A stretch of 64,000 bases of DNA from Bacteroidota bacterium (GTDB taxonomy: Bacteria; Bacteroidota; Bacteroidia; UKL13-3): positions 62,001-126,000 of the forward strand of contig JAIXSO010000047.1 in assembly GCA_027484685.1 (NCBI GenBank). The letters are read 5' to 3'. Shown piece after piece: positions 1 through 64,000 of the stretch. The position numbers and the translations under genes are program-made. The notes under the pieces were generated by a model, which saw nothing but the letters and a program-made list of their open reading frames with translations, was not told the DNA's origin and searched no databases. Every line of letters begins with the position of its first letter. The stretch's first letter is position 1.

Positions 1-1
1 A

Positions 2-58
2 GATAGACCTGTAGATAAAATAATTAAAATTGTAAAAGAATATTATGAGAGTGTATAG
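2..58 (+). CDS. C-terminal end of an unidentified protein (partial)
   Basis: An open frame enters from the left edge and ends at TAG (56-58), reading DRPVDKIIKIVKEYYESV. It overlaps the next gene's ATG by 14 bases, the tight overlap typical of this operon. The helical, lysine-rich tail would suit a sugar enzyme such as the hydrolysing UDP-GlcNAc 2-epimerase that often precedes this nucleotidyltransferase in legionaminate loci, but 18 residues are too few to name it. Confidence 0.5.
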   Translation, partial: DRPVDKIIKIVKEYYESV

Positions 59-1091
59 AGACCATTTAATTCTTTTAGGAAGCAGTATAAAAGTAGCATT
101 AATTAAATTCAATGAATTGGCTCCTGATGCCATATTATTTGTTGTTGATTCAAATGATAAATTAATTGGAGCACTAACGGATGGTGATGTTAGACGTGGT
201 TTACTAAAAGGTTTTACAATAGATAGTAATATTGATGATATAATAGAAGAAAATCCAAGATACATAACCAAAGGTGAAAATAATCTAGAAAAAATTATTG
301 AATACCGTGAAGGTGATTTAAGGATCATTCCAGTTATTGATGAAAATCATAAAGTGGTTAATGTTATTAATTTTAGAAAAATTAGATCGTATTTACCTAT
401 TGATGCTGTGATTATGGCTGGCGGTAGAGGACAGCGTTTACAACCTTTAACTGATAAAATCCCTAAACCGCTATTGAAAGTAGGCAATAAAGCTATCATG
501 GAACACAATCTGGATCGATTGGCTTTATTTGGAATAGATGATTTTTGGATTTCTTTAAAGTATTTGGGAGAACAGATTGAAAATCACTTTGGAAAAGGAA
601 TAGAAAAAAACATTAAAATAGAATACGTTTGGGAAAACGAACCTTTAGGAACTATTGGAGCGGTTTCTAAAATTGAAAATTTTGAACATGATTATATATT
701 GGTTACCAATTCAGATTTATTAACCAATATTGATTATGAACAATTTTTCCTCGAATTTACAAGGCAAGATGCAGATTTAGCCGTTTTAACTATTCCTTAT
801 CAGGTTAGTATTCCCTATGCTGTTTTAGAAACGAACAATGGAATTGTAAAAAGTTTTAAAGAAAAACCAACATATACCTATTATTCTAATGGAGGAATTT
901 ATTTAATGAAAAAGGAAATGTTGAAATTTATTCCCAAAAACACTTTTTTTGATGCTCCTGATTTGATGCAAGCGGTAATAAATAATAATTTAAAAGTTAT
1001 TTCTTTTCCTTTTTCAGGTTACTGGTTGGATGTAGGCAAGCATGAAGATTTTGAGAAAGCGCATATTGACATACACAATATAAAGTTTTAA
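45..1091 (+). CDS. CBS-domain sugar-phosphate nucleotidyltransferase (PtmE-like)
   Basis: Residues 1-115 resemble a CBS-domain pair. Residues 120-345 are a nucleotidyltransferase domain with the signature GGRGQRLQPLTDKIPKPLL starting near residue 126 (G-G-x-G-x-R and the Lys at 141 bind NTP and sugar phosphate). The same CBS-plus-transferase layout is found in PtmE, the GlcN-1-phosphate guanylyltransferase of the Campylobacter legionaminate pathway. Two bases separate it from a CMP-sugar synthetase, which supports a nonulosonate role. The nucleotide and sugar used cannot be read from sequence; a mannose-1-phosphate guanylyltransferase-like activity is the main alternative. Confidence 0.85.
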   Translation: MRVYRDHLILLGSSIKVALIKFNELAPDAILFVVDSNDKLIGALTDGDVRRGLLKGFTIDSNIDDIIEENPRYITKGENNLEKIIEYREGDLRIIPVIDENHKVVNVINFRKIRSYLPIDAVIMAGGRGQRLQPLTDKIPKPLLKVGNKAIMEHNLDRLALFGIDDFWISLKYLGEQIENHFGKGIEKNIKIEYVWENEPLGTIGAVSKIENFEHDYILVTNSDLLTNIDYEQFFLEFTRQDADLAVLTIPYQVSIPYAVLETNNGIVKSFKEKPTYTYYSNGGIYLMKKEMLKFIPKNTFFDAPDLMQAVINNNLKVISFPFSGYWLDVGKHEDFEKAHIDIHNIKF

Positions 1092-1092
1092 A

Positions 1093-1776
1093 ATGAAAAT
1101 ATTGTATATAATACCTGCAAGAGCTGGCTCAAAAGGATTGCCAGGAAAAAACACTAAAATGTTGGGGAATAAACCTCTTATTGTTCATTCAATTGATTTT
1201 GCAATGAAAAATATTAAAAGTGGTGACCAATTGTGTATATCAACAAATGATGACGAAGTAATCACAATTGCTTCAAATTTAGGAATTCAAGTTCCTTTTA
1301 AAAGACCCGAGGAGTTAGCGTCAGATATAGCAACCACTTATGATGTTATTATGCATGCAATAAAACATTATGAAGATCAAAATAAATTCTTTGATTTAGT
1401 ATTGCTTTTGCAACCTACATCTCCATTTAGAAACCAGGAAGATTTTGAAAATATAATTCATGCTTACAAAGATGATGTTGAAATGATAGTAAGTGTGAAA
1501 AAAGCAAAAGAAAATCCTTATTTTACTATTTTTGAAGAAAATGAATTAGGTTTTTTGGATAAAAGTAAGAAAGGTGATTTTCAAAGAAGACAAGATTGTC
1601 CAGATGTTTTTACTTTTAATGGATCAATGTATTTAATGAGTGTAAATGCTTTAAAAAATTCGAAAATCCAAGAATTTTCGAAAGTTAAGAAAATCATTAT
1701 GCCAGAAGAAAGAAGTATAGATATAGACACAATGGCAGATTGGACTTTAGCAGAATATTATTTGAATAAACAATGA
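1093..1776 (+). CDS. Acylneuraminate (nonulosonate) cytidylyltransferase
   Basis: The protein is 227 aa, the usual size for CMP-nonulosonate synthetases. It has the N-terminal signature IIPARAGSKGLPGKN at residues 5-19, the internal LLQPTSPFR motif, and the C-terminal S-IDIDTMADW motif typical of NeuA, LegF and PseF. It would activate a free nonulosonic acid with CTP to the CMP-sugar in the cytoplasm. Its end overlaps the HisF-like gene by four bases. The exact substrate (sialic, legionaminic or pseudaminic acid) is not decidable, but the PtmE-like neighbour favours legionaminic acid. Confidence 0.88.
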   Translation: MKILYIIPARAGSKGLPGKNTKMLGNKPLIVHSIDFAMKNIKSGDQLCISTNDDEVITIASNLGIQVPFKRPEELASDIATTYDVIMHAIKHYEDQNKFFDLVLLLQPTSPFRNQEDFENIIHAYKDDVEMIVSVKKAKENPYFTIFEENELGFLDKSKKGDFQRRQDCPDVFTFNGSMYLMSVNALKNSKIQEFSKVKKIIMPEERSIDIDTMADWTLAEYYLNKQ

Positions 1777-2618
1777 AAACAGTTAGAATTATACCAAGAT
1801 TAGATATCAAAGGGCCCAATTTAGTTAAGGGTATTCATTTAGAAGGATTAAGAGTATTAGGTAAACCTTCTGATTTTGCTAAATATTATTATGAGCAAGG
1901 TGCTGACGAATTAATGTTTATGGATGTTGTGGCCTCTCTTTATGAGCGAAATAGCCTACATGATATTATATCTGAAACAGCAAAAAAAATATTTATACCA
2001 ATTACTGTTGGAGGAGGTTTAAGATCTATTTCTGATATTAAGGAGGTACTACGTGTTGGAGCAGATAAAGTTTGTTTAAATACAGCCGTTATAAAAAATC
2101 CTCAATTAATCAGAGAAGCATCAAGAATGTTTGGTTCTTCAACAATAGTTATAGCAATTGAAGCTATTAAAGAAAGTGATGGTAGATACCTTGCTTACAC
2201 TGATAATGGTCGAGAATTTACAGGTGTTGACGTTTTTGAGTGGGCCCAAAAAGTAGATGAATTAGGCGCAGGTGAAATAGTTATTACTTCTGTTGATAAT
2301 GAAGGTACCGGACAGGGTTTTGACTTAGAATTAATTTCTAAAATTAGTAATATTGTAAGTATACCTGTAATAGCGCATGGAGGTGCAGGAAAACAAAATC
2401 AAGTATTGGATTTAATAAATGATGGAAACGCTAATGCTGTAATGATCTCCTCAATGTTTCATTATCATTTTATAAAAGAAAATGAATCGAAAGCATCATC
2501 ATTAGAAGGAAATGTGGAGTTTTTAAATCAAAAAAGGAATTTTCATACTTTTGAGCCATGTACCATTTCGGATTTAAAGAATTTATTAATTAATAATCAA
2601 ATAGAATGTAGATTATAA
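1773..2618 (+). CDS. hisF: HisF-like ammonia-using subunit of a sugar amidotransferase
   Basis: The 281-aa TIM-barrel protein has the HisF start IIPRLDIKGPNLVKG and the phosphate-binding GGGLRS and AHGGAGK loops. Catalytic Asp11 of histidine biosynthesis is present, but the position of the second acid, Asp130, is Glu130 (in VIAIEAIKES). It sits next to a HisH glutaminase and a WbpG-like protein, not other his genes. In Pseudomonas and Campylobacter such HisF/HisH pairs work with WbpG/PseA-type proteins to make acetamidino sugars, and that is the inferred role here. It is about 25 residues longer than normal HisF, the excess being at the C-terminus. Confidence 0.87.
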   Translation: MKTVRIIPRLDIKGPNLVKGIHLEGLRVLGKPSDFAKYYYEQGADELMFMDVVASLYERNSLHDIISETAKKIFIPITVGGGLRSISDIKEVLRVGADKVCLNTAVIKNPQLIREASRMFGSSTIVIAIEAIKESDGRYLAYTDNGREFTGVDVFEWAQKVDELGAGEIVITSVDNEGTGQGFDLELISKISNIVSIPVIAHGGAGKQNQVLDLINDGNANAVMISSMFHYHFIKENESKASSLEGNVEFLNQKRNFHTFEPCTISDLKNLLINNQIECRL

Positions 2619-3274
2619 TGGATAGTTTAAAAAAGAAAGTAATAATAATTGATTATCAACTAGGTAATCTTTTCAGTGTAAAGCAAGCTTGTGAAACTGT
2701 GGGAATAAATGCCAAAATCAGCTCAGAAAGTGAGGAAATCATAAATGCTGATGCTTTAATCTTACCTGGAGTTGGAGCTTTTATCGAAGCAATGAATAAT
2801 TTAAAAAAATTAGGATTAGATACTGCCATTAAAGATAAAGTAACAAAAGGAACTCCTTTATTTGGTATTTGTTTAGGACAGCAATTGCTTTTTACTGAAA
2901 GTGAAGAATTTGGTGCAGGAAATGGTTTAGATTTAATTCCAGGAATAATTAAAAGATTTCCAGAAGAATTTGAGGAAAGAAAAATTAAGGTGCCCCATAT
3001 CGCTTGGAATACAATTTATAAATATAACCAAGATTGGAGCAAAACGGCATTATCGGCATTAGAAAATAATGATTTTATGTACTTTGTACATTCTTATTAT
3101 GTAAAGCCTTCTAATGAATCTTGTGTTTTGACTAAAACAAATTATGACGGAATTGAATTTTGTTCATCCATAATTAAAAATAATATTTTTGCAACTCAAT
3201 TTCACCCTGAGAAAAGTGCAGAAAAAGGTATTTCAATTTATAAAAATTGGGCTTTAAAAAATAATTTACTATAA
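2618..3274 (+). CDS. hisH: HisH-like glutamine amidotransferase (glutaminase subunit)
   Basis: This is a class I glutamine amidotransferase of 218 aa. The nucleophile lies in GICLGQQLL (Cys85) and the other triad members in FHPEKS (His196, Glu198), so it looks active. It should release ammonia from glutamine and pass it through the HisF-like partner, whose last base overlaps its first. Its genomic company (HisF-like before, WbpG-like after) points to sugar amidination. True histidine biosynthesis is unlikely, as no other his gene is present. Confidence 0.88.
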   Translation: MDSLKKKVIIIDYQLGNLFSVKQACETVGINAKISSESEEIINADALILPGVGAFIEAMNNLKKLGLDTAIKDKVTKGTPLFGICLGQQLLFTESEEFGAGNGLDLIPGIIKRFPEEFEERKIKVPHIAWNTIYKYNQDWSKTALSALENNDFMYFVHSYYVKPSNESCVLTKTNYDGIEFCSSIIKNNIFATQFHPEKSAEKGISIYKNWALKNNLL

Positions 3275-3283
3275 TTTATCAAT

Positions 3284-4516
3284 ATGTTAAATAATAACAA
3301 TTTAGAAGCATTTTTTGGCTTGCCACAGGAAGTAAAATTTTGCACAAAATGCGTGATGTCAAATCAACGCCCAACTTCGGCTGTAGAATTTAAACACACT
3401 AAAGACAGTAAAAAAACCACCATGAATTTTGACGAACATGGTGTTTGTGATGCATGTAGAACAGCTGAAATAAAAGACAATATCGATTGGGGTATGCGTG
3501 AGGAAGAATTAATCAAGCTCCTAGATAAACATCGTAAAAATGATGGGTCTTATGACTGTTTAGTTCCAGGAAGTGGAGGAAAAGATAGTGCATATCAGGC
3601 ACATGTGTTAAAGTACAAGTATAATATGAATCCGTTAACTTGTACTTGGCCTCCTATTTTATATACCGATTATGGACTGAAGAATTGGAAAAATTGGTTA
3701 GATAGTGGATTTGATAATATCTCATTCTACCGAAATGGAAAAGTAATGAAGTTATTAACAAAATTATCTATAGAAAATTTGTTGCACCCATTTCAAACTT
3801 TTATTTTGGGTCAAAAAAACCTTGCGCCAAAAATTGCAGCTCAGCATGGGATTAATTTGATTTTCTATGGTGAAAATGAAGCTGAATATGGTAACCCATT
3901 AGCCGATAATACGAGCTCCCTACGAGATAAATCTTATTTTAGTTTTGAACATTTAGATGAAATTTTTTTAGCTGGTGTCTCCATAAAGGATTTAATCGAA
4001 AAATATGATGTTAAATTAAGTGATTTAATGGCGTATTTACCTCCAAAGTTAGAAGATTTAGAAAAGTCTAATATTGAAGTTCATTATTTAGGATATTATT
4101 TAAAGTGGACACCTCAAGAAGTGTATTATTATGCTGTAGAAAATACTGGTTTTAAAGCTAGACCGCACAGAACCCAAGGTACATTTAGTAAATACAGCGG
4201 AATCGATGATAAAATAGATGATTTACATTTTTACACAACATTTATTAAATTTGGAATTGGGAGAGCCACATATGATGCTTCTCAAGAAATTAGAAATAGG
4301 CATTTAACGAGAGAAGAAGGAGTTGCACTTGTAAAAAGATTTGATGGTGAATTCCCCGATAGATATTTTAATGATATAATGGAATACATTGGAATGGATC
4401 CAAACGAATTTCATAAACTATGTGACAAGTTTAGATCACCACATCTATGGTGTAAAGATGAAATGGGAGTTTGGAAATTAAGGCATAATGTGGCAAAGAC
4501 AGGATTAAATGATTAA
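3284..4516 (+). CDS. N-acetyl sugar amidotransferase (WbpG/PseA family)
   Basis: A 410-aa protein of the WbpG/PseA/LegG group. It starts with a Cys cluster (FCTKCVMSNQRP, then CDAC) and has a PP-loop PGSGGKDSAYQ near residue 100 that adenylates the substrate. In known systems the enzyme activates a sugar N-acetyl group and the HisH/HisF pair supplies ammonia, giving an acetamidino group. The gene follows hisH by nine bases and closes the first operon block; a 177-base gap follows. Candidate substrates are a nonulosonic acid (local context) or UDP-ManNAc3NAcA (the WbpB/D/E set at 40689-44313). Confidence 0.9.
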   Translation: MLNNNNLEAFFGLPQEVKFCTKCVMSNQRPTSAVEFKHTKDSKKTTMNFDEHGVCDACRTAEIKDNIDWGMREEELIKLLDKHRKNDGSYDCLVPGSGGKDSAYQAHVLKYKYNMNPLTCTWPPILYTDYGLKNWKNWLDSGFDNISFYRNGKVMKLLTKLSIENLLHPFQTFILGQKNLAPKIAAQHGINLIFYGENEAEYGNPLADNTSSLRDKSYFSFEHLDEIFLAGVSIKDLIEKYDVKLSDLMAYLPPKLEDLEKSNIEVHYLGYYLKWTPQEVYYYAVENTGFKARPHRTQGTFSKYSGIDDKIDDLHFYTTFIKFGIGRATYDASQEIRNRHLTREEGVALVKRFDGEFPDRYFNDIMEYIGMDPNEFHKLCDKFRSPHLWCKDEMGVWKLRHNVAKTGLND

Positions 4517-4693
4517 ATGTCTTAATTGATTAGGAATTAACTTTAAATATTCTTGTAAAACTTTTTTAAAACTGTAACACCCACATACACAAATGAACAG
4601 GATTATCATTAAAATGACATTGAATCAAATCAACGCAAAAGTTGATTTAAAAAACTATAGATCAGATTAAAATATTACTATTATTAAATTTAT

Positions 4694-5734
4694 ATGTTGA
4701 CTACCAAAAATGTGTACGTTGTTTTTACAGAATATCAATTGTTACAGGCTATAAATATCGCAACTAGTGTTTACAAGGATTCTTATTTTAATAATATTAT
4801 TTATATTATTCGTGAAGGAAAACGTATGAATGGAATAAATAGGCAATTAGATTACAATGAAGATAATATTGTCTTCAAGTTTTTGGATTTAGCACCTTCA
4901 AAAATAATTGCAGACACTATAAAAGCAGAAAAACCAAACCATTTTCTAATTTTTCAAGACACAACACCTATCAATGTATATTTAGGTCACACAATTAGCA
5001 AGCAAGGGGCAAAAATATCATTAGGACCAGATGGATATGGTTCCTATGAAGTTTTAAAAAAGCGTCTTAAATTACTTTCTATAATTAAAGAAAGTTTTAC
5101 AAATAACTTATTTTTAATTAAAAACAAATTATTTACCGGCAAAATACATATTTTTGATTATACATACGGAAATAACGATTTTACAAAAAACATATGGGTA
5201 ACTCATCCTAAAGAATATGTTCATAGGGGCAAGAATAAGGTAAACGTGATTGAACTTCCTTCGTTCAATGAGAAATGCTTAATGCTAATAAAAAAACTCT
5301 TTAATTTTAAACTAGTATTCCCTACCCAAGATTCTATTTATTTCTTTAATCAACCTTTGTGGGTAGATTTAGCAAAAGTAGAATATGATTTTCTATGTAA
5401 GGTGCTTATTCAATTTCCTAATAAAAATGTAATTTTAAAACTGCATCCACTAACTTCAGCAGAAATGAAAAGTAAGTATAAGGCACTTGATAAACTTCAA
5501 GTTATTGATGCTGATTTCCCAGCTGAAATTATTATCTCAAGCCTATCGAACTGTATTATTTACTCCGGTTTTTCAACGGTTTTAATTACAGAAAACAAAA
5601 AGTGTAATTATTATTTTAACTATCCTGTTTTCAGAGCAACAGGCCATAGAATCATCAAACAAATTGGAATTCCAGCTCTAAATCATATTAAAATGATATC
5701 AACGCCAGAAGAAATGGAATTTCCGTTGTTATAA
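4694..5734 (+). CDS. Sialyltransferase-like glycosyltransferase (candidate nonulosonate transferase)
   Basis: I do not recognise this 346-aa protein at family level with certainty. It shows three features of bacterial sialyltransferases (GT52/GT80/polysialyltransferase type): an acidic-Gly motif (PDG, residues 112-114), a KLHP motif (249-252, the HP motif that binds CMP) and a Ser/Thr-rich stretch SGFSTVL (291-297) near the C-terminus. It lies just after the CMP-sugar and amidination genes, so transfer of a CMP-activated nonulosonate is a reasonable inference. There is no signal peptide or membrane segment. A 177-base gap precedes it. Confidence 0.55.
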   Translation: MLTTKNVYVVFTEYQLLQAINIATSVYKDSYFNNIIYIIREGKRMNGINRQLDYNEDNIVFKFLDLAPSKIIADTIKAEKPNHFLIFQDTTPINVYLGHTISKQGAKISLGPDGYGSYEVLKKRLKLLSIIKESFTNNLFLIKNKLFTGKIHIFDYTYGNNDFTKNIWVTHPKEYVHRGKNKVNVIELPSFNEKCLMLIKKLFNFKLVFPTQDSIYFFNQPLWVDLAKVEYDFLCKVLIQFPNKNVILKLHPLTSAEMKSKYKALDKLQVIDADFPAEIIISSLSNCIIYSGFSTVLITENKKCNYYFNYPVFRATGHRIIKQIGIPALNHIKMISTPEEMEFPLL

Positions 5735-5755
5735 AATAATTATAAAATATAGAAA

Positions 5756-6832
5756 ATGTCTGAAAGTATAAATTTTACAAAAAAAAATTCAGAGAATGAG
5801 TCTCTAGAATATGGTAAAAATGAGTCTCAAGTAAAGTTATCTATTATAGTCCCAACTTATAACGTGGCACCATGGATTGAACGTTGTTTATTAAGTCTTA
5901 TTAATCAAAACATTAATTCCAATTCATTTGAAGTTATTGTTGTTAATGATGAGTCTACTGATGAAAGTGCAGCTATTGCTAGAAGTCTTGCGTCAAAATT
6001 TTCACAAATAAAGGTAATAGATCAAAAAAATAAAGGTTTAGCAGGTGCTCGTAACACAGGCATAAAAAATGCCGTTGGAAAATATTTGCTTTTTGTGGAC
6101 TCTGATGATTACATAGAACCAAATGTACTTTTAGATATGCTAGCTTTTGCAGAAGATTCAAATCTGGAGATTGCAATGTTCAGTCAAAAAATGATTGACT
6201 TAAATAAAAAAGTTACTTATTATAGGGTCCCTACTTCTAAATCTGAAATTATGTTGGGTATGGAAATGTATTCTAAAAGACCAGGTGATAGTGCATGTAA
6301 GTATTTAATCAATACAGAGTTCTTAAGAGTTAACGATTTATATTTTTATGAAAACGCTAAGTTTTTAGAAGATGCAGAATGGAGCCCAAGAATATTTTCA
6401 ATGACCCAAAGAGCAGCATTTAAAGATATTATTTTTTATGTATATGAATTACGCCCGGGCTCTCTTATTACATCTAAATTTTCTTTTTCAGAAAAAGCAA
6501 CAATTGGATATTTAGATTCAGCCAACCATCTTAAAAAATTTCAAAAAGAAAAGGCTTTAACTATCTCTCAGAAACTTTTCATTAACCAAGCAATTATAAA
6601 GTTTTCAGTTTTACCAATTAGTATGCTAGCTTCAACTAAAAATTTTAAAAGTTTAAGTAATGTAAAGAATTTACTAACAGAATTTGGACTAAATAAATTA
6701 GATTTAAAGTCAGTAACTGGTTTTAGGCGAATTCATGGTTTATTGTTTAATTTTTCTCCTTACGTATTATTTGTTTACATTTTGTTTTTCAACACACTAA
6801 AATCAATCATTAATAAAGTAGGAAAGTATTGA
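5756..6832 (+). CDS. Family 2 glycosyltransferase
   Basis: The GT-A fold begins at KLSIIVPTYNVAPWIERC (about residue 28) after a hydrophilic N-terminal extension of about 27 residues. The metal-binding motif is in LLFVDSDDYIEP near residue 118, preceded by GLAGARNTGI. The C-terminal third is helical with a hydrophobic stretch (YVLFVYILFF) that may touch the membrane. It probably adds one residue of the repeat unit on the cytoplasmic face; donor and acceptor are unknown. The 149-base gap after it holds no gene. Confidence 0.85.
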   Translation: MSESINFTKKNSENESLEYGKNESQVKLSIIVPTYNVAPWIERCLLSLINQNINSNSFEVIVVNDESTDESAAIARSLASKFSQIKVIDQKNKGLAGARNTGIKNAVGKYLLFVDSDDYIEPNVLLDMLAFAEDSNLEIAMFSQKMIDLNKKVTYYRVPTSKSEIMLGMEMYSKRPGDSACKYLINTEFLRVNDLYFYENAKFLEDAEWSPRIFSMTQRAAFKDIIFYVYELRPGSLITSKFSFSEKATIGYLDSANHLKKFQKEKALTISQKLFINQAIIKFSVLPISMLASTKNFKSLSNVKNLLTEFGLNKLDLKSVTGFRRIHGLLFNFSPYVLFVYILFFNTLKSIINKVGKY

Positions 6833-6981
6833 TAAAATATCTATAAAAGATGTGGTAAAAATTTTATTATTTTTTATAAATGTAAATTCTTAAAGGATAA
6901 AAATTCGTTACAATTCAATAACTTATCTATTTTAAATAATAGCCAAATTAAAAACAACTCAACAAAATATAAAATATTATC

Positions 6982-8163
6982 ATGTTAAAATTAAGTAAAG
7001 AAGAACAAATTTTTTTAAAAAACTTCACTGATTTAAAATCAAAAAGTGGCTCTCATTCCCCAAGCATTTTGACATTATTAAATGATGAAGGTACTGGAAA
7101 AAAAATTGAAGTTGATGCTTGTTTTTTATCTAATCCTTATGCTACTGAACTATTTATTGAATTTTTCGAGAAGGAATTGGTAACAACAAAACTATTAAAT
7201 CAAATTATTGAAGCCTACCCACCTCAAAATAGAGAAATAGCATTACATCTCTCCAAAACAATCAATGTACCTGCTGATTATATTTTTATAGGTAATGGTG
7301 CTATTGAAATAATTCAAGCGGTAATTCACAATTTCGTTAAGGGAAAAATAGTAGTTAATATACCTACTTTTTCATCTTATTACGAATATGTAAGAGTTAA
7401 GGATGATATCGTTTTTTATCAATTGTCCAAAGAAAGTAATTATTGTTTGGATGTACAGCATTATATAGATTTTGTAAAAAAAGAATCTCCTGATACAATT
7501 GTGTTAATTAATCCTAACAATCCAAATGGAGATTATATTAATAAAGAAGTATTACATATGATGCTTACAGAATTATCTTTTGTTAAAAATATAATTTTAG
7601 ACGAGAGTTTCATTCATTTTGCATATGAAGATTTGAATTTATCGATGATTGACAGTTATAATTTGATGAACGATTTTCCCAATTTAATTGTTATCAAAAG
7701 TATGGCAAAAGATTTTGGAATTGCTGGATTAAGAGCAGGTTATGGAATTATGCAACCTGAAAAAGTTAATTACCTACTAAATCATGGTTATTTATGGAAC
7801 GTTTCAGGTTTAACAGATTATTTTTTTAAGCTTTATAGTAGAGAAGATTTTCAGAGGAGGTATGATGTTGTTAGAAAAAAATATATTATGAACACATTGA
7901 TGTTTTTGAATGAATTAAGTAGAACTCCAAATATTAAAGTTTATCCTTCACGAGCTAATTTTGCTTTGGTAGAGTTGTTAGACGGATCTGATTCAAGAGA
8001 ATTTATGATCAAAGCATTATATTCTTATGGTATATATGTTAGAGAATGTTCTGATAAAATTGGTCTCGATGGACAATTTATAAGAGTAGCTTCTCGTTCT
8101 TTTGAGGAAAATGTTTTAATATTAAACGCTTTTAAAGACATTTTAAAAAGTGAGAAGAATTAA
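6982..8163 (+). CDS. Class I/II PLP-dependent aminotransferase (HisC-like)
   Basis: The 393-aa protein has the fold type I aminotransferase motifs NPNNPNG (178-183), ILDESF (Asp and Glu near 207-208) and SMAKDFGIAGLRAGY, in which Lys243 should carry pyridoxal phosphate. The closest family shape is HisC or CobD-like. It overlaps the HAD phosphatase by 14 bases, and a TupA-like ATP-grasp gene follows, so the trio probably makes an amino compound and joins it to the glycan. The first 45 residues are not typical of HisC. The substrate is unknown. Confidence 0.8.
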   Translation: MLKLSKEEQIFLKNFTDLKSKSGSHSPSILTLLNDEGTGKKIEVDACFLSNPYATELFIEFFEKELVTTKLLNQIIEAYPPQNREIALHLSKTINVPADYIFIGNGAIEIIQAVIHNFVKGKIVVNIPTFSSYYEYVRVKDDIVFYQLSKESNYCLDVQHYIDFVKKESPDTIVLINPNNPNGDYINKEVLHMMLTELSFVKNIILDESFIHFAYEDLNLSMIDSYNLMNDFPNLIVIKSMAKDFGIAGLRAGYGIMQPEKVNYLLNHGYLWNVSGLTDYFFKLYSREDFQRRYDVVRKKYIMNTLMFLNELSRTPNIKVYPSRANFALVELLDGSDSREFMIKALYSYGIYVRECSDKIGLDGQFIRVASRSFEENVLILNAFKDILKSEKN

Positions 8164-8824
8164 CCTTGCAATCTTTGATTTTTGCGATACTTTAGTGAGT
8201 TTTCAATCAGCAGATGCTTTTACTAATTTTGTAATCTCAAAAGAGGGAGGTGTTAAAAACTTAATTGTTAGTGCAGTAAATAAAACTTTTTCAACTTTTA
8301 GAATTTATAGTGTTTTTAAAAAATTAGATGTATTTCAAAATCTTCAAAAAAGAATTCTTTTATCATGTTTAAATGGAATTACCAAAAATCGTTTAAATAA
8401 TTTAGCAGAAGAGTTTGAAGAAAATGTAGTTCAAAACAACCTAAACAAAGAACTGATAAATTTATTAAAAGAGCATATATCCAATGGTGATAAAGTTATT
8501 ATTAATTCAGGAGGATATGAGCCTTATCTCAATTTTTTCGCTAAAAGAATGGGAATCTCATCTGTGTATTCAACTCAAATTGAGTTTATTGATGGAATAT
8601 GTACGGGTAAAATATTAGGTAAAGATTGTTTATATGATGAAAAAGTTACTAGGATGAAAAAGGATGGTATTGATTTTAATCAATTTAAAGAAGTTTTCGT
8701 GTACTCAGATAGTGTAACTGATATGCCTCTTTTCAATATTGCTACTCAAAAAATTGCTGTTATTAAAGGTGAAGTTATTCCAAAATGGTGTGAAAGTAGT
8801 ATGTTTCAAATTTTAAAAGTATAA
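8150..8824 (+). CDS. HAD-family phosphatase (PSP/HAD-IB like)
   Basis: This 224-aa protein opens with the HAD motif I as IFDFCDTLV (Asp10 and Asp13) and has motif II/III/IV equivalents in VIINSGGYEPY and VYSDSVTDMPLF. The layout matches phosphoserine-phosphatase-like HAD-IB proteins. The start is GTG, 14 bases inside the aminotransferase gene, which suggests translational coupling. Together with that aminotransferase it could convert a keto-phosphate into an amino alcohol or amino acid. That pairing is an inference; the sequence gives no substrate. Confidence 0.8.
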   Translation: MRRINLAIFDFCDTLVSFQSADAFTNFVISKEGGVKNLIVSAVNKTFSTFRIYSVFKKLDVFQNLQKRILLSCLNGITKNRLNNLAEEFEENVVQNNLNKELINLLKEHISNGDKVIINSGGYEPYLNFFAKRMGISSVYSTQIEFIDGICTGKILGKDCLYDEKVTRMKKDGIDFNQFKEVFVYSDSVTDMPLFNIATQKIAVIKGEVIPKWCESSMFQILKV

Positions 8825-8826
8825 AT

Positions 8827-9756
8827 ATGGAAGTTATAAAAAAATTAAAATATTCTGGCTATTTGGGTTTTCAATTAGTCTATCTCTTTACGTTTTTAAA
8901 AAAAATCACTAGAGGATATTTTAAAAGTGATAAGTCGTTTTTACAAGATCGTTTTTTAGATTCTCTAGGTTATCCTTTAAATTTGGAAAATCCTAAATCA
9001 CTTAGCGAGAAATTACAATTTTTAAAATCAATTTACAAAGAGGAGCTACACGCTCAAGTATCGGACAAATATAGAGTAAGAGATTTTCTTCGAGATAAGT
9101 TTGGAGAAGAGTTTTTGATACCATTAGTGCTAGTTACAGATGATCCTAAAGAAGTAAATATACACACAATACCAGATTTTCCAGTTATTGTAAAAGCCAA
9201 TCATGATGCTGGTAATTACCAAATAATTCGCAATAAGAATGAAGTAAATTGGAACAAGTTGCAGACCGATTGCAAATGGTGGCTGAGCTGGAATTATTAT
9301 TATTCAGATCGTGAATTACAATACAAATCAATTAAAAGAAAAATTATCGTAGAAAAATTATTGATTACCAAGGAGGGTAAAATACCAAATGATTATAAGT
9401 TGAATTATATTAATGGTAAATTAGAAATAGTTTATGTTTCTGTAGATAGAGAAGGTGGTAATTTTCGTAATTTGTATAATGCAGATTGGAAGCCGTTGCA
9501 CTTTAAATGGGCTGAAAGAAAAAAAATAGATTCTGTTAAAAGAGGGCCTGAAATACCAGCCCCACTATCATTTGAAAAGATGAAAGAATTAGGAGCAGAA
9601 ATTGCAAAATTATTTCCTTATGTAAGAGTTGATTTTTATGATGTAGACGGAAAATTGTATTTTGGTGAAATTACATTATGCCATGGTGGTGGTTTTTTTA
9701 AATTCGAGCCAAAAGAATTGGATTATGAATTTGGAAAAAAACTCATTTTAAAATAA
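8827..9756 (+). CDS. TupA-like ATP-grasp ligase
   Basis: The 309-aa protein matches the TupA-like ATP-grasp group. Visible pieces are the N-terminal substrate-like region (NPKSLSEKLQFLK), the ATP-grasp centre PVIVKANHDAG, the conserved IVEKLL and PNDYKLNYINGK strands, and the acidic YVRVDFYDVDGKLYFGEIT end that binds Mg-ATP. TupA adds amino-acid chains to teichuronic acid in Bacillus, and relatives in polysaccharide loci are thought to form amide bonds to sugars. Placed directly after an aminotransferase and a phosphatase, it likely ligates their product. Confidence 0.8.
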   Translation: MEVIKKLKYSGYLGFQLVYLFTFLKKITRGYFKSDKSFLQDRFLDSLGYPLNLENPKSLSEKLQFLKSIYKEELHAQVSDKYRVRDFLRDKFGEEFLIPLVLVTDDPKEVNIHTIPDFPVIVKANHDAGNYQIIRNKNEVNWNKLQTDCKWWLSWNYYYSDRELQYKSIKRKIIVEKLLITKEGKIPNDYKLNYINGKLEIVYVSVDREGGNFRNLYNADWKPLHFKWAERKKIDSVKRGPEIPAPLSFEKMKELGAEIAKLFPYVRVDFYDVDGKLYFGEITLCHGGGFFKFEPKELDYEFGKKLILK

Positions 9757-9782
9757 ATACTTTTTCAAACAGTAAAAATAAA

Positions 9783-10910
9783 ATGTTATCATTTAAAGAA
9801 AAATTAGCTAAAAATTATATTAATGCAATTGGTTGGAAAACCAAACAAAAATATTTAATTATTGAAAGTGATGATTGGGGAGCAATAAGGATGCCTTCCA
9901 TAGAAGTATATCATGAACTAATAAAAAAAAACATTCCAGTAAACAAATTTAGTTTTGATAAAAATGATGCTTTAGAGTCGGAAGATGATTTGACTGCTTT
10001 ATTTGATGTATTAAGTAAATTTCAGGATAAAGCTGGTAACCATCCACTAATAACGGCCTATTTTGTTGTAGCAAATCCTAACTTTGAAAAAATTAAAGCA
10101 TCAGGTAAACAGGAGTATTTTTATGAAACAATATTGCAAACCTATGAAAGGGAATTACACACGCAACAAGTCCCAAACTTGATTAAAGAAGGTATTCAAA
10201 AAAAAATTTTTATTCCACAGTCACATGGAAGGGAACATATTCATGTGAAAAGATGGATGGAAGCAATTAATTCTGATTCAGAAAAAGAATTAATTGCATT
10301 TGAAAATAGAGCAATCATCTCATCAAATTCATCTACTTGTATCAAACCATATAAAAAAAATTATTTTGCAGGGCAAGATTATTCAAGTGAATTAGAGTTT
10401 GATTCAATCGAAAAAATTTTGGATGATGGATTAAAGATTTTTGAACAACTTTTTGGGTTTAAATCAATTTCATTCACACCCCAAGGAAGTTACTGGGGGG
10501 CACACATTTTTGATGTTTTGTTTAAAAATCAAGTAAAATTAATATGTGGTCAAAGACAAGAACCAACAATTAATGGTAAACATAAAATAATAAACAATAA
10601 TTGGGGCGATAAAAACCAACATTCTCAAATATATTGGAGGCGTAATTGTATGTTTGAGCCATCTAGAAATCAAAACTTCAATTGGGTTGGGAAGTGTTTA
10701 GAAGAAATAGAAATTGCATTTCGGTGGGGAAAACCAGCTGTTATTAGCTCTCACAGAGAAAATTTTATTGGCTGTATTTTTGAAAAAAATCGACAAGACT
10801 CATTAATTAAATTAGATACCTTATTAAAGGAAGTTCAAAAAAAATGGCCTGACGTAAAGTTTATTAGCACTGCTCAACTAGCCGATATCATGATTAATAC
10901 AAATCAATAG
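9783..10910 (+). CDS. NodB-like polysaccharide (de)acetylase family protein, copy 1
   Basis: One of four paralogues in this window. The 375-aa protein has IIESDDWGAIR (Asp30-Asp31), HGREH (148-152, a match to the H-x3-H metal motif of NodB deacetylases), RRNCMFEP (FEP at 291-293) and SSHRENF (His324). Spacing and order resemble a NodB-type carbohydrate esterase: catalytic and metal Asp, two metal His, then a late His. No signal peptide is visible, so it would act in the cytoplasm on a precursor or a lipid-linked sugar. Copy 2 starts one base after its stop. Confidence 0.65.
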   Translation: MLSFKEKLAKNYINAIGWKTKQKYLIIESDDWGAIRMPSIEVYHELIKKNIPVNKFSFDKNDALESEDDLTALFDVLSKFQDKAGNHPLITAYFVVANPNFEKIKASGKQEYFYETILQTYERELHTQQVPNLIKEGIQKKIFIPQSHGREHIHVKRWMEAINSDSEKELIAFENRAIISSNSSTCIKPYKKNYFAGQDYSSELEFDSIEKILDDGLKIFEQLFGFKSISFTPQGSYWGAHIFDVLFKNQVKLICGQRQEPTINGKHKIINNNWGDKNQHSQIYWRRNCMFEPSRNQNFNWVGKCLEEIEIAFRWGKPAVISSHRENFIGCIFEKNRQDSLIKLDTLLKEVQKKWPDVKFISTAQLADIMINTNQ

Positions 10911-10911
10911 G

Positions 10912-12033
10912 ATGCAGGAGTATATAAAAAAACACTTTATTAATTTAAGAGGTGTAAAACTTGGAGAAAAAGTATTGGTAATAGAGTCTGACGATTGGGG
11001 CAGCATTAGAACACCAAATAATAAAGCAAAAGAACATTTAATAGAAAAAAAACTATTAAATGCCAAGGATTCGTTTACTCAATATGATACACTTGAAACA
11101 GATTTAGATTTTGAACATTTATTAGAAACTTTTTCTAAACACAAGGATATACATGGTAATAGCCCAGTGATTACTACTAATACCATTCTAGCTAATCCTA
11201 ACTTTGATAAAATAAAGGAAGATAAATACGAAAAATATACCTTTGAAACATTTAGTACAACCTATAAAAATCAAAGTCAATCACAAAATGCCTTTGAACT
11301 ATTTAAACAAGGAATAGGTAAAGGAATTCTTTACCCTCAATTTCATGGCAGGGAACATTTAAATGTACCCATGTGGCTAAAGTTACTCCAAAATAATAAT
11401 CAACACTTTATAGAATCGTTTAATTTAGGCTGTTTTTCAATCAATTATACTCATCCTGCTAATAAAAGAAATAACTTAATGGCGAGTTATGACTATCAAA
11501 ATGATGAAGAATTAGAATTTATAGAGCAAAGCATTGCAGAAGGTTTATCATTATTTGAAAGTATATTTGGTTTTAAATCTTTATCAAATATTTCACCTTG
11601 TTATGTTTGGGACGAAAGCATTGAAAAAACCTTATTTAATAATGGCGTAAAGTTTATTCAAGGGTCACGTTTTCAGCAAAAACCACAGCCTAATTCAAAA
11701 AAGTTTAAAAGAATATTTCATTATAATGGTGAAAAAAATAAGTTAGGACAATATTATTTCCAAAGAAATGTATTGTTTGAACCATCGTTAAATAAATCCA
11801 TTGATTGGGTAGCCAAGGCTATGGAAAGTATTTCGATTGCTTTTAGTTGGAATAAACCAGCCATCATAGGGTCACACAGAATTAATTTTACTGGTGGACT
11901 TAATGAACAAAATAGAATAAACAATTTAAAACTTTTTGAAGATTTATTTAATCAAATTCAAAAAAAATGGCCTGATGTAGCTTTTATTTCAAGTGCTGAC
12001 CTACATCAAATATATTATAAAACTAATTCGTGA
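10912..12033 (+). CDS. NodB-like polysaccharide (de)acetylase family protein, copy 2
   Basis: A 373-aa paralogue of the preceding gene. The same landmarks are kept: VIESDDWGSIR near residue 27, FHGREHL near 143, QRNVLFEPS near 285 and GSHRINFTGG near 319. Sequence between the landmarks differs a lot from copy 1, so this is an old duplication rather than a recent one. The ATG lies one base after the copy 1 stop, and the next gene overlaps by four bases (GTGA), so all three are probably translated together. Deacetylation of an N-acetyl sugar is the best guess. Confidence 0.65.
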   Translation: MQEYIKKHFINLRGVKLGEKVLVIESDDWGSIRTPNNKAKEHLIEKKLLNAKDSFTQYDTLETDLDFEHLLETFSKHKDIHGNSPVITTNTILANPNFDKIKEDKYEKYTFETFSTTYKNQSQSQNAFELFKQGIGKGILYPQFHGREHLNVPMWLKLLQNNNQHFIESFNLGCFSINYTHPANKRNNLMASYDYQNDEELEFIEQSIAEGLSLFESIFGFKSLSNISPCYVWDESIEKTLFNNGVKFIQGSRFQQKPQPNSKKFKRIFHYNGEKNKLGQYYFQRNVLFEPSLNKSIDWVAKAMESISIAFSWNKPAIIGSHRINFTGGLNEQNRINNLKLFEDLFNQIQKKWPDVAFISSADLHQIYYKTNS

Positions 12034-13094
12034 AAAAAATTGTAATCGTATCTCCTTCGTTAAAAGTAGGTGGAATTGAACGTGCATTAACTGTTTTAGC
12101 CAATTATTTCAGTGAAAAAGGTCACCATGTGATCTTTATTTCTTGTTTAGGCGGTGAAAGATTTTATACTTTAAATAAAGAAATTGAAATAAAAGAGCCT
12201 AAACTCCAAAACAAAGGCGGACTTAGTAAATTTTTTTTTTATGTTACTATGATATTCTTTATTAGAGAAGAGGTAAAAAAATTTAAACCAAATGTTGTTT
12301 TATCCTTTGGTGATTGGTTTAATCCTTTAGTATTGTTATCATTAATTAATCTCAAATATCCTATATATATATCAGATAGAACAAGTCCTGACTACAATTT
12401 TAATATATTTACAAAATTGGGAAAAAAATTACTTTATCCTTTAAGTAGCGGATTTATTGCACAAACACCATTAGCGGCTGATTTTAAAATAAAGCAATTT
12501 GGTAATAAATTAAAAAATATCAAGGTGATTCCTAACGCTATTAGAGAAGTAAGCATCACTGAAAACATAAAAGAAAATATTATTTTATATGTAGGTCGAT
12601 TTGCTTGGGAGAAGTCTCCAGAAAGATTAATTCAATCCTTTAGCAAAATAAAAAATATAGATAATTGGCAGCTTCACATGGCAGGAAGCGGGCCAATACT
12701 CTCTCAAATGAAACAATTAGCACATGATTTGAAAATAGAAAATAATGTTGTTTTTCTTGGTAAGGTTGAAAATGTAGATTACTTGCTTTCTAGGGCTAGT
12801 ATTTATGTTTTACCATCTATTTTAGAAGGATTTCCTAATGCATTATGTGAAGCTTTAGCTGCAGGAGTGCCATCCATTTGTTTTGATTCCATACCTCACC
12901 AAGGTATTATTGATAATGAAATAAATGGCTACGTAGTTAACAATGTCGAAGAACTTACTAATCAATTGGATTTTTTAATCGAAAATCCATCCATACGAGA
13001 ATTGCAAAGTAAAAACGCAAAAAAGATAAAAAATAAGTTGTCTTTGAATAATGTCGGAGAAAGTTACCTTAATTTTATTACAGAAAGTAAATAA
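12030..13094 (+). CDS. Family 4 glycosyltransferase
   Basis: The 354-aa GT-B enzyme begins with a glycine loop SPSLKVGGIERALTVLANYF and has the nucleotide-sugar site EGFPNALCEALAAGVPSI, the E-x7-E motif of GT4, about 85 residues from the end. It resembles GalNAc/Gal transferases such as PglJ/PglH. The GTG start overlaps the upstream stop. A similar enzyme sits at 32154 with the same opening (GGxEKA), so the two may be related transferases. Donor sugar unknown. Confidence 0.88.
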   Translation: MKKIVIVSPSLKVGGIERALTVLANYFSEKGHHVIFISCLGGERFYTLNKEIEIKEPKLQNKGGLSKFFFYVTMIFFIREEVKKFKPNVVLSFGDWFNPLVLLSLINLKYPIYISDRTSPDYNFNIFTKLGKKLLYPLSSGFIAQTPLAADFKIKQFGNKLKNIKVIPNAIREVSITENIKENIILYVGRFAWEKSPERLIQSFSKIKNIDNWQLHMAGSGPILSQMKQLAHDLKIENNVVFLGKVENVDYLLSRASIYVLPSILEGFPNALCEALAAGVPSICFDSIPHQGIIDNEINGYVVNNVEELTNQLDFLIENPSIRELQSKNAKKIKNKLSLNNVGESYLNFITESK

Positions 13095-13097
13095 TCA

Positions 13098-14027
13098 ATG
13101 AATTTTTTATATAAAATATACTTTTCATTACCTAATCTTAGGTATCCTGTCTTATTACATAAAATGGTTAATAGGATTTATTTATTCATATTTAAAAAAC
13201 TTTTTAATCAGCTCTTTGAAAAAGAAGTTGAAAAAATGAGATTAAATGGTCTTATTGGAACTAATCAAATTATTAGGGATTACAGGATTGAAGTAAGTTT
13301 AACGTCTTTTCCAGCTAGAATTAATGAAGTTCATAAAACGATTGAAACAATTTTTTCACAAACAATTCAAGCCGATTCTATAACCCTTTGGTTATCTATA
13401 GAACAGTTTCCAAACCAAATAATTCCTAAACAACTAGAGGAACAAAAAAAAAGAGGATTAATAATTGAATTCGTGCCAGATGATTTAAGATCTCATAAAA
13501 AATACTATTATGCATTTCAAAGACAAAAAAATAATTTAGTGATAACTTTTGATGACGATGTTTTTTATCCTTCAAATACAATAGAATCATTAATAAATGC
13601 TCATCGATTATTTCCAGAAGCTGTTATTTGTAATAGGGGTCATAAAATAACATTTAATAGCTCAAAAATAAATAAATATAAAAAATGGAATCATAATTTT
13701 AACAGTAAAATTCCATTATTGGCATCTGTTGCAACAGGAGTTGGAGGGGTGTTGTATCCACCAAATAGTTACGTTAAAGATATTTTCAGAATAGATGTAT
13801 TTAAAAACAATTGTTTTTATGCAGATGATTTATGGTTAAAATTGAATACAATTAAAAATAATACTAAAACACTATCATTAAGAACTTTCAAAAGAGACTT
13901 TATTAATGTAGGACAAAGTCAAAAAAATAAATTGGTACAACAAAATTCTCTAGAAGGTGGTAATGATAAACAACTGTTAAATATTTTAAATCATTATAAA
14001 ATTCAAGCTAGCATATTTAAAGATTAA
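13098..14027 (+). CDS. GT-A type glycosyltransferase
   Basis: This 309-aa protein carries a GT-A-like domain from about residue 65 (RIEVSLTSFPARINEV), an acidic metal motif FDDDVFYP near residue 151, and a later DDLWLKLN motif that resembles the catalytic Asp region of GT2/LPS transferases. The first 55 residues are helical and basic and may anchor it at the membrane surface. It lies between two GT4 genes and overlaps the next by one base. The family is less certain than for its neighbours. Confidence 0.7.
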   Translation: MNFLYKIYFSLPNLRYPVLLHKMVNRIYLFIFKKLFNQLFEKEVEKMRLNGLIGTNQIIRDYRIEVSLTSFPARINEVHKTIETIFSQTIQADSITLWLSIEQFPNQIIPKQLEEQKKRGLIIEFVPDDLRSHKKYYYAFQRQKNNLVITFDDDVFYPSNTIESLINAHRLFPEAVICNRGHKITFNSSKINKYKKWNHNFNSKIPLLASVATGVGGVLYPPNSYVKDIFRIDVFKNNCFYADDLWLKLNTIKNNTKTLSLRTFKRDFINVGQSQKNKLVQQNSLEGGNDKQLLNILNHYKIQASIFKD

Positions 14028-15172
14028 TGAATAATCAAAAAAAACTAATTGTAGGAATAACAGCAGAAGGTTCTGTAAGCTTATTAGAAGGACAATTGGC
14101 TTATTTTAAATCTTTAGGATACGAAACATATTTGTTAGCACCTCTTAGCGAACGTTCTGAAGTTTTTTGTATAAAAGAAAATTGTAAACATCTTGTAATC
14201 GATATCGATAGAGAAATTAATCCAATTAAAGATTTTAAAACACTTCTTTCAATTATCAAAATATTTAAGGAGGTTAAGCCAGACATTATAAATCTAGGAA
14301 CCCCTAAAGTATCTTTGTTAGGAATGATAGCAGGTTTTTTCGTAGGTATAAAACAAAGAATTTATACTTGTAGAGGGTTTCGATTTGAGAATGAAACAGG
14401 TATCAAAAGATTAATTTTAGTAAGTATGGAAAAAGTGACTGCTTTTTTCGCCAACAAGATTATTTGTATTAGCCCATCACTTAAAAAATACGCTGTTGAT
14501 AATAGTATTTTTAACAAAGAGAAAACTTTAGTCATAAATAAAGGAAGCAGTAATGGCTTAGATTTGGCAAAATTCTCTATTGATAAAATAGATTTAATAA
14601 AACAAAACGAATTTATTAACCAGCATGAACTTCAAAATAAATTTATATTTGGATTCGTAGGAAGATTAGTTAAAGACAAAGGTTTGTTTGATTTATTAAA
14701 TGTTTTTGATAGGCTTTACTCAGATAATAAAGATATTAGACTTTTGATTTTAGGTTCCGATATTACATCAAATCACACTGAAAAAAGTTTTGTGAAAAAG
14801 TATAAAAATCATCCAGCAATTATTTTTCTGAATTTCCAGTCTGATGTGTCATTTTATATGTCAATGTTTAATGTAATGGTTTTACCCTCACATCGTGAAG
14901 GATTTGGAAATGTATATATTCAAGCTGCTGCGATGGGCGTTCCTTGTATAGGATATGATATTACTGGTGTGAGAGATGCTGTTGCCCATAATTTTAATGG
15001 GTTATTAGTTCAACCTAAGTCTGAAAGCCAACTATTTGAGGCAATGAAAACTTTATATTTAGAAAAAGATTTAGCTAATCAATTTGGACAAAATGGAATA
15101 ATTTGGTCAAGTAATTTTAACAATAAAATTATTTGGGATGGAATGAATAATATTTACCTTGGCAAAAATTAA
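14027..15172 (+). CDS. Family 4 glycosyltransferase
   Basis: The 381-aa GT-B protein begins with ITAEGSVSLLEGQLAYF, shows the mid-protein GFVGRLVKDKG loop before the donor domain, and has the GT4 site SHREGFGNVYIQAAAMGVPCI. The pattern (TPKAG-like TPKVSLLG, YTCRGFRFE) is that of PglA/CapM-like transferases, which often add the second sugar of a repeat unit. The protein at 35080 has the same architecture. It is the last transferase before the acyl cassette. Confidence 0.88.
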   Translation: MNNQKKLIVGITAEGSVSLLEGQLAYFKSLGYETYLLAPLSERSEVFCIKENCKHLVIDIDREINPIKDFKTLLSIIKIFKEVKPDIINLGTPKVSLLGMIAGFFVGIKQRIYTCRGFRFENETGIKRLILVSMEKVTAFFANKIICISPSLKKYAVDNSIFNKEKTLVINKGSSNGLDLAKFSIDKIDLIKQNEFINQHELQNKFIFGFVGRLVKDKGLFDLLNVFDRLYSDNKDIRLLILGSDITSNHTEKSFVKKYKNHPAIIFLNFQSDVSFYMSMFNVMVLPSHREGFGNVYIQAAAMGVPCIGYDITGVRDAVAHNFNGLLVQPKSESQLFEAMKTLYLEKDLANQFGQNGIIWSSNFNNKIIWDGMNNIYLGKN

Positions 15173-15185
15173 ACTCAATAATAAT

Positions 15186-15416
15186 ATGGAACAAAAATTT
15201 TTAGAAAACTTTAAAGAAATACTTGAAGTAGAAGACAGAGACTTAACATTAGAAGATAATTTTAGAGATTATCCGGAATGGGATTCATTAGCAAATCTTT
15301 CGGCAATTGCCATGATTGATGATGAATTTGGCGTGGTAATTGATAATAATGAATTTAAGAAATTAAATACATTAGGTGAATTGTTAGCAGCTATAAAATC
15401 AAGAATGAACAGTTAA
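15186..15416 (+). CDS. Acyl carrier protein 1
   Basis: I chose the ATG at 15186 (product MEQKFLENFK...) over an upstream TTG at 15159, because it gives the normal size (76 aa) and no overlap with the previous gene. The phosphopantetheine site is WDSL with Ser34, preceded by an acidic helix and followed by the DDEFGVVI region. The pI should be strongly acidic, as for all ACPs. It directly precedes an SDR reductase (the next ATG abuts its stop) and probably holds the growing acyl chain. A second ACP is at 18924. Confidence 0.88.
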   Translation: MEQKFLENFKEILEVEDRDLTLEDNFRDYPEWDSLANLSAIAMIDDEFGVVIDNNEFKKLNTLGELLAAIKSRMNS

Positions 15417-16160
15417 ATGGCTAGTCTTTTTTCATTAGTTGAGAAAAATGTATTAATTACCGGTGCATCAAGTGGAATTGGAAAAGCTGCAGCAATTGTT
15501 TCTTCTCAAAATGGGGCAAACTTAATTGTTCAAGCTCGTAATAAAGATAGGTTAGACAGCTGTATAATTGCATTAGATAATGCTAAAACTAATATTCCAA
15601 TTTTAGGTGATTTAACTATAGAAGAAGATTTAGATAAAATTGTAATTGAATGTCCTAATTTAGATGGCTTAGTTTTAAATGCTGGAATTGTTAAACTATC
15701 GCTTGTTCAATTCATTAAAAAATCGGATTTAGATTTGATATTCGATACCAATGTTAAAAGCTCCATATTACTAATACAAAAACTTTTAAAAGCAAAAAAA
15801 ATAAATAAGTTTGCTTCTATTGTTTTTGTTTCATCAATTGCATCTCAAAAGGTAACATTAGGAAATGCCATGTATGCAGCTTCTAAAGGTGCAGTTAACT
15901 CGTTTACAAAAGCATTGGCATTAGAGTTATCACCAAAAAAAATTAGAGTAAATGCTATACTCCCTGGTTTGGTTGAAACCAATATTTTAGGGGAAAATAG
16001 TCAAGAAGAAGAATTATCAAAACATTTGAATAATTATCCTTTGGGTAGGTTTGGGCAACCTAATGATATTGCCTATTTAATTCAATACTTGTTATCCAAT
16101 GAATCTAGTTGGATGACAGGTAATTTAATTCCAATAGATGGAGGATTTTCATTAAAATAA
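15417..16160 (+). CDS. SDR-family 3-oxoacyl-ACP reductase (FabG-like) 1
   Basis: A classical 247-aa short-chain dehydrogenase. It has the NADP-binding ITGASSGIGKAA (about 15-26), the LVLNAGIV motif, Ser in FVSSIAS and the active-site YAASKGAVNSF (Tyr-x3-Lys). The C-terminal substrate loop and GNLIPIDGGFS ending are typical of FabG. Sandwiched between an ACP and the acyltransferase/KAS genes, it most likely reduces a 3-oxoacyl-ACP to the 3-hydroxyacyl form. A role on a sugar cannot be excluded by sequence alone. Confidence 0.85.
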   Translation: MASLFSLVEKNVLITGASSGIGKAAAIVSSQNGANLIVQARNKDRLDSCIIALDNAKTNIPILGDLTIEEDLDKIVIECPNLDGLVLNAGIVKLSLVQFIKKSDLDLIFDTNVKSSILLIQKLLKAKKINKFASIVFVSSIASQKVTLGNAMYAASKGAVNSFTKALALELSPKKIRVNAILPGLVETNILGENSQEEELSKHLNNYPLGRFGQPNDIAYLIQYLLSNESSWMTGNLIPIDGGFSLK

Positions 16161-16166
16161 AAATGT

Positions 16167-16793
16167 ATGAATTTAGTAATAATTGGGGCTAGTGGTTTAG
16201 CTCGCGAAGTATTTGATTTAGCGCATATTTGTTATGGCTCAAACCCTAAGTTTATAGTAAAAGGTTTTCTTAGCGATGGACCATCGCAAATTGAATCTAT
16301 GGGTTATCCTAAAGTACTCAATACTGTTGCCGGCTACGATGTAGCAGAAGGTGATGTGTTTTTTTGTGCCATCGGCAATGTGAAAGATAGAAAAAAAACA
16401 GTTGAAATTATATTGGCTAAAGGAGGAAAATTTATTAATTTAATTCACCCAAGTAGCATCATTTCACCAAGTGCTAAAATTGGTATTGGCGTAGCTATAA
16501 AGGCATTTTGTTCAGTGGCAAGCGATGTATTTATTAGCGATTTTACCTATATTCAAAGTTCTGTTATAATTGGACATGATGTTAAAATTGGGCAGTTTTG
16601 TCAGTTAAATTCATTTTCTTTTTTTGCGGGAAATTGTAATATAAACAACTTATGTACCATAAATGCAGGTGCAAAATTGGTACAAAAAACAGTGGTGGAA
16701 GAAGAAGCAATTGTAGGTATGGGAAGTGTGGTACTTACACGAGTAAAAAAGGGAACTACTGTTTTTGGTATTCCGGCTAAAAGATTACTTTAA
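16167..16793 (+). CDS. PglD/NeuD-like acyltransferase with left-handed beta-helix
   Basis: The 208-aa protein has a short Rossmann-like N-domain (VIIGASGLAREVFDLA) followed from about residue 95 by hexapeptide repeats (e.g. IGIGVAIKAFCSVAS, IGHDVKIGQF) and the usual VFGIPAKRLL end. PglD and NeuD transfer acetyl groups to amino or hydroxyl groups of sugars. Because this copy lies inside an ACP/KAS/SDR cassette, it is a good candidate for the enzyme that moves a non-acetyl acyl group from ACP to an amino sugar. That donor preference is inferred from position only. Confidence 0.82.
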   Translation: MNLVIIGASGLAREVFDLAHICYGSNPKFIVKGFLSDGPSQIESMGYPKVLNTVAGYDVAEGDVFFCAIGNVKDRKKTVEIILAKGGKFINLIHPSSIISPSAKIGIGVAIKAFCSVASDVFISDFTYIQSSVIIGHDVKIGQFCQLNSFSFFAGNCNINNLCTINAGAKLVQKTVVEEEAIVGMGSVVLTRVKKGTTVFGIPAKRLL

Positions 16794-16798
16794 TTAAT

Positions 16799-17833
16799 AT
16801 GTCAAAAATTAATATTTCAGGCATTAAATTCGCTGCAATGGCCACTTCGGTGCCTCTAATTACAGAACAAATTAACTACCAAGAATTAGGTTTAGTTAAT
16901 GTAAGAAAAAGTAATTTTGAGCAAACCACTGCTGATTTAGGTTATGATGCAGCTTTTCGAATTATTGAGGCTCAAAAAATTGATGTAAACGAAATTGGTG
17001 TATTGATATTTATTTCAAGAACACCTGACTATAGAAGTCCAAACACTGCAGCAGTTTTACAAGGTCGCCTTGGTTTATCTATTGATTGCATTTGTTACGA
17101 TATCAATGCAGGCTCAAATGGTTTTTCTACTGGTGTTCAGGTAGCTTCATCCATACTAAAAAATATCAATAAAATTAAGGCTTTTATTATTTTTGGCGAT
17201 ACTCCAAGTAAACTAAGTAATGAACAAAATTCAATACATCAATTAGAAAGTGATGCTGCTACTTGTATTTTATTAGAAAAAACAAATGCAAATTCTTCCA
17301 TTATTTCTTATACAGAGTCATTTGGAACACATTTTGAAAAATATGCCATCCTAAAAGGAGGTTTTAGGTATTATGGTAAAAATATAAAGTTTGATTCAAC
17401 AGAAAAATCAAATTTTAACATCAATTTTGATGAACCTTTTATTGAAAGTTTTGTAAGTAAAAAATTACCTATATTTTTAAATACAGTTAATCAAATCAAT
17501 AGTAATTATCAGCAATCATTATTGGTTAATAACCAGCTACCTTTTATTGGATTGAATAAGGTTGACATCAATTACAACGATGCTATTTTAAAAAATTCAA
17601 TTAATAAATATGGTTTAACTTATTCAAGTTCAATTCCTTTACAATTGCAATTGTTAAAAGAAATAAGTGAATCAAATAAAGAACAAAACACCAATATAAC
17701 TTTAAATACAGTAACTTTTGGCGAGGGATTAGTATTGAATTACACTTCATTTGAAATTGATTTGAAAAATATACTAACCACCAATGAGTCAATTGAATTT
17801 TTCAGTGAATACAAAGTTTCACACGAGATATAA
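16799..17833 (+). CDS. KAS III-like protein lacking the catalytic triad
   Basis: The 344-aa protein aligns by eye with its neighbour at 17843 from end to end (shared TTADLGYDAA, SRTPDYRSPNTAAVLQ, DINAG). The catalytic Cys position (neighbour Cys120 in NLACSGF) is Ser106 here in NAGSNGF; the HQAN His is gone (the region reads FIGLNKVDINYN); and the GNN Asn is replaced in YGLTYSSSIP. It is therefore unlikely to condense acyl groups. The reading frame is intact and tightly packed in the operon, so it is probably kept for a structural or specificity role, for example as partner of the active KAS. Confidence 0.75.
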   Translation: MSKINISGIKFAAMATSVPLITEQINYQELGLVNVRKSNFEQTTADLGYDAAFRIIEAQKIDVNEIGVLIFISRTPDYRSPNTAAVLQGRLGLSIDCICYDINAGSNGFSTGVQVASSILKNINKIKAFIIFGDTPSKLSNEQNSIHQLESDAATCILLEKTNANSSIISYTESFGTHFEKYAILKGGFRYYGKNIKFDSTEKSNFNINFDEPFIESFVSKKLPIFLNTVNQINSNYQQSLLVNNQLPFIGLNKVDINYNDAILKNSINKYGLTYSSSIPLQLQLLKEISESNKEQNTNITLNTVTFGEGLVLNYTSFEIDLKNILTTNESIEFFSEYKVSHEI

Positions 17834-17842
17834 AAATTAAAT

Positions 17843-18922
17843 ATGATATTTAGTAGTCATGAAAATATAAAAATTGCAGGAATTTCAGTTGCCATTCCTT
17901 CTCAAAAAATCAATGTAACAGATTATTATACAAATTTTGGAGAAGAAACGGTTGATAAATTTTCAGAAATGGCTGGTGTAAAGCAAACCACAAGGGCTAT
18001 TGATGAACAAACTGCATCTGATTTAGGGTTTGAAGCGGCTATCAAACTTTTTGAGGCTAAAAATATAAACAAAGAAGATATTGGAATATTAATTTTTGTA
18101 AGTCAAAAACCCGATTACCGATCGCCAAGTACTGCTTTTGTGCTTCAAAAAAGGCTTGGTTTAAATCATGATATAATTTGTTTTGATATTAATTTGGCTT
18201 GCTCAGGTTTTGTTTTTGGCCTTCAAACTGCTCATTCATTATTAAATCAATCTAATAAAAAGTTCGCCTTACTAATAACTGCTGATACTTCGTATAAAAC
18301 TTTATCACCCGAAGATAGAACCATGATTATGTTATTTGGTGACAGTGGTTCTGCTTTATTGTTAGAAAAAAAAGTAACGGAAAATAAAAATAATCAATTT
18401 GGACTTAGATCAAATGGTTATAAGTTTAAGAGCATAATAACTCCTGCAGGCGCTTTTAGAAATATGGACTTAAAAAATATTGAAGAAGAGTGGACTGATG
18501 GAATTACAAGGTCTGATTATAACACGCACATGAAAGGAATGGAAGTGTTTGGATTTTCAATAACCGATGTTCCTAAATTAATTGAAGATTTTTTTAAAAC
18601 ATCCTCCTCTCAACCATCAGATTATGATACTTTTGCATTACATCAAGCTAACCAATATATTTTAAAACAACTATCTAGAAAAAATAAGATTCCATACGAA
18701 AAAATACCAATTTCACTAGATAGATATGGAAATAATAGTAGTAATTCTGTTCCTTTGGTATTGTGCGATCACTATTCAAAAAATGAAAACCAAAATTTAA
18801 GAGTATTTATTGCTGGTTTTGGTGCAGGTCTGTCGTGGGCTTGCGGAAGTATTTATATTAATACTAGCGATATACTTCCTATACATATTACAGATAATTA
18901 TTACAAAGAAGGAAAAATATAA
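17843..18922 (+). CDS. 3-oxoacyl-ACP synthase III (KAS III, FabH-like)
   Basis: The 359-aa thiolase-fold enzyme has the full triad: Cys120 in INLACSGF, His267 in LHQAN and Asn297 in DRYGNNSSNSVP. The gate motif LFGDSGSALLLE is present. It should load an acyl-CoA or acyl-ACP starter and condense it with malonyl-ACP. It follows the inactive homologue by nine bases and is followed by ACP 2 one base after its stop. Being outside the normal fab context and inside a glycan locus, it probably makes a special short acyl group. Confidence 0.9.
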   Translation: MIFSSHENIKIAGISVAIPSQKINVTDYYTNFGEETVDKFSEMAGVKQTTRAIDEQTASDLGFEAAIKLFEAKNINKEDIGILIFVSQKPDYRSPSTAFVLQKRLGLNHDIICFDINLACSGFVFGLQTAHSLLNQSNKKFALLITADTSYKTLSPEDRTMIMLFGDSGSALLLEKKVTENKNNQFGLRSNGYKFKSIITPAGAFRNMDLKNIEEEWTDGITRSDYNTHMKGMEVFGFSITDVPKLIEDFFKTSSSQPSDYDTFALHQANQYILKQLSRKNKIPYEKIPISLDRYGNNSSNSVPLVLCDHYSKNENQNLRVFIAGFGAGLSWACGSIYINTSDILPIHITDNYYKEGKI

Positions 18923-18923
18923 A

Positions 18924-19163
18924 ATGAATAACTTAGAAAAATTTAACTCCATTTTTGCCGAAACATTCAATGTGGATTCAAGTCAATTAAATGAAAATTT
19001 TGGAATTGATACGGTAGCAAATTGGGATTCCGTTACACAACTTAGCTTAGTTACAGCAATTGAAGATGAATTCAATATAATGTTAGATACTGATGATATT
19101 CTTGACTTTAAAACATATTCAATAGCTAAAGAAATTTTAAAAAAATATCAAATAGAATTATAA
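18924..19163 (+). CDS. Acyl carrier protein 2
   Basis: I start it at ATG 18924 (79 aa, MNNLEKFNSIF...), directly after the KAS stop; a longer reading from 18810 would overlap the KAS gene by over 100 bases and is not ACP-like. The phosphopantetheine Ser36 lies in VANWDSVTQLSL, and IEDEFNIML follows. It shares the short WDS motif with ACP 1 but is otherwise quite different, suggesting two distinct carriers for two steps. Confidence 0.88.
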   Translation: MNNLEKFNSIFAETFNVDSSQLNENFGIDTVANWDSVTQLSLVTAIEDEFNIMLDTDDILDFKTYSIAKEILKKYQIEL

Positions 19164-19167
19164 TTTA

Positions 19168-19905
19168 ATGTTACATAATAAAGTTTGTCTTGTTACTGGT
19201 GCAAGCAAAGGAATTGGTTTAGCAATAGTTAAAAAATTTGCCGAAAATGGTGCTATTGTATACGCAAATGTTCGCAATGAATCATCATTAAATAGTGAGT
19301 TAACAGAACTTCAAAACAACTTTTCAAATATTAAAATTTCCTATTTTGATGTGGTTGCTGAGCAAGAGGTTAAAAATGCTATTTTAGACATAAAAAAGAA
19401 CGAAGGTCGTTTAGACGTATTGGTAAACAATGCAGGAGTAGTTTCATATGAATTACTTGGATTACTTAATTTTGATAAATTACAGCAAATGCTAAACGTA
19501 AATGTAGTGTCTGTAATTAGATTAATTCAGTTAGCATCACGATTAATGACAAGACAAAACTCAGGTTCAATTATTAATATTTCTTCAATTGTAGGAGTTA
19601 AAGGAGTTAAAGGACAATTGGCCTATTCAGCTACAAAAGGAGCTGTAAATACTATAACCTTATCTGCATCAAAAGAATTAGCAGAAAATAAAATTAGAGT
19701 AAATGCAATTGCACCCGGCATGGTAGCTACTGAAAGGCTAAAAACAATAATGGATGACAAGTTTAGTGACCGTGTAAACGATATTGGATTTAAGCGTTTA
19801 GCAGAGCCAGAAGAAATTGCAGATACTTGTTTGTATTTAGCTTCAGATTTATCTAAATATGTTACAGGACAAATAATTGGAGTTGATGGTAGTACCATTC
19901 TATAA
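19168..19905 (+). CDS. SDR-family 3-oxoacyl-ACP reductase (FabG-like) 2
   Basis: A 245-aa SDR with VTGASKGIGLAIVKKF at residues 8-23, LVNNAGVVS, the catalytic Ser in NISSIVGV and YSATKGAVNTI (Tyr-x3-Lys), ending with VTGQIIGVDGSTIL. It is closer to canonical FabG than the copy at 15417. It starts four bases after ACP 2, mirroring the ACP 1/SDR 1 pair. Two reductases suggest two ketoreduction steps, as would be needed for a dihydroxyacyl product; that is inference. Confidence 0.87.
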   Translation: MLHNKVCLVTGASKGIGLAIVKKFAENGAIVYANVRNESSLNSELTELQNNFSNIKISYFDVVAEQEVKNAILDIKKNEGRLDVLVNNAGVVSYELLGLLNFDKLQQMLNVNVVSVIRLIQLASRLMTRQNSGSIINISSIVGVKGVKGQLAYSATKGAVNTITLSASKELAENKIRVNAIAPGMVATERLKTIMDDKFSDRVNDIGFKRLAEPEEIADTCLYLASDLSKYVTGQIIGVDGSTIL

Positions 19906-19908
19906 ATC

Positions 19909-21309
19909 ATGTTTTTAAATATAGATCTTCATAAATCAGATGCCATTGCCTTAGTTGATGATAGTGGCTTATCAATAACATTCAATGAATTAATTACTAA
20001 ATCCAATGAATTTTATAAACTAATTGATAAAAGAACTTTAATTTTTATTTTAGCAGATAATTCAATTGAATCATTTATCGCTTTTTATTCTTGTATTCAA
20101 AATAAAGTAGTTCCCCTATTATTAAGTTCAAATACCAATGAAGAACTTTTAAATAATTTATACGAAAAATACGTTCCTGAATTTATTTATAAAATACCAT
20201 CAAATAATTGGAGGCCAAAAAATGAAAATATAGTAGCTACTTATTTAAAAGAAAATGGTTTTGAGTTAATACAAACCAATAATATTAATCCAATACTATT
20301 TGATGAACTTTCATTTTTACTTCCAACTTCTGGAAGTACAGGAAGCCCAAAACTTGTTAGACACAGTTATACAAATTTAGATTCTAGTGCAAAAAATGTA
20401 TCTGAGTTATTTAAAATAGATAATACACATACCGCCATTGCTTTTTTACCAATGTATTATACAATGGGCTTATCTGTAATTATGAGCCATTTAAATAGTG
20501 GTGCAAAAGTTGTATTAACTAATTACAGTTTAACCGATAGGTTATTTTGGAACCTAATGAAAGAACAGAAAGTAACTACCTTTACAGGAGTTCCTTATAG
20601 CTTTGAGTTATTAGATAAATTAAGATTTTTCAGAATGCCACTTCCTGATTTAAAAATAATAACCCAAGGGGGAGGTAAATTAAAAGAGGATCTGTTTATA
20701 AAATTTGCGCAATATGCGACAGATAAATTAATTCAATTCATTCCTACCTATGGACAAACTGAAGGTACAGCAAGAATGGCATTTTTAGAACCTTCAATGA
20801 CCCAACTTAAAGTTGGCAGCATAGGTAAAGCCATTCCAAATGGTTACTTAGGTGTTATAAATAATTCTGGTGAAGAGATATTAATAACAGAGGCCGAGGG
20901 TGAAATGATTTATAAAGGCAAAAATGTAACATTAGGTTATGCTGAATGTAAAGAAGATTTAACCAAAGGAGATGACAATAAAGATGTTTTAATAACTGGA
21001 GATATTGTAAAAAGAGATGCAGATGGGTTTTACTTTATAATTGGAAGAAAGAAACGTTTCTTAAAAATTTATGGTTATAGAATAAGTCTTGATGAAGTTG
21101 AAATGCTTATTAAAAATCAATTTCACATTGAATGCATTTGCTCAGGAAATGATGAACAATTAATCATAAAAATTGAAGACTTATCACTTGCCAATCAAGT
21201 ACAAGCTTATATTAGTGATAAAACAAATTTATTTCATCAATGTATTAGTGTTCAACAGCTTGAAAACTTAGCTAGAAATGAAGTGGGTAAAGTAATTTTA
21301 ACCAATTAA
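19909..21309 (+). CDS. Adenylate-forming acyl-CoA/acyl-ACP ligase (ANL superfamily)
   Basis: The 466-aa protein has the ANL core motifs LPTSGSTGSPK (139-148, AMP binding), YGQTEG (A5), TGDIVKRDADGFYFIIGRKK (A7-A8) and a C-terminal lysine in NEVGKVILTN (Lys461) that would catalyse adenylation. The N-terminal domain is short. In this cassette it probably activates a carboxylic acid and loads it on an ACP as starter, or recycles a free acid. It starts four bases after SDR 2 and is the last gene of the acyl cassette. Confidence 0.85.
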   Translation: MFLNIDLHKSDAIALVDDSGLSITFNELITKSNEFYKLIDKRTLIFILADNSIESFIAFYSCIQNKVVPLLLSSNTNEELLNNLYEKYVPEFIYKIPSNNWRPKNENIVATYLKENGFELIQTNNINPILFDELSFLLPTSGSTGSPKLVRHSYTNLDSSAKNVSELFKIDNTHTAIAFLPMYYTMGLSVIMSHLNSGAKVVLTNYSLTDRLFWNLMKEQKVTTFTGVPYSFELLDKLRFFRMPLPDLKIITQGGGKLKEDLFIKFAQYATDKLIQFIPTYGQTEGTARMAFLEPSMTQLKVGSIGKAIPNGYLGVINNSGEEILITEAEGEMIYKGKNVTLGYAECKEDLTKGDDNKDVLITGDIVKRDADGFYFIIGRKKRFLKIYGYRISLDEVEMLIKNQFHIECICSGNDEQLIIKIEDLSLANQVQAYISDKTNLFHQCISVQQLENLARNEVGKVILTN

Positions 21310-21327
21310 CAAACTACAAAAGCTAAC

Positions 21328-22422
21328 ATGAAAATTACTTTAATTGCGGGTGCAAGGCCAAACTTTATGAAAATTGCACCTATTATTCATGCAATAGATT
21401 CAGCAAGAAAAAATGGAAGCACTTTAGGATATAGATTGGTGCATACCGGGCAACATTATGATGAAAAAATGAGTGACACTTTTTTTCATCAATTAAATAT
21501 TCCAAAACCTAATGTTAACCTCAATTGCGGTGGAGGCAGTCAAGCTGAACAAACTGCTTCTATTATGGTAGCTTTTGAAAAGGAACTCATTTCAAACCCA
21601 ACCGATTTAGTTTTGGTAGTTGGAGATGTTACTAGCACAATGGCTTGTGCAATTGTGGCAAAAAAGTTAAATACCAAAGTAGCGCATGTGGAAGCAGGTA
21701 TTAGGTCTTTTGATTTAACAATGCCTGAAGAAATTAATAGAATGGTAACTGATAGCATTACTGATTATTTTTTCACTACTACTGAAGGTGCTAGTAATAA
21801 TTTAATAAAAAGTGGTATGGATAAAAACCATATTTTCTTTACCGGTAATGTAATGATTGACACCCTACTATCTAACAAAGATAAATTTACCCCACCTCCT
21901 TTTTGGAATAGTTATCAATTAGCCAATAACCAATATTTGGTGTTAACATTACATCGCCCCGCTAATGTTGACAATGCAGCAAATTTAAAAGAGCTAATGC
22001 ATGAGATAACAACAAACTCCAACAACTTACCAATCATTTTTCCAATGCACCCAAGAACAGCAAAAATATATGCTGAATTGGGCATTAATGCTCCAAATTT
22101 AAGAATTGTTGATCCTCTTGGATACCATGAATTTAATTATTTGGTACAACATGCCAAAGGTGTAATTACCGATTCTGGAGGAATTACCGAAGAAACAACA
22201 GTTTTGGGTATTCCATGTATAACCTTAAGAGATAATACAGAAAGACCTGAAACAGTAGAAATAGGATCTAATGAATTAATTGGCACTAACCCTAAGGCAA
22301 TAAAACCTTATCTAGAAAAAATGCTAAATAATAATTGGAAAAAATCGGCTATCCCAGAAAAATGGGATGGTAAAGCCGCAGAAAGAATTGTAGCTGTTTT
22401 ACTAGGACTACTGTCACCCTGA
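21328..22422 (+). CDS. wecB: Non-hydrolysing UDP-N-acetylglucosamine 2-epimerase (WecB/WbpI-like)
   Basis: The 364-aa protein opens with LIAGARPNFMKIAPI and shows VHTGQHYD, HVEAGIRSFD, PEEINR, and the C-terminal TDSGGITEETTVLGIPC block, all hallmarks of the non-hydrolysing epimerase. It could make UDP-ManNAc or, as WbpI does, epimerise UDP-GlcNAc3NAcA to the manno form; the WbpB/D/E set at 40689-44313 makes the latter attractive. Its last residues (LLSP) and its TGA stop are formed by the first copy of a REP-like repeat, so the natural C-terminus may have been cut or replaced. Confidence 0.9.
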   Translation: MKITLIAGARPNFMKIAPIIHAIDSARKNGSTLGYRLVHTGQHYDEKMSDTFFHQLNIPKPNVNLNCGGGSQAEQTASIMVAFEKELISNPTDLVLVVGDVTSTMACAIVAKKLNTKVAHVEAGIRSFDLTMPEEINRMVTDSITDYFFTTTEGASNNLIKSGMDKNHIFFTGNVMIDTLLSNKDKFTPPPFWNSYQLANNQYLVLTLHRPANVDNAANLKELMHEITTNSNNLPIIFPMHPRTAKIYAELGINAPNLRIVDPLGYHEFNYLVQHAKGVITDSGGITEETTVLGIPCITLRDNTERPETVEIGSNELIGTNPKAIKPYLEKMLNNNWKKSAIPEKWDGKAAERIVAVLLGLLSP

Positions 22423-22656
22423 GCTTGTCGAATGAGTGAACGAATGCACTTGTCCCCTGCCTCTTTGTCACCGTGAGCCGTAGTGAGCTTGTCGAACTGC
22501 GAAGGGGTGTTAAAAGAAAACATTTACTAAAATAATTACGTGTCATGGATTCGACAAGCTCACCATGACATTAGTATCTCGTTGTCACCCTGAGCCTTTG
22601 TCACCCTGAGCTTGTCGAAGGGTGTCGAAGGGTATCGAAGGGTATCGAACTATGAA
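22411..22656 (+). repeat. REP-like palindromic repeat cluster, left flank of the GIY-YIG gene
   Basis: The stretch holds several copies of a unit with core TGTCACCCTGAGCTTGTCGA in both orientations (for example 22412 and 22600 forward; TTCGACAAGCTCACCATGAC at 22550 inverted). Individual units can fold, e.g. CACCCT/AGGGTG and TCATGG/CCATGA stems. From 22540 to 22656 the sequence is repeated almost exactly at 22989-23095. The GC content is visibly higher than the surroundings. The first unit provides the stop codon of the epimerase. Confidence 0.88.
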
Positions 22657-22699
22657 TAGGTGAACGAATGCTATCGAAAAGTTACAATAAAGTATATAA

Positions 22700-22987
22700 A
22701 TGAACACATACTACATTTATATTTTAAAATGTTCTGATAATTCATATTATATTGGTGTAACTAATAATCTAGACTTAAGACTTAACCAGCATCAACAAGG
22801 TGTAAATAAAAATAGTTATACTTTCAATAAAAGACCTGTTGAATTAGTCTATCAAGAAGAACACACTGACATCAAAAAAGCAATTGCTAGAGAAAAGCAA
22901 TTGAAAAAATGGTCGAGAAAAAAGAAAGAAGCTTTGATAAATGGAGATATTGATCTTTTGAAAATTTTATCAAAAAACAATCAATAA
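22700..22987 (+). CDS. GIY-YIG nuclease-domain protein
   Basis: The 95-aa single-domain protein is of the UPF0213/YhbQ type. The two signature strands are YYIYILKCSDNSYYIGVTNN (residues 4-23), followed by the catalytic-type Arg in LDLRLNQH and a basic C-terminal region AREKQLKKWSRKKKEAL that contains a Glu suited to metal binding. It has no functional link to glycan synthesis. It lies alone between two nearly identical copies of a REP-like repeat of about 110 bases, as if gene and repeats form one unit. Confidence 0.9.
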   Translation: MNTYYIYILKCSDNSYYIGVTNNLDLRLNQHQQGVNKNSYTFNKRPVELVYQEEHTDIKKAIAREKQLKKWSRKKKEALINGDIDLLKILSKNNQ

Positions 22988-22988
22988 A

Positions 22989-23095
22989 GTGTCATGGATT
23001 CGACAAGCTCACCATGACATTAGTATCTCGTTGTCACCCTGAGCCATTGTCACCCTGAGCTTGTCGAAGGGTGTCGAAGGGTGTCGAACTATGAA
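22989..23095 (+). repeat. REP-like repeat, right flank of the GIY-YIG gene
   Basis: This is a near-identical direct copy of 22540-22656. The opening 57 bases (GTGTCATGGATTCGACAAGC and onward to CTGAGCC) match base for base; the tail differs by one 10-base unit (TATCGAAGGG type) and a few changes. It begins two bases after the stop codon of the GIY-YIG gene. Confidence 0.88.
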
Positions 23096-23164
23096 GGCAA
23101 ACTACAAATGAGGAAGCTCTATTAATAACCTAAGTATAAATCTAAAAAACTTTAAATCATCAAA

Positions 23165-24274
23165 TTGAAATCCAAAAAAATACTTATCGTTTGTCGTTCA
23201 TTTTTTCCTGAATTAACTCCCCGCTCTTTTAGGGCTACCGAGTTAGCTAAAGAATTTGCGATACAAGGTCATCAAGTAACAGTACTCCTACCCTATGATA
23301 ACCAACGTGATTTATCAACTTTTGAAAACTTAGGCATTCAATTCAAATATTTTGGACCATTAGTTTGGAAAGATATAAAACCATGGGGCAAATCAGCTAT
23401 TGGTGACTTAAGCAGAAAATTTGGCCGAGTTTTAAATTTATTATTAGACTATCCAAATATTGAGATTTTATGGCGATTAAAGCCCATTTTAAAAAAAGAA
23501 AAGAATTACGATTTATTAATTTCTATAGCTGTTCCCCATGAAATAAATTGGGCAATAGCACAAATTAGAAAAACGGGAACAGAAATAGCTAAAACTTGGG
23601 TAGCCGACTGTGGCGACCCTTTTATGGGTAATATTTTAGAGGCTATTAGGCCTCCTTTTTATTTTGGATACTTCGAAAAATTATTCTGTAAAAGAGCTGA
23701 TTTTGTTACGGTTCCTACCCAAACATCATTAGATGCGTATTATCCTGAATATAGACATAAATTTAGAATTATTCCGCAAGGATTTAATTTTGACGAAGTT
23801 AAATTAAGTAAAAACCATGAACCTAATTTAGTTCCTACATTTGCCTATGCCGGAAAAGTGGCACAAAGTGGAATAAGAAGCTTAAACACCTTAATAGAAA
23901 AGCTGATTGAAACAAGGCTACCTTTTGTTTTTCATGTGTTTGGAGCAGAGGCTAAACTTAATTTAAAAGGTTATGCCGATTTATACCCTAATCAAATTAA
24001 GCTTCACGATCCTTTAAATAGACTTGAGTTACTTTTTGAATTAAGTAGAATGGATTTCTTACTCAATTTAGATAATGGAACACTATTAAATACTCCAAGC
24101 AAACTTATTGACTACGGGTTAACAAAAAAACCTATTCTAAACGTTTTGGCACATCAACCAGATATGGATTTGATAAAAAGCTTTTTTAAAGGGGATTATC
24201 AAAATGCATTAAAAATAGAAAATATCAATCAATACAATATAAAAACAATAACTGCTCAAATTTTAAACCTATAG
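23165..24274 (+). CDS. GT-B fold glycosyltransferase (family 4 like)
   Basis: The 369-aa protein starts at TTG 23165 and reads KKILIVCRSFFPELTPRSFRA, the usual opening of GT4-type enzymes that let the glycine loop follow a PE-x-x-x-R motif. Later landmarks are ADFVTVPTQTS, IIPQGFNFDEV and FAYAGKV at the domain boundary. The usual E-x7-E motif is not clear (NTPSKLIDYGLTKKPIL occupies its place), as in several divergent GT4 members. It lies after the REP/GIY-YIG insertion and before a second NodB-like pair. Confidence 0.7.
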   Translation: MKSKKILIVCRSFFPELTPRSFRATELAKEFAIQGHQVTVLLPYDNQRDLSTFENLGIQFKYFGPLVWKDIKPWGKSAIGDLSRKFGRVLNLLLDYPNIEILWRLKPILKKEKNYDLLISIAVPHEINWAIAQIRKTGTEIAKTWVADCGDPFMGNILEAIRPPFYFGYFEKLFCKRADFVTVPTQTSLDAYYPEYRHKFRIIPQGFNFDEVKLSKNHEPNLVPTFAYAGKVAQSGIRSLNTLIEKLIETRLPFVFHVFGAEAKLNLKGYADLYPNQIKLHDPLNRLELLFELSRMDFLLNLDNGTLLNTPSKLIDYGLTKKPILNVLAHQPDMDLIKSFFKGDYQNALKIENINQYNIKTITAQILNL

Positions 24275-24320
24275 TTTTAATATCGTTTACTTTTAAGGTA
24301 GGTACATTTTAACTTAGCTC

Positions 24321-24355
24321 AGTGTCCACGGTCGTTGAGCGAAGTCGAAACGAAT
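24321..24355 (+). repeat. Solitary REP-like unit
   Basis: The intergenic sequence contains GTCCACGGTCGTTGAGCGAA followed by GTCGAAACGAAT. It shares the TTGAGC...GTCGAA core layout with the units at 22411-22656 but is a distinct variant. It stands alone, with no ORF of its own, in the 148-base gap between the glycosyltransferase and the third NodB-like gene. Confidence 0.55.
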
Positions 24356-24422
24356 ATCAATTAAAGTAAAATGCTTAACTAAATTATATTGCTTTTATTT
24401 TATAAAATAAGCAGTGAGATGA

Positions 24423-25505
24423 ATGAAAAACAACCTAAAATTTGCGTTTAATAATTTATTTTATAAAACCAATAAAAAGCTAATTGCTATTGCCTCTGAC
24501 GATTGGGGAAGCATTAGAGTAAAATCAAAAAAAGACCAAGTTGAATTAACAAAAAAAGGCTTAAATATAGCTTCTAATAGATTTGACGCGTACGATTCGC
24601 TTGAAAGCAACAAAGATTTAGAAGAATTATATGAGGTTCTGTTATCATTTAAAGATTTTAAAGGAAACCACCCTATAATTACCCCTGCATTTAATGCAGC
24701 AAACCCCGATTTTGAAGCGATTAAGGAAAATGATTTTACAAATTATGTTTCTGAAAATTTAAACAAAACTATTTTAAGATATCCTGCAAGTAATAAAATT
24801 ATTGATCTTTACAAAAAAGGAATTGAATACAATATTTTTGTTCCACAAAGTCATGGCAAAGAACATATTCAGGCCAATTGGTGGATGAAAGAGCTACAAA
24901 ATAAAAATTCGTTTGCTAGACAAGCATTTTGTAATGAGTTTATTTTTATTCCAGATAACCTATTAACACTACCAGTAAATAATATACAAGGCACTTTTAA
25001 TGCTTTAAATATTTCAGATATTGAGCATTACGAAGCAACTATAAGCAGTGCAATAACAATGTTTATTGAATTATTTGGATATAAACCTACTTACTTTACC
25101 CCACCTGCTATGTTTTACCACAAGAGTTTGGAGTTTTTTTTGGTTAAAAATGGTTTTAAATACCTAGATGTGGAGTTAATACAAAAAAAGTGTTTAGCCA
25201 AAAATAAAACCATTAATTTCTTAGCCAAAAATAAATGTGGTTTAAAAGCAGTTATTAGAAATAATGTTTTTGAACCCAATTTAGAGCCTAATAACGATGG
25301 TGTAGATGGCTGTTTAAAAAATATAGAATTGGCATTTAAATACAAACAACCAGCCATTATAAGTAACCACAGAGTTAGTTTTGTAGGCGAAATAGATGAA
25401 AAAAATAGAACAAATGGTTTAAAAGCATTGCAAAAACTATTAAAAGAAATATTGAATAAATGGCCAGAAGCTGAATTTGTTTCTGTTCCCAATTTGTTTA
25501 ATTAA
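24423..25505 (+). CDS. NodB-like polysaccharide (de)acetylase family protein, copy 3
   Basis: The 360-aa protein is the third paralogue. Landmarks are IAIASDDWGSIR (the usual Glu before SDDWG is Ala), SHGKEHI (Lys for Arg in HGREH, but both His kept), RNNVFEPN and SNHRVSFVG. It is somewhat shorter than copies 1, 2 and 4. The changes near the first motif may mean altered substrate choice, but the predicted metal ligands (Asp, His, His) remain. Copy 4 follows within ten bases, so this is a second tandem pair. Confidence 0.62.
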   Translation: MKNNLKFAFNNLFYKTNKKLIAIASDDWGSIRVKSKKDQVELTKKGLNIASNRFDAYDSLESNKDLEELYEVLLSFKDFKGNHPIITPAFNAANPDFEAIKENDFTNYVSENLNKTILRYPASNKIIDLYKKGIEYNIFVPQSHGKEHIQANWWMKELQNKNSFARQAFCNEFIFIPDNLLTLPVNNIQGTFNALNISDIEHYEATISSAITMFIELFGYKPTYFTPPAMFYHKSLEFFLVKNGFKYLDVELIQKKCLAKNKTINFLAKNKCGLKAVIRNNVFEPNLEPNNDGVDGCLKNIELAFKYKQPAIISNHRVSFVGEIDEKNRTNGLKALQKLLKEILNKWPEAEFVSVPNLFN

Positions 25506-25514
25506 TTGATAAAT

Positions 25515-26627
25515 ATGTCCATAAAAGGTCATTTCAACTTTTACTTATCTCAATATAAAGGATTCAAAACAAATAGAAAAATTGTAGTTATTGAGTCAGA
25601 CGATTGGGGTTCTATAAGAATGCCAAGCAAAGAAGCAATTAATAACTTGCAACAACTTGGAATTAACCTGAGTAAAAATCCATACAATTTAATTGATACA
25701 TTGGAAAATGTTGAAGATTTAAACGCCTTATATGAAATAATTGATAGTAAGGAGTTTAAACACAATAAACCTAAAATTACATTTAACTTTATATTAGCAA
25801 ATCCTGATTTTGATAAAATAAAAAAGGAGAATTGGGAAAACTATTATTATGAAAAGTTTACCACAACTTACTACAAAAGAGACGGTAATAATAAAGTGAA
25901 AGATTTAATTGACTGTGGGATTGAAAGCAAATTTATAAAACCCCAGTTTCACGGCAGAGAGCATATCAATGCTTTACAATGGCTTGAAGTTTTAAAAACT
26001 GATAATTCTGATTTTAGAAATGCCTTTAATGAAAAATGTTTTTGTATTGATACGGTAAATAATAAAAATTTATTAAGTGCATTTGAATTTCAAAACCCAA
26101 AAGAAGAATTATTTATTGAAAACAGTATAAACGAAGGTATAAAATTATTCAAAGAAACGTTTAACTTTTCCCCTAAAAGTGCTGTGGCACCCCGCCATGT
26201 TTGGAACACCAAAATTGAGCAAGTATTTTACCAAAATGGTATCAAACAAATTCAAAGTTCGCTTAATCAATTAATTCCTGCAATAAATGATTATCAAAAT
26301 GTGCAACACTTTACTGGTGAGCAAAATAGTTTAAAACAACTATACACAGTAAGAAATGCTTATTTTGAACCTGCCTATAACCCATCTATCAATTGGGTTA
26401 AACAAGTGCTAAGTAAAGCACAAACAGCATTTTTATTTAAAACACCGCTAATTATATCAATGCACCGTTTAAATTTTGTTGGAGGTATTAATGAATTAAA
26501 CAGATTTAATAACTTAAGTCAGTTTAAACTACTAATTTCGACTCTGATAAAAAAATATCCTGACATTGAGTTTATGCACTCTGATGAGTTAGGCAAAATA
26601 ATAAATAACCAAAATGTGCGGAATTAG
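25515..26627 (+). CDS. NodB-like polysaccharide (de)acetylase family protein, copy 4
   Basis: I prefer the ATG at 25515 (MSIKGHFNFY...) to a TTG three codons upstream. The 370-aa protein keeps VIESDDWGSIRMPS, FHGREHI, RNAYFEPAY and SMHRLNFVGG. It is most like copy 2 in motif detail (FHGREH, IESDDWGSIR). Its 3' end overlaps the asparagine-synthase gene by 14 bases, tying it to that operon. Confidence 0.65.
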   Translation: MSIKGHFNFYLSQYKGFKTNRKIVVIESDDWGSIRMPSKEAINNLQQLGINLSKNPYNLIDTLENVEDLNALYEIIDSKEFKHNKPKITFNFILANPDFDKIKKENWENYYYEKFTTTYYKRDGNNKVKDLIDCGIESKFIKPQFHGREHINALQWLEVLKTDNSDFRNAFNEKCFCIDTVNNKNLLSAFEFQNPKEELFIENSINEGIKLFKETFNFSPKSAVAPRHVWNTKIEQVFYQNGIKQIQSSLNQLIPAINDYQNVQHFTGEQNSLKQLYTVRNAYFEPAYNPSINWVKQVLSKAQTAFLFKTPLIISMHRLNFVGGINELNRFNNLSQFKLLISTLIKKYPDIEFMHSDELGKIINNQNVRN

Positions 26628-28494
26628 CGGTTTTTTTGATAGAAGTTTTAATTTGAATAATGGCACTTTGCAAAAATACTGCGAAGTGATGAAACACCGT
26701 GGCCCAAATGATAGTGGTATATATGAAAATAATTTTACCACAGGTAATTTAGGTTTTGCGCATACCCGACTTTCTATTTTAGATTTATCACCATTAGGAC
26801 ATCAACCCATGGTTTTTAAAAATTGGGTAATAGTTTTAAATGGCGAAATATATAATTTTAAAGAAATAAGAAACCAACTTATAAATAAGGGCTACACATT
26901 TGCATCTGAATCAGATACAGAAGTGGTGTTAAAAGCATTTGATTGTTGGGGAATGGATTGTGTTAAAGAATTCATTGGAATGTTTGCTTTTGCAATAGCA
27001 GATACTGAAAATCAAAATATTTATTTATGCAGAGACAGAGCAGGTGTAAAACCATTGTATTATTATTTTGACCAAAAAAAACTAGTATTTGGATCAGAAA
27101 TGAAGGTATTTTTTCAAACAGAAAATATTCCAAAAAATATAAGTACTAGTGGATTATATCAATTTTTACAATATGGTTATGTAAAAGGACCTAATACCAT
27201 TGTAGAGAACATAAATAAATTGGAACCTGGTACATGGTTAGTATATAATACCAATAACAATACCATAACCAATACTACTTATTGGAACATAGCAGAGCAT
27301 TATAAAAAACCAAAATTTAATGGCAGTTTTACTGATGCAGTTAGCGAATCGGAAACATTAATTAAATCGGCTTGTAGTTACCGAATGGTGGCCGATGTGC
27401 CTGTTGGTATATTTTTAAGTGGCGGTTTTGATAGCAGTATGGTAACTGCATTATTACAAAAAGATAGAACCCAAAAACTAAAAACATTTACCATTGGTTT
27501 CCCCGATGGAGTAGACGAATCGGGCGATGCACAAAAAATTGCAGCTCATTTAGGTACAGATCACACCTCTTATGATTGCTCTTATGGAGATGCAAAAGAA
27601 ATAATTCCTCAATTACCTTTCTTTTACGATGAACCCATAGGTGATATTTCAGCCATACCAACTATGTTGGTTAGTAAACTAGCTAGAAAAGATGTTACTG
27701 TTGCGCTTTCGGCTGATGGTGGAGATGAATTATTTGGAGGCTACCCTGGATATAAAAATAATGTTTCAAGGTTAGCACAAATTAATAAAATTCCTTTTGC
27801 TCCAATGACCTCTATTTTATTTAAAACCATAGGTAAAATAACTGAAAATAATAATCCTTGGCTTAGCAAAAAAGTTACTGGTGTTGGCAATATATTAAAC
27901 CATAAAAAAGAAAAGCAGTATATTGAACTTTATAAACATGTAAATGGTTTACCAAATGGAACAATTAACAATATTATAAAACATAAACAACACACTGAAG
28001 CAACTTCAAATTTTAGTAATTTAACCAATGTGGTTGATTCTTTATTTATAATTGATTTTGAACAATCACTGAGAGATTATTTATTAATAAAAGTTGATAG
28101 GGCTACTATGGCTTACTCCTTAGAAGGAAGAGAACCTTTACTTGACCATAGGTTGATAGAATTTTCAGCACAACTACCTTTTGATTATAAAATAGACCAA
28201 TTTAATAACAAAAAAATTATTAAAGAAATAGTTTACAAATACTTACCAAAAGAATTGATGGATAGGCCTAAAGTTGGATTCGATTTGCCTATTTTTGATT
28301 GGTTAAAAAACGACTTAAAATATTTATTAGATGAATATTTAAGTGAGTCAAATCTAAATCAAAGTGATTTACTCAATACAAAACAAATCTTACAAATGAA
28401 AGAACTATTTTTAGTCAATCAACTCAAAGAAAAAGATTTGATTTGGCGTGTATTAGTTTTTCAAATGTGGTATATAAAATGGATAAAAAACTAA
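26614..28494 (+). CDS. asnB: Asparagine synthase-like glutamine amidotransferase 1
   Basis: The 626-aa protein has an N-terminal class II glutaminase (MCGISGFFD, Cys2 nucleophile; RLSILDLS; NGEIYNF) and a C-terminal synthetase domain with PP-loop FLSGGFDSSM near residue 272. It matches AsnB in length. Such paralogues in polysaccharide loci amidate sugar uronic acids or attached amino acids rather than make free asparagine; with a second copy at 33213, that is the likelier role. The start overlaps the NodB-like gene. Confidence 0.9.
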   Translation: MCGISGFFDRSFNLNNGTLQKYCEVMKHRGPNDSGIYENNFTTGNLGFAHTRLSILDLSPLGHQPMVFKNWVIVLNGEIYNFKEIRNQLINKGYTFASESDTEVVLKAFDCWGMDCVKEFIGMFAFAIADTENQNIYLCRDRAGVKPLYYYFDQKKLVFGSEMKVFFQTENIPKNISTSGLYQFLQYGYVKGPNTIVENINKLEPGTWLVYNTNNNTITNTTYWNIAEHYKKPKFNGSFTDAVSESETLIKSACSYRMVADVPVGIFLSGGFDSSMVTALLQKDRTQKLKTFTIGFPDGVDESGDAQKIAAHLGTDHTSYDCSYGDAKEIIPQLPFFYDEPIGDISAIPTMLVSKLARKDVTVALSADGGDELFGGYPGYKNNVSRLAQINKIPFAPMTSILFKTIGKITENNNPWLSKKVTGVGNILNHKKEKQYIELYKHVNGLPNGTINNIIKHKQHTEATSNFSNLTNVVDSLFIIDFEQSLRDYLLIKVDRATMAYSLEGREPLLDHRLIEFSAQLPFDYKIDQFNNKKIIKEIVYKYLPKELMDRPKVGFDLPIFDWLKNDLKYLLDEYLSESNLNQSDLLNTKQILQMKELFLVNQLKEKDLIWRVLVFQMWYIKWIKN

Positions 28495-28498
28495 TTAT

Positions 28499-29578
28499 AT
28501 GATTCCAGTGACAAAGCCTTTTTTACCTCCAGAAGAGGAATATAATAAATACATTGCCGGCATTTGGCAACGACAATGGTTAACTAATAATGGCCCTTTA
28601 GTAAATGAATTAGAATTGAAACTAAAAGATTATTTAGGAGTTAATCATTTGCTGTATTTAACCAATGGTACCATTGCTATTCAAATAGCAATTAAAGCTT
28701 TAAATTTAACTGGACAAATTATTACAACACCTTTTTCGTATGTGGCTACCACTAGTAGTATAGTATGGGAAGGTTGTGAGCCAGTTTTTGTTGATATAGA
28801 CCCTAATACTTTAAATATTGATGCTAATTTAATTGAAGCTGCAATTACTCCAAAAACATCGGCTATATTGGCAACACATGTTTACGGAAATCCATGTGAT
28901 GTAGAAAAAATTGAGAAAATTGCCCAAAAGCATAATTTAAAAGTAATTTACGATGCCGCGCATTGTTTTGGAACCACTTATAAAGGGAAATCAATTTTTG
29001 ATTATGGTGATATAAGTACTACTAGTTTTCATGCTACTAAACTGTTTCATACCATTGAAGGTGGAGCTGTATTTACAAAAGATGCTTCTTTGTTAAAAAA
29101 GATGTCATACCTACGAAATTTTGGACATGAGGGGCCTGAAAAATTTGCTGAAATTGGAATTAATGGTAAAAACTCTGAATTTCATGCAGCTATGGGCTTG
29201 GTTAATCTTAATTATATTGATAAGATTTTAGAAAAAAGAAAAGAAATTAGCTTGTATTACGATGAAAAACTGGCTGGATTAAATTGCCAAAAAATTACAA
29301 TATCAAGCAATGCAGGTTTTAATTACTCTTATTACCCTATTGTATTACCTAATCAAGAAATTACTTTAAAAATTATAGAAACCCTAAATTCTAATTGGGT
29401 ATATCCTCGTAGGTATTTTTTCCCTTCTTTAAATACTTTACCATATGTTAATCCAACTACTATAACAAACTCAGAGTCAGTTTCTGAAAGGGTATTATGC
29501 TTACCTTTATATTATACCATTACAAAAGAAGAAGTTGATTTAATAGCCCGACTGATTTTAAGAGTTCAAAACAATTAA
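28499..29578 (+). CDS. DegT/DnrJ/EryC1/StrS sugar aminotransferase
   Basis: The 359-aa protein has the family start VTKPFLPPEEEYNKYI, LTNGTIAIQIA, YDAAHCFG (Asp that contacts the PLP ring) and the Schiff-base Lys181 in SFHATKLFHTIEGG. It should transfer an amino group to a nucleotide-linked keto sugar. It is followed two bases later by a PglD-like acyltransferase, so the pair likely makes an N-acylated amino sugar (e.g. a 4-amino-4,6-dideoxyhexose). The keto-sugar-forming dehydratase is not in this window. Confidence 0.9.
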   Translation: MIPVTKPFLPPEEEYNKYIAGIWQRQWLTNNGPLVNELELKLKDYLGVNHLLYLTNGTIAIQIAIKALNLTGQIITTPFSYVATTSSIVWEGCEPVFVDIDPNTLNIDANLIEAAITPKTSAILATHVYGNPCDVEKIEKIAQKHNLKVIYDAAHCFGTTYKGKSIFDYGDISTTSFHATKLFHTIEGGAVFTKDASLLKKMSYLRNFGHEGPEKFAEIGINGKNSEFHAAMGLVNLNYIDKILEKRKEISLYYDEKLAGLNCQKITISSNAGFNYSYYPIVLPNQEITLKIIETLNSNWVYPRRYFFPSLNTLPYVNPTTITNSESVSERVLCLPLYYTITKEEVDLIARLILRVQNN

Positions 29579-29580
29579 AA

Positions 29581-30198
29581 ATGGTAGTAGCAGGAGCCTC
29601 ACGACACGCTAAAGAAATAATTCAAATTTTAAACAAATCAAATCAACCAATTGTGTTATTTGATGATATGTCAGCATCATTAGACTACTATTTTAATGAT
29701 TATCAATGGATTAAAAACGTATCGGATAAAGCTATTTTAAATGAAAAAGAATTTATTATAGCAACTGGAGGCACTAAAGTCCGCCAAAAAATTGCTCAAA
29801 AATTGATAAATGTTGGCCTTGAATTAACCACAATAGTATCTAATTCAGCAGAAATAGGCACTAAACAAATTAGTATTGGTAAAGGGGTTAACATCATGAA
29901 CTTTGTTTTTATTTCTGATTGTGTTACTATTGGGAATGGAACATTGCTTAATGCATTTGCTTCTATTCATCACGATGTAATTGTTGGAGAATATTGTGAT
30001 ATTTCGCCACGAGCCACGCTTTTAGGAGGTGCTCAAATAGGTAGCTTTACTTGGATAGGCGCAAGTGCAACCATTCTTCCTAATATAAAAATTGGAAATA
30101 ATTGCATTATTGGTGCAGGTGCTGTGGTTACAAAAGATGTACCTAATAACAGTACTGTTTGGGGTGTACCAGCTAAAATTAAACATGAACAACCCTAA
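29581..30198 (+). CDS. PglD/NeuD-like sugar acyltransferase
   Basis: The 205-aa protein starts right at the Rossmann-like MVVAGASRHAKEII and continues with left-handed beta-helix repeats from about residue 95 (IGKGVNIMNFVFIS, IGSFTWIGASATI), ending VWGVPAKIK. The N-domain is slightly short, as the usual first beta-strand residues are cut close. Paired with the DegT enzyme upstream, it probably N-acylates the freshly made amino sugar. The donor may be acetyl-CoA or the acyl-ACP made at 15186-21309. Confidence 0.85.
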   Translation: MVVAGASRHAKEIIQILNKSNQPIVLFDDMSASLDYYFNDYQWIKNVSDKAILNEKEFIIATGGTKVRQKIAQKLINVGLELTTIVSNSAEIGTKQISIGKGVNIMNFVFISDCVTIGNGTLLNAFASIHHDVIVGEYCDISPRATLLGGAQIGSFTWIGASATILPNIKIGNNCIIGAGAVVTKDVPNNSTVWGVPAKIKHEQP

Positions 30199-31231
30199 AA
30201 TAAGTATTTTAGTTCCAGTATATTTATCTTATCCGTTTTTAGATAAAATAAATAACTGTTTATTGAACCAAACATATACTAATATTGAAATAGTTTATGT
30301 TAATGATGGTTCGCCTGATGAATCAGGTATTAAATGCGATCTGTTTGCCAATAATGATAAAAGAGTAAAAGTAATTCACAAAAAAAATAATGGTGCTGCT
30401 GATGCGCTTAATACAGGAATAAAAAATGCAACTGGCGATTACATCATGTTTATTGATGCTGATGATTGGATAGAATTAAATACCTGCGAAATAGCCATTG
30501 AAAAAGCATTGCATTTTGATGCAGATATGGTGTTTTGGTTAAATATTAAAGAATTTCAAAATAAATCAATACCCTACCCTCCTTTTTTTAAGCAAGATAA
30601 ACTATTTGCCAATGATGATATTCTTTTTTTAAGAAGAAGAATGATTGGTTTGATAAATGATGAACTAAAAAATCCAACTCAAACCGATGCATTTAATGCG
30701 GGTTGGGGCAAATTATATAAAGCTAGTGTAATAAAAGACAATCAAATTAAATGGACTGCAACTCATTTAGTGGGAAGTTCTGATGTACTATTTAACACAC
30801 AGCTCATGCCATTTATCAATAAGGCATATTACATAAACAAATATTTACATCATTATAACCGAAACAATCCTAACTCATTAACAAAAACTTATAATAATAC
30901 ACTTTACTATAAGTACAAAAATCTTTTTATAGAAATAGAAAAAGTAATAACAAACCACTATTATCAAAATAGTGAATTTAAGCAAGCTTTAAATAATAGA
31001 ATTGCTTTAGCTAGTATCAATATTACACTGAGTTTAACAGCTTCAAAATTCAGTTTTAGTCAGAAAAAAGATTTACAAACCATGTTGAACGATACCGTAT
31101 TTGTAAATAGTTTTAATAAACTTACTTTTAAGTACATACCTTTTATGTTTAAAGTGTTTTTTTTTATGGCCAAGTACAAAATGGATTGGGGTGTATTTTT
31201 ATTAGGAAAAATAATGAATAAACTACGATGA
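30185..31231 (+). CDS. Family 2 glycosyltransferase
   Basis: I place the start at ATG 30185, giving MNNPKISILVPVYLSYPFLDK, a proper GT2 opening; a longer reading from 30092 would run deep into the acyltransferase gene and has no GT2 homology in the extra part. Landmarks are VNDGSPDESG, NNGAADALNTGI and the DXD motif MFIDADDWIE near residue 90. The product is 348 aa. It overlaps its upstream neighbour by 14 bases and the downstream gene by four. Confidence 0.87.
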   Translation: MNNPKISILVPVYLSYPFLDKINNCLLNQTYTNIEIVYVNDGSPDESGIKCDLFANNDKRVKVIHKKNNGAADALNTGIKNATGDYIMFIDADDWIELNTCEIAIEKALHFDADMVFWLNIKEFQNKSIPYPPFFKQDKLFANDDILFLRRRMIGLINDELKNPTQTDAFNAGWGKLYKASVIKDNQIKWTATHLVGSSDVLFNTQLMPFINKAYYINKYLHHYNRNNPNSLTKTYNNTLYYKYKNLFIEIEKVITNHYYQNSEFKQALNNRIALASINITLSLTASKFSFSQKKDLQTMLNDTVFVNSFNKLTFKYIPFMFKVFFFMAKYKMDWGVFLLGKIMNKLR

Positions 31232-32157
31232 TAAACTCTAACTTTTTAAGATATGGAAGCCTATTGAAATATCCGCGAAGGGCATTCAAACATTTTTTAA
31301 GTTTAATATATCCAATATTTAAAATGTTATACGAACTACCTTCAGTTAAATCGGTAGAAGATACTTTATTAGATATTGAACAAAATAAAAATGCGAGCAT
31401 TGTACGATTTGGAGATGGAGAAATATTATATTTAACAGATAAACTGAATTTGCCTTTTCAAAAATATGAAAATGAATTAGCTTTAAGTTTTGAAAAAATA
31501 CTCCAAAACAATGTTAAAGATTTATATGTAGGCATGCCAATAGGTTATCACTCGCTTGAAACCATGGATAAAGAAGGACAAACTTTTTGGAGAAGTCAAA
31601 TTGTATGGAATTACCCCCGCTTTAAAAAATACTTGAATTTAAAAACAGTATATGCCAATGCTAGTATTACGCGTATTTATTACGGTTTTAAAAAAGAATA
31701 CGCTACCCGTAATTTTGCTCATTGGAAAAAAATTTTACAAGCAGATCATCTTGTTATCATTGAAGGTGAAAAAACGAGATTTGGTATTGGTAACGATTTA
31801 TTAGCTGGCGTTGCTAATATTAAACGTATTTTAGGTCCAAAACATAATGCGTTTGAAAAAGCAAATGAGTTGATTGCTGAAATTGAAAAACAATCAATCA
31901 AACCAAATATGGTGCTAGTTGCATTAGGACCTGCCGCCAAGCATATTGTTTTTGAACTACACCAAAAAGGATACAGAGTAATAGACGTTGGAAATTTAGA
32001 TATAGAATACGAGTGGTTTTTACGTAATGTATCTGAAAGAATTAAAATTCCTGGAAAATATGTTAGCGAAGTAGTTGGAGGACGAAATGTTGATGACTTA
32101 AATGATCCTAATTTAAATACAATTTATACTTCACAAATTATAGCCAATTTTTCGTGA
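31228..32157 (+). CDS. GT-D fold glycosyltransferase (DUF1792 type)
   Basis: The 309-aa protein has SIVRFGDGEILYL at residues 57-69; the DxE triplet (Asp63-Gly-Glu65) in RFGDGE is the metal-binding signature of the GT-D fold first described for streptococcal DUF1792. Further family features are LYVGMPIGYHS, VWNYPRF and LVALGPAAKHIVFEL. It should add a sugar in the cytoplasm. GT-D enzymes are much better known from Gram-positive adhesin glycosylation than from Gram-negative surface glycans. Confidence 0.82.
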   Translation: MINSNFLRYGSLLKYPRRAFKHFLSLIYPIFKMLYELPSVKSVEDTLLDIEQNKNASIVRFGDGEILYLTDKLNLPFQKYENELALSFEKILQNNVKDLYVGMPIGYHSLETMDKEGQTFWRSQIVWNYPRFKKYLNLKTVYANASITRIYYGFKKEYATRNFAHWKKILQADHLVIIEGEKTRFGIGNDLLAGVANIKRILGPKHNAFEKANELIAEIEKQSIKPNMVLVALGPAAKHIVFELHQKGYRVIDVGNLDIEYEWFLRNVSERIKIPGKYVSEVVGGRNVDDLNDPNLNTIYTSQIIANFS

Positions 32158-33209
32158 ATAATATAGTTATAATTGGTCCAAATATTGGAATGGGGGGGGT
32201 TGAAAAAGCTAGTTGCACTTTGGCAAATGCTTTAAACCAAAACGGAAATGAAGTTACATACATTGCGTTAATACCTGAAGCAAAATTTTTCAACCTTAAC
32301 AATTCTGTACAATACTTAGAGCCAACGGGATTTAACACAAATAAAATGTCGCTTATAAAAACCTTGGCGTTTATTAGAAAAAACATAAAAACCATTAATC
32401 CAAATGGTATCATAGCATACACTAAATTTTATGCATCATTAGCTAATTTAGCATTAATATGTACTCCCTATAAAGTAGTTTTTTCTGAGCGTTCAAGTCC
32501 TTTTTATAAATGGCCATTTCATATCAATTTGATAACCCAAATTTCCATTTTATTAAAAAAACCAAAAATGGTTATTGCTCAAACTCAAATTGCAGCTAAT
32601 TATCAAAAAGAAATTTATAAAAACACTCCTATTGTGGTAATTCCAAATATTATTAAAGAACCACAAACATATGCATCAGTTGAACGAGAGAATATAATTT
32701 TGTGTGTTGGCAGGTTTAACGATAGTTGTAAAGGTTTTGATATGATGATTCAAGCATTTAATCAAATGCAAAATAAAACTTGGGAATTACATTTTGCAGG
32801 AGGAACTAAAGAGGAAGCAAAAGATCTAATAAAACTAATTGATATTCAAAATATTAGTAGGGTTAAATTCTTAGGTAAAATTGAAGCATTAGATGATTTT
32901 TATGCTAAAGCAGGAATATTTGTTATTCCATCTCGTTCAGAAGGGTTTCCAAATGCACTTGTTGAGGCCATGTTTACAGGAACACCAAGCATAAGCTTTG
33001 ATTTTACTGCCGGCCCAAGAGATATTATTACAGATGGTGTTAATGGCTGCATTGTGAAAGCAAACGATACCAAAGAACTTGCTAAAAAAATCGACTATTT
33101 AATTGAAAATAAATCAATTAGAGATAAGTTTTCAAGCAATGCAAAATTATCTTCTCAAAAATTTTCAGAGAAAGAATTAATCAATCAATACCAAAATTTA
33201 TTTATATAA
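32154..33209 (+). CDS. Family 4 glycosyltransferase
   Basis: The 351-aa GT-B enzyme starts at GTG (GTGA overlap) with IGPNIGMGGVEKASCTLAN, has ILCVGRFNDSCKGFDMMIQ at the donor-domain start and SRSEGFPNALVEAMFTGTPSI with the E-x7-E motif. It is clearly related to the protein at 12030 (same opening and closing motifs), so the repeat unit may hold two similar linkages. Confidence 0.88.
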   Translation: MNNIVIIGPNIGMGGVEKASCTLANALNQNGNEVTYIALIPEAKFFNLNNSVQYLEPTGFNTNKMSLIKTLAFIRKNIKTINPNGIIAYTKFYASLANLALICTPYKVVFSERSSPFYKWPFHINLITQISILLKKPKMVIAQTQIAANYQKEIYKNTPIVVIPNIIKEPQTYASVERENIILCVGRFNDSCKGFDMMIQAFNQMQNKTWELHFAGGTKEEAKDLIKLIDIQNISRVKFLGKIEALDDFYAKAGIFVIPSRSEGFPNALVEAMFTGTPSISFDFTAGPRDIITDGVNGCIVKANDTKELAKKIDYLIENKSIRDKFSSNAKLSSQKFSEKELINQYQNLFI

Positions 33210-33212
33210 AAA

Positions 33213-35087
33213 ATGTGTGGAATTGTAGGATTTTATAAAAAAAATGAGGTTAATATTGACATTAAATCTTTAACAGCGTGTTTGAAAAAACGCGGTCCTG
33301 ATGCTTCTGGAGTATATTCAAATAACTCCGTTTCGTTGGGTCATGCTCGTTTATCAATTATTGATTTAGCTACAGGTCAACAACCCATGTCATCTGACGA
33401 TAAGACATCGGTTATAGTTTTCAATGGTGAAATTTATAATTTTAAACAACTTCGTACTTCACTAGTTAATTCTGGTTTTAACTTTAAAACTCAAAGCGAT
33501 ACAGAGGTAATATTAATTGGTTATCAATATTGGGGAATAGATACTTTATTAGAAAAATTAGAAGGAATGTTTGCCTTTGCGCTTTGGGACGAAAAACTAA
33601 ATAAATTATTTATAGCCCGAGATAAATTTGGTGAAAAACCATTATTTTATTATGAAAATGAAAATGGTTTATTTTTTGCTTCAGAATTAAAAGCCTTAGA
33701 ACCTATATTAGATAACAAAGAGATTAGTTTAGAAGCATTAAACTTATATTTTAGTTTAACTTATATTCCAGCACCACTTACCATTTATAATCAAGTTTAT
33801 AAGCTAGAACCAGGTCATTATTTATCAATTGATAGCAGTAATGTTGTTTCAAAAAAACAATTTTATAACTTAAAGAATATAGTTGAAAATAATCAAAATA
33901 ACCAGATTGAGGATTATGCAGAAGCACAAAGGTTGCTAAAGGAACTATTGTTCGAATCGGTCGAAAAAAGAATGGTATCAGATGTGCCGCTTGGTTCGTT
34001 TTTAAGTGGTGGAATAGATTCAAGCATTATTTCAGCCATCATGGCTCAAATTTCAAGTACTCCTATAAGTACATTTTCCATTGGTTTTACTGAAAAAGAT
34101 TATGATGAAAGCGAAAGAGCTCAATTGGTAGCAAAACATATTAAAGCCAATCATAACCAACACATGCTTTCGGTAGAAGAACTGCTAACTTACACCAATG
34201 AAATAATTGAATATTTTGATGAACCATTTGGCGATTCGTCTGCAATACCTTCATACATAGTTGCAAAAAAGGCAAGAGAAAAAGTTACAGTGGTGCTAAC
34301 AGGCGATTGTGCAGATGAACTTTTTGGAGGCTACGAAAAATATCTTGGCAATTATTATGCTGAAAAATGGAATAAATACCCGGGTATTTTAAAAAATATT
34401 GTTAGTGCAACTGCTAATTCTATTCCTCATAATTCAATTACAAACCATACTTTACGAAAAGTAAAAAAGGTAATAAAAAGTGCCAGTTTAACACCAGATA
34501 AACGTTATGAAAATTTAACTACATTAGGCTATAACAAACTCGAAAAACAAAACTTACTACTTCCTAATAATTATGCAAATAGTAGCAATAATATTACTCA
34601 ATATTACTCAAATTTAAATAGCCAAAATCAACTTACTAAAACATTTTATAGTGATGTGAATTTGGTTTTGGAAGGAGATATGCTGCCCAAAGTAGATAGG
34701 ATGTGTATGATTAATTCTTTAGAAGCAAGGGTGCCTTTTTTAGATTCAAAAATTGTTGATTTTTCGTTTAAACTACCAAATCAGTTTAAAATAAACGGTA
34801 CTAATAAAAAACGCATCTTAAAAGATACATTTGGCTATTTATTGCCAAAAGAAACATTATCGTTTAGTAAAAAAGGATTTGGTATTCCAATTAGAATTTG
34901 GTTCAAAAATGAGTTAAAATCTGAATTATTATCATTAATAGAAAAGGATTTTATTATAGCTCAAAATATATTTAACCCAGATTATATAGAACAACTAGTT
35001 AACGAACACATGACTAATAAAGAAAACCATTCAACAAAATTGTGGTTATTATTTGTTTTTCAAAAATGGTATAAACTACATGCATAA
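33213..35087 (+). CDS. asnB: Asparagine synthase-like glutamine amidotransferase 2
   Basis: The 624-aa protein has MCGIVGFY (Cys2), RLSIIDLATGQQPM, NGEIYNF and FLSGGIDSSI near residue 268. It is nearer to bacterial exopolysaccharide/exosortase-type AsnB than copy 1 (KRGPDASG, GEKPLFYY). It starts three bases after a GT4 gene and overlaps the next gene by eight bases. Probable role: amidation of a carboxyl group on the glycan precursor. Confidence 0.9.
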   Translation: MCGIVGFYKKNEVNIDIKSLTACLKKRGPDASGVYSNNSVSLGHARLSIIDLATGQQPMSSDDKTSVIVFNGEIYNFKQLRTSLVNSGFNFKTQSDTEVILIGYQYWGIDTLLEKLEGMFAFALWDEKLNKLFIARDKFGEKPLFYYENENGLFFASELKALEPILDNKEISLEALNLYFSLTYIPAPLTIYNQVYKLEPGHYLSIDSSNVVSKKQFYNLKNIVENNQNNQIEDYAEAQRLLKELLFESVEKRMVSDVPLGSFLSGGIDSSIISAIMAQISSTPISTFSIGFTEKDYDESERAQLVAKHIKANHNQHMLSVEELLTYTNEIIEYFDEPFGDSSAIPSYIVAKKAREKVTVVLTGDCADELFGGYEKYLGNYYAEKWNKYPGILKNIVSATANSIPHNSITNHTLRKVKKVIKSASLTPDKRYENLTTLGYNKLEKQNLLLPNNYANSSNNITQYYSNLNSQNQLTKTFYSDVNLVLEGDMLPKVDRMCMINSLEARVPFLDSKIVDFSFKLPNQFKINGTNKKRILKDTFGYLLPKETLSFSKKGFGIPIRIWFKNELKSELLSLIEKDFIIAQNIFNPDYIEQLVNEHMTNKENHSTKLWLLFVFQKWYKLHA

Positions 35088-36261
35088 AAAACATAAGCTT
35101 TTACGCATAACTACTGTCCCTATTTCAATGAACCATATTATGCGTGGACAGTTAAAATACATGAACCAATATTATGAAGTAATTGGGATTTCAAGTTATG
35201 TAGAAAAGGATGTGAACGATATATTAAGCAGAGAACAAATTCCAATGATGTTTGTGGAAATGTCAAGAACAATCAATCCCATCAAAGATTTATTGGCATT
35301 AATTAAACTTTGTTTACTCCTATTGAAAGAACAACCAACCATAGTTCATACACATACACCAAAAGCAGGATTATTAGGTATGTTAGCTGCTTTTATTTGC
35401 AATGTTCCCATAAGGCTACACACAGTTGCAGGAATGCCTTTAGAAGAAACCCATGGATTAAAAAGAAAAATTTTATTATTTACAGAAAAACTTACTTACC
35501 ATTTAGCACATCAAGTTTATCCAAATTCAAATGGATTAAAAAAATTTATTTTAGATAATAAATTAACAAAAATAGGTAAAGTGAAGGTGCTAGCAAAAGG
35601 CAGTTCAAATGGTATTAATACCGAACATTTTAATAAAAACTACACTACTAACATAGTTGAAAATAGACTAAAAAAAAGAAGTGAACTTGGTATTGAGCCA
35701 AACGATTTTGTGTATTGTTTTATAGGTAGGTTAGCAGAAGCCAAAGGGATAGCAGGGCTTTGCGAAGCATTTTTAAACTTAAATAAAGAATATTCTAATA
35801 CAAAGCTTCTACTAGTAGGACCAATAGAAACAGCGAATAGTAAATTATCGGATACTACTGTTGAATTAATAAACCAAAATAAAAATATAGTTTACCCAGG
35901 TAGAGCTGAGGACATACGACCTATTTTAAACTTATCAGATTGTTTTGTTTTTCCATCATATAGAGAGGGTTTTCCAGGAGTATTAATGCAAGCTGGTGCA
36001 ATGGGTGTACCAATAATTGCTTCTGATATTGGAGGAAATAACGAGTTGATTAAAAAAGACTTAAATGGGTTACTTTTTGAAGTTAAAAATAATAGTCAAT
36101 TATTATATACTATGAAAATAGTATATAATAATTTAAATTTGCGTGAACAATTAGCCAAAAATATGAGTAAAACTATATCCAATGATTACCAAAACAACAT
36201 TGTTTGGAATGCTATTAAAAACGAATATGATAATTGGATAAGTTTAAAATTTAAACAATAA
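35080..36261 (+). CDS. Family 4 glycosyltransferase
   Basis: I start at ATG 35080 (MHKKHKLLRITTVPISMNHI), overlapping the AsnB stop; an upstream TTG at 35053 would only extend into AsnB. The 393-aa protein has VHTHTPKAGLLGML, YCFIGRLAEAKGI and SYREGFPGVLMQAGAMGVPII with the E-x7-E motif. The pattern is that of PglA/CapM transferases, matching the enzyme at 14027, and these usually act early, on the lipid-linked first sugar. Confidence 0.88.
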   Translation: MHKKHKLLRITTVPISMNHIMRGQLKYMNQYYEVIGISSYVEKDVNDILSREQIPMMFVEMSRTINPIKDLLALIKLCLLLLKEQPTIVHTHTPKAGLLGMLAAFICNVPIRLHTVAGMPLEETHGLKRKILLFTEKLTYHLAHQVYPNSNGLKKFILDNKLTKIGKVKVLAKGSSNGINTEHFNKNYTTNIVENRLKKRSELGIEPNDFVYCFIGRLAEAKGIAGLCEAFLNLNKEYSNTKLLLVGPIETANSKLSDTTVELINQNKNIVYPGRAEDIRPILNLSDCFVFPSYREGFPGVLMQAGAMGVPIIASDIGGNNELIKKDLNGLLFEVKNNSQLLYTMKIVYNNLNLREQLAKNMSKTISNDYQNNIVWNAIKNEYDNWISLKFKQ

Positions 36262-37271
36262 TGCAGCCATTTAAACGATTGTTATACTTGCTGTATTATA
36301 TTAAAAATACAGATTTTAGTTTATATTACAAATTTCTTACTTATGCTGCCAATTCAACCAAAAAATCAAAACTAAGGTTAATTTCTGATAGTATATACTC
36401 GGTTTTTAAATACAATATTTCTTTATTAGAATACTTTCAGTTTCGCTTTTTTGAACAAGATTCAATTAATAGAAATAAATGGGCTGGCACGGGTTTTATG
36501 TATGAGTACCAATTAAAAATGAACCCTATTGCTACTAGAGTAATACTTGATAATAAAACTCTTTTTTATCAAAACTACAAACCTTATTTCATTCACCATG
36601 TCTATAGCTTAAATGAAATTAAAGATGATTTAAATATCTGGAATAAACTAATTTTAGATAATAAAAAAATTGTATTAAAAACTAAAGATGGTAAATGCGG
36701 TAAAGGTGTTTTAATAAAAACAATCAATGAATTTGAAAATCAACAAAATTTGATAACTTTTATGGAGGAAAATGAATTTGATTTGATTGAAGAATTTATT
36801 AATCAACATTATTTACTTAATCAATTATCACCCTCAGCTGTGAATACTGTGCGAATTTTTACCCAATTAACTCAAAACAATGAAGTAATCATTTTAGGAT
36901 GTAGATTAAGAATTTCAGTTAATTCATTTGTAGACAACATGGCAGCCGGTAATATGGCTGCTCCCATAGATGAAATAACCGGTAAAATAAATGGTGTGGG
37001 AGTTTACAGCGATATTACTAAAATTGACGAAATGTTTCATCCCGTAACTAAAACAAAAATTATTGATTTTGAAGTTCCATTTTGGCCTGAAATAATAGAT
37101 TTAGTTAAAAATGCAGCTATTTTACATCCTGAGAATAAATCAATTGGATGGGATATTGTAATAACAGAAAATGGTCCTGGAATTTTAGAAGGTAACCATG
37201 ATTGGTGTAAATTGGTATGGCAATTACCAATAAAAGAAGGAATGAAAGTTATTTTAGAAAACTATAATTAA
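36261..37271 (+). CDS. Sugar-transfer associated ATP-grasp protein
   Basis: The 336-aa protein belongs to the ATP-grasp group found beside sugar transferases. It shows IVLKTKDGKCGKGV (ATP-binding glycine region), SAVNTVRIFTQL, the family-specific VDNMAAGNMAAPID and the metal-binding end GWDIVITENGPGILEGN. It overlaps the neighbouring genes by one base each way and directly precedes the priming transferase. Its likely act is ATP-dependent joining of a carboxylate (amino acid or similar) to an amino sugar; no substrate is proven from sequence. Confidence 0.8.
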   Translation: MQPFKRLLYLLYYIKNTDFSLYYKFLTYAANSTKKSKLRLISDSIYSVFKYNISLLEYFQFRFFEQDSINRNKWAGTGFMYEYQLKMNPIATRVILDNKTLFYQNYKPYFIHHVYSLNEIKDDLNIWNKLILDNKKIVLKTKDGKCGKGVLIKTINEFENQQNLITFMEENEFDLIEEFINQHYLLNQLSPSAVNTVRIFTQLTQNNEVIILGCRLRISVNSFVDNMAAGNMAAPIDEITGKINGVGVYSDITKIDEMFHPVTKTKIIDFEVPFWPEIIDLVKNAAILHPENKSIGWDIVITENGPGILEGNHDWCKLVWQLPIKEGMKVILENYN

Positions 37272-37885
37272 TGAATTATTTATATAAAAATTATTTTAAA
37301 AGATTGATTGATTTATTGATTAGCTTACTTGTAATTGTAATAACATTTCCAATTACTTTAATAAGCGCAATAATATTATTTATGCAAAATGATGGTAAAG
37401 TTTTCTTTGTACAAGAAAGACCAGGAAAAAATACAGTTGCATTTAATATCATAAAATTCAAAACAATGAATGATAAAAAAGATGTAAATGGTAATTTATT
37501 GCCCGATAGAGATAGGATTACAAAGGCTGGTAAGATAATAAGAAAATTATCAATTGATGAATTACCTCAAATGATAAATGTGCTAAAGGGTGATATGAGT
37601 TTAATTGGTCCAAGACCTCTTTTATTTAAATATATACCTCTTTACTCAATTGAGCAAAATAGAAGACATGAGGTTAAACCAGGTATAACGGGTTGGGCTC
37701 AAGTTAATGGAAGAAATGCAATATCATGGCAACGAAAATTTGCACTTGATGTGTATTACGTAGATAACATCAATTTTATACTAGACTTTAAAATTGTTAT
37801 CATGACGATAAAAAAAATAATAATTAGTGAAGGGATTAATCAAAGTGCTGATAGTCCTATGCAACCTTTTAACGGTAATAATTAA
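37271..37885 (+). CDS. Priming phosphoglycosyltransferase (PglC-type bacterial sugar transferase)
   Basis: The 204-aa protein has one hydrophobic re-entrant N-terminal helix (LLISLLVIVITFPITLI), then the family core FNIIKFKTMND, the acidic pair in LSIDELPQMINVL and SLIGPRPLL, and PGITGWAQVNGRN. Small monotopic enzymes of this kind transfer sugar-1-phosphate from UDP-sugar to undecaprenyl phosphate and so start repeat-unit assembly on the inner membrane. Its presence shows the locus builds a lipid-linked glycan. A UDP-di-N-acetylated or UDP-GlcNAc-type sugar is the likely donor. Confidence 0.92.
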   Translation: MNYLYKNYFKRLIDLLISLLVIVITFPITLISAIILFMQNDGKVFFVQERPGKNTVAFNIIKFKTMNDKKDVNGNLLPDRDRITKAGKIIRKLSIDELPQMINVLKGDMSLIGPRPLLFKYIPLYSIEQNRRHEVKPGITGWAQVNGRNAISWQRKFALDVYYVDNINFILDFKIVIMTIKKIIISEGINQSADSPMQPFNGNN

Positions 37886-37887
37886 AC

Positions 37888-38949
37888 ATGAAAATATTAG
37901 TAACAGGAGTTGGTGGACCAACTCCAAGAAGTTTTACTTTATCATTAAAAAAATTTGGAACTAAATTTAACAATTCCACCTTCATTGCAACAGATAATAA
38001 TCCTCTTTCAATTGGATTGTATCAAAAAGATTTATTCGAAAAATCCTATTTAATTCCAGGTTGCACTGATGAAAATTATTGGAATAACATAAACCAAATT
38101 ATTGACGAAAATAATATTGAATATGCCATTATTCAACCAGAATTAGAAGTATTGGAATGGAGTAAATACGCCCAAAATAATACACTTCCTTGTAAAGTTT
38201 TGCTACCAGATTATCAATTAGCTTGTTCATTAGTTGATAAAGCCCAACTCAATGAAATTTTACTTCCATTAAATTTAACACCTCTCTCATTTGAATTTGA
38301 TAGAAACTATCAAAACTTGAATGAAATTTTTGATAAACTTGGAAGTGAATTTTGGGTAAGAAGTTCAAAAGGAACTAGCGGACTAGGTTCTCTAAAAATA
38401 AACAACCTTGAATCATTAAAAAACTGGATTCATATAAATAATGAAGTTACTACATTTTTGGCTAGTAAGTTCTTAACTGGCCGTAATTTAGCTTGTAAAT
38501 TATTGTATTGGAATGGTAAATTAGTTCGCTCAGCATCAGCAGAGCGCGTTAATTATATTATGTCAAAAGTAGCGCCCTCTGGAATAACAGGAAATACATC
38601 TTTTGGCAGATTTTTAAACGATAAAAAAATAGTTTCAGTAGCCATTAAAGCAATGGATTATTTATTCAATAATTTAAATATTAAACCACATGGTTTTTTT
38701 ACCATTGATTTAAAGGAGGACGAAAATGGTAAACCATTTATTACAGAAATAAATGTTCGTCATGTAGCATTTACTCAATGTTTAGCAGCTGCAGGAGCCA
38801 ATTTTGCAGAAGATACTATGCGATTATTAAGCAATGATGAATCATTTGATCATAATTATAAAATGTATGAATTTGAAAAAGATTTAATCTTTTTAAGAGA
38901 TGTAGATTCATATCCTATTTTAATGAAAGAAACTGAATTCTTAAAATAA
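37888..38949 (+). CDS. ATP-grasp domain protein (carbamoyl-phosphate-synthase-like)
   Basis: The 353-aa protein starts with a Rossmann-like pre-ATP-grasp domain (ILVTGVGGPTPRSFTLSLKK), followed by the ATP-grasp core FWVRSSKGTSGLGSLKI and the metal-binding FFTIDLKEDENGKPFITEINVR (here split for reading). The VGG-x3-R-S start is frequent in ATP-grasp ligases of surface-glycan loci. It is the third ATP-grasp protein of the locus and its last gene before a 461-base gap. Substrate unknown; amide or ester ligation to the glycan is likely. Confidence 0.78.
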   Translation: MKILVTGVGGPTPRSFTLSLKKFGTKFNNSTFIATDNNPLSIGLYQKDLFEKSYLIPGCTDENYWNNINQIIDENNIEYAIIQPELEVLEWSKYAQNNTLPCKVLLPDYQLACSLVDKAQLNEILLPLNLTPLSFEFDRNYQNLNEIFDKLGSEFWVRSSKGTSGLGSLKINNLESLKNWIHINNEVTTFLASKFLTGRNLACKLLYWNGKLVRSASAERVNYIMSKVAPSGITGNTSFGRFLNDKKIVSVAIKAMDYLFNNLNIKPHGFFTIDLKEDENGKPFITEINVRHVAFTQCLAAAGANFAEDTMRLLSNDESFDHNYKMYEFEKDLIFLRDVDSYPILMKETEFLK

Positions 38950-39410
38950 ATCCTAGTTAATACATTGAGTATAAAAAAAACAAAAAATGTGTTTTGTGAT
39001 TGCATTTTATGCAGAATATTTAAGTAAATCGTATATTTTAATTTGTGTAATATTACAAATTCATTCAACCTTTTTCATATAGTATTTATTCTTACATAAT
39101 CGGCATTTCAACATTTTTGAAAAAAACCTTAATTGTTGGTGTCTCTCATCTAAAACACCAAGTATAGTGTGTTTAAAGTTCTGTTATAATATTTCTTATA
39201 TTGTAACCATTTGCTGTTAAATAAGTGAATTAAAATAACTTTATGTTTGTTAAGCAAAATCAAAACGTTAGTAAAGTTATGGAATATAGGTTTGACTTGT
39301 AGCTAAAGGATAGGCTTTATAATAATAATCGAACAACAATAAACGGCATAAAAAACTTCCTTGCATTGCGTGCTTTAAGTTATTAATATTGCCCCCTAAT
39401 TTTTAATTGA
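38950..39410 (+). other. 461-base gap without a recognisable gene
   Basis: No open frame of note on the + strand; a 70-codon frame on the minus strand overlaps the preceding gene's end and has no family features. A 7-bp inverted repeat TTGGTGT...ACACCAA (39136-39161) and two TAnnTTTG-like -7 boxes (TATGTTTG 39242, TAGGTTTG 39287) are visible, but neither has a well-spaced -33 partner. It separates the long operon from the next sugar block, so a promoter for 39411 is expected here. Confidence 0.5.
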
Positions 39411-40541
39411 ATGACTAAACCTAAAATATGGCTTTCTTCTCCTCACATGAGTGGAAAGGAATTTGAATATGTAAAAGAAGCTTTTGATACCAATTGGATT
39501 GCGCCACTTGGCCCTCATGTAGATGGTTTTGAAAAAGATTTGTGCGATTTTACCAAATCAACCAATGCAGCAGCATTAAGTTCTGGTACAGCAGCCATAC
39601 ATTTAGCATTGATTTTATTAGATGTGAAGGCAGGCGATGAGGTAATTTGTCAAAGTTTTACCTTTTCGGCTTCGGCCAATCCTATTGTTTACCAAGGCGC
39701 TACTCCAATTTTTGTTGATTCAGAAACTGATACTTGGAATATGTGTCCAATACATTTGCGTAAGGCCATTGAAGATAGAATAGCTAAAGGCAAAAAACCT
39801 AAAGCCATTATTCCTGTTCATTTATATGGTATGCCTGCTAAAATGGATGAGATTATAGCTATTGCAAATGAGTTTGATATTCCAATAATAGAAGATGCTG
39901 CTGAAGGATTGGGAGCGCACATTGATGGTAAAGCATGTGGTACTTTTGGTAAATTAGGTGTACTTTCATTTAATGGAAATAAAATTATTACTACCAGTGG
40001 TGGTGGTGCATTACTTTCGAACAACGAAGATTATATTAAAAAAGCTCGTTTTTTAGCAACTCAAGCACGCGATGCTGCTCCTCATTACCAACATTCACAT
40101 ATTGGTTATAATTATCGCATGAGTAATGTTTGTGCGGCTATTGGAAGAGGACAGATGACTGTATTGCAAGATAGAGTGAATCAAAGACGCTTAAATTTCG
40201 AACTCTATAGTAACCATTTGGCAAATATTTCTGGAATTAGTTTTTTAAATGAACCTGTTGGTTATTACAGCAATCGTTGGTTAAGTACTATTTTAGTTGA
40301 TCCATCAAAAACCAATGGGGTTACACGAGAAGATATTAGATTGGCATTAGAAAAAGAAAATATTGAAAGTCGACCATTATGGAAGCCAATGCATATGCAA
40401 CCAATTTTTGAAAACTATCCTTTTTATGGAGATGGCACCGCTGAAAGATTATTTGAACAAGGATTATGCTTACCATCTGGTAGTAATTTAGACGAAAATG
40501 AACTACTAGAAGTGGTAAAAATAATTAAGAATTTGTTTTAG
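39411..40541 (+). CDS. DegT/DnrJ/EryC1/StrS aminotransferase (PglE-like)
   Basis: The 376-aa protein has the sub-family opening LSSPHMSGKEFEYVKEAFD and NWIAPLGPHV that marks PglE-like UDP-4-keto-6-deoxy-GlcNAc C4 aminotransferases. The PLP Lys191 lies in LSFNGNKIITTSGGG, and IIEDAAEGLG carries the ring-contacting Asp. It probably makes a UDP-4-amino-4,6-dideoxy-GlcNAc for priming. It stands alone, with a clear terminator right after it. Confidence 0.9.
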   Translation: MTKPKIWLSSPHMSGKEFEYVKEAFDTNWIAPLGPHVDGFEKDLCDFTKSTNAAALSSGTAAIHLALILLDVKAGDEVICQSFTFSASANPIVYQGATPIFVDSETDTWNMCPIHLRKAIEDRIAKGKKPKAIIPVHLYGMPAKMDEIIAIANEFDIPIIEDAAEGLGAHIDGKACGTFGKLGVLSFNGNKIITTSGGGALLSNNEDYIKKARFLATQARDAAPHYQHSHIGYNYRMSNVCAAIGRGQMTVLQDRVNQRRLNFELYSNHLANISGISFLNEPVGYYSNRWLSTILVDPSKTNGVTREDIRLALEKENIESRPLWKPMHMQPIFENYPFYGDGTAERLFEQGLCLPSGSNLDENELLEVVKIIKNLF

Positions 40542-40572
40542 TAATTTTTATTTACAACTTATTATATGACCT

Positions 40573-40612
40573 AAAAAGGGAGTTGAAATTTATTTCAATT
40601 CCCTTTTTTTTT
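40573..40612 (+). terminator. Rho-independent terminator after the PglE-like gene
   Basis: AAGGGA and TTGAAAT form a stem with ATTTCAA and TCCCTT, with one bulge or mismatch (G/T), followed by nine T. The preceding A-run makes it bidirectional in form. It lies 32 bases after the aminotransferase stop and separates it from the WbpB/D/E block. Confidence 0.85.
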
Positions 40613-40688
40613 GAAATAATATGGCTAATATAACGTTTTAGTTAAATTGCGATTGATTAAAGCTACCCATTTTATAAAAATTTAAAGA

Positions 40689-41708
40689 ATGTCGAAAATA
40701 AAATTTGCAGTAGTTGGTTTAGGCCATATTGGTAAACGCCATGCAGATATGATTATACAAAACAATGATGCTGAACTTATTGCATTAATTGAAACCAATA
40801 CTGAAATAAACCTTCAAAACTACCAAGTTCCTGTTTTTGATTCTTTAGCAAGTTTTTTCAAAGCTAATTTAGCTGCTAATATTATTTGTATTGCAACACC
40901 CAATTACTTGCATTGTGAACAAGCTATTCAATGCATGCAAAATGGATTAGACGTAATTATTGAAAAACCCATGGGTTTATCTGTAAACGAATGTAATGAT
41001 GTAATAGAAACTTCGCAGCAATTAAATAAAAAAGTATTTTGTGTTATGCAAAATAGGTACTCCCCTCCTTCTATTTGGTTAAAAGAAATAGTTAGTTCTA
41101 ATATTTTAGGTAAAATTTTTCATATTCAAATTAATTGTTTTTGGAACAGAGATAAAAAGTACTATAAACCAAATGGTTGGAAAGGAAAACTAGCGCAAGA
41201 TGGAGGTACTTTATTTACTCAATTTAGCCATTTCGTAGATACTCTTTATTGGATTTTTGGAGATATTACCCATATCAATGCCAAATTCAATAACTTTAAC
41301 CATCAACAAAGTATTGAGTTTGAAGACTCTGGTTTTATACATTTTGACTTAGTTAACGGAGGTTCAGGAAGTTTAAATTATAGTACCTCTGCATTTAATA
41401 AAAATATTGAAAGCAGTATTACTATTTTAGCCGAAAATGGTAGCGTAAAAATAGGCGGCCAGTACATGGAAAAAGTATTGCATTGTGAAATAAAAGATTA
41501 CCAAATGCCTGAATTAGCTGCTACTAATCCACCAAACGATTATGGAACCTACAAAGGAAGTGCTGCAAATCACGAGTATGTAATTAACAATGCCATTCAA
41601 ACTTTATTTGGCAATGAAAATATAAAAACTCCAGCTCTTGAAGGCTTTAAAGTGGTGGAAATAATTGAGAGGATTTATGAGTTGCGAGTTAACGAGTTGG
41701 TGAGTTAG
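40689..41708 (+). CDS. Gfo/Idh/MocA-family oxidoreductase (WbpB/WlbA-like)
   Basis: The 339-aa protein has an NAD-binding start AVVGLGHIGKRHADMI, the EKPMGLS motif (Lys near the substrate) near residue 96, and a C-terminal Gfo/Idh domain with QDGGTLFTQFSHFVDTLYW. That pattern matches WlbA/WbpB, which oxidise C3 of UDP-GlcNAcA. Downstream acetyltransferase and aminotransferase genes complete the known trio. The last residues (ELRVNELVS) and the stop codon are encoded by the first units of a GAGTTGCGGGTT-type repeat array, so the native C-terminus seems altered. Confidence 0.88.
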   Translation: MSKIKFAVVGLGHIGKRHADMIIQNNDAELIALIETNTEINLQNYQVPVFDSLASFFKANLAANIICIATPNYLHCEQAIQCMQNGLDVIIEKPMGLSVNECNDVIETSQQLNKKVFCVMQNRYSPPSIWLKEIVSSNILGKIFHIQINCFWNRDKKYYKPNGWKGKLAQDGGTLFTQFSHFVDTLYWIFGDITHINAKFNNFNHQQSIEFEDSGFIHFDLVNGGSGSLNYSTSAFNKNIESSITILAENGSVKIGGQYMEKVLHCEIKDYQMPELAATNPPNDYGTYKGSAANHEYVINNAIQTLFGNENIKTPALEGFKVVEIIERIYELRVNELVS

Positions 41709-41946
41709 CAGGTTGATGGGTTGCGGGTTAGCGAGTTACGAGTTGGAGAGTTGCGGGTTAGCGGTTTAACGAGTTGATGGGTTGAGAGGTTGCGAGTTGG
41801 AGAGTTAAGAGTTGTGAGTTAATTAGAGCATTTGTAAATCGCAAAAAACGTAACAAAAATAACCCGAAACAAAAAAACTCGTAACAAAAACAACCCGAAA
41901 CCCGCAACAAAAATAACCCGTAACAAAAACAACCCGAAACAAAAAG
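41679..41946 (+). repeat. Inverted low-complexity arrays (GAGTTGCGGGTT arm and AACCCGNAAC arm)
   Basis: From 41679 to 41820 a G/T-rich array repeats variants of GAGTTGCGGGTTAGC (e.g. 41679, 41718, 41738, 41752). From about 41839 to 41946 the + strand switches to A/C-rich units such as AACCCGTAACAAAAAC, whose GTTNCGGGTT complement equals the first arm's core. The two arms are separated by about 20 bases. Units vary in both sequence and length, so this is not a simple microsatellite. The left arm extends into the preceding CDS. Confidence 0.85.
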
Positions 41947-41955
41947 AACATAAAA

Positions 41956-42531
41956 ATGAAAAACTATTACTCACACGAAACAGCTATAATAGACGAAGGT
42001 TGTAATATTGGTAATGATGTTAAAATTTGGCACTTTTCACATATCATGCCTAATTGTGTTATTGGCGATAGATGTAACATAGGGCAAAATGTAGTGATTA
42101 GTCCTGAAGTTGTTTTAGGTAAAAATGTTAAAATTCAAAACAATGTTTCAATATATACCGGTGTAATTTGTGAAGATGATGTTTTCTTAGGTCCTTCAAT
42201 GGTATTCACTAATGTTATAAATCCAAGAAGCTCGGTAAACAGAAAAAACGAATATGCCAAAACACTAGTAAAAAAAGGGGCAAGTATTGGTGCTAATGCA
42301 ACTATTATTTGCGGTAATACCATAGGTGAATATGCTATGATTGGCGCAGGTGCAGTAATTACAAAAAACATAAAACCTTATGCTTTAGTAGTTGGTAATC
42401 CTGCCAAAGAAATAGGTTGGGTTAGCGAATATGGTCACCGCCTTCATTTCAATGAAAAAGGAATTGCATTTTGCCATGAAACCAAACAGGAATATGAGTT
42501 GAAGGATGGGGCTGTTAGAAGAGTGAGTTGA
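41956..42531 (+). CDS. WbpD/WlbB-like sugar N-acetyltransferase
   Basis: The 191-aa left-handed beta-helix protein begins [28 protein letters not shown] and ends its helix with [19 protein letters not shown], both characteristic of WbpD/WlbB, which acetylate the 3-amino group of UDP-GlcNAc3NA. The [12 protein letters not shown] loop with its conserved Asn is present. It sits between the oxidoreductase and the aminotransferase of the same pathway. The final residues (RRVS) and the stop run into a GAG-type repeat array. Confidence 0.9.
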
Positions 42532-42608
42532 GAGTTGAGCACTGAGATGTGAGACGTGAGACGTGAGAATTGAGCACTGAGAGTTGAGTTTTGAGAATTG
42601 AGACATGA
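42521..42608 (+). repeat. GAG-type low-complexity array, left arm
   Basis: The array consists of variable units of 7-9 bases built on TGAGAnnTGAG, for example GTGAGACGTGAGACGTGAG at 42550. An 11-mer GAGCACTGAGA appears twice (42537, 42572) and again inside the WbpE-like gene at 43596. The array begins in the last codons of the acetyltransferase and ends about 36 bases before the four-helix-bundle gene. Its complement follows that gene. Confidence 0.85.
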
Positions 42609-42644
42609 GCTTCAATGATATTTATAAAGAAATTTATTTAACAA

Positions 42645-43025
42645 ATGGAAAGAGCCAAAATAAATAGTTTTAGAGATTTAAGAGTTTATCAAAAAGCATT
42701 TGAATTATCCATGGAAATTTTTATATTGACTAAAACTTTTCCTAAAGAAGAGTTATACTCTTTAACAGATCAAATAAGAAGGTCATCAAGGTCTGTTTGT
42801 GGTCAAACTGCGGAAGCATTTAGGAAAAGGAAATATCCAAAATCATTTAGTGCTTCTTTAAATGGTGCGGAAGGTGAAGCATCCGAAACTCAAAATTGGA
42901 TCCTTTTTGCTAAAGCTTGTGATTATATTAATGAAGAAACAAAGATGAGAATTTTTCAAGGATACGAAGATGTAATAGGAATGCTAGTTACTATGCAAAA
43001 GAACTCTGAAAACTGGTCGTTTTAA
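42645..43025 (+). CDS. Four-helix-bundle protein (23S rRNA intervening-sequence type)
   Basis: The 126-aa protein has the family landmarks FRDLRVYQKAFELSMEIF at the start, FPKEELYSLTDQIRRSSRSV in the centre and AEGEASETQNWILFAKAC near the C-terminus. These S23/IVP proteins were first found in 23S rRNA intervening sequences of Leptospira and are scattered in Bacteroidota; no enzymatic activity is known, though relatives (Avd) bind nucleic acid. It has nothing to do with sugar synthesis and splits the WbpD and WbpE genes. It is bracketed by complementary repeat arms (42521-42608 and 43026-43079). Confidence 0.9.
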   Translation: MERAKINSFRDLRVYQKAFELSMEIFILTKTFPKEELYSLTDQIRRSSRSVCGQTAEAFRKRKYPKSFSASLNGAEGEASETQNWILFAKACDYINEETKMRIFQGYEDVIGMLVTMQKNSENWSF

Positions 43026-43079
43026 TTTTCTCATCTCATATCCCATCGCTCATTTCACAATTCTCATATCCCATTTTAA
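43026..43079 (+). repeat. CTC-type low-complexity array, right arm
   Basis: Directly after the stop of the four-helix-bundle gene lie units such as TTCTCATCTCATATCCCAT and ATTCTCATATCCCAT. Read on the other strand they become ATGGGATATGAGAATTG, the same kind of unit as in the left arm at 42521-42608. The array stops 10 bases before the WbpE-like start codon. Confidence 0.8.
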
Positions 43080-43089
43080 AAATCAAAGT

Positions 43090-44313
43090 ATGAATAAAAT
43101 ACAAATGGTTGACCTAAAAAGTCAATATATCAAAATAAAAGCTGAAGTTGATGCAGGTATACAAGAAGTAATCAATAATACCCAATTCATTAAAGGACCT
43201 CAAATAAAAGTATTTGAAGAAAACTTAGCCACTTACCTAAATGTAAAACATGTAATAGCATGTGCCAATGGAACTGATGCACTGCAAATAGCTATGATGG
43301 CATTAGATTTAAAACCAGGAGATGAAATAATTTTACCCGTTTTTACTTATGTAGCTACAGCCGAAGTAATAGCATTATTGGGCTTAACTCCCGTTATGAT
43401 TGATGTAGAACCAGATACGTTTTGCATAGATACCAATAAAATTGAACAAAAAATAACGTCTAAAACCAAAGCTATTGTTCCAGTTCATTTATTTGGTCAA
43501 TGTACCAATATGGATGAAATAATGCGCCTTGCTCATAAACATAATCTGTATGTTATTGAAGATACCGCGCAAGCTTTAGGTGCAACCTATGAAATGAGCA
43601 CTGAGAGAGAAGAAATGAGAGAGCGAAGCTCATCTCCCATTTCTCAATTCACATCTCCCATCTCTCATCTCCCAACTCTCAAATCTCAAAAAGCAGGGAC
43701 AATAGGAAACATAGGAACGACTTCATTCTTCCCGTCAAAAAATCTTGGCTGTTATGGCGATGGTGGTGCATTATTTACCAACGAGGATGAATTGGCTAAA
43801 AAAATAAGAATGATTTGTAATCATGGTCAATCGGTTCAATATGTGCATGATTTAATAGGCGTAAACTCAAGATTAGATAGCATACAAGCCGCTGTTTTAA
43901 ACGCTAAGTTACCTCATTTAAAAAGTTATGAAATAGCTCGAAATGAAGCTGCAAACTGGTACGATGAATTGTTGGGTAATCATCCTAACATCATTATTCC
44001 TAAACGAAATCCTAAATCAACACATGTTTTCCATCAATACACTATACAAATTCGAAGTCCCAAATTCGAAATTCGAAATTTAATTAAAGAAGAGATGCAA
44101 AAAAGGGGAATTCCTACAATGGTTTATTATCCAATTAGTTTGCATCAACAAAATGCTTTTAAGGCTTTTAATAGCTTGAACGAGGATTTTCCAGTTTCAG
44201 ATAATTTATGCCAAACGGTATTATCGCTGCCTATTCATACCGAAATGACCAAGAAAGTGGTGGAATATATTTGTAAAAACTTAATTGAAGTAATTGAAAA
44301 ATCAAATCTATAA
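43090..44313 (+). CDS. WbpE/WlbC-like sugar aminotransferase with repeat-encoded insertions
   Basis: The 407-aa DegT-family protein opens IQMVDLKSQYIKIKAEVD and has NTQFIKGPQIKVFEENLA, CANGTDALQIAMMAL, VIEDTAQALGA and the PLP Lys217 in SFFPSKNLGCYGDGGA, all typical of WbpE/WlbC (3-amino transfer to UDP-3-keto-GlcNAcA). It is about 40 residues longer than usual. Two low-complexity insertions account for this: residues about 168-200, from a GAG/CTC array, and about 320-330 (QIRSPKFEIRN), from an ATTCGAA array. Both keep the frame. The first lies just before AGTIGNIG, in a surface loop of the family; activity is possible but unproven. Confidence 0.9.
   Translation: MNKIQMVDLKSQYIKIKAEVDAGIQEVINNTQFIKGPQIKVFEENLATYLNVKHVIACANGTDALQIAMMALDLKPGDEIILPVFTYVATAEVIALLGLTPVMIDVEPDTFCIDTNKIEQKITSKTKAIVPVHLFGQCTNMDEIMRLAHKHNLYVIEDTAQALGATYEMSTEREEMRERSSSPISQFTSPISHLPTLKSQKAGTIGNIGTTSFFPSKNLGCYGDGGALFTNEDELAKKIRMICNHGQSVQYVHDLIGVNSRLDSIQAAVLNAKLPHLKSYEIARNEAANWYDELLGNHPNIIIPKRNPKSTHVFHQYTIQIRSPKFEIRNLIKEEMQKRGIPTMVYYPISLHQQNAFKAFNSLNEDFPVSDNLCQTVLSLPIHTEMTKKVVEYICKNLIEVIEKSNL
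43591..43690 (+). repeat. GAG/CTC array inside the WbpE-like coding sequence
   Basis: Left half: purine-rich GAG units including the 11-mer GAGCACTGAGA (43596) shared with the intergenic array. Right half: CTC units (CATCTCCCATTTCTC, CATCTCCCATCTCTC). The halves meet at GAGCGAAGCTC (43621-43631), a perfect 4-bp stem with GAA loop, and extend as an imperfect hairpin. About 33 codons are added without breaking the frame. Confidence 0.85.
44048..44081 (+). repeat. ATTCGAA-type repeat inside the WbpE-like coding sequence
   Basis: The stretch reads AAATTCGAAGTCCC, then AAATTCGAAATTCGAAATTT, that is three TTCGAA palindromes spaced 9-17 bases apart. It encodes residues Q320-N330 in a place where relatives have a short loop (between FHQYTI and the KRGIPTMVYYP strand). 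Confidence 0.6.
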
Positions 44314-44370
44314 ATAATTAAACCTCTAATAACTAAATATAGAAGAACTACATTTTTATAGAAAAACAAT

Positions 44371-44401
44371 CTTGAAAGTTTGATTTAAATAGCTAATTTT
44401 G
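44371..44401 (+). promoter_or_regulatory. Bacteroidota-type promoter candidate for the Uma2 gene
   Basis: CTTG (44371-44374) is followed after 19 bases by TAATTTTG (44394-44401), close to the TTTG-N19-TAnnTTTG consensus of the Bacteroidota primary sigma factor. The start codon is 19 bases after the -7 box. Confidence 0.5.
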
Positions 44402-44420
44402 TGTATACTGAAATATAAAA

Positions 44421-45008
44421 ATGGAAGTAAAAGAACCTGATTTAGCTTTTAATAATTACTCGTATGCCGACTATTTAAGTTGGACTATGGATGAAATGGT
44501 GGAAATTATTAAAGGACGTGTTTTTAAAATGAGCCCTGCTCCTAAAAGAATTCATCAAAAAATTTCTTGGAGGCTTTCAGGTTTGTTTTACAATTATTTA
44601 AAAGATAAAAAATGTCAAGCATTTTCAGCTCCTTTTGATGTGAGACTGCCAGTAAAATCAAGGAAAAACGAAGAAATATTTACTGTTGTTCAACCTGATA
44701 TTTGTGTTATTTGTGATTTAGATAAACTGGACGATGCTGGTTGTATTGGCGCACCCGACTTGATTATTGAAATACTTTCAAAGGGTAACAATAAAAAGGA
44801 ACTCAAAAACAAATATGAGGTTTATGAAGAAAGTGGGGTAAAAGAATATTGGATTATTCATCCTGAAGAACAAACATTGATTATTAACAAATTAGTGGAC
44901 GGAAAATATGTTCCATCTAGGTTATTAACTACTGGTGATGAAGTTACCACTTCTATACTTTCCGGATTTGTGCTTAACTTAAACGATGTTTTTGATAATT
45001 TAGATTAA
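44421..45008 (+). CDS. Uma2-family nuclease-like protein (DUF820)
   Basis: The 195-aa protein has the Uma2 layout: YADYLSW...EIIKGRVFKMSPAPKRIHQKI at the start, then a PD-(D/E)xK-like core with Asp93 in VVQPDICVI and Glu117 in APDLIIEILS, followed by KNKYEVYEESGVKEYWIIHP. The family is widespread in cyanobacteria and Bacteroidota, usually as solitary genes, with no proven cellular role. It stands as its own unit, with its own promoter candidate, between the sugar block and the XrtF genes. Confidence 0.9.
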   Translation: MEVKEPDLAFNNYSYADYLSWTMDEMVEIIKGRVFKMSPAPKRIHQKISWRLSGLFYNYLKDKKCQAFSAPFDVRLPVKSRKNEEIFTVVQPDICVICDLDKLDDAGCIGAPDLIIEILSKGNNKKELKNKYEVYEESGVKEYWIIHPEEQTLIINKLVDGKYVPSRLLTTGDEVTTSILSGFVLNLNDVFDNLD

Positions 45009-45071
45009 ACTTTGAAAAGATTATTATTTATTAATACTTCGTTTGATTAATTTATTGTTGATTTGCAATAA

Positions 45072-45587
45072 ATGGAAACCAAAAAAGCTATACAATTCAT
45101 TATTCTTTTTGCGCTGAGCTATATTTTATTAAATGGATTGTATCAATACGTTTTATGGCTTTATGCTCCAGAACCTGATGTACTAACAGTTTTTACTGCC
45201 AATGTTTTTTGTAATATTTTTAATCAATTTACCCCAACTCCCCTACTTAATAATGCAGCTGTATTAATAAGTTTAGCAGATAAAAAATTAGTGAACATAA
45301 ATGAAGGATGCAATGGAGTAGCCTTAATAACTACTTTCTTAAGCTTTGCTATTGCATTTAAAAGTAAATTTAAAAACTACCTTATTTTTGTTCCAATTGC
45401 TATTATTTCAATACTAATAATCAATATATTAAGGCTCTATTTATTAATAGAAATAAAGTTAGTTTATAATACTTACTTCGATATTTTCCACACTTATATT
45501 TTCCCAGCCATAATTTACTTTATAACTTTTTTACTAATGGTACTTTGGGTTAAGTTTATAAATAGAAAAACCAATAATGAAAGCTAA
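45072..45587 (+). CDS. xrtF: Exosortase XrtF
   Basis: The 171-aa polytopic protein has the exosortase/archaeosortase triad: Cys80 in VNINEGCNGVALI, Arg121 in INILRLYLLIE and His140 in DIFHTYIFP, each next to a transmembrane segment. Size and sequence suit the flavobacterial XrtF subgroup, whose partner gene follows immediately (11-base overlap). By analogy with other exosortases it would cleave and transfer C-terminally anchored cargo at the inner membrane, but for XrtF no target signal is established to my knowledge. A weak promoter candidate (TTTG 45011, TTCGTTTG 45038) lies upstream. Confidence 0.85.
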   Translation: METKKAIQFIILFALSYILLNGLYQYVLWLYAPEPDVLTVFTANVFCNIFNQFTPTPLLNNAAVLISLADKKLVNINEGCNGVALITTFLSFAIAFKSKFKNYLIFVPIAIISILIINILRLYLLIEIKLVYNTYFDIFHTYIFPAIIYFITFLLMVLWVKFINRKTNNES

Positions 45588-45993
45588 GTTTCTACTTAAA
45601 ATAGCGCCCATATTTTTACTTTTTGTATTCGATTTTTCATTTCAAAATTTCAATCCATTAAACTTTAGTTTTAGTAAGTGTAGCTTGTATTTATTCAATG
45701 CTGAATGTATCGATTTTCAAGCATTTGCAATTAATAAATTAGTACGTTTATTACTTAATTTATTAACCATAAAATTGGTGCTAAGTATTTTTAAAACTGA
45801 AGTAAAACCCATTTGGCTTTATTTAAGTTCAATTACCGTAATGTACATAATCGATATGTTTTTATGCTATTCAATGCATCCATTGTTTATTAATTGGCAT
45901 AAAGTTTTGAACCCAATTTTGTATAGTCCATTAGCTGGAATTGGATTACTAGCGTGGTTTTTAAGCACCTCAAAAGCAATACAAAATGATTAG
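45577..45993 (+). CDS. Exosortase F system-associated membrane protein
   Basis: The 138-aa protein has three or four hydrophobic segments (IAPIFLLFVFDFSF, LVRLLLNLLTIKLVLSIF, YLSSITVMYIIDMFL, SPLAGIGLLAWFL). Its position right after xrtF, its size and motifs such as RLLLNLLTI and the HKVLNPILYSPLAG end match the XrtF-associated family. It probably forms a complex with the exosortase. It overlaps the next gene by eight bases. Confidence 0.8.
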   Translation: MKAKFLLKIAPIFLLFVFDFSFQNFNPLNFSFSKCSLYLFNAECIDFQAFAINKLVRLLLNLLTIKLVLSIFKTEVKPIWLYLSSITVMYIIDMFLCYSMHPLFINWHKVLNPILYSPLAGIGLLAWFLSTSKAIQND

Positions 45994-47656
45994 TATTTTA
46001 ATCTATTGGCTTTTTATTTTAGTAATTTGCTATGCCCAAGGATTGGCGCTTAACAAACTTTTTAAAGCCAATCTTTCGTTCAGTTTAACCATTATTTTAG
46101 GCATAATTGGTATAACTACTTTAGCCAATTTGGTTGCCTTTTTTGCACCAATAAATTTTTTATTTTTAGCCACTGTAATCATTATATCTATTCTATTTAT
46201 TGTATTTAACCTAAAGTATTTTAGTACTCATTTTAAAAGCCATTTGATTGTTTTTAAAAACAGAAAAAACTTGTTTACGATAATATTTAGCAGCTTGGTT
46301 TTTGCTATTTACTCCAGCGGATTTTCAAATATAAATGATGATGGATTGTATTATACGCAAACCATTATGTGGCTTAATCAGCATGGGTTGGTACATGGTT
46401 TATCTAACTTACACTTATCGTTGGGTTTATGTTCATCTTGGCATGTGTTTCAAGCCATATTTAGTTTTCCAAACTTGGTTAACCTTAACGATGTAAATGG
46501 TTTACTTTTATTGGTATTTACCCTTTTTATTCTTGAAAAAAATGAAACAGAACAAAATGCTTTTACTAATTATTTGCAATATGTATTAGTATTATGTATA
46601 AGCATTCTATTTTTTAGCGCACCTAATCCCGATTTTGCCATTATTATTTTAAGCGCAATGGCAATACAATTATTTATTTCAAATAAAAATTATCCACTAA
46701 TTATAGTTTTAGCTGCATTTTGCTTTTCTATAAAAATATCTGCTATTATCACCTCTCTCCTAGCCGTTTATTTGTTAATAAAATATAAAGATACAAACAA
46801 ATCAAAACAGTTACTCATTCTGGCTGTAGCCATTGTATTCATTCATATCACCAAAAATATATACCAAACAGCTTATCCACTTTATCCTTATAAAATTATT
46901 TCATTTAACTTTGATTGGAAAACACCCGAAAGTATTTTAAACTTTTTTACCGATGGCGTAAAAACTTGGGCTTATTCTGATAAATACAAACCTACAGATA
47001 TTCAACAAATAAAAGAAACAGACCAATGGCAAGTAGCTAAAAATTTACTGTTTAGAACTGGAAGCAAAGGGCTGATAAACAAAGTTATTTTATTATCGTT
47101 TTTGTTAAGCAATGTTTTGGTGGCTTACTGTTATTTCAAGAAAAAATTGGAACAGAAAATAATTGCCATGCATACTGTAACATGCTTAAGTTTAATAATT
47201 TGGTTTGTTTTTGCTCCACAATACCGTTTTGCGCTGCCTATGTTAATTTACTTCTTAGCATTTATTATTTCATTGATTTATAAAGAAATATTATCTCTAA
47301 AATTCAAAATAAACTTATGGTATTTCCATGTGCTTTTTCTCTTGGTATTTTTTGCCATTAGCCTAACCGGAATTAAAGTAAATGGTAACCAAACAAGTTC
47401 ACAAATTGGCACATTTAATAAAATTGATGCACAACAAATTTTGGTTCCAAAACCTGAATACAGTTTTAAAATGGATACAATCATGGTAAACGGACAAACC
47501 TATTTTCATGCTCAAGGTAACCGTTATTGCTGGAATTCGCCATTACCATGTATGAGTAAAGGTTATGAAAAAATAATATTCGAAAACTATCATTACAGAA
47601 TAAGTTTAAGAGGAAAAAACATAAACGAAGGTTTTAAATTTATTTATTACTATTAA
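45986..47656 (+). CDS. Polytopic membrane protein (LIC_10190-like, possible GT-C fold)
   Basis: The 556-aa protein has about a dozen hydrophobic segments and a soluble C-terminal tail of about 80 residues. After the third or fourth helix is SNINDDGLYYTQTIMWLNQHG, an acidic loop reminiscent of the first extracellular loop of GT-C glycosyltransferases that use lipid-linked donors. I believe it belongs to the LIC_10190 family of membrane proteins, whose function is unknown. It overlaps the XrtF partner and precedes a GT2, so glycan assembly or lipid glycosylation is a plausible setting. Confidence 0.6.
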   Translation: MISILIYWLFILVICYAQGLALNKLFKANLSFSLTIILGIIGITTLANLVAFFAPINFLFLATVIIISILFIVFNLKYFSTHFKSHLIVFKNRKNLFTIIFSSLVFAIYSSGFSNINDDGLYYTQTIMWLNQHGLVHGLSNLHLSLGLCSSWHVFQAIFSFPNLVNLNDVNGLLLLVFTLFILEKNETEQNAFTNYLQYVLVLCISILFFSAPNPDFAIIILSAMAIQLFISNKNYPLIIVLAAFCFSIKISAIITSLLAVYLLIKYKDTNKSKQLLILAVAIVFIHITKNIYQTAYPLYPYKIISFNFDWKTPESILNFFTDGVKTWAYSDKYKPTDIQQIKETDQWQVAKNLLFRTGSKGLINKVILLSFLLSNVLVAYCYFKKKLEQKIIAMHTVTCLSLIIWFVFAPQYRFALPMLIYFLAFIISLIYKEILSLKFKINLWYFHVLFLLVFFAISLTGIKVNGNQTSSQIGTFNKIDAQQILVPKPEYSFKMDTIMVNGQTYFHAQGNRYCWNSPLPCMSKGYEKIIFENYHYRISLRGKNINEGFKFIYYY

Positions 47657-47695
47657 ATGATATAATTGCAGTAAATAAAAAGGCATTTAAAAAAG

Positions 47696-48448
47696 TTGAA
47701 AGTATCGATAATTACAGTTGTGTACAATAGCGTAGATACGATTGAAAAAACAATTCAATCGGTGCTTGCGCAAACGCATAAAAATATTGAATACTTAATA
47801 ATTGATGCAAAATCAACTGACGGTACACTTGAAATAATTAAACAATACGAACCTCAAATTCAAGTAATTGTATCGGAACCTGATAGTGGTTTTTACGAAG
47901 GTTTGAACAAAGGCATTAAACTAGCCACTGGCGATATTATAGGTTGTTTAAATGCAGATGATAGGTTTGCAAACAATGATATCATTGAAAAAATTGTGGC
48001 TGAATTTAAGCAAAACAGCCATTTAGAAAGCATAATTGGCGATATAGCTTTTGCAGATGAATACAATAAAATTTCGCGTTATTACTCTGGTTCCAAATTC
48101 AATACCAACTTATTTCAATGGGGCGTTATGCCTCCACATCCTTCGTTTTACTGTAAAAAAATTGTGTTTAACCAACTAGGTTTATACAACGAATATTTTA
48201 AAATAGCTGGCGATTTTGAACTGATGCTGCGCTATTTATGGAAAAACAAAGTTTCGTTTAAATATGTTCCTTTACTAATGGTGTATATGCGCAAAGGCGG
48301 AAAGAGCACAAGCAGTATTTTCACCAACTTTTTTATAATTAATCCAGAAGTAATAAATGCTTGTAAATTAAATGGTTTAAACACCAATTTATTAAAGATA
48401 AGTATGAAATATTTTTTAAAAATTAACCAGTTTTTTGCTAAAAAATAA
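47696..48448 (+). CDS. Family 2 glycosyltransferase
   Basis: The 250-aa protein starts at TTG 47696 with KVSIITVVYNSVDTIEKTIQSV, then DSGFYEGLNKGIKLATGD and the metal motif CLNADDRFA near residue 86. The pattern is that of WcaA/RfbN-like GT2 enzymes of colanic-acid and LPS loci (MPPHPSFYCKK...FKIAGDFELMLRY). Compact size without membrane helices suggests a soluble or peripheral enzyme. It lies 40 bases after the membrane protein. Confidence 0.9.
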   Translation: MKVSIITVVYNSVDTIEKTIQSVLAQTHKNIEYLIIDAKSTDGTLEIIKQYEPQIQVIVSEPDSGFYEGLNKGIKLATGDIIGCLNADDRFANNDIIEKIVAEFKQNSHLESIIGDIAFADEYNKISRYYSGSKFNTNLFQWGVMPPHPSFYCKKIVFNQLGLYNEYFKIAGDFELMLRYLWKNKVSFKYVPLLMVYMRKGGKSTSSIFTNFFIINPEVINACKLNGLNTNLLKISMKYFLKINQFFAKK

Positions 48449-48450
48449 CC

Positions 48451-49212
48451 ATGCTAAAGCGAATCATTTTAAAGAAAATACTTACCATTTTAATTTATCC
48501 AGCTTCGGTTTTTAGCTTAATAGGATTTTGGTTTAGTTTTCTACTGGTAAAAAATAAAGTTACAGCAAAAGCTAAGTATATTTTTATTGGTTTATTCTTT
48601 TTATTTGTTATAATCACCATGCAGCCAACCGCTGCAATATTGGTTCATAGCCTAGAAAAAGATTATACAAGTTTGCTTGATACCAACAAAATTAAGGAAG
48701 CCGAATACATTATAGTTTTAGGAGGAGGTTATAACGATGGTGATGAAATGCCTGAAAGTAGCTTACTATCAAGTGGCTCATTATCCAGATTAATTGAAGG
48801 TATAAGATTGAAACAAATAAATAAAAATGCCAAACTGATATTTTCGGGTGGAAAACCATATACCGAAAATCACACTGAGGCTAGCATTTACCAAAATGCC
48901 TATAAAAGTTTAACAAACGATACTATACCTCAGATTTTGAGTGAAATTCCACACAATACAAAATCGGAAGCTGATGAAGCATTTAAACTAGTTGGTAATA
49001 AAAAAATGTTATTGGTAACTTCGGCTACACATATGCCAAGAGCCATGTATTTATTTCAAAAAATGGGCTGTAATGTTACACCCGCCCCTTGCGATTTTTT
49101 TGTAAAAAAGGTAAAGTATTATCCAAATTTTCCTAGTGGAAACAGTATTAAACAAGCTGAAATTGCTATACACGAATATGTGGGCATATTAGGCTATAAA
49201 TTATTTGACTAA
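48451..49212 (+). CDS. YdcF/ElyC-family membrane protein (DUF218)
   Basis: The 253-aa protein has two N-terminal membrane helices (about 8-30 and 43-60) and a DUF218 domain: YIIVLGGGYNDG near residue 86, LIFSGGKPYTENHTEA and HNTKSEADEAFKL, ending with TSATHMPRAMYLFQK. ElyC in E. coli acts in undecaprenyl-phosphate/peptidoglycan metabolism, and relatives such as SanA and YdcF are linked to the envelope; a similar role is inferred. It starts two bases after the GT2. Confidence 0.85.
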   Translation: MLKRIILKKILTILIYPASVFSLIGFWFSFLLVKNKVTAKAKYIFIGLFFLFVIITMQPTAAILVHSLEKDYTSLLDTNKIKEAEYIIVLGGGYNDGDEMPESSLLSSGSLSRLIEGIRLKQINKNAKLIFSGGKPYTENHTEASIYQNAYKSLTNDTIPQILSEIPHNTKSEADEAFKLVGNKKMLLVTSATHMPRAMYLFQKMGCNVTPAPCDFFVKKVKYYPNFPSGNSIKQAEIAIHEYVGILGYKLFD

Positions 49213-49214
49213 AA

Positions 49215-50993
49215 TTGAAAGAATTAAGCACATTAAACAAGTATTTTGTAAAATATAAATGGCGATTATTAGCCGGAATTATTTCGGTGGTAATAGCTAG
49301 TATTTTTCAAATTTTTCCAGCTAAATATGTTCGTGAGGCTACTAATTTGGTAGCTGATGCGTTAAAGCAAGTAAATAGTAATTCCGAAAATCAAGATTTA
49401 TACGATAAGTTATTTTACTTTTCTATTTTGATTCTTGGTTTTTCATTGTTAAGAGGTTTGTTCATGTATTTTATGCGCCAAACTTTAGTGGTAATGAGTA
49501 GGCTAATTGAATACGATTTGAAAAATGAAATTTACGAAAAATATCAAACACTTGACATGGAGTTTTATCGCAAGAATCAAACTGGTGATTTAATGAATAG
49601 AATAAGTGAAGATGTAAGCCGAGTACGCATGTATATTGGCCCTGCGCTTATGTACACAGTCAACTTAATAGTAACTTGTAGCATAACCATTTATGCCATG
49701 TTTCAAACCAATGCTATGCTAACTTGGTACACTTTAATTCCTTTGCCAATTTTATCTGTAACCATATTTTATGTAAACAATTTAATTGAAAAAAGAAGTG
49801 ATGCCATTCAATCAAAACTGAGTGACTTAACTAGTTTTGTACAACAAAGTTTTTCAGGAATTAGGGTTATAAAATCGTTTGGAATAGAAAAGCAGTTTGA
49901 AGAAGATTTGTTATCACAATCGCTTGATTACAAAGAAAAACAGTTAAAATTAGCTAAGGTTGAATCGTTATTTTTCCCAACTTTATTCTTTTTAACTGGA
50001 TTGAGTACTTTAATAGTAATTTTTGTTGGTGGTTTATTGGTTGCAGAAGGCAAAGAAGATATTGGAATAATACCAGAATTTATATTATATGTTGGTATGC
50101 TTACTTGGCCTGTAACATCGCTAGGCTGGGTCAGCTCATTGGTTCAACGTGCGGCTGCTAGTCAGGCGCGAATAAATCAATTTTTAAATACCGAAGCTAC
50201 TATAAAAAATAGTAATTCAAATTCATTTACATTCAATAATTCAATTGAGTTTAAAGATGTAAGTTTTACTTATTTCGAAAAAAATTATCCTGCATTAAAC
50301 CATGTTTCGTTTAAAGTAAATAAAGGGCAAACATTAGCCATTTTAGGCAATACAGGTAGCGGAAAAACTACCATTACACAACTTTTATTGCGCATGTTAG
50401 ATGCAAACAATGGAGAGGTTTTAATTGATGATGTAAATATTAAAAACTTAAACATAAATGCTTATAGAGAGCAGGTTGGTTATGTTCCTCAAGACGTGTT
50501 TTTATTTAGCGATTCAATAAAAAATAATATACAATTTGGTTTAAAAAATGACAAATTAAAAACGCTGGAGCAAGTTGAAAAAGCCAGTAATAAAGCCAGC
50601 TTAACCGAAAATATTTTGCGAATGCCTAATCAATTTGAAACTATAATTGGCGAACGTGGAGTTACTCTTTCTGGTGGTCAAAAACAAAGGGCAGCCATTG
50701 CTCGAGCATTTATTAAAAATCCTGAAATACTTATATTTGATGATAGTTTAAGTGCCTTAGATACCAAAACAGAAACCAGTATTTTAGAAAATATTTATAA
50801 AGAAAAACAAAACAAAACCATTATAATAATTAGTCAAAGGGTTTCGAGTGCTAAAAATGCAGACCATATTTTATTCTTTGAAAATGGTAATTTAGTGGAG
50901 CAAGGCAACCATAACGAGTTAATAGCATTGAATAAAAAATACTGCGAATTATATAATAATCAATTAAATACACATGGTTTAGTAACAGATTAA
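49215..50993 (+). CDS. MsbA-like ABC transporter (fused permease and ATPase)
   Basis: The 592-aa half-transporter has six membrane helices in the first 320 residues, then an ATPase with Walker A GNTGSGKTT, Q-loop VPQDVFLFSDS, signature LSGGQKQR and Walker B ILIFDDSLSALD. The homodimer would export a lipid or glycolipid. Bacteroidota have several MsbA-type paralogues, so I do not assign lipid A core export. The start is TTG two bases after the YdcF gene, which suggests they form one operon. Confidence 0.92.
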   Translation: MKELSTLNKYFVKYKWRLLAGIISVVIASIFQIFPAKYVREATNLVADALKQVNSNSENQDLYDKLFYFSILILGFSLLRGLFMYFMRQTLVVMSRLIEYDLKNEIYEKYQTLDMEFYRKNQTGDLMNRISEDVSRVRMYIGPALMYTVNLIVTCSITIYAMFQTNAMLTWYTLIPLPILSVTIFYVNNLIEKRSDAIQSKLSDLTSFVQQSFSGIRVIKSFGIEKQFEEDLLSQSLDYKEKQLKLAKVESLFFPTLFFLTGLSTLIVIFVGGLLVAEGKEDIGIIPEFILYVGMLTWPVTSLGWVSSLVQRAAASQARINQFLNTEATIKNSNSNSFTFNNSIEFKDVSFTYFEKNYPALNHVSFKVNKGQTLAILGNTGSGKTTITQLLLRMLDANNGEVLIDDVNIKNLNINAYREQVGYVPQDVFLFSDSIKNNIQFGLKNDKLKTLEQVEKASNKASLTENILRMPNQFETIIGERGVTLSGGQKQRAAIARAFIKNPEILIFDDSLSALDTKTETSILENIYKEKQNKTIIIISQRVSSAKNADHILFFENGNLVEQGNHNELIALNKKYCELYNNQLNTHGLVTD

Positions 50994-51022
50994 ATAATGA
51001 GTAAAAAGTGTTAACAAAATTT

Positions 51023-51057
51023 TTTGCAAACTATTTTCGGGTGGCTAATTTGCAAAC
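51023..51057 (+). promoter_or_regulatory. Paired TTTGCAAAC sites upstream of the PUR-like gene
   Basis: TTTGCAAAC occurs at 51023-51031 and 51049-51057, 26 bases apart; the core TTTGCAAA is a palindrome. The first copy provides the TTTG of a promoter-like pair with CTAATTTG (51045-51052) after 18 bases. The sites could be the promoter, an operator, or both; the gene's ATG is 33 bases downstream. Confidence 0.4.
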
Positions 51058-51089
51058 AATTTAAAACGAAGAAAACAGATAAAAAATTT

Positions 51090-51404
51090 ATGGACGATTT
51101 CGAGAAAAGAGATAACCAAGAAATATACTCAAAAAAGATTAGAGCTGGTAAAAGAACTTATTTTTTTGATGTAAAATCAACCAAAGCGAACGATTACTTT
51201 ATAACCATAACAGAAAGTAAAAAACGTTTTGAAGATGGAACATTTATAAAGCACAAAATATTTTTATACAAAGAGGATTTTAATAAGTTTACCGAAGCAC
51301 TAGTAAATACGGTTGATTACGTAAAGACAGAACTAATGCCAGAGTACAATTTTGATGAATTTACCAGAGAAGATTATCGCTCAGAAGGCGGGAGTTACGA
51401 ATAA
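51090..51404 (+). CDS. PUR-like nucleic-acid-binding protein (DUF3276)
   Basis: I use the ATG at 51090 (MDDFEKRDNQEIYSKKIRAG, 104 aa); an upstream TTG at 51024 would place the promoter-like sites inside the gene. The RAGKRTYFFDVKSTKANDYFITITESKKR segment is the hallmark of the Bacteroidota/Borrelia PUR-domain family, and the FNKFTEALVNTVDYVKTEL helix follows. PUR domains bind single-stranded DNA or RNA, and these small proteins dimerise to one PUR repeat pair. Monocistronic. Confidence 0.88.
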   Translation: MDDFEKRDNQEIYSKKIRAGKRTYFFDVKSTKANDYFITITESKKRFEDGTFIKHKIFLYKEDFNKFTEALVNTVDYVKTELMPEYNFDEFTREDYRSEGGSYE

Positions 51405-51421
51405 TTATATAAAAAATTTTA

Positions 51422-51453
51422 CTTGCTATAATAGCATTTAAAAGCTTAATTTG
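51422..51453 (+). promoter_or_regulatory. Promoter candidate for the lipoprotein gene
   Basis: CTTG (51422-51425) and TTAATTTG (51446-51453), 20 bases apart, fit the Bacteroidota promoter pattern with one mismatch in the -7 box. The ATG is 32 bases further on. Confidence 0.45.
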
Positions 51454-51484
51454 CATAAAACTAACTAAATAAATAAACATAAGA

Positions 51485-52474
51485 ATGAAACAATTATTCA
51501 AATCAATAGCGGCTATCGCTTTAGTAGCTACTTTCTTTGCGTCTTGCTCAAAAGACACAGCCTCAACAACAGGCACAACTGAAGTTGGTGCACCAACTTT
51601 ATCAGTAACTGCCCCAACTGCTGAATCTAATTTAAGATTCAATGATGTAATGACAATTAAATTTACTGCTTCTCCTGCTAGTGGCGCTAAATTAAAATCA
51701 GTATTAATTACCAGGACAAATACAATTTCAAGTGTTACTGTTAAAGTTTATGGCGATTCTACTGCATCAATTGCTGATTCGGCTACCATTAACAGAACAG
51801 TGAATGATAGCGTTTTAGCCGCAAACGGAAACGTAGGTGATAAATTCATTTACACCATTGTTGTTACAGACGATAAAGGTAAATCAGCAACTAGTACTGC
51901 TACTTTAAATATTAAAGATTTATACTCTACTGGTCAGTTTGTAATTGGTGCACAATCAAGTACTACAAACGAACTTAAATTCATTTCATTTAACGAAAAT
52001 TTACCAAATGGATACGAATTGTATAAAGCAGGTATTGCTGAACCAGGACAAGGTCAACAACCTTCAACTGCTGATTCAGCTACAAGAGCACGTTTTAATT
52101 CAAGTAAAATTGATTTAGGTTTTTACTACGGTACTTCTAATTTAAATACCTTGTTTTCGCCTTCATTAACAGGAACTGATGTTGCTCCATGGTCAACTGA
52201 ATTAGGATTCTGGTCAAAAAGAAACAGAACGTATATTTTTAGAACAACATTACAAGCCTCATTATTCTCAGGTACAAATTTCAATATTGAGCAAGAAATT
52301 GACAAGATTGACTTCTCTTTAGCACCAAATCAAACTGAATTAGCTAAAACATTATTAGCAGGTAATGTGGTAGCATTTAAAACTGAAAATGGTTTAAAAG
52401 GATTAATGTTAATTGTAAATCAAGCAGCTGATGCAAAAAGTTTCATCACTCTTGAAGCTAAATACAAAAAATAA
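51485..52474 (+). CDS. Surface lipoprotein of unknown function
   Basis: The 329-aa protein has a lipoprotein signal peptide: basic MKQLFKS, a hydrophobic core, then FFASCSKD with Cys21 as the lipid-attachment site. Residues 35-150 look like an Ig-like beta domain (LSVTAPTAESNLRFNDVMTIKF; a DKGKSATSTATLNIKD end). The C-terminal half is rich in small residues without a recognised family. It is probably an outer-membrane or periplasmic lipoprotein; the Asp/Ser after Cys does not settle which. A strong terminator follows. Confidence 0.82.
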   Translation: MKQLFKSIAAIALVATFFASCSKDTASTTGTTEVGAPTLSVTAPTAESNLRFNDVMTIKFTASPASGAKLKSVLITRTNTISSVTVKVYGDSTASIADSATINRTVNDSVLAANGNVGDKFIYTIVVTDDKGKSATSTATLNIKDLYSTGQFVIGAQSSTTNELKFISFNENLPNGYELYKAGIAEPGQGQQPSTADSATRARFNSSKIDLGFYYGTSNLNTLFSPSLTGTDVAPWSTELGFWSKRNRTYIFRTTLQASLFSGTNFNIEQEIDKIDFSLAPNQTELAKTLLAGNVVAFKTENGLKGLMLIVNQAADAKSFITLEAKYKK

Positions 52475-52491
52475 TTTTTAAAAAAATAAAG

Positions 52492-52524
52492 AAAACCGCT
52501 TCAAATTTGAAGCGGTTTTTTTTT
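52492..52524 (+). terminator. Rho-independent terminator after the lipoprotein gene
   Basis: AAAACCGCTTCAAA and TTTGAAGCGGTTTT form a perfect palindrome followed by five more T. It is strong in both orientations. Confidence 0.92.
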
Positions 52525-52552
52525 GATTTAGCCAAATAGAATTTTAAATTTA
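52522..52552 (+). promoter_or_regulatory. Promoter candidate for pfkA
   Basis: TTTG (52522-52525), in the terminator's T-run, is followed after 19 bases by TAAATTTA (52545-52552), a near match to TAnnTTTG. The pfkA ATG lies 50 bases downstream. Confidence 0.38.
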
Positions 52553-52601
52553 CAAACTGTAATTTTTACTAAAATAAATCAATAAAGTAACAAACAAGTT
52601 A

Positions 52602-53579
52602 ATGAAAAAAATAGCGGTATTTACCTCAGGTGGCGATTCGCCAGGAATGAATGCTTGTATAAGAGCAGTTGTTAGAACAGCCATTTATAAAAATATAGAA
52701 GTAGTTGGCATTATGCAAGGTTATAAAGGTATGATTGAAGGAGGTGAAAACTTTGTACCAATGACATCGCGTTCCGTTGGTAATATTATTCAAAGAGGTG
52801 GAACTATTTTAAAAACATCAAGAAGCAAAGAATTTATGACTCCAGAAGGTCGCAAAAAAGCTTATGATAACTTGGTTGCAAATGGAATTGAAGGAATAGT
52901 TTGTATTGGTGGAAATGGCACATTTACAGGTGCTGAAATATTTTATAATGAATATAAAATCCCATCAATGGGTTGCCCAGGAACCATTGATAATGATTTA
53001 TTTGGAACCGATTTAACTATAGGTTTTGATACTGCAATTAATACTGCTGTTGACGCAATAGATAAAATTCGAGATACTGCTGATTCGCATGGTAGGGTAT
53101 TTTTTGTGGAAGTAATGGGGCGTGAAGCCGGATTTATTGCCTTAGCATCAAGCATTGCCGGAGGTGCTGAAATTGCTTTACTACCAGAAGTGAATGAAGA
53201 CTACACTAAACTGGTAGATTTTTTTAAAGGCAGGAACAACAGTAAAAAGTCGTTTACCATAGCGATTGTAGCCGAAGGAAATACCGAAGGTGGTTCAACT
53301 GCAATTGTAGAAAACATAAAAAAACAAATACCTGATTTTGATCCAAGGATAGTAATTTTAGGTCATATTCAACGCGGAGGATCACCAACTGCGTATGATA
53401 GGGTATTGGCATCAAGACTTGGAAATGGTGCGGTTGAGGCTTTACTTGAAGGCAGAAAAAATGAAATGGTTGGTTTAATAAATAACCAAGTTGCTTATAC
53501 CAGCTTCCATGAAGCCATTTTTAGTAAAAAAGACCTTAATCCTGGCTTGTTAAAACTAATTGATGTATTTAATTGCTAA
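52602..53579 (+). CDS. pfkA: 6-phosphofructokinase
   Basis: The 325-aa protein has the ATP-PFK landmarks FTSGGDSPGMNACIRAVVR, PGTIDND with the catalytic Asp, GFDTAINTAVDAIDKIRD, VEVMGREAGFIAL and GHIQRGGSPTAYDR. It phosphorylates fructose-6-phosphate in glycolysis. The metal/ATP motif that is usually GGDG (Asp103 in E. coli) reads GGNG here (Asn105), while the following Gly indicates the ATP rather than the pyrophosphate type. It converges with a minus-strand gene, with only four bases between the stops. Confidence 0.95.
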   Translation: MKKIAVFTSGGDSPGMNACIRAVVRTAIYKNIEVVGIMQGYKGMIEGGENFVPMTSRSVGNIIQRGGTILKTSRSKEFMTPEGRKKAYDNLVANGIEGIVCIGGNGTFTGAEIFYNEYKIPSMGCPGTIDNDLFGTDLTIGFDTAINTAVDAIDKIRDTADSHGRVFFVEVMGREAGFIALASSIAGGAEIALLPEVNEDYTKLVDFFKGRNNSKKSFTIAIVAEGNTEGGSTAIVENIKKQIPDFDPRIVILGHIQRGGSPTAYDRVLASRLGNGAVEALLEGRKNEMVGLINNQVAYTSFHEAIFSKKDLNPGLLKLIDVFNC

Positions 53580-53583
53580 TTGA

Positions 53584-54543
53584 TTATTCTTGAATACTGG
53601 CTCGTTTTAACCTATCGTTTATAGCATATCCCAAGCCAGTATTCGGGAATTTTTCTGCATATATTTCATCAATATCTAATTCATCAATATTGCGCATAAC
53701 CGCAAATAATTTACTTGCAGCTTCGTTTAAATCTTTGCTTTTTGATAATACAAATTGATTTGCTTCGGGAATATCATTTACCGATTGATAAAAAGTAATT
53801 ACTCCTACCCTATTCATATCTTTGCCTTCGGTGGCTTTAAATATATCATCTACTAAAAATAATGGATGATTAGGAGCATAATGCTTGGTTAGCATACCTG
53901 GCGCTACTATTTTATTAGAGGTAATATTAGTTATTAATCGATGTCCTAATACCTCCTCAATTTCTTCTATTGCCAAACCTCCAAAACGTAATATTTTAGG
54001 TTCGTTTTCTAAAAATGAAATGATAGTTGATTCTACTCCAACTTGGCAAACACCGCCATCTAAAATATAATCAATTTTATCTCCGAGTTGATTTTCAACA
54101 TGCTGAGCAGATGTTGGACTAATAAACCCACTTGGGTTTGCACTTGGTGCTGCCAATGGAAAGGATAATTGTTCTAATAAACTGAGTGTAACAGGGTGAT
54201 TAGGAACCCTTATGGCAACCGCCCCAGTTCCTGCAGTAACTATATCTGGAACTTTATTATTGGCAGGAATAATAAAAGTTAAAGGACCTGGCCAAAATTT
54301 ATTAGCTAATAATTTTACTTGTTTTGGTATTTGTAAACCCCACTGTTCAAATCGTTCAATGCTATTGCTATGAATAATTAATGGGTTAAACTGAGGCCTA
54401 TTTTTGGTTTTGTAAATGCTTAAAACTGCACTTTCGTTAAAAGCATTAGCAGCCAATCCATAAACCGTTTCGGTTGGAATGGCTACTAATTTATTGCTAT
54501 TTAAAAGCTCAATTGCAAGTTGTATATTATTTCCTATTGACAA
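53584..54543 (-). CDS. Threonylcarbamoyl-AMP synthase (Sua5/YrdC)
   Basis: The 319-aa protein has a YrdC domain (VAIPTETVYGLAANAF near residue 20, KNRPQFNPLIIH, PGPLTFIIPA, APSANPSGFISPT) and, after a linker, a C-terminal Sua5 domain starting about residue 200 (APGMLTKHYAPNHPLFL). It makes threonylcarbamoyl-adenylate for the t6A37 modification of ANN-decoding tRNAs. The length is that of the long, Sua5-type form. It reads away from the kinase gene in the same direction, three bases apart, so the two are likely one operon. Confidence 0.93.
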   Translation of the reverse strand: MSIGNNIQLAIELLNSNKLVAIPTETVYGLAANAFNESAVLSIYKTKNRPQFNPLIIHSNSIERFEQWGLQIPKQVKLLANKFWPGPLTFIIPANNKVPDIVTAGTGAVAIRVPNHPVTLSLLEQLSFPLAAPSANPSGFISPTSAQHVENQLGDKIDYILDGGVCQVGVESTIISFLENEPKILRFGGLAIEEIEEVLGHRLITNITSNKIVAPGMLTKHYAPNHPLFLVDDIFKATEGKDMNRVGVITFYQSVNDIPEANQFVLSKSKDLNEAASKLFAVMRNIDELDIDEIYAEKFPNTGLGYAINDRLKRASIQE

Positions 54544-54546
54544 ATT

Positions 54547-55158
54547 TTAAAACAATCCGTTTAGTTCTGCTTGAATTTTATCAATTACTTTTCCTAAATC
54601 TTCTGGGCGTTCAGCATAGTTCAAATCATCTACTTCAATAATTAAGTGACGGTGTTTATATGAACTAATCCATGCTTCATAACGCTCATTTAGGCGTTTT
54701 AAATAATCTAAACGGATGCTATCTTCATAATCTCTACCACGTTTTTGAATATTGTTTACCAATGTTGGAATAGAAGCACGCAAATAAATCATTAAATCAG
54801 GAGCTTTAATGGTTTGGTTAAGTGAATCAAACATTTTTTGGTACGTTTCAAAATCGCGGGTGCTCATTAAGCCCATTGAATGAAGATTAGGCGCAAAAAT
54901 ATTCGCATCTTCATAAATGGTTCTATCTTGAATTATACTTTTTTTATTTTTTTGTAATTGTAAAATGGTGCTATAACGACTATTTAAAAAATAAATTTGA
55001 AGGTTAAAACTCCAACGTTGCATGTCTTCATAAAAATCGGAAATGTATGGATTATCCTCAACATCCTCATAATGAGGTTCAAAATTGTAGTGTTTACTTA
55101 AAAGTGTTGTAAGCGTAGTTTTTCCCGACCCAATATTTCCTGCTATTGCTAAATGCAT
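54547..55158 (-). CDS. Deoxynucleoside kinase
   Basis: The 203-aa protein has P-loop IAGNIGSGKTTL at residues 4-15, the dNK-family EDVEDNPYISDFYEDMQRW substrate region, DRTIYED (the DRS/DR-x-E motif) and RGRDYEDSI in the lid. It belongs to the deoxyadenosine/deoxyguanosine kinase group and salvages deoxynucleosides. It lies immediately upstream of the Sua5 gene on the minus strand. Confidence 0.9.
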   Translation of the reverse strand: MHLAIAGNIGSGKTTLTTLLSKHYNFEPHYEDVEDNPYISDFYEDMQRWSFNLQIYFLNSRYSTILQLQKNKKSIIQDRTIYEDANIFAPNLHSMGLMSTRDFETYQKMFDSLNQTIKAPDLMIYLRASIPTLVNNIQKRGRDYEDSIRLDYLKRLNERYEAWISSYKHRHLIIEVDDLNYAERPEDLGKVIDKIQAELNGLF

Positions 55159-55201
55159 ATTATTGTATTTTTATTAAAGTACGATTTTAGGGCTTTAACC
55201 A

Positions 55202-55229
55202 CAAACGATTTAAACACTGTTTCAACAAA
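55202..55229 (-). promoter_or_regulatory. Promoter candidate for the deoxynucleoside kinase operon
   Basis: On the minus strand TTTG (55229-55226) and ATCGTTTG (55209-55202) are 16 bases apart, roughly the Bacteroidota promoter layout but with a short spacer. It lies 44 bases upstream of the kinase ATG. Confidence 0.3.
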
Positions 55230-55309
55230 TGCAATAATTATTGGTATAGTTATTGAAATCATGTATTAGTTACACCATATTTTATATTACCTTGCGCAAT
55301 CATTTTAAA

Positions 55310-56743
55310 ATGAAGAAACTTCATCAATTAATAATAGGCAGCTTTTTCAGAACATTTTTACCAACTATTGTGGTGGTTATGTTCATTTTGCTCATGCAAT
55401 TTATTTGGCTTTATGTAGACGAGCTAGTAGGAAAAGGGCTTGAATGGCAAGTAATAGCAGAATTACTTTTTTATTGGTCAGCATCTTTAATACCACAAGC
55501 CATGCCTTTGGCTGTATTGTTAGCTTCTATTATGACATTTGGTAACCTAGGCGAAACATACGAACTAGTAGCTGCTAAAGCTGCCGGTATTTCTATTTGG
55601 AAAATGTTTAAACCAATGTATGTGGTAATGTTAGGTATTTCTATTTTCGGTATTTTTGTTTCTAATATTCTAATTCCTGTAGCTAACCTAAAAAGCAGGG
55701 CTTTGCTTTACGATGTAAGAGAGAAAAAACCAGCATTAGCTATAACCGAAGGCGTATTTTATAGTGGTATTCAAGGTATAACATTACGAGTAGGAAAAAA
55801 GGATAAAAAAACGCAGGAAATGCAAGACATTATTATTTACGATAAGCGTTCTAACACTTCCCATTCTACGGTAATTTCTGCTAAAAAAGGAACTATGACT
55901 TTAAGTAACGATGGTAGATTTTTATTCTTTACTTTGTTTGATGGAGCAAGGTACGAAGAAATGGAATCGCAAAGAAACTATTACAATACTTTTCCGCATT
56001 CTACCACATACTTTAGCGAAGAAAAAATTATGTTTGACTTATCGGTTTTAAACTTTAATAGAACTGATGAGGATTTATTTAAACATAATTATGAAATGCT
56101 CAATGTATTTCAATTACAATACTATAGCGATTCGATGAAGGTAGTTAAATATAAAAAGGCATTAGAATTAAAAGGCTTTGTAAAACCATATTATTTCTTT
56201 CTAAAGAAAGACAGCCTTCTTAAAAATACTGTAATCAGTTCAGTTAGCGATACCGTAAAAAATGTAGTTAGCTTATTTGACCCGCTTTATAAAGACAATA
56301 TTTTAAACAATGCCGAAAATAATACTAGAACTGTAAAAAATGTAATTTCGTATGCCATAACTGAAAGATTTGATATTAAAAAGAGTGGAGCCAGATACGA
56401 TATTGAATGGCACAAAAAATTTGTATTGGCCATTGCTTGCATTATTATGTTTTTTATTGGTGCTCCACTTGGCTCCATTATAAGAAAAGGTGGTTTTGGC
56501 TTACCTGTTGTAGTTTCAATTTTACTTTATTTAATTTACCATATTATATCACTTTCGGGCGAAAAGGCCGCTAAAACAATGGCTTGGTCGCCCATGTTTG
56601 GTATTTGGATTGGTGTATTGGTATTAACTCCTCTTGGATTTTTCTTAACCTATCAAGCTAGTAACGATAGTTCGTTATTTAATAAAAATGCTTGGATAAA
56701 TATTTTTAAAAAAATTATTCCAAAAAATAAAAATACAAAATGA
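55310..56743 (+). CDS. LptF/LptG-family permease
   Basis: I use the ATG at 55310 (MKKLHQLIIGSFFRTFLPTI); a TTG at 55253 gives a polar non-family extension. The 477-aa protein has three membrane helices near the N-terminus (about 14-35, 55-80, 100-120), a long periplasmic beta domain and three C-terminal helices, as in YjgP/YjgQ proteins. FGNLGETYELVAAKAAGIS is the conserved coupling region. It should work with LptB in LPS extraction. The stop overlaps the next gene's ATG. Confidence 0.9.
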   Translation: MKKLHQLIIGSFFRTFLPTIVVVMFILLMQFIWLYVDELVGKGLEWQVIAELLFYWSASLIPQAMPLAVLLASIMTFGNLGETYELVAAKAAGISIWKMFKPMYVVMLGISIFGIFVSNILIPVANLKSRALLYDVREKKPALAITEGVFYSGIQGITLRVGKKDKKTQEMQDIIIYDKRSNTSHSTVISAKKGTMTLSNDGRFLFFTLFDGARYEEMESQRNYYNTFPHSTTYFSEEKIMFDLSVLNFNRTDEDLFKHNYEMLNVFQLQYYSDSMKVVKYKKALELKGFVKPYYFFLKKDSLLKNTVISSVSDTVKNVVSLFDPLYKDNILNNAENNTRTVKNVISYAITERFDIKKSGARYDIEWHKKFVLAIACIIMFFIGAPLGSIIRKGGFGLPVVVSILLYLIYHIISLSGEKAAKTMAWSPMFGIWIGVLVLTPLGFFLTYQASNDSSLFNKNAWINIFKKIIPKNKNTK

Positions 56744-57936
56744 ATATTTTACAAATAACTCCTCGTTTTCCGTGGCCATTAAAAGATGGTGGAGCACTTT
56801 GCTACTTTAATTATGCAAAAGGCTATGGAGATGCTGGGTGTGATTTAACCATTGCCTCGTTAAACACTTCGAAGCATTTTATTGATTATGAGGATCTTCC
56901 AGAACATGTTAAAGCCTTAGGCGATATTCATTTAACTTATATTGATAACCATATAAAACCAATTGATGCATTTTTAAACTTGTTTTCTAACGACTCGTAT
57001 CATGTAAAACGTTTTATAAACAAAAATTTTGAAGAACAACTCATTCAAATTTGTAAAGAAAAAGAATTTGATGTAGTAGTTTTTGAAACCATATTTGTAG
57101 CACCTTATTTAGACATTATTAGAAAGTATAGCAAAGCAAAATGCGTATTGCGACAACATAATGTAGAATACCAAATTTGGGAAACTTTGGCTTGTAATGA
57201 AGGTAATCCAATAAAAAAATGGTATTTAAATTTACTTGCCAAAAGGTTACAAAGTTTTGAAAAAAAACAACTTAATAACTTTGATGGTATTGCTGCCATC
57301 ACTAAAAATGATGCTTTGGCATTTAAAGAAAGTGGCTGTACAAAACCTATTCATGTTTCACCATTTGGTATTAATTTGGAAAAACTAATAGTAGATAATA
57401 CTAATTTAGAAATGCCAAGTTTATTCCATATTGGTTCAATGGATTGGATGCCAAACCAAGAGGCTATGAAGTGGTTTATTCAGAACGTGTGGTATGATAT
57501 GAACTATGAGTTCCCAGAGCTTAAATTTTACCTTGCCGGCCGCAATATTCCAACATCGTTTTTTGATTATAATAACCAAAACCATATAGGTGTTTTAGGC
57601 GAAATTGACGATGCCATTAGGTTTATGAACGAAAAAGCCATTATGGTAGTTCCTTTATTTTCTGGAAGTGGTATTAGGGTTAAAATTTTAGAAGGGATGG
57701 GCTTAGGAAAATGTATTATTTCTACCTCGTTAGGAGCTCAAGGAATAGAAGCCGTTAATGGCGAACATATAATAATAGCCGAAACAGCCGAGGAGTTTAA
57801 AGCCCAAATTAGAAATTTAATTAATAACCCTAGCGAGATAATTAGGATTGGTAAAAACGCACTCAGGTTAGTAAAAGATAAGTACGACAATAAAAAAATT
57901 GTGGCAGATACATTATCGTTTTACCAAAGTCTTTAA
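56740..57936 (+). CDS. GT-B fold glycosyltransferase
   Basis: The 398-aa protein starts LQITPRFPWPLKDGGALCYF, the opening of a GT4-like group found next to LPS genes, has VLRQHNVEYQIWE, HIGSMDWMPNQEAMKWF at the donor-domain start and VVPLFSGSGIRVKILEGMGLGKCIISTS with the Glu of the nucleotide-sugar site. Coupled to the LptF/G-like gene by a four-base overlap, it may act on lipid A core or a related glycolipid. A bidirectional terminator follows. Confidence 0.88.
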   Translation: MNILQITPRFPWPLKDGGALCYFNYAKGYGDAGCDLTIASLNTSKHFIDYEDLPEHVKALGDIHLTYIDNHIKPIDAFLNLFSNDSYHVKRFINKNFEEQLIQICKEKEFDVVVFETIFVAPYLDIIRKYSKAKCVLRQHNVEYQIWETLACNEGNPIKKWYLNLLAKRLQSFEKKQLNNFDGIAAITKNDALAFKESGCTKPIHVSPFGINLEKLIVDNTNLEMPSLFHIGSMDWMPNQEAMKWFIQNVWYDMNYEFPELKFYLAGRNIPTSFFDYNNQNHIGVLGEIDDAIRFMNEKAIMVVPLFSGSGIRVKILEGMGLGKCIISTSLGAQGIEAVNGEHIIIAETAEEFKAQIRNLINNPSEIIRIGKNALRLVKDKYDNKKIVADTLSFYQSL

Positions 57937-57940
57937 ACAA

Positions 57941-57977
57941 AAAAAGAGGAGTATTTTAAACAAATCTCCTCTTTTTT
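57941..57977 (+). terminator. Bidirectional terminator between convergent genes
   Basis: AAAAAGAGGAG and CTCCTCTTTTTT pair around a 13-base loop, with A-runs and T-runs on either side. It can end both the glycosyltransferase (plus) and the rhodanese operon (minus). Confidence 0.9.
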
Positions 57978-57993
57978 ATTTTATCGTTTCTAA

Positions 57994-58293
57994 TTAAAAC
58001 TTTGATCTCCAATCGAGCATACCACCTAAAACATTTCTTACATTCGTAAATCCATTATCAAGTAAAAACATTTTAGCATTTCCGCTTCTTGCTCCGCTCC
58101 TACAATGAACAATTACTTCTTCATTTTTTAAGTTTTCTAACTCGCTCAATCTGCCAGGTAACTCACCTAATGGAATTAAGGTAGCTCCAATATTAAATTC
58201 TTCATATTCGTGTAATTCACGTACATCAAATAAGTTAAGTTTTTCACCAGCATCCATACGTTGCTTTAATTCGTCTGTAGTTATGTCGTTCAT
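57994..58293 (-). CDS. Single-domain rhodanese
   Basis: The 99-aa protein is one rhodanese domain with LFDVRELHEYEEFNI near the start and the active-site loop VHCRSGARSGNA (Cys near residue 72, loop CRSGAR). It should transfer sulfane sulfur in the cytoplasm. There is no signal peptide. It follows the T9SS cargo gene on the same strand after 13 bases. Confidence 0.93.
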   Translation of the reverse strand: MNDITTDELKQRMDAGEKLNLFDVRELHEYEEFNIGATLIPLGELPGRLSELENLKNEEVIVHCRSGARSGNAKMFLLDNGFTNVRNVLGGMLDWRSKF

Positions 58294-58306
58294 ATTTTAT
58301 TTGTAT

Positions 58307-61204
58307 TTAGTTAATTATTAGTTTTTTAGAAAATTTAGCGCCAGTTAATTCATTTATAACCTGGACAATATAAACACCTGATTGCAAATTACTTGCATCT
58401 ATATTATTTACATTGCTATTTAAATTATAATTAGCTAATTGTTTGCCCATTAAATCGTAAATTATAGCTTGACAGTTATCGGCTTTACTCAATTCAATGG
58501 TAAAGTTTTGCGAAGCTGGATTGGGGTATAAATTAAATTCAAAAGTATTAATACGTTGTGGTTCTACAATGCTGGTTGGCACATCCACAATTTGCCCTAA
58601 CATTGGTCGAATCATTAAAGCACCAGGAATTTCGGTTGGCAACCAAAAACCATCGGTTTTGTAAAACATATTTGGGTTGGTAACCATTTTATTGCCTACA
58701 TAATAATTTTCATCTAATCCTACATTTAACACAAACTGACCAATTTGTTCCCAACCAACATAAAAACGTTTTGGAACCACAATGGCCGAATCGAATAATA
58801 TGGTAGCAAAACCGTTGATGGTATTGGTATAAATAGGGCTTACACCAGTTTTGCGGTAAATTACTCTATCATTTGTTGCTGTTTGTCTAATTGGAGTTAT
58901 ATTATCCCATACTACTACATCAAACTTGCGTGTGCTCACATTAAATTCTGATTGGTTAAAGAATATTTGAACACCATAAATGGTATCAATTTTTTCAATA
59001 TCGTATGCTAAAGCAACAGAGCCTGTGTTTTTCAAATAAATGCCATAACCAGCTTCAGCCGAACCATCATCGTAAGCAAAATAATTGCTAAATGTAGTAG
59101 TAGTAGTTATTGAATCGTTGCTTGGTACATTATCGTTTCCTGCAAAACCATTATTACTAACGCTCAAAGTATTGGTAAACTTTCTTACTAAATTGGTAGA
59201 AGTTGTGTTTAACACAGTTGGATTGACTGAAATTAAAGGAGTAGCTACTGAAAATGGAACACTTCCAACAGCATCGCTTTTTACAAAAACCACGCTTTGT
59301 TCGTTGTTAAACAATTGCCTTCTATAGTTAATTGAAAAGTTACGGTTTCCATTATTAAATACAGAAAAATAAAGTGAATCGTTGGTGTAAGCAGGCTTGT
59401 TTAATTCAAAGTGTTTCCAAGGCATACTTCGGTATTTTTTCAATAATGAAGTGGGTGTTGATGAAATTGCCAAATCATCGTTAAAGGTATCTTTTAAACT
59501 TCTAGCTGCATCCAACTTTATGTAATCAATATGAAATTGGCTAACATTGCCCGAAAGGCTTCCTATATTTTTAAACCTAAACTGAAAATCATTATGTAAG
59601 TATTTAGCAGGCACAGCTATCAAAACCCTATTAAAAGTATCGTAACCTAAAGTATCTAAAGCCGATTTTTTCCAAACTGTTGCAAACGAATCTGCATCAT
59701 TTGGACTAAATCTAAAGTCTAAAATTAACGAATCAGTTGGTTGAATTTGACCTGTAGTTCCTTGTAAATGATATTGGTAATAAAAGCTTAAATAGATTGA
59801 ATCGCTCAAAGTAAAACTTGAAAGATCAAATCCTTTTGATGTTAAAATATCAGCCACACCTTTTATAGGCAACTTACTATAAGCATTTCCAAATTCGTCT
59901 AATCCATCAAAAGTTGCCACATTTATACTTGGCTGATTGCGTGGAAAATTATTGTTTATAAATACTTTGTTATCAATCCAAAAATCATTGTTAGGATAAT
60001 AACCAACTGTGCTTGAAAAATCGTCAAACAAAGGTAAATCACGCTTGGCTGTAATCTTTAATGCAGCAATAGCAAAACTTGCAGTTTCGGTATTTAAATA
60101 AGTACCTTTATTAATAAATCTAAAACTAAAAAACTGATGTCTCAATCTACCTGAACCAACCGAAACATTGACATTTTGATAACTTGTTCCAACTTTACCT
60201 GAAGACCAGATTCTTTGCCAACGGCCAAGATTATCCAATACCTCTAAATAAATAGAATCATTTACCCTTGTTTGATTAAAACTTCTAAACCAAAAACTCA
60301 TTACCAATTGGTCGCTCGTAGTTGTTTTAGATAAATCTATAGGATTAGCAATTAAAGTATCTGCATTGCCATACAAACCATTATTGGTAAAATAGCTTGA
60401 ATCTGCAATTTGAGTGATTGAATTAAATATAACCGAATTACCCCATAACATAATATCGCTATCATTAGGCGTTACATTATTATTAAAGTTATACCAACGG
60501 GTATTGATTGGTGTAAACGTTTTGGTATTAAATTGCCTAAACGATTCGTAAAATGGTAAGTTATTTTTAAACGAAATAGCCAATTGATGCAATTTAAAAA
60601 CCTCTTGTTTATCACTATCAGTATTACAATAACTTACAAAACGAAACTGAAATAAATTGGTTCGTAAATCGGCTGTAATAGGCAAGTTAAATATTACATC
60701 TCTATTTAAAACAGCCTCATTATTGCTAACCCAAAGTGTGTTCCAAACTCCCGAATTTCCTTTTACCTGAAAAACCAAAGAATCGTTCAACTGCCAATCA
60801 GCTCCAGTAGAAAAATTGATTGAAACAAAAACATTATTTCCAATTGCTGAGGTATTTAATAATTGAGATGTTAGCACATCAGCCATTCCAAAACCATTGT
60901 TGTAAACAACTCCAACTGTATTCTTAGTATCAAAAATAGCGTTTAAATTATCAATGGTTACTGCACTATCTAACCAATTGGTTTTATTGGGCTTATTAGA
61001 AAATTTATTGTTAAAAAAATCAATAAAAGGAATGGTTAACGCATCAGCTTTTCCAAGCTTTGTGGTAGTTAAATTTTCACTAGTAATATTTGTTTCCTCA
61101 TTTTGTTTTAAAAACACATTACTTCCTAAAGGAACTCTTTTTTCTTGAGCCTTTGCGGTAATGCCTAAAAGCAAAAAAGCTAAAATGGTTAAGTTAAATT
61201 TCAT
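58307..61204 (-). CDS. Large secreted protein with type IX secretion sorting domain
   Basis: The 965-aa protein has a signal peptide (MKFNLTILAFLLLGITAKAQ) and a type A C-terminal sorting domain of about 80 residues: FNLYPNPASQNFTIEL, IIYDLMGKQL, LQSGVYIVQV and the KLIIN end. In between are at least three repeats of a MAM/jelly-roll-like module, each starting like LPFYESFRQFN or LPLFDDFSS and containing DSIYL/FRFxxxG strands. It should cross the outer membrane by the Por machinery and be attached or released at the surface. Its specific function is unknown. Confidence 0.9.
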   Translation of the reverse strand: MKFNLTILAFLLLGITAKAQEKRVPLGSNVFLKQNEETNITSENLTTTKLGKADALTIPFIDFFNNKFSNKPNKTNWLDSAVTIDNLNAIFDTKNTVGVVYNNGFGMADVLTSQLLNTSAIGNNVFVSINFSTGADWQLNDSLVFQVKGNSGVWNTLWVSNNEAVLNRDVIFNLPITADLRTNLFQFRFVSYCNTDSDKQEVFKLHQLAISFKNNLPFYESFRQFNTKTFTPINTRWYNFNNNVTPNDSDIMLWGNSVIFNSITQIADSSYFTNNGLYGNADTLIANPIDLSKTTTSDQLVMSFWFRSFNQTRVNDSIYLEVLDNLGRWQRIWSSGKVGTSYQNVNVSVGSGRLRHQFFSFRFINKGTYLNTETASFAIAALKITAKRDLPLFDDFSSTVGYYPNNDFWIDNKVFINNNFPRNQPSINVATFDGLDEFGNAYSKLPIKGVADILTSKGFDLSSFTLSDSIYLSFYYQYHLQGTTGQIQPTDSLILDFRFSPNDADSFATVWKKSALDTLGYDTFNRVLIAVPAKYLHNDFQFRFKNIGSLSGNVSQFHIDYIKLDAARSLKDTFNDDLAISSTPTSLLKKYRSMPWKHFELNKPAYTNDSLYFSVFNNGNRNFSINYRRQLFNNEQSVVFVKSDAVGSVPFSVATPLISVNPTVLNTTSTNLVRKFTNTLSVSNNGFAGNDNVPSNDSITTTTTFSNYFAYDDGSAEAGYGIYLKNTGSVALAYDIEKIDTIYGVQIFFNQSEFNVSTRKFDVVVWDNITPIRQTATNDRVIYRKTGVSPIYTNTINGFATILFDSAIVVPKRFYVGWEQIGQFVLNVGLDENYYVGNKMVTNPNMFYKTDGFWLPTEIPGALMIRPMLGQIVDVPTSIVEPQRINTFEFNLYPNPASQNFTIELSKADNCQAIIYDLMGKQLANYNLNSNVNNIDASNLQSGVYIVQVINELTGAKFSKKLIIN

Positions 61205-61294
61205 GAAATATTTTTGTTAGGTTTAACAATGCAGTTAACTGTATCAGCTTGATTAACGTACATTTTCAAATTTTAGTAATAACAATTGTGTCAT

Positions 61295-62038
61295 TTATTT
61301 ATCGCCTAAAAACAAATCAATTTGTTGGCCACTTTTTATGGTTTGACCTTCTTGAAATGGAGGCGACTGACGTTTAATGGTAGCGTTTAACGAATCGTTT
61401 TTACCTTCGTACACAATACTTCCAACCTGAAGCATACTACTTTCTAAAACACCTCTAGCTTCGTTTAAAGTTAAATTAGTTAAATCAGGAATGGCTACTA
61501 AAGTGCTGCCCATACCATCGCCAACTACTAAATCAATACTTGCTCCTTTAGGAATTTTTATGTTAGGTTGAATACTTTGATTACGGTATAATTGGTCTAA
61601 AACAGCTCCTGCAGCCACATCTGGCCTATAAATAACGCTTCCAAGTTTTAAACCCGAACTTATTAAAACAGTTTCGGCAAAACGCAATGAGCTATTAATT
61701 AAATTGGGCATTTGCACGCCAATAGTTGAAGTAGAATTAATGGTAATATAAATAAATCGGCCTTCTTTTACCTTTGTATTGGGTGCTGGATTTTGCTCCA
61801 CTACACTGCCTTTGGGCATATCGTCAATAAAAGCAGTATCGGTAATTATATACCTTAGCTTTTTTTGCTCTAAAATTTTCTCAACTTCTTCAAAATTTAA
61901 ACCTTTTAAATTAGGTAAAGTTAACGACTCGCCATGCCTTGTATAAGCACTTAATACCAATGCACCAAGCCAGCTTAATATGTACAAAACCAGCAGTATA
62001 AGTAAAATATTTATGGCTAACGATTTAAATAATTTCAT
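61295..62038 (-). CDS. Membrane-anchored PASTA-domain protein
   Basis: The 247-aa protein has one N-terminal transmembrane helix (about 8-32), then three PASTA domains: LTLPNLKGLNFEEVEKIL, VQMPNLINSSLRFAETVL and VAIPDLTNLTLNEARGVL. Each has a typical YRNQS/QNPAP loop (VVEQNPAPNTKVKEG, IKRQSPPFQEGQTIKSG). PASTA domains bind peptidoglycan fragments or division proteins; here no kinase domain is attached, a form common in Bacteroidota. It is probably periplasmic. Confidence 0.93.
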   Translation of the reverse strand: MKLFKSLAINILLILLVLYILSWLGALVLSAYTRHGESLTLPNLKGLNFEEVEKILEQKKLRYIITDTAFIDDMPKGSVVEQNPAPNTKVKEGRFIYITINSTSTIGVQMPNLINSSLRFAETVLISSGLKLGSVIYRPDVAAGAVLDQLYRNQSIQPNIKIPKGASIDLVVGDGMGSTLVAIPDLTNLTLNEARGVLESSMLQVGSIVYEGKNDSLNATIKRQSPPFQEGQTIKSGQQIDLFLGDK

Positions 62039-62120
62039 TAATTTGATTGTATTTTTAATAAACTTTTTCAGGTTTATTACATTTTTACAATACTAATAAA
62101 TTTTATGAAGGATTTTGTAA

Positions 62121-62164
62121 AATATTTGTTATTTGCTTTTATAAAAAAACAAATAACAAATATT
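62121..62164 (-). terminator. Perfect 15-bp inverted repeat after the SPFH gene
   Basis: AATATTTGTTATTTG (62121-62135) and CAAATAACAAATATT (62150-62164) pair perfectly around a 14-base loop. It lies 15 bases beyond the SPFH stop on the minus strand. The stem is almost pure A/T, so as a terminator it would be weak; the run of T in the RNA is short. It might instead be a palindromic repeat element. Confidence 0.5.
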
Positions 62165-62178
62165 CTATTTACGAATGG

Positions 62179-63108
62179 CTATTTTCCATCAATTATCATG
62201 GGGTTATTGCCTTTGCCTAATACAATTATTTTGGCATTTGCCGATTTAGCCAACTCTAAATTAGCTTTGATACTTTCGTATTGTAATTGTTTATCGCTCA
62301 AACCTGTAGAAATAATTCTTTGATAATCAGCTATACCTTGCGCCTCCACCCTTTTACGCTCTGCTTCTTGTTTTTCTTTTTGCAATACAAACTGCATTTT
62401 TTGAGCATCTTGCTCCGCATTTATTTTTGATTCAATACTTGCTTTAACCGAAGTTGGCAAAGTAATATTACGCACCAAAAGTTGTTCTAAAATCAATCCT
62501 CTGCTTTTAAAATCTTTTTCTATGCTGTTAAAAATGCGCATTTGGAAAGTATCGCGCTTGCTGCTGTAAAGAGCCACAGCATCGTAATAAACTGCGTTAT
62601 CTCTAATTTTTGTTCTGGTTAAAGGTCTTACAATTTTATCGTTATAATCCAATCCAGTTTCTTTTAATAATCTTGGCGCTTCTGAAGGAACCACACGGTA
62701 AAGAACAGTTAAATCAATGGTAACTTCCAAACCATCAGCTGTTAAAACCCTAATGGCATCATCACCGGCTTTTGTGCCTTCATCGTGTATGCCGCTCATG
62801 GTATAATTTTGGGTTTTGGTATCAATGGTTTTTACTTCTACCAAAGGATTTACAAAGTTTAAACCACTTAATAAAATATCGTCTTCAATTTTACCAAACA
62901 GCGATTTTACACCAATTTGGCCTGCATCAATTTGTTTAAAACAAGAGTTTAACACACCAATTACAATTAGCACAGAACCTACAATTTTTATAGGCATACC
63001 AAACTTAGCATTTATATTATTAGGATTAAATACAAATGTTGCTACTGCAATAAGAACTAGTCCAAGGAAAATAAGTACCATAATTTTTTTTGAATTTTTA
63101 TATTTCAA
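62179..63108 (-). CDS. Prohibitin-like SPFH-domain protein
   Basis: The 309-aa protein has two N-terminal hydrophobic segments (about 8-27 and 40-57), then an SPFH domain beginning KQIDAGQIGVKSLFGKI and continuing to IRDNAVYYDAVALYSS, followed by a long coiled coil with many Ala, Glu and Lys (NAEQDAQKMQFVLQKEKQEAERKR). These features match prohibitins. It would form ring-like oligomers on the inner membrane and may bind FtsH-type proteases, as is known for the family. Confidence 0.93.
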   Translation of the reverse strand: MKYKNSKKIMVLIFLGLVLIAVATFVFNPNNINAKFGMPIKIVGSVLIVIGVLNSCFKQIDAGQIGVKSLFGKIEDDILLSGLNFVNPLVEVKTIDTKTQNYTMSGIHDEGTKAGDDAIRVLTADGLEVTIDLTVLYRVVPSEAPRLLKETGLDYNDKIVRPLTRTKIRDNAVYYDAVALYSSKRDTFQMRIFNSIEKDFKSRGLILEQLLVRNITLPTSVKASIESKINAEQDAQKMQFVLQKEKQEAERKRVEAQGIADYQRIISTGLSDKQLQYESIKANLELAKSANAKIIVLGKGNNPMIIDGK

Positions 63109-63505
63109 TTCAAGATTACAACTTTATAATGGATATGTTACTTTAAATTTATGAAAGGCTAAAGTTGTAGTTAAATGAACTTTTAAATACTTAATTAGTT
63201 TTTACTTTCTTACTTTCTGAAGTGTTTATTCAAGCAGATGGTCAGGTAATATTAATTTGAAACACTTAATTCAAAATAAAAAACCGCTTATGCACAAATA
63301 CTATAGCGGTTTTTATGCAATAATTACGATATTGGAATAGCAATAAAATGTTGGTTGGTGAAGACACCAAACAATTACAAATATTCCCCCTTTTTAAACT
63401 TATTTACACATTACGAATTATTGTTTAATTACAAAACAAGAAAACAAGATTAAATAATTAAAAATTTATATTGGAAAATTATTTAACTACTCATTTATTT
63501 GAAAA
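63109..63505 (+). other. 397-base divergent gap with one hairpin
   Basis: No ORF with coding character is visible. It must contain the promoters of the SPFH gene (minus) and the MORN protein (plus), but I found no well-spaced pair of boxes. The only clear structure is the terminator-like hairpin at 63278-63314, which is not at the end of any recognised gene. Confidence 0.5.
63278..63314 (+). terminator. Terminator-like hairpin without an upstream gene
   Basis: AAAACCGCT (63280-63288) pairs with AGCGGTTTT (63305-63313) around 16 bases, with A-run before and T-run after. It resembles the terminator at 52492 in its stem (AAAACCGCT). Neither neighbouring gene ends here. Confidence 0.6.
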
Positions 63506-64000
63506 ATGAAATTTAAAAATTGTGTATTATTTGTAATTTTAAGTTTAGTCTTTATCCGTTGTAAAGATTCAGAAAAAAAGACTTATTATTCAAACGGAAA
63601 TTTAAAAAGTATTGTAAAATTAGAAAACTCAAAGAAAAATGGAGTTGCTATATCTTATCATGAAAATGGCAAAATAAAGGCTAAAGTTTTTTTTATAGAT
63701 GATAAAGTAAATGGTTTAGCTGAAGATTTTTTTGATAATGGTATTTTACAAACGCAGAGTAATTGGTTGAATGGACAATTAAATGGTAAGTATAAAGAGT
63801 TTTTTTCAAATGGAAAATTAAAAATCGATTGTAACTATTTAAGAGATAGTTTTGATGGAGAGGCTCTATCATATTTTGAATCAGGCGTAATTAATACAAA
63901 GGAAAATTTTAAACACGGAAAAAAAGAAGGTTATGCTTATCAGTATTTCGAAAATGGCACAGTTGAAATGGAAGTTAAGTATAAAATGGGTGTTAAAGAT
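63506..64000 (+). CDS. MORN-repeat lipoprotein (YwqK-like), partial
   Basis: An open frame of 165 codons runs off the right edge. The N-terminus MKFKNCVLFVILSLVFIRCKD is a likely lipoprotein signal with Cys19, though FIR before Cys is not an ideal lipobox. At least five MORN-variant repeats follow: TYYSNGNLKSI, SYHENGKIKA, DFFDNGILQT, EFFSNGKLKI, SYFESGVINT and YQYFENGTVE, each about 24 residues. Such proteins are often labelled YwqK-family antitoxins, but toxin-antitoxin function is doubtful here; a surface lipoprotein role is more likely. Confidence 0.85.
   Translation, partial: MKFKNCVLFVILSLVFIRCKDSEKKTYYSNGNLKSIVKLENSKKNGVAISYHENGKIKAKVFFIDDKVNGLAEDFFDNGILQTQSNWLNGQLNGKYKEFFSNGKLKIDCNYLRDSFDGEALSYFESGVINTKENFKHGKKEGYAYQYFENGTVEMEVKYKMGVKD

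Follow-up and report, generated by a model that had tools for sequence, protein, structure and literature searches.

IVP genes between complementary, degenerate 7/8-nt repeat arms in Bacteroidota and other bacteria

The window (the whole stretch of 64,000 nt analysed here) belongs to a Bacteroidota genome of 4.53 Mb in 72 contigs (G000) and contains a small gene enclosed by two repeat arrays, as well as arrays that enclose no gene. The features are as follows:

41679..41949, + strand: intergenic arm pair without an enclosed gene, GAGTTGCGGGTTA-type units followed by complementary AACCCGAAAC-type units (p=0.0375, alignment score 22)
42521..42610, + strand: 5' arm, a G-rich degenerate heptad array of TGAGANN type (best-pairing part 42564-42603)
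42645..43025, + strand: IVP gene (23S_rRNA_IVP, four helix bundle), 126 aa (PF05635, E 2.4e-29)
43029..43079, + strand: 3' arm, a C-rich array of CTC type that complements the 5' arm and pairs best at 43029-43066
43090..44313, + strand: DegT/DnrJ/EryC1/StrS aminotransferase gene, host of an in-frame array (PF01041, E 1.2e-116)
43591..43690, + strand: gene-less array within the DegT gene, GAG-type and then CTC-type units, in frame

The 5' arm begins where the hexapeptide transferase gene ends, and 10 nt separate the end of the 3' arm (43079) from the DegT start codon. Repeat units at this locus are degenerate and mostly 7 nt long. The best local pairing joins 42564-42603 with 43029-43066; ranked against mismatched arms of the same genome the pair has p=0.0088, and as an RNA duplex it has a predicted energy of -43.4 kcal/mol, equalled by 0 of 20 mismatched combinations, which confirms the GAG and CTC arms that a preliminary description, made from the sequence alone, had placed around a four-helix-bundle gene. 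The motif GAGCACTGAGA occurs four times in the 4.5-Mb genome (reversed control: 0), namely twice in the 5' arm, once in the DegT insert and once in a GAG-type array on contig C38, and the looser TGAGANNTGAG has 44 genome occurrences, with 17 for the reversed control.

The enclosed gene encodes a member of the IVP (S23) family, whose name derives from the intervening sequences of 23S rRNA and which to our knowledge has no established function. Its protein scores 102.1 bits against PF05635 (cut-off 33.8), the sole match in Pfam, where no transposase family was matched, and its closest solved chains are 2rld and 2gsc. G000 carries 12 IVP matches, all of them over the PF05635 cut-off, and each of the 10 IVPs scanned, including the one in the window, matched TIGR02436. 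An IVP match was present in 193 of 247 Bacteroidota genomes sampled, and the closest named loci to one IVP gene of G000 (L001) were Bacteroidota MAGs; contigs of relatives were scanned with a single IVP protein as query. The median dN/dS of 0.099 over 180 pairs indicates purifying selection on the IVP proteins. A table of phage elements of Flavobacterium columnare also includes a four helix bundle gene (PMC5524665).

We aligned the stretch following the upstream stop codon to the reverse complement of the stretch preceding the downstream start codon and ranked the score among mismatched combinations. In G000 this arm test covered codirectional gaps, with the twelfth IVP copy (L010), which has an internal stop, left out. 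Matched arms were found at p<=0.05 in 8 of 11 IVP gaps versus 21 of 216 gaps without IVP, and at p<=0.01 in 6 of 11 versus 6 of 216, in agreement with the earlier suggestion that arms and gene belong together. The IVP gaps that failed were L002, L006 and L009: L006 reached a score of 49 with wider flanks (equalled by 0 of 70 mismatched combinations), L002 scored well as an RNA duplex, and L009 did so neither as a duplex nor with wider flanks. Among 145 genes with codirectional neighbours, matched flanks (p<=0.01) were seen for three of four IVP genes versus 2 of 141 others. As RNA duplexes, the own arms of the 11 G000 loci averaged -30.8 kcal/mol versus -14.3 kcal/mol for mismatched arms, and at six of these loci none of the 20 mismatched combinations was as good, while at least 20 pairs between the flanks are expected in the predicted transcript fold at 8 of 11. 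By eye, most of the 12 copies have arrays on both sides, with repeat units (words) that differ by site. The arms of IVP genes are complementary beyond chance, which confirms the original observation; chance had been the alternative to be weighed by a genome-wide arm search, and the matched IVP gaps speak against it. Scoring of intergenic gaps for hairpins against dinucleotide shuffles was dropped because it was dominated by terminator-like hairpins.

Matched arms around IVP genes are general and occur in many bacteria. In a family sample of 36 loci (12 from G000 and 24 of 29 fetched, the other five being too short), the mean arm score was 33.0 for own and 19.9 for mismatched pairs. In a larger set, 98 of 143 loci, many of which are site orthologs, exceeded the 95th percentile of mismatched pairs, a level that none of the 143 reached when the flanks were taken 400 nt farther away (143 usable of 148 loci, five having too little flank; the incomplete L314 was also excluded). 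After clustering of the proteins, the 95th percentile was exceeded by 94 of 137 representatives at 72% identity (far flanks 6) and by 57 of 82 at 60% (far flanks 3), and the 99th percentile by 75 of 137 (far flanks 1) and 47 of 82 (far flanks 1), respectively; at 50% identity, 9 of 11 exceeded and no far flanks did. Clear arms were absent from 43 of the 137 representatives. The test gave p<=0.05 in 47 of 68 and 34 of 53 loci of two Bacteroidota sets and in 14 of 22 loci outside Bacteroidota or without assigned phylum. By record title, these positives comprise Acidobacteria (6/6), one each from Planctomycetota, Bipolaricaulota, Deltaproteobacteria and Syntrophales, CPR (1/2), Ignavibacteria/Melioribacter (1/2) and records titled just 'bacterium' (2/4); WOR-3, SAR324 and two Cloacimonadota-like records were negative in the arm test. 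Direct (non-inverted) flank similarity was also seen in some loci of the family sample, with averages of 37.4 for own and 20.8 for mismatched flanks that owe much to a few loci such as L043, and its mean was 21.0 in the 148-locus set. Among the papers listed in searches of open-licence literature without preprints, none had a title dealing with IVP genes enclosed by matched heptad arms.

The arms have a common anatomy. In 114 arm pairs, identity within the 5' arm was 0.52 at lags 7 and 14, 0.43 at lag 8 and 0.40 at lag 16, against 0.30 in shuffles, and was not raised at lags 6, 9 and 15; the best period over 143 loci was 7 in 86, 8 in 46, 9 in four, 6 in one and unclear in six. The 5' arm was G-richer than the 3' arm in 115 of 127 strong pairs and C-richer in 10, and since both strands of an inverted repeat read alike, this G-richness is that of the strand running towards the gene. 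In an 858-kb sample of G000, G-type arrays lay near stop codons in 19 cases versus 4 near starts and C-type arrays near starts in 12 versus 5 near stops (Fisher p 0.0011, both types together); the remainder of the 73 arrays in the placed set were mixed (22), within ORFs (9) or without placement (2). Stops in all three frames occurred in 41% of 5' arms versus 21% of shuffles and in 25% of 3' arms versus 12%, an excess that may be a consequence of the periodicity. By eye, the heptad arrays at L026 (G000 contig C39, about position 125,356) and L006 extend into the starts of ORFs, where they encode signal-peptide-like segments. A dispersed palindrome around GGTCGCTGAGCGAAGCCGAAGCG adjoins several arrays (G000 contig C10, positions 3896, 199234, 369679 and others).

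According to a rival explanation, the IVP is a passenger that is inert on the arms, and the arms have been selected solely because their stem in the mRNA loops the IVP ORF out, puts the upstream stop codon beside the downstream start codon and so keeps the operon working. Both neighbours were codirectional with the IVP gene at 190 of 212 loci (246 IVP ORFs minus 34 repeated or short ones or ones lacking near neighbours), the arms of 114 codirectional loci lie at a median distance of 2 nt to the stop codon upstream and of 8 nt to the start codon downstream, and the flank pairs expected at 8 of the 11 G000 loci fit as well. However, control genes are codirectional nearly as often (297/370), and 13 of 22 non-codirectional IVP loci (based on heuristic gene calls) have strong arms, six of which form one ortholog group between divergent genes. 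Armed loci are found antisense to both neighbours (L194, L320 and L322) and between convergent genes (L232, L274, L276 and L291), settings that offer no stop and start codons to be brought together. Stop-start joining was therefore rejected as the sole cause of the arms, which are associated with the gene and not with operon coupling alone. Given that the explanation also leaves the 7/8-nt words, their relation to the protein and the arrays elsewhere unaccounted for, we consider it unlikely.

The preliminary description had also suggested a mobile or self-extending repeat element. Among 399 IVP pairs with at least 70% identity, 366 share both flanking regions, 20 share one and 13 neither, and the highest identity of a pair sharing neither flank is 72.7%, implying that IVP genes long stay at their sites and are not recent movers, so that a recently mobile element is not supported. 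The arms, by contrast with mere slippage, change together: in 69 loci from 11 ortholog groups, the score was 33.4 for own arms versus 29.1 (sd 0.71) for permuted ortholog arms, a value reached in 0 of 5000 permutations. Two ortholog groups showed no excess of own over cross arms. The two arms of one site thus co-evolve, and the earlier view that simple slippage alone is insufficient holds. Repeat words are also related to the IVP protein: arms of IVP groups from different sites were more similar when the proteins were at least 58% identical than when they were less than 45% identical (30 versus 1228 group pairs, p 7e-5). Words differ, however, between two paralogs in a single genome whose IVPs are 72.7% identical. 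Matched arms, arm co-evolution, purifying selection and the presence of arms in non-codirectional settings together show that the IVP gene and its arms form one inherited unit.

Comparison of relatives revealed filled and gene-less states at the same sites. Between SufB and SufC, an IVP gene is present in 5 of 30 loci (the G044 copy is split across two frames), and several other loci have repeats of a different word and no gene; one of them is that of G036, a genome with a SufC 100% identical to that of G000. Between serC and serA, 8 of 30 loci contain an IVP gene; within the genus, four of nine loci do and five of nine have a gene-less region of 82-104 nt with another word, and in other genera 10 of 21 loci have a gap of 12-29 nt. 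The pntAB-pntB gap was compared in 10 genomes from the genus: G000, G041 and G043 share one IVP type; G036, G039, G040, G042 and apparently G038, where a contig end cuts the site, have a diverged type whose arms are different; and G037 and G044 have gene-less repeats. At the pntAA-pntAB site, a profile search found IVP in several sister genomes. Different words at the same sites in relatives indicate wholesale word replacement at fixed sites. A sister-genome comparison proposed earlier thus yielded both states, but at the three sites compared in filled and empty form not only the gene but also the arms differed, and no clean gene loss leaving the same arms was seen. Filled and empty sites in sister species may serve as natural experiments. 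In G269, two complementary arrays about 264 nt apart have no IVP profile match between them (L427, 8192-8548), perhaps a gene-less or decayed unit.

The DegT insert at 43591-43690, which the preliminary description had called an apparent empty copy of the neighbouring element, does exist as a site, but it is an in-frame insert with a weak hairpin (alignment score 17, z -1.36, with 15 of 200 shuffles folding equally well or better). Together with the word changes between species, this does not support the idea that the two window sites are one element with and without cargo. Among 30 DegT homologs, nine have an in-frame array in this loop and 21 have a short loop; the arms of the arrays look complementary by eye in seven of nine and unclear in G005 and G014. 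Sister pairs with different words are G012/G016 (support 1.00) and G041/G043 (0.84) in a tree for which the variable loop was removed from 6 of 30 sequences only and was still present in the other rows. Repeat words here rewrite an enzyme segment in frame. In the G010 homolog (L111), the insert seems by eye to consist of two words in the order A-B-A'-B', not nested, and the window's DegT ORF has a second heptad array of AAATTCG type at 44036-44080, seen at lag 7. An Rfam match to MIR1507 at 43589-43686 was dismissed as chance (24.8 bits versus a gathering threshold of 73).

Arrays are commoner where IVP genes are abundant, with lineage as a confounder. One detector found no arrays in the 360 kb sampled from 11 IVP-free genomes, two in 200 kb of four further IVP-free genomes (one low-complexity, the other in the 88%-complete G061), one in 200 kb of six one-IVP genomes and 12 in 400 kb of 10 IVP-rich genomes, of which three had none and in which at least two arrays look low-complexity. 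The difference between IVP-rich (12 in 400 kb) and IVP-free genomes (2 in 560 kb) had p 0.00095, and the shuffled background per 100 kb was 0.37 in the first IVP-free set and 0.08 in the IVP-rich set. In housekeeping-anchored loci of one family (filled IVP sites included), array and IVP numbers correlated with rho 0.37 (p 0.009, n=48), and with rho 0.32 (p 0.052, n=38) without the window's genus. In G000, the detector found 74 arrays in 858 kb, mostly without IVP. This abundance might point to a neutral by-product, in which lax intergenic regions gather 7/8-nt slippage arrays and quasi-palindromes, copying errors keep arms complementary and IVP genes just survive there; among the long simple repeats of many bacteria, heptads are indeed reported to be the most abundant class (PMC4679880). 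We think this quite unlikely, considering that IVP genes have matched arms far more often than other genes or gaps do and that purifying selection on IVP is strong.

By anatomy, the closest known systems are rRNA intervening sequences; by repeat type, the Nostoc P6b stems; and by logic, REPIN-RAYT. The sole membership borne out by our tests is that of the IVP protein family. In the intervening sequence of Coxiella 23S rRNA, an S23p/IVP ORF lies in a loop closed by complementary termini and cut by RNase III (PMC4990558), and the protein family and, at most loci although not all, the looped ORF between complementary termini are common to both. Here, however, the units lie between protein genes (all flanking ORFs examined at the 12 G000 copies are protein genes, not 23S rRNA helices), at many sites per genome, with arms made of 7/8-nt arrays with site-specific words. 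By analogy with Coxiella, the stem could be an RNase III site and the unit be tolerated because it is excised from transcripts, which we regard as very unlikely because mismatches are frequent in the arms and IVP sites antisense to their neighbours have arms too. In the P6b stem-loop of the Nostoc tRNA-Leu intron, heptads of Class I (TDNGATT) and Class II (NNTGAGT) replace one another, and their origin is stated there to be unknown (PMC4476775). The complementary degenerate heptad stem and the word replacement at a fixed site are found in both cases, a resemblance only, but P6b concerns one locus and two classes, whereas here many sites and words are involved and some loops contain an IVP gene. 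Heptanucleotide direct repeats such as TAACTGA, known from Beggiatoaceae, Cyanobacteria and some Bacteroidetes, are likewise intergenic heptad arrays, but consist of one fixed heptamer, with no IVP gene or matched arms reported in the sections consulted (PMC4679880). Classical transposons and insertion sequences differ from the present units, which have no transposase family and no recent copies at unrelated sites. REPIN-RAYT systems combine a stably kept gene with dispersed gene-less palindromic repeats. They are alike in logic alone, as IVP is no transposase by its matched families (no Y1 tyrosine HUH signature) and the words here are site-specific.

Our leading reading, tentative and held with a little less than even confidence, is that these units represent an IVP-dependent hairpin-repeat system, in which the IVP gene is looped within inverted degenerate 7/8-nt arms. 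The arms would be the ends of the unit, comparable to terminal inverted repeats, and the predicted RNA fold loops the IVP gene out between them. The IVP protein might bind the stems, as RNA or hairpin DNA; repair or template switching could use one arm as the source of the other and, with slippage by 7 or 8 nt at a time adding units, rewrite both; and the same IVP activity might seed gene-less arrays elsewhere, as by-products in trans. Such a combination of binding, arm copying, slippage and seeding would account for the site-specific words, the joint change of both arms and the greater frequency of arrays in genomes with many IVP genes. Arrays far from IVP genes, the scarce movement of IVP genes, the lineage confounding, the third of loci without clear arms, the two ortholog groups without own-arm excess and the 72.7% paralogs with different words count against it. 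The link between IVP genes and such arms makes the job of the IVP family and the origin of degenerate heptad repeats testable together.

A bolder version of the hairpin-repeat reading, which we consider somewhat unlikely, is that IVPs are the agents of a widespread system: with host copying enzymes, possibly a reverse transcriptase, they would write the complementary arms around themselves and seed gene-less arrays not only between other genes but even within them, each site being locked to its word by arm templating. In favour of the leading reading, the Avd model NF033474 was matched by 5 of 10 IVPs scanned (best E 2.4e-10), and the member shown scored 25.3 bits against a cut-off of 80; IVP may thus be a distant sequence relative of the DGR accessory protein Avd, which we take as a lead only. 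G000 also has four matches to the reverse-transcriptase domain RVT_1 on contigs C4, C23 and C32 (L459-L462), three of them over the cut-off, and it is possible, again as a lead only, that these genes are the partner of the Avd-like protein.
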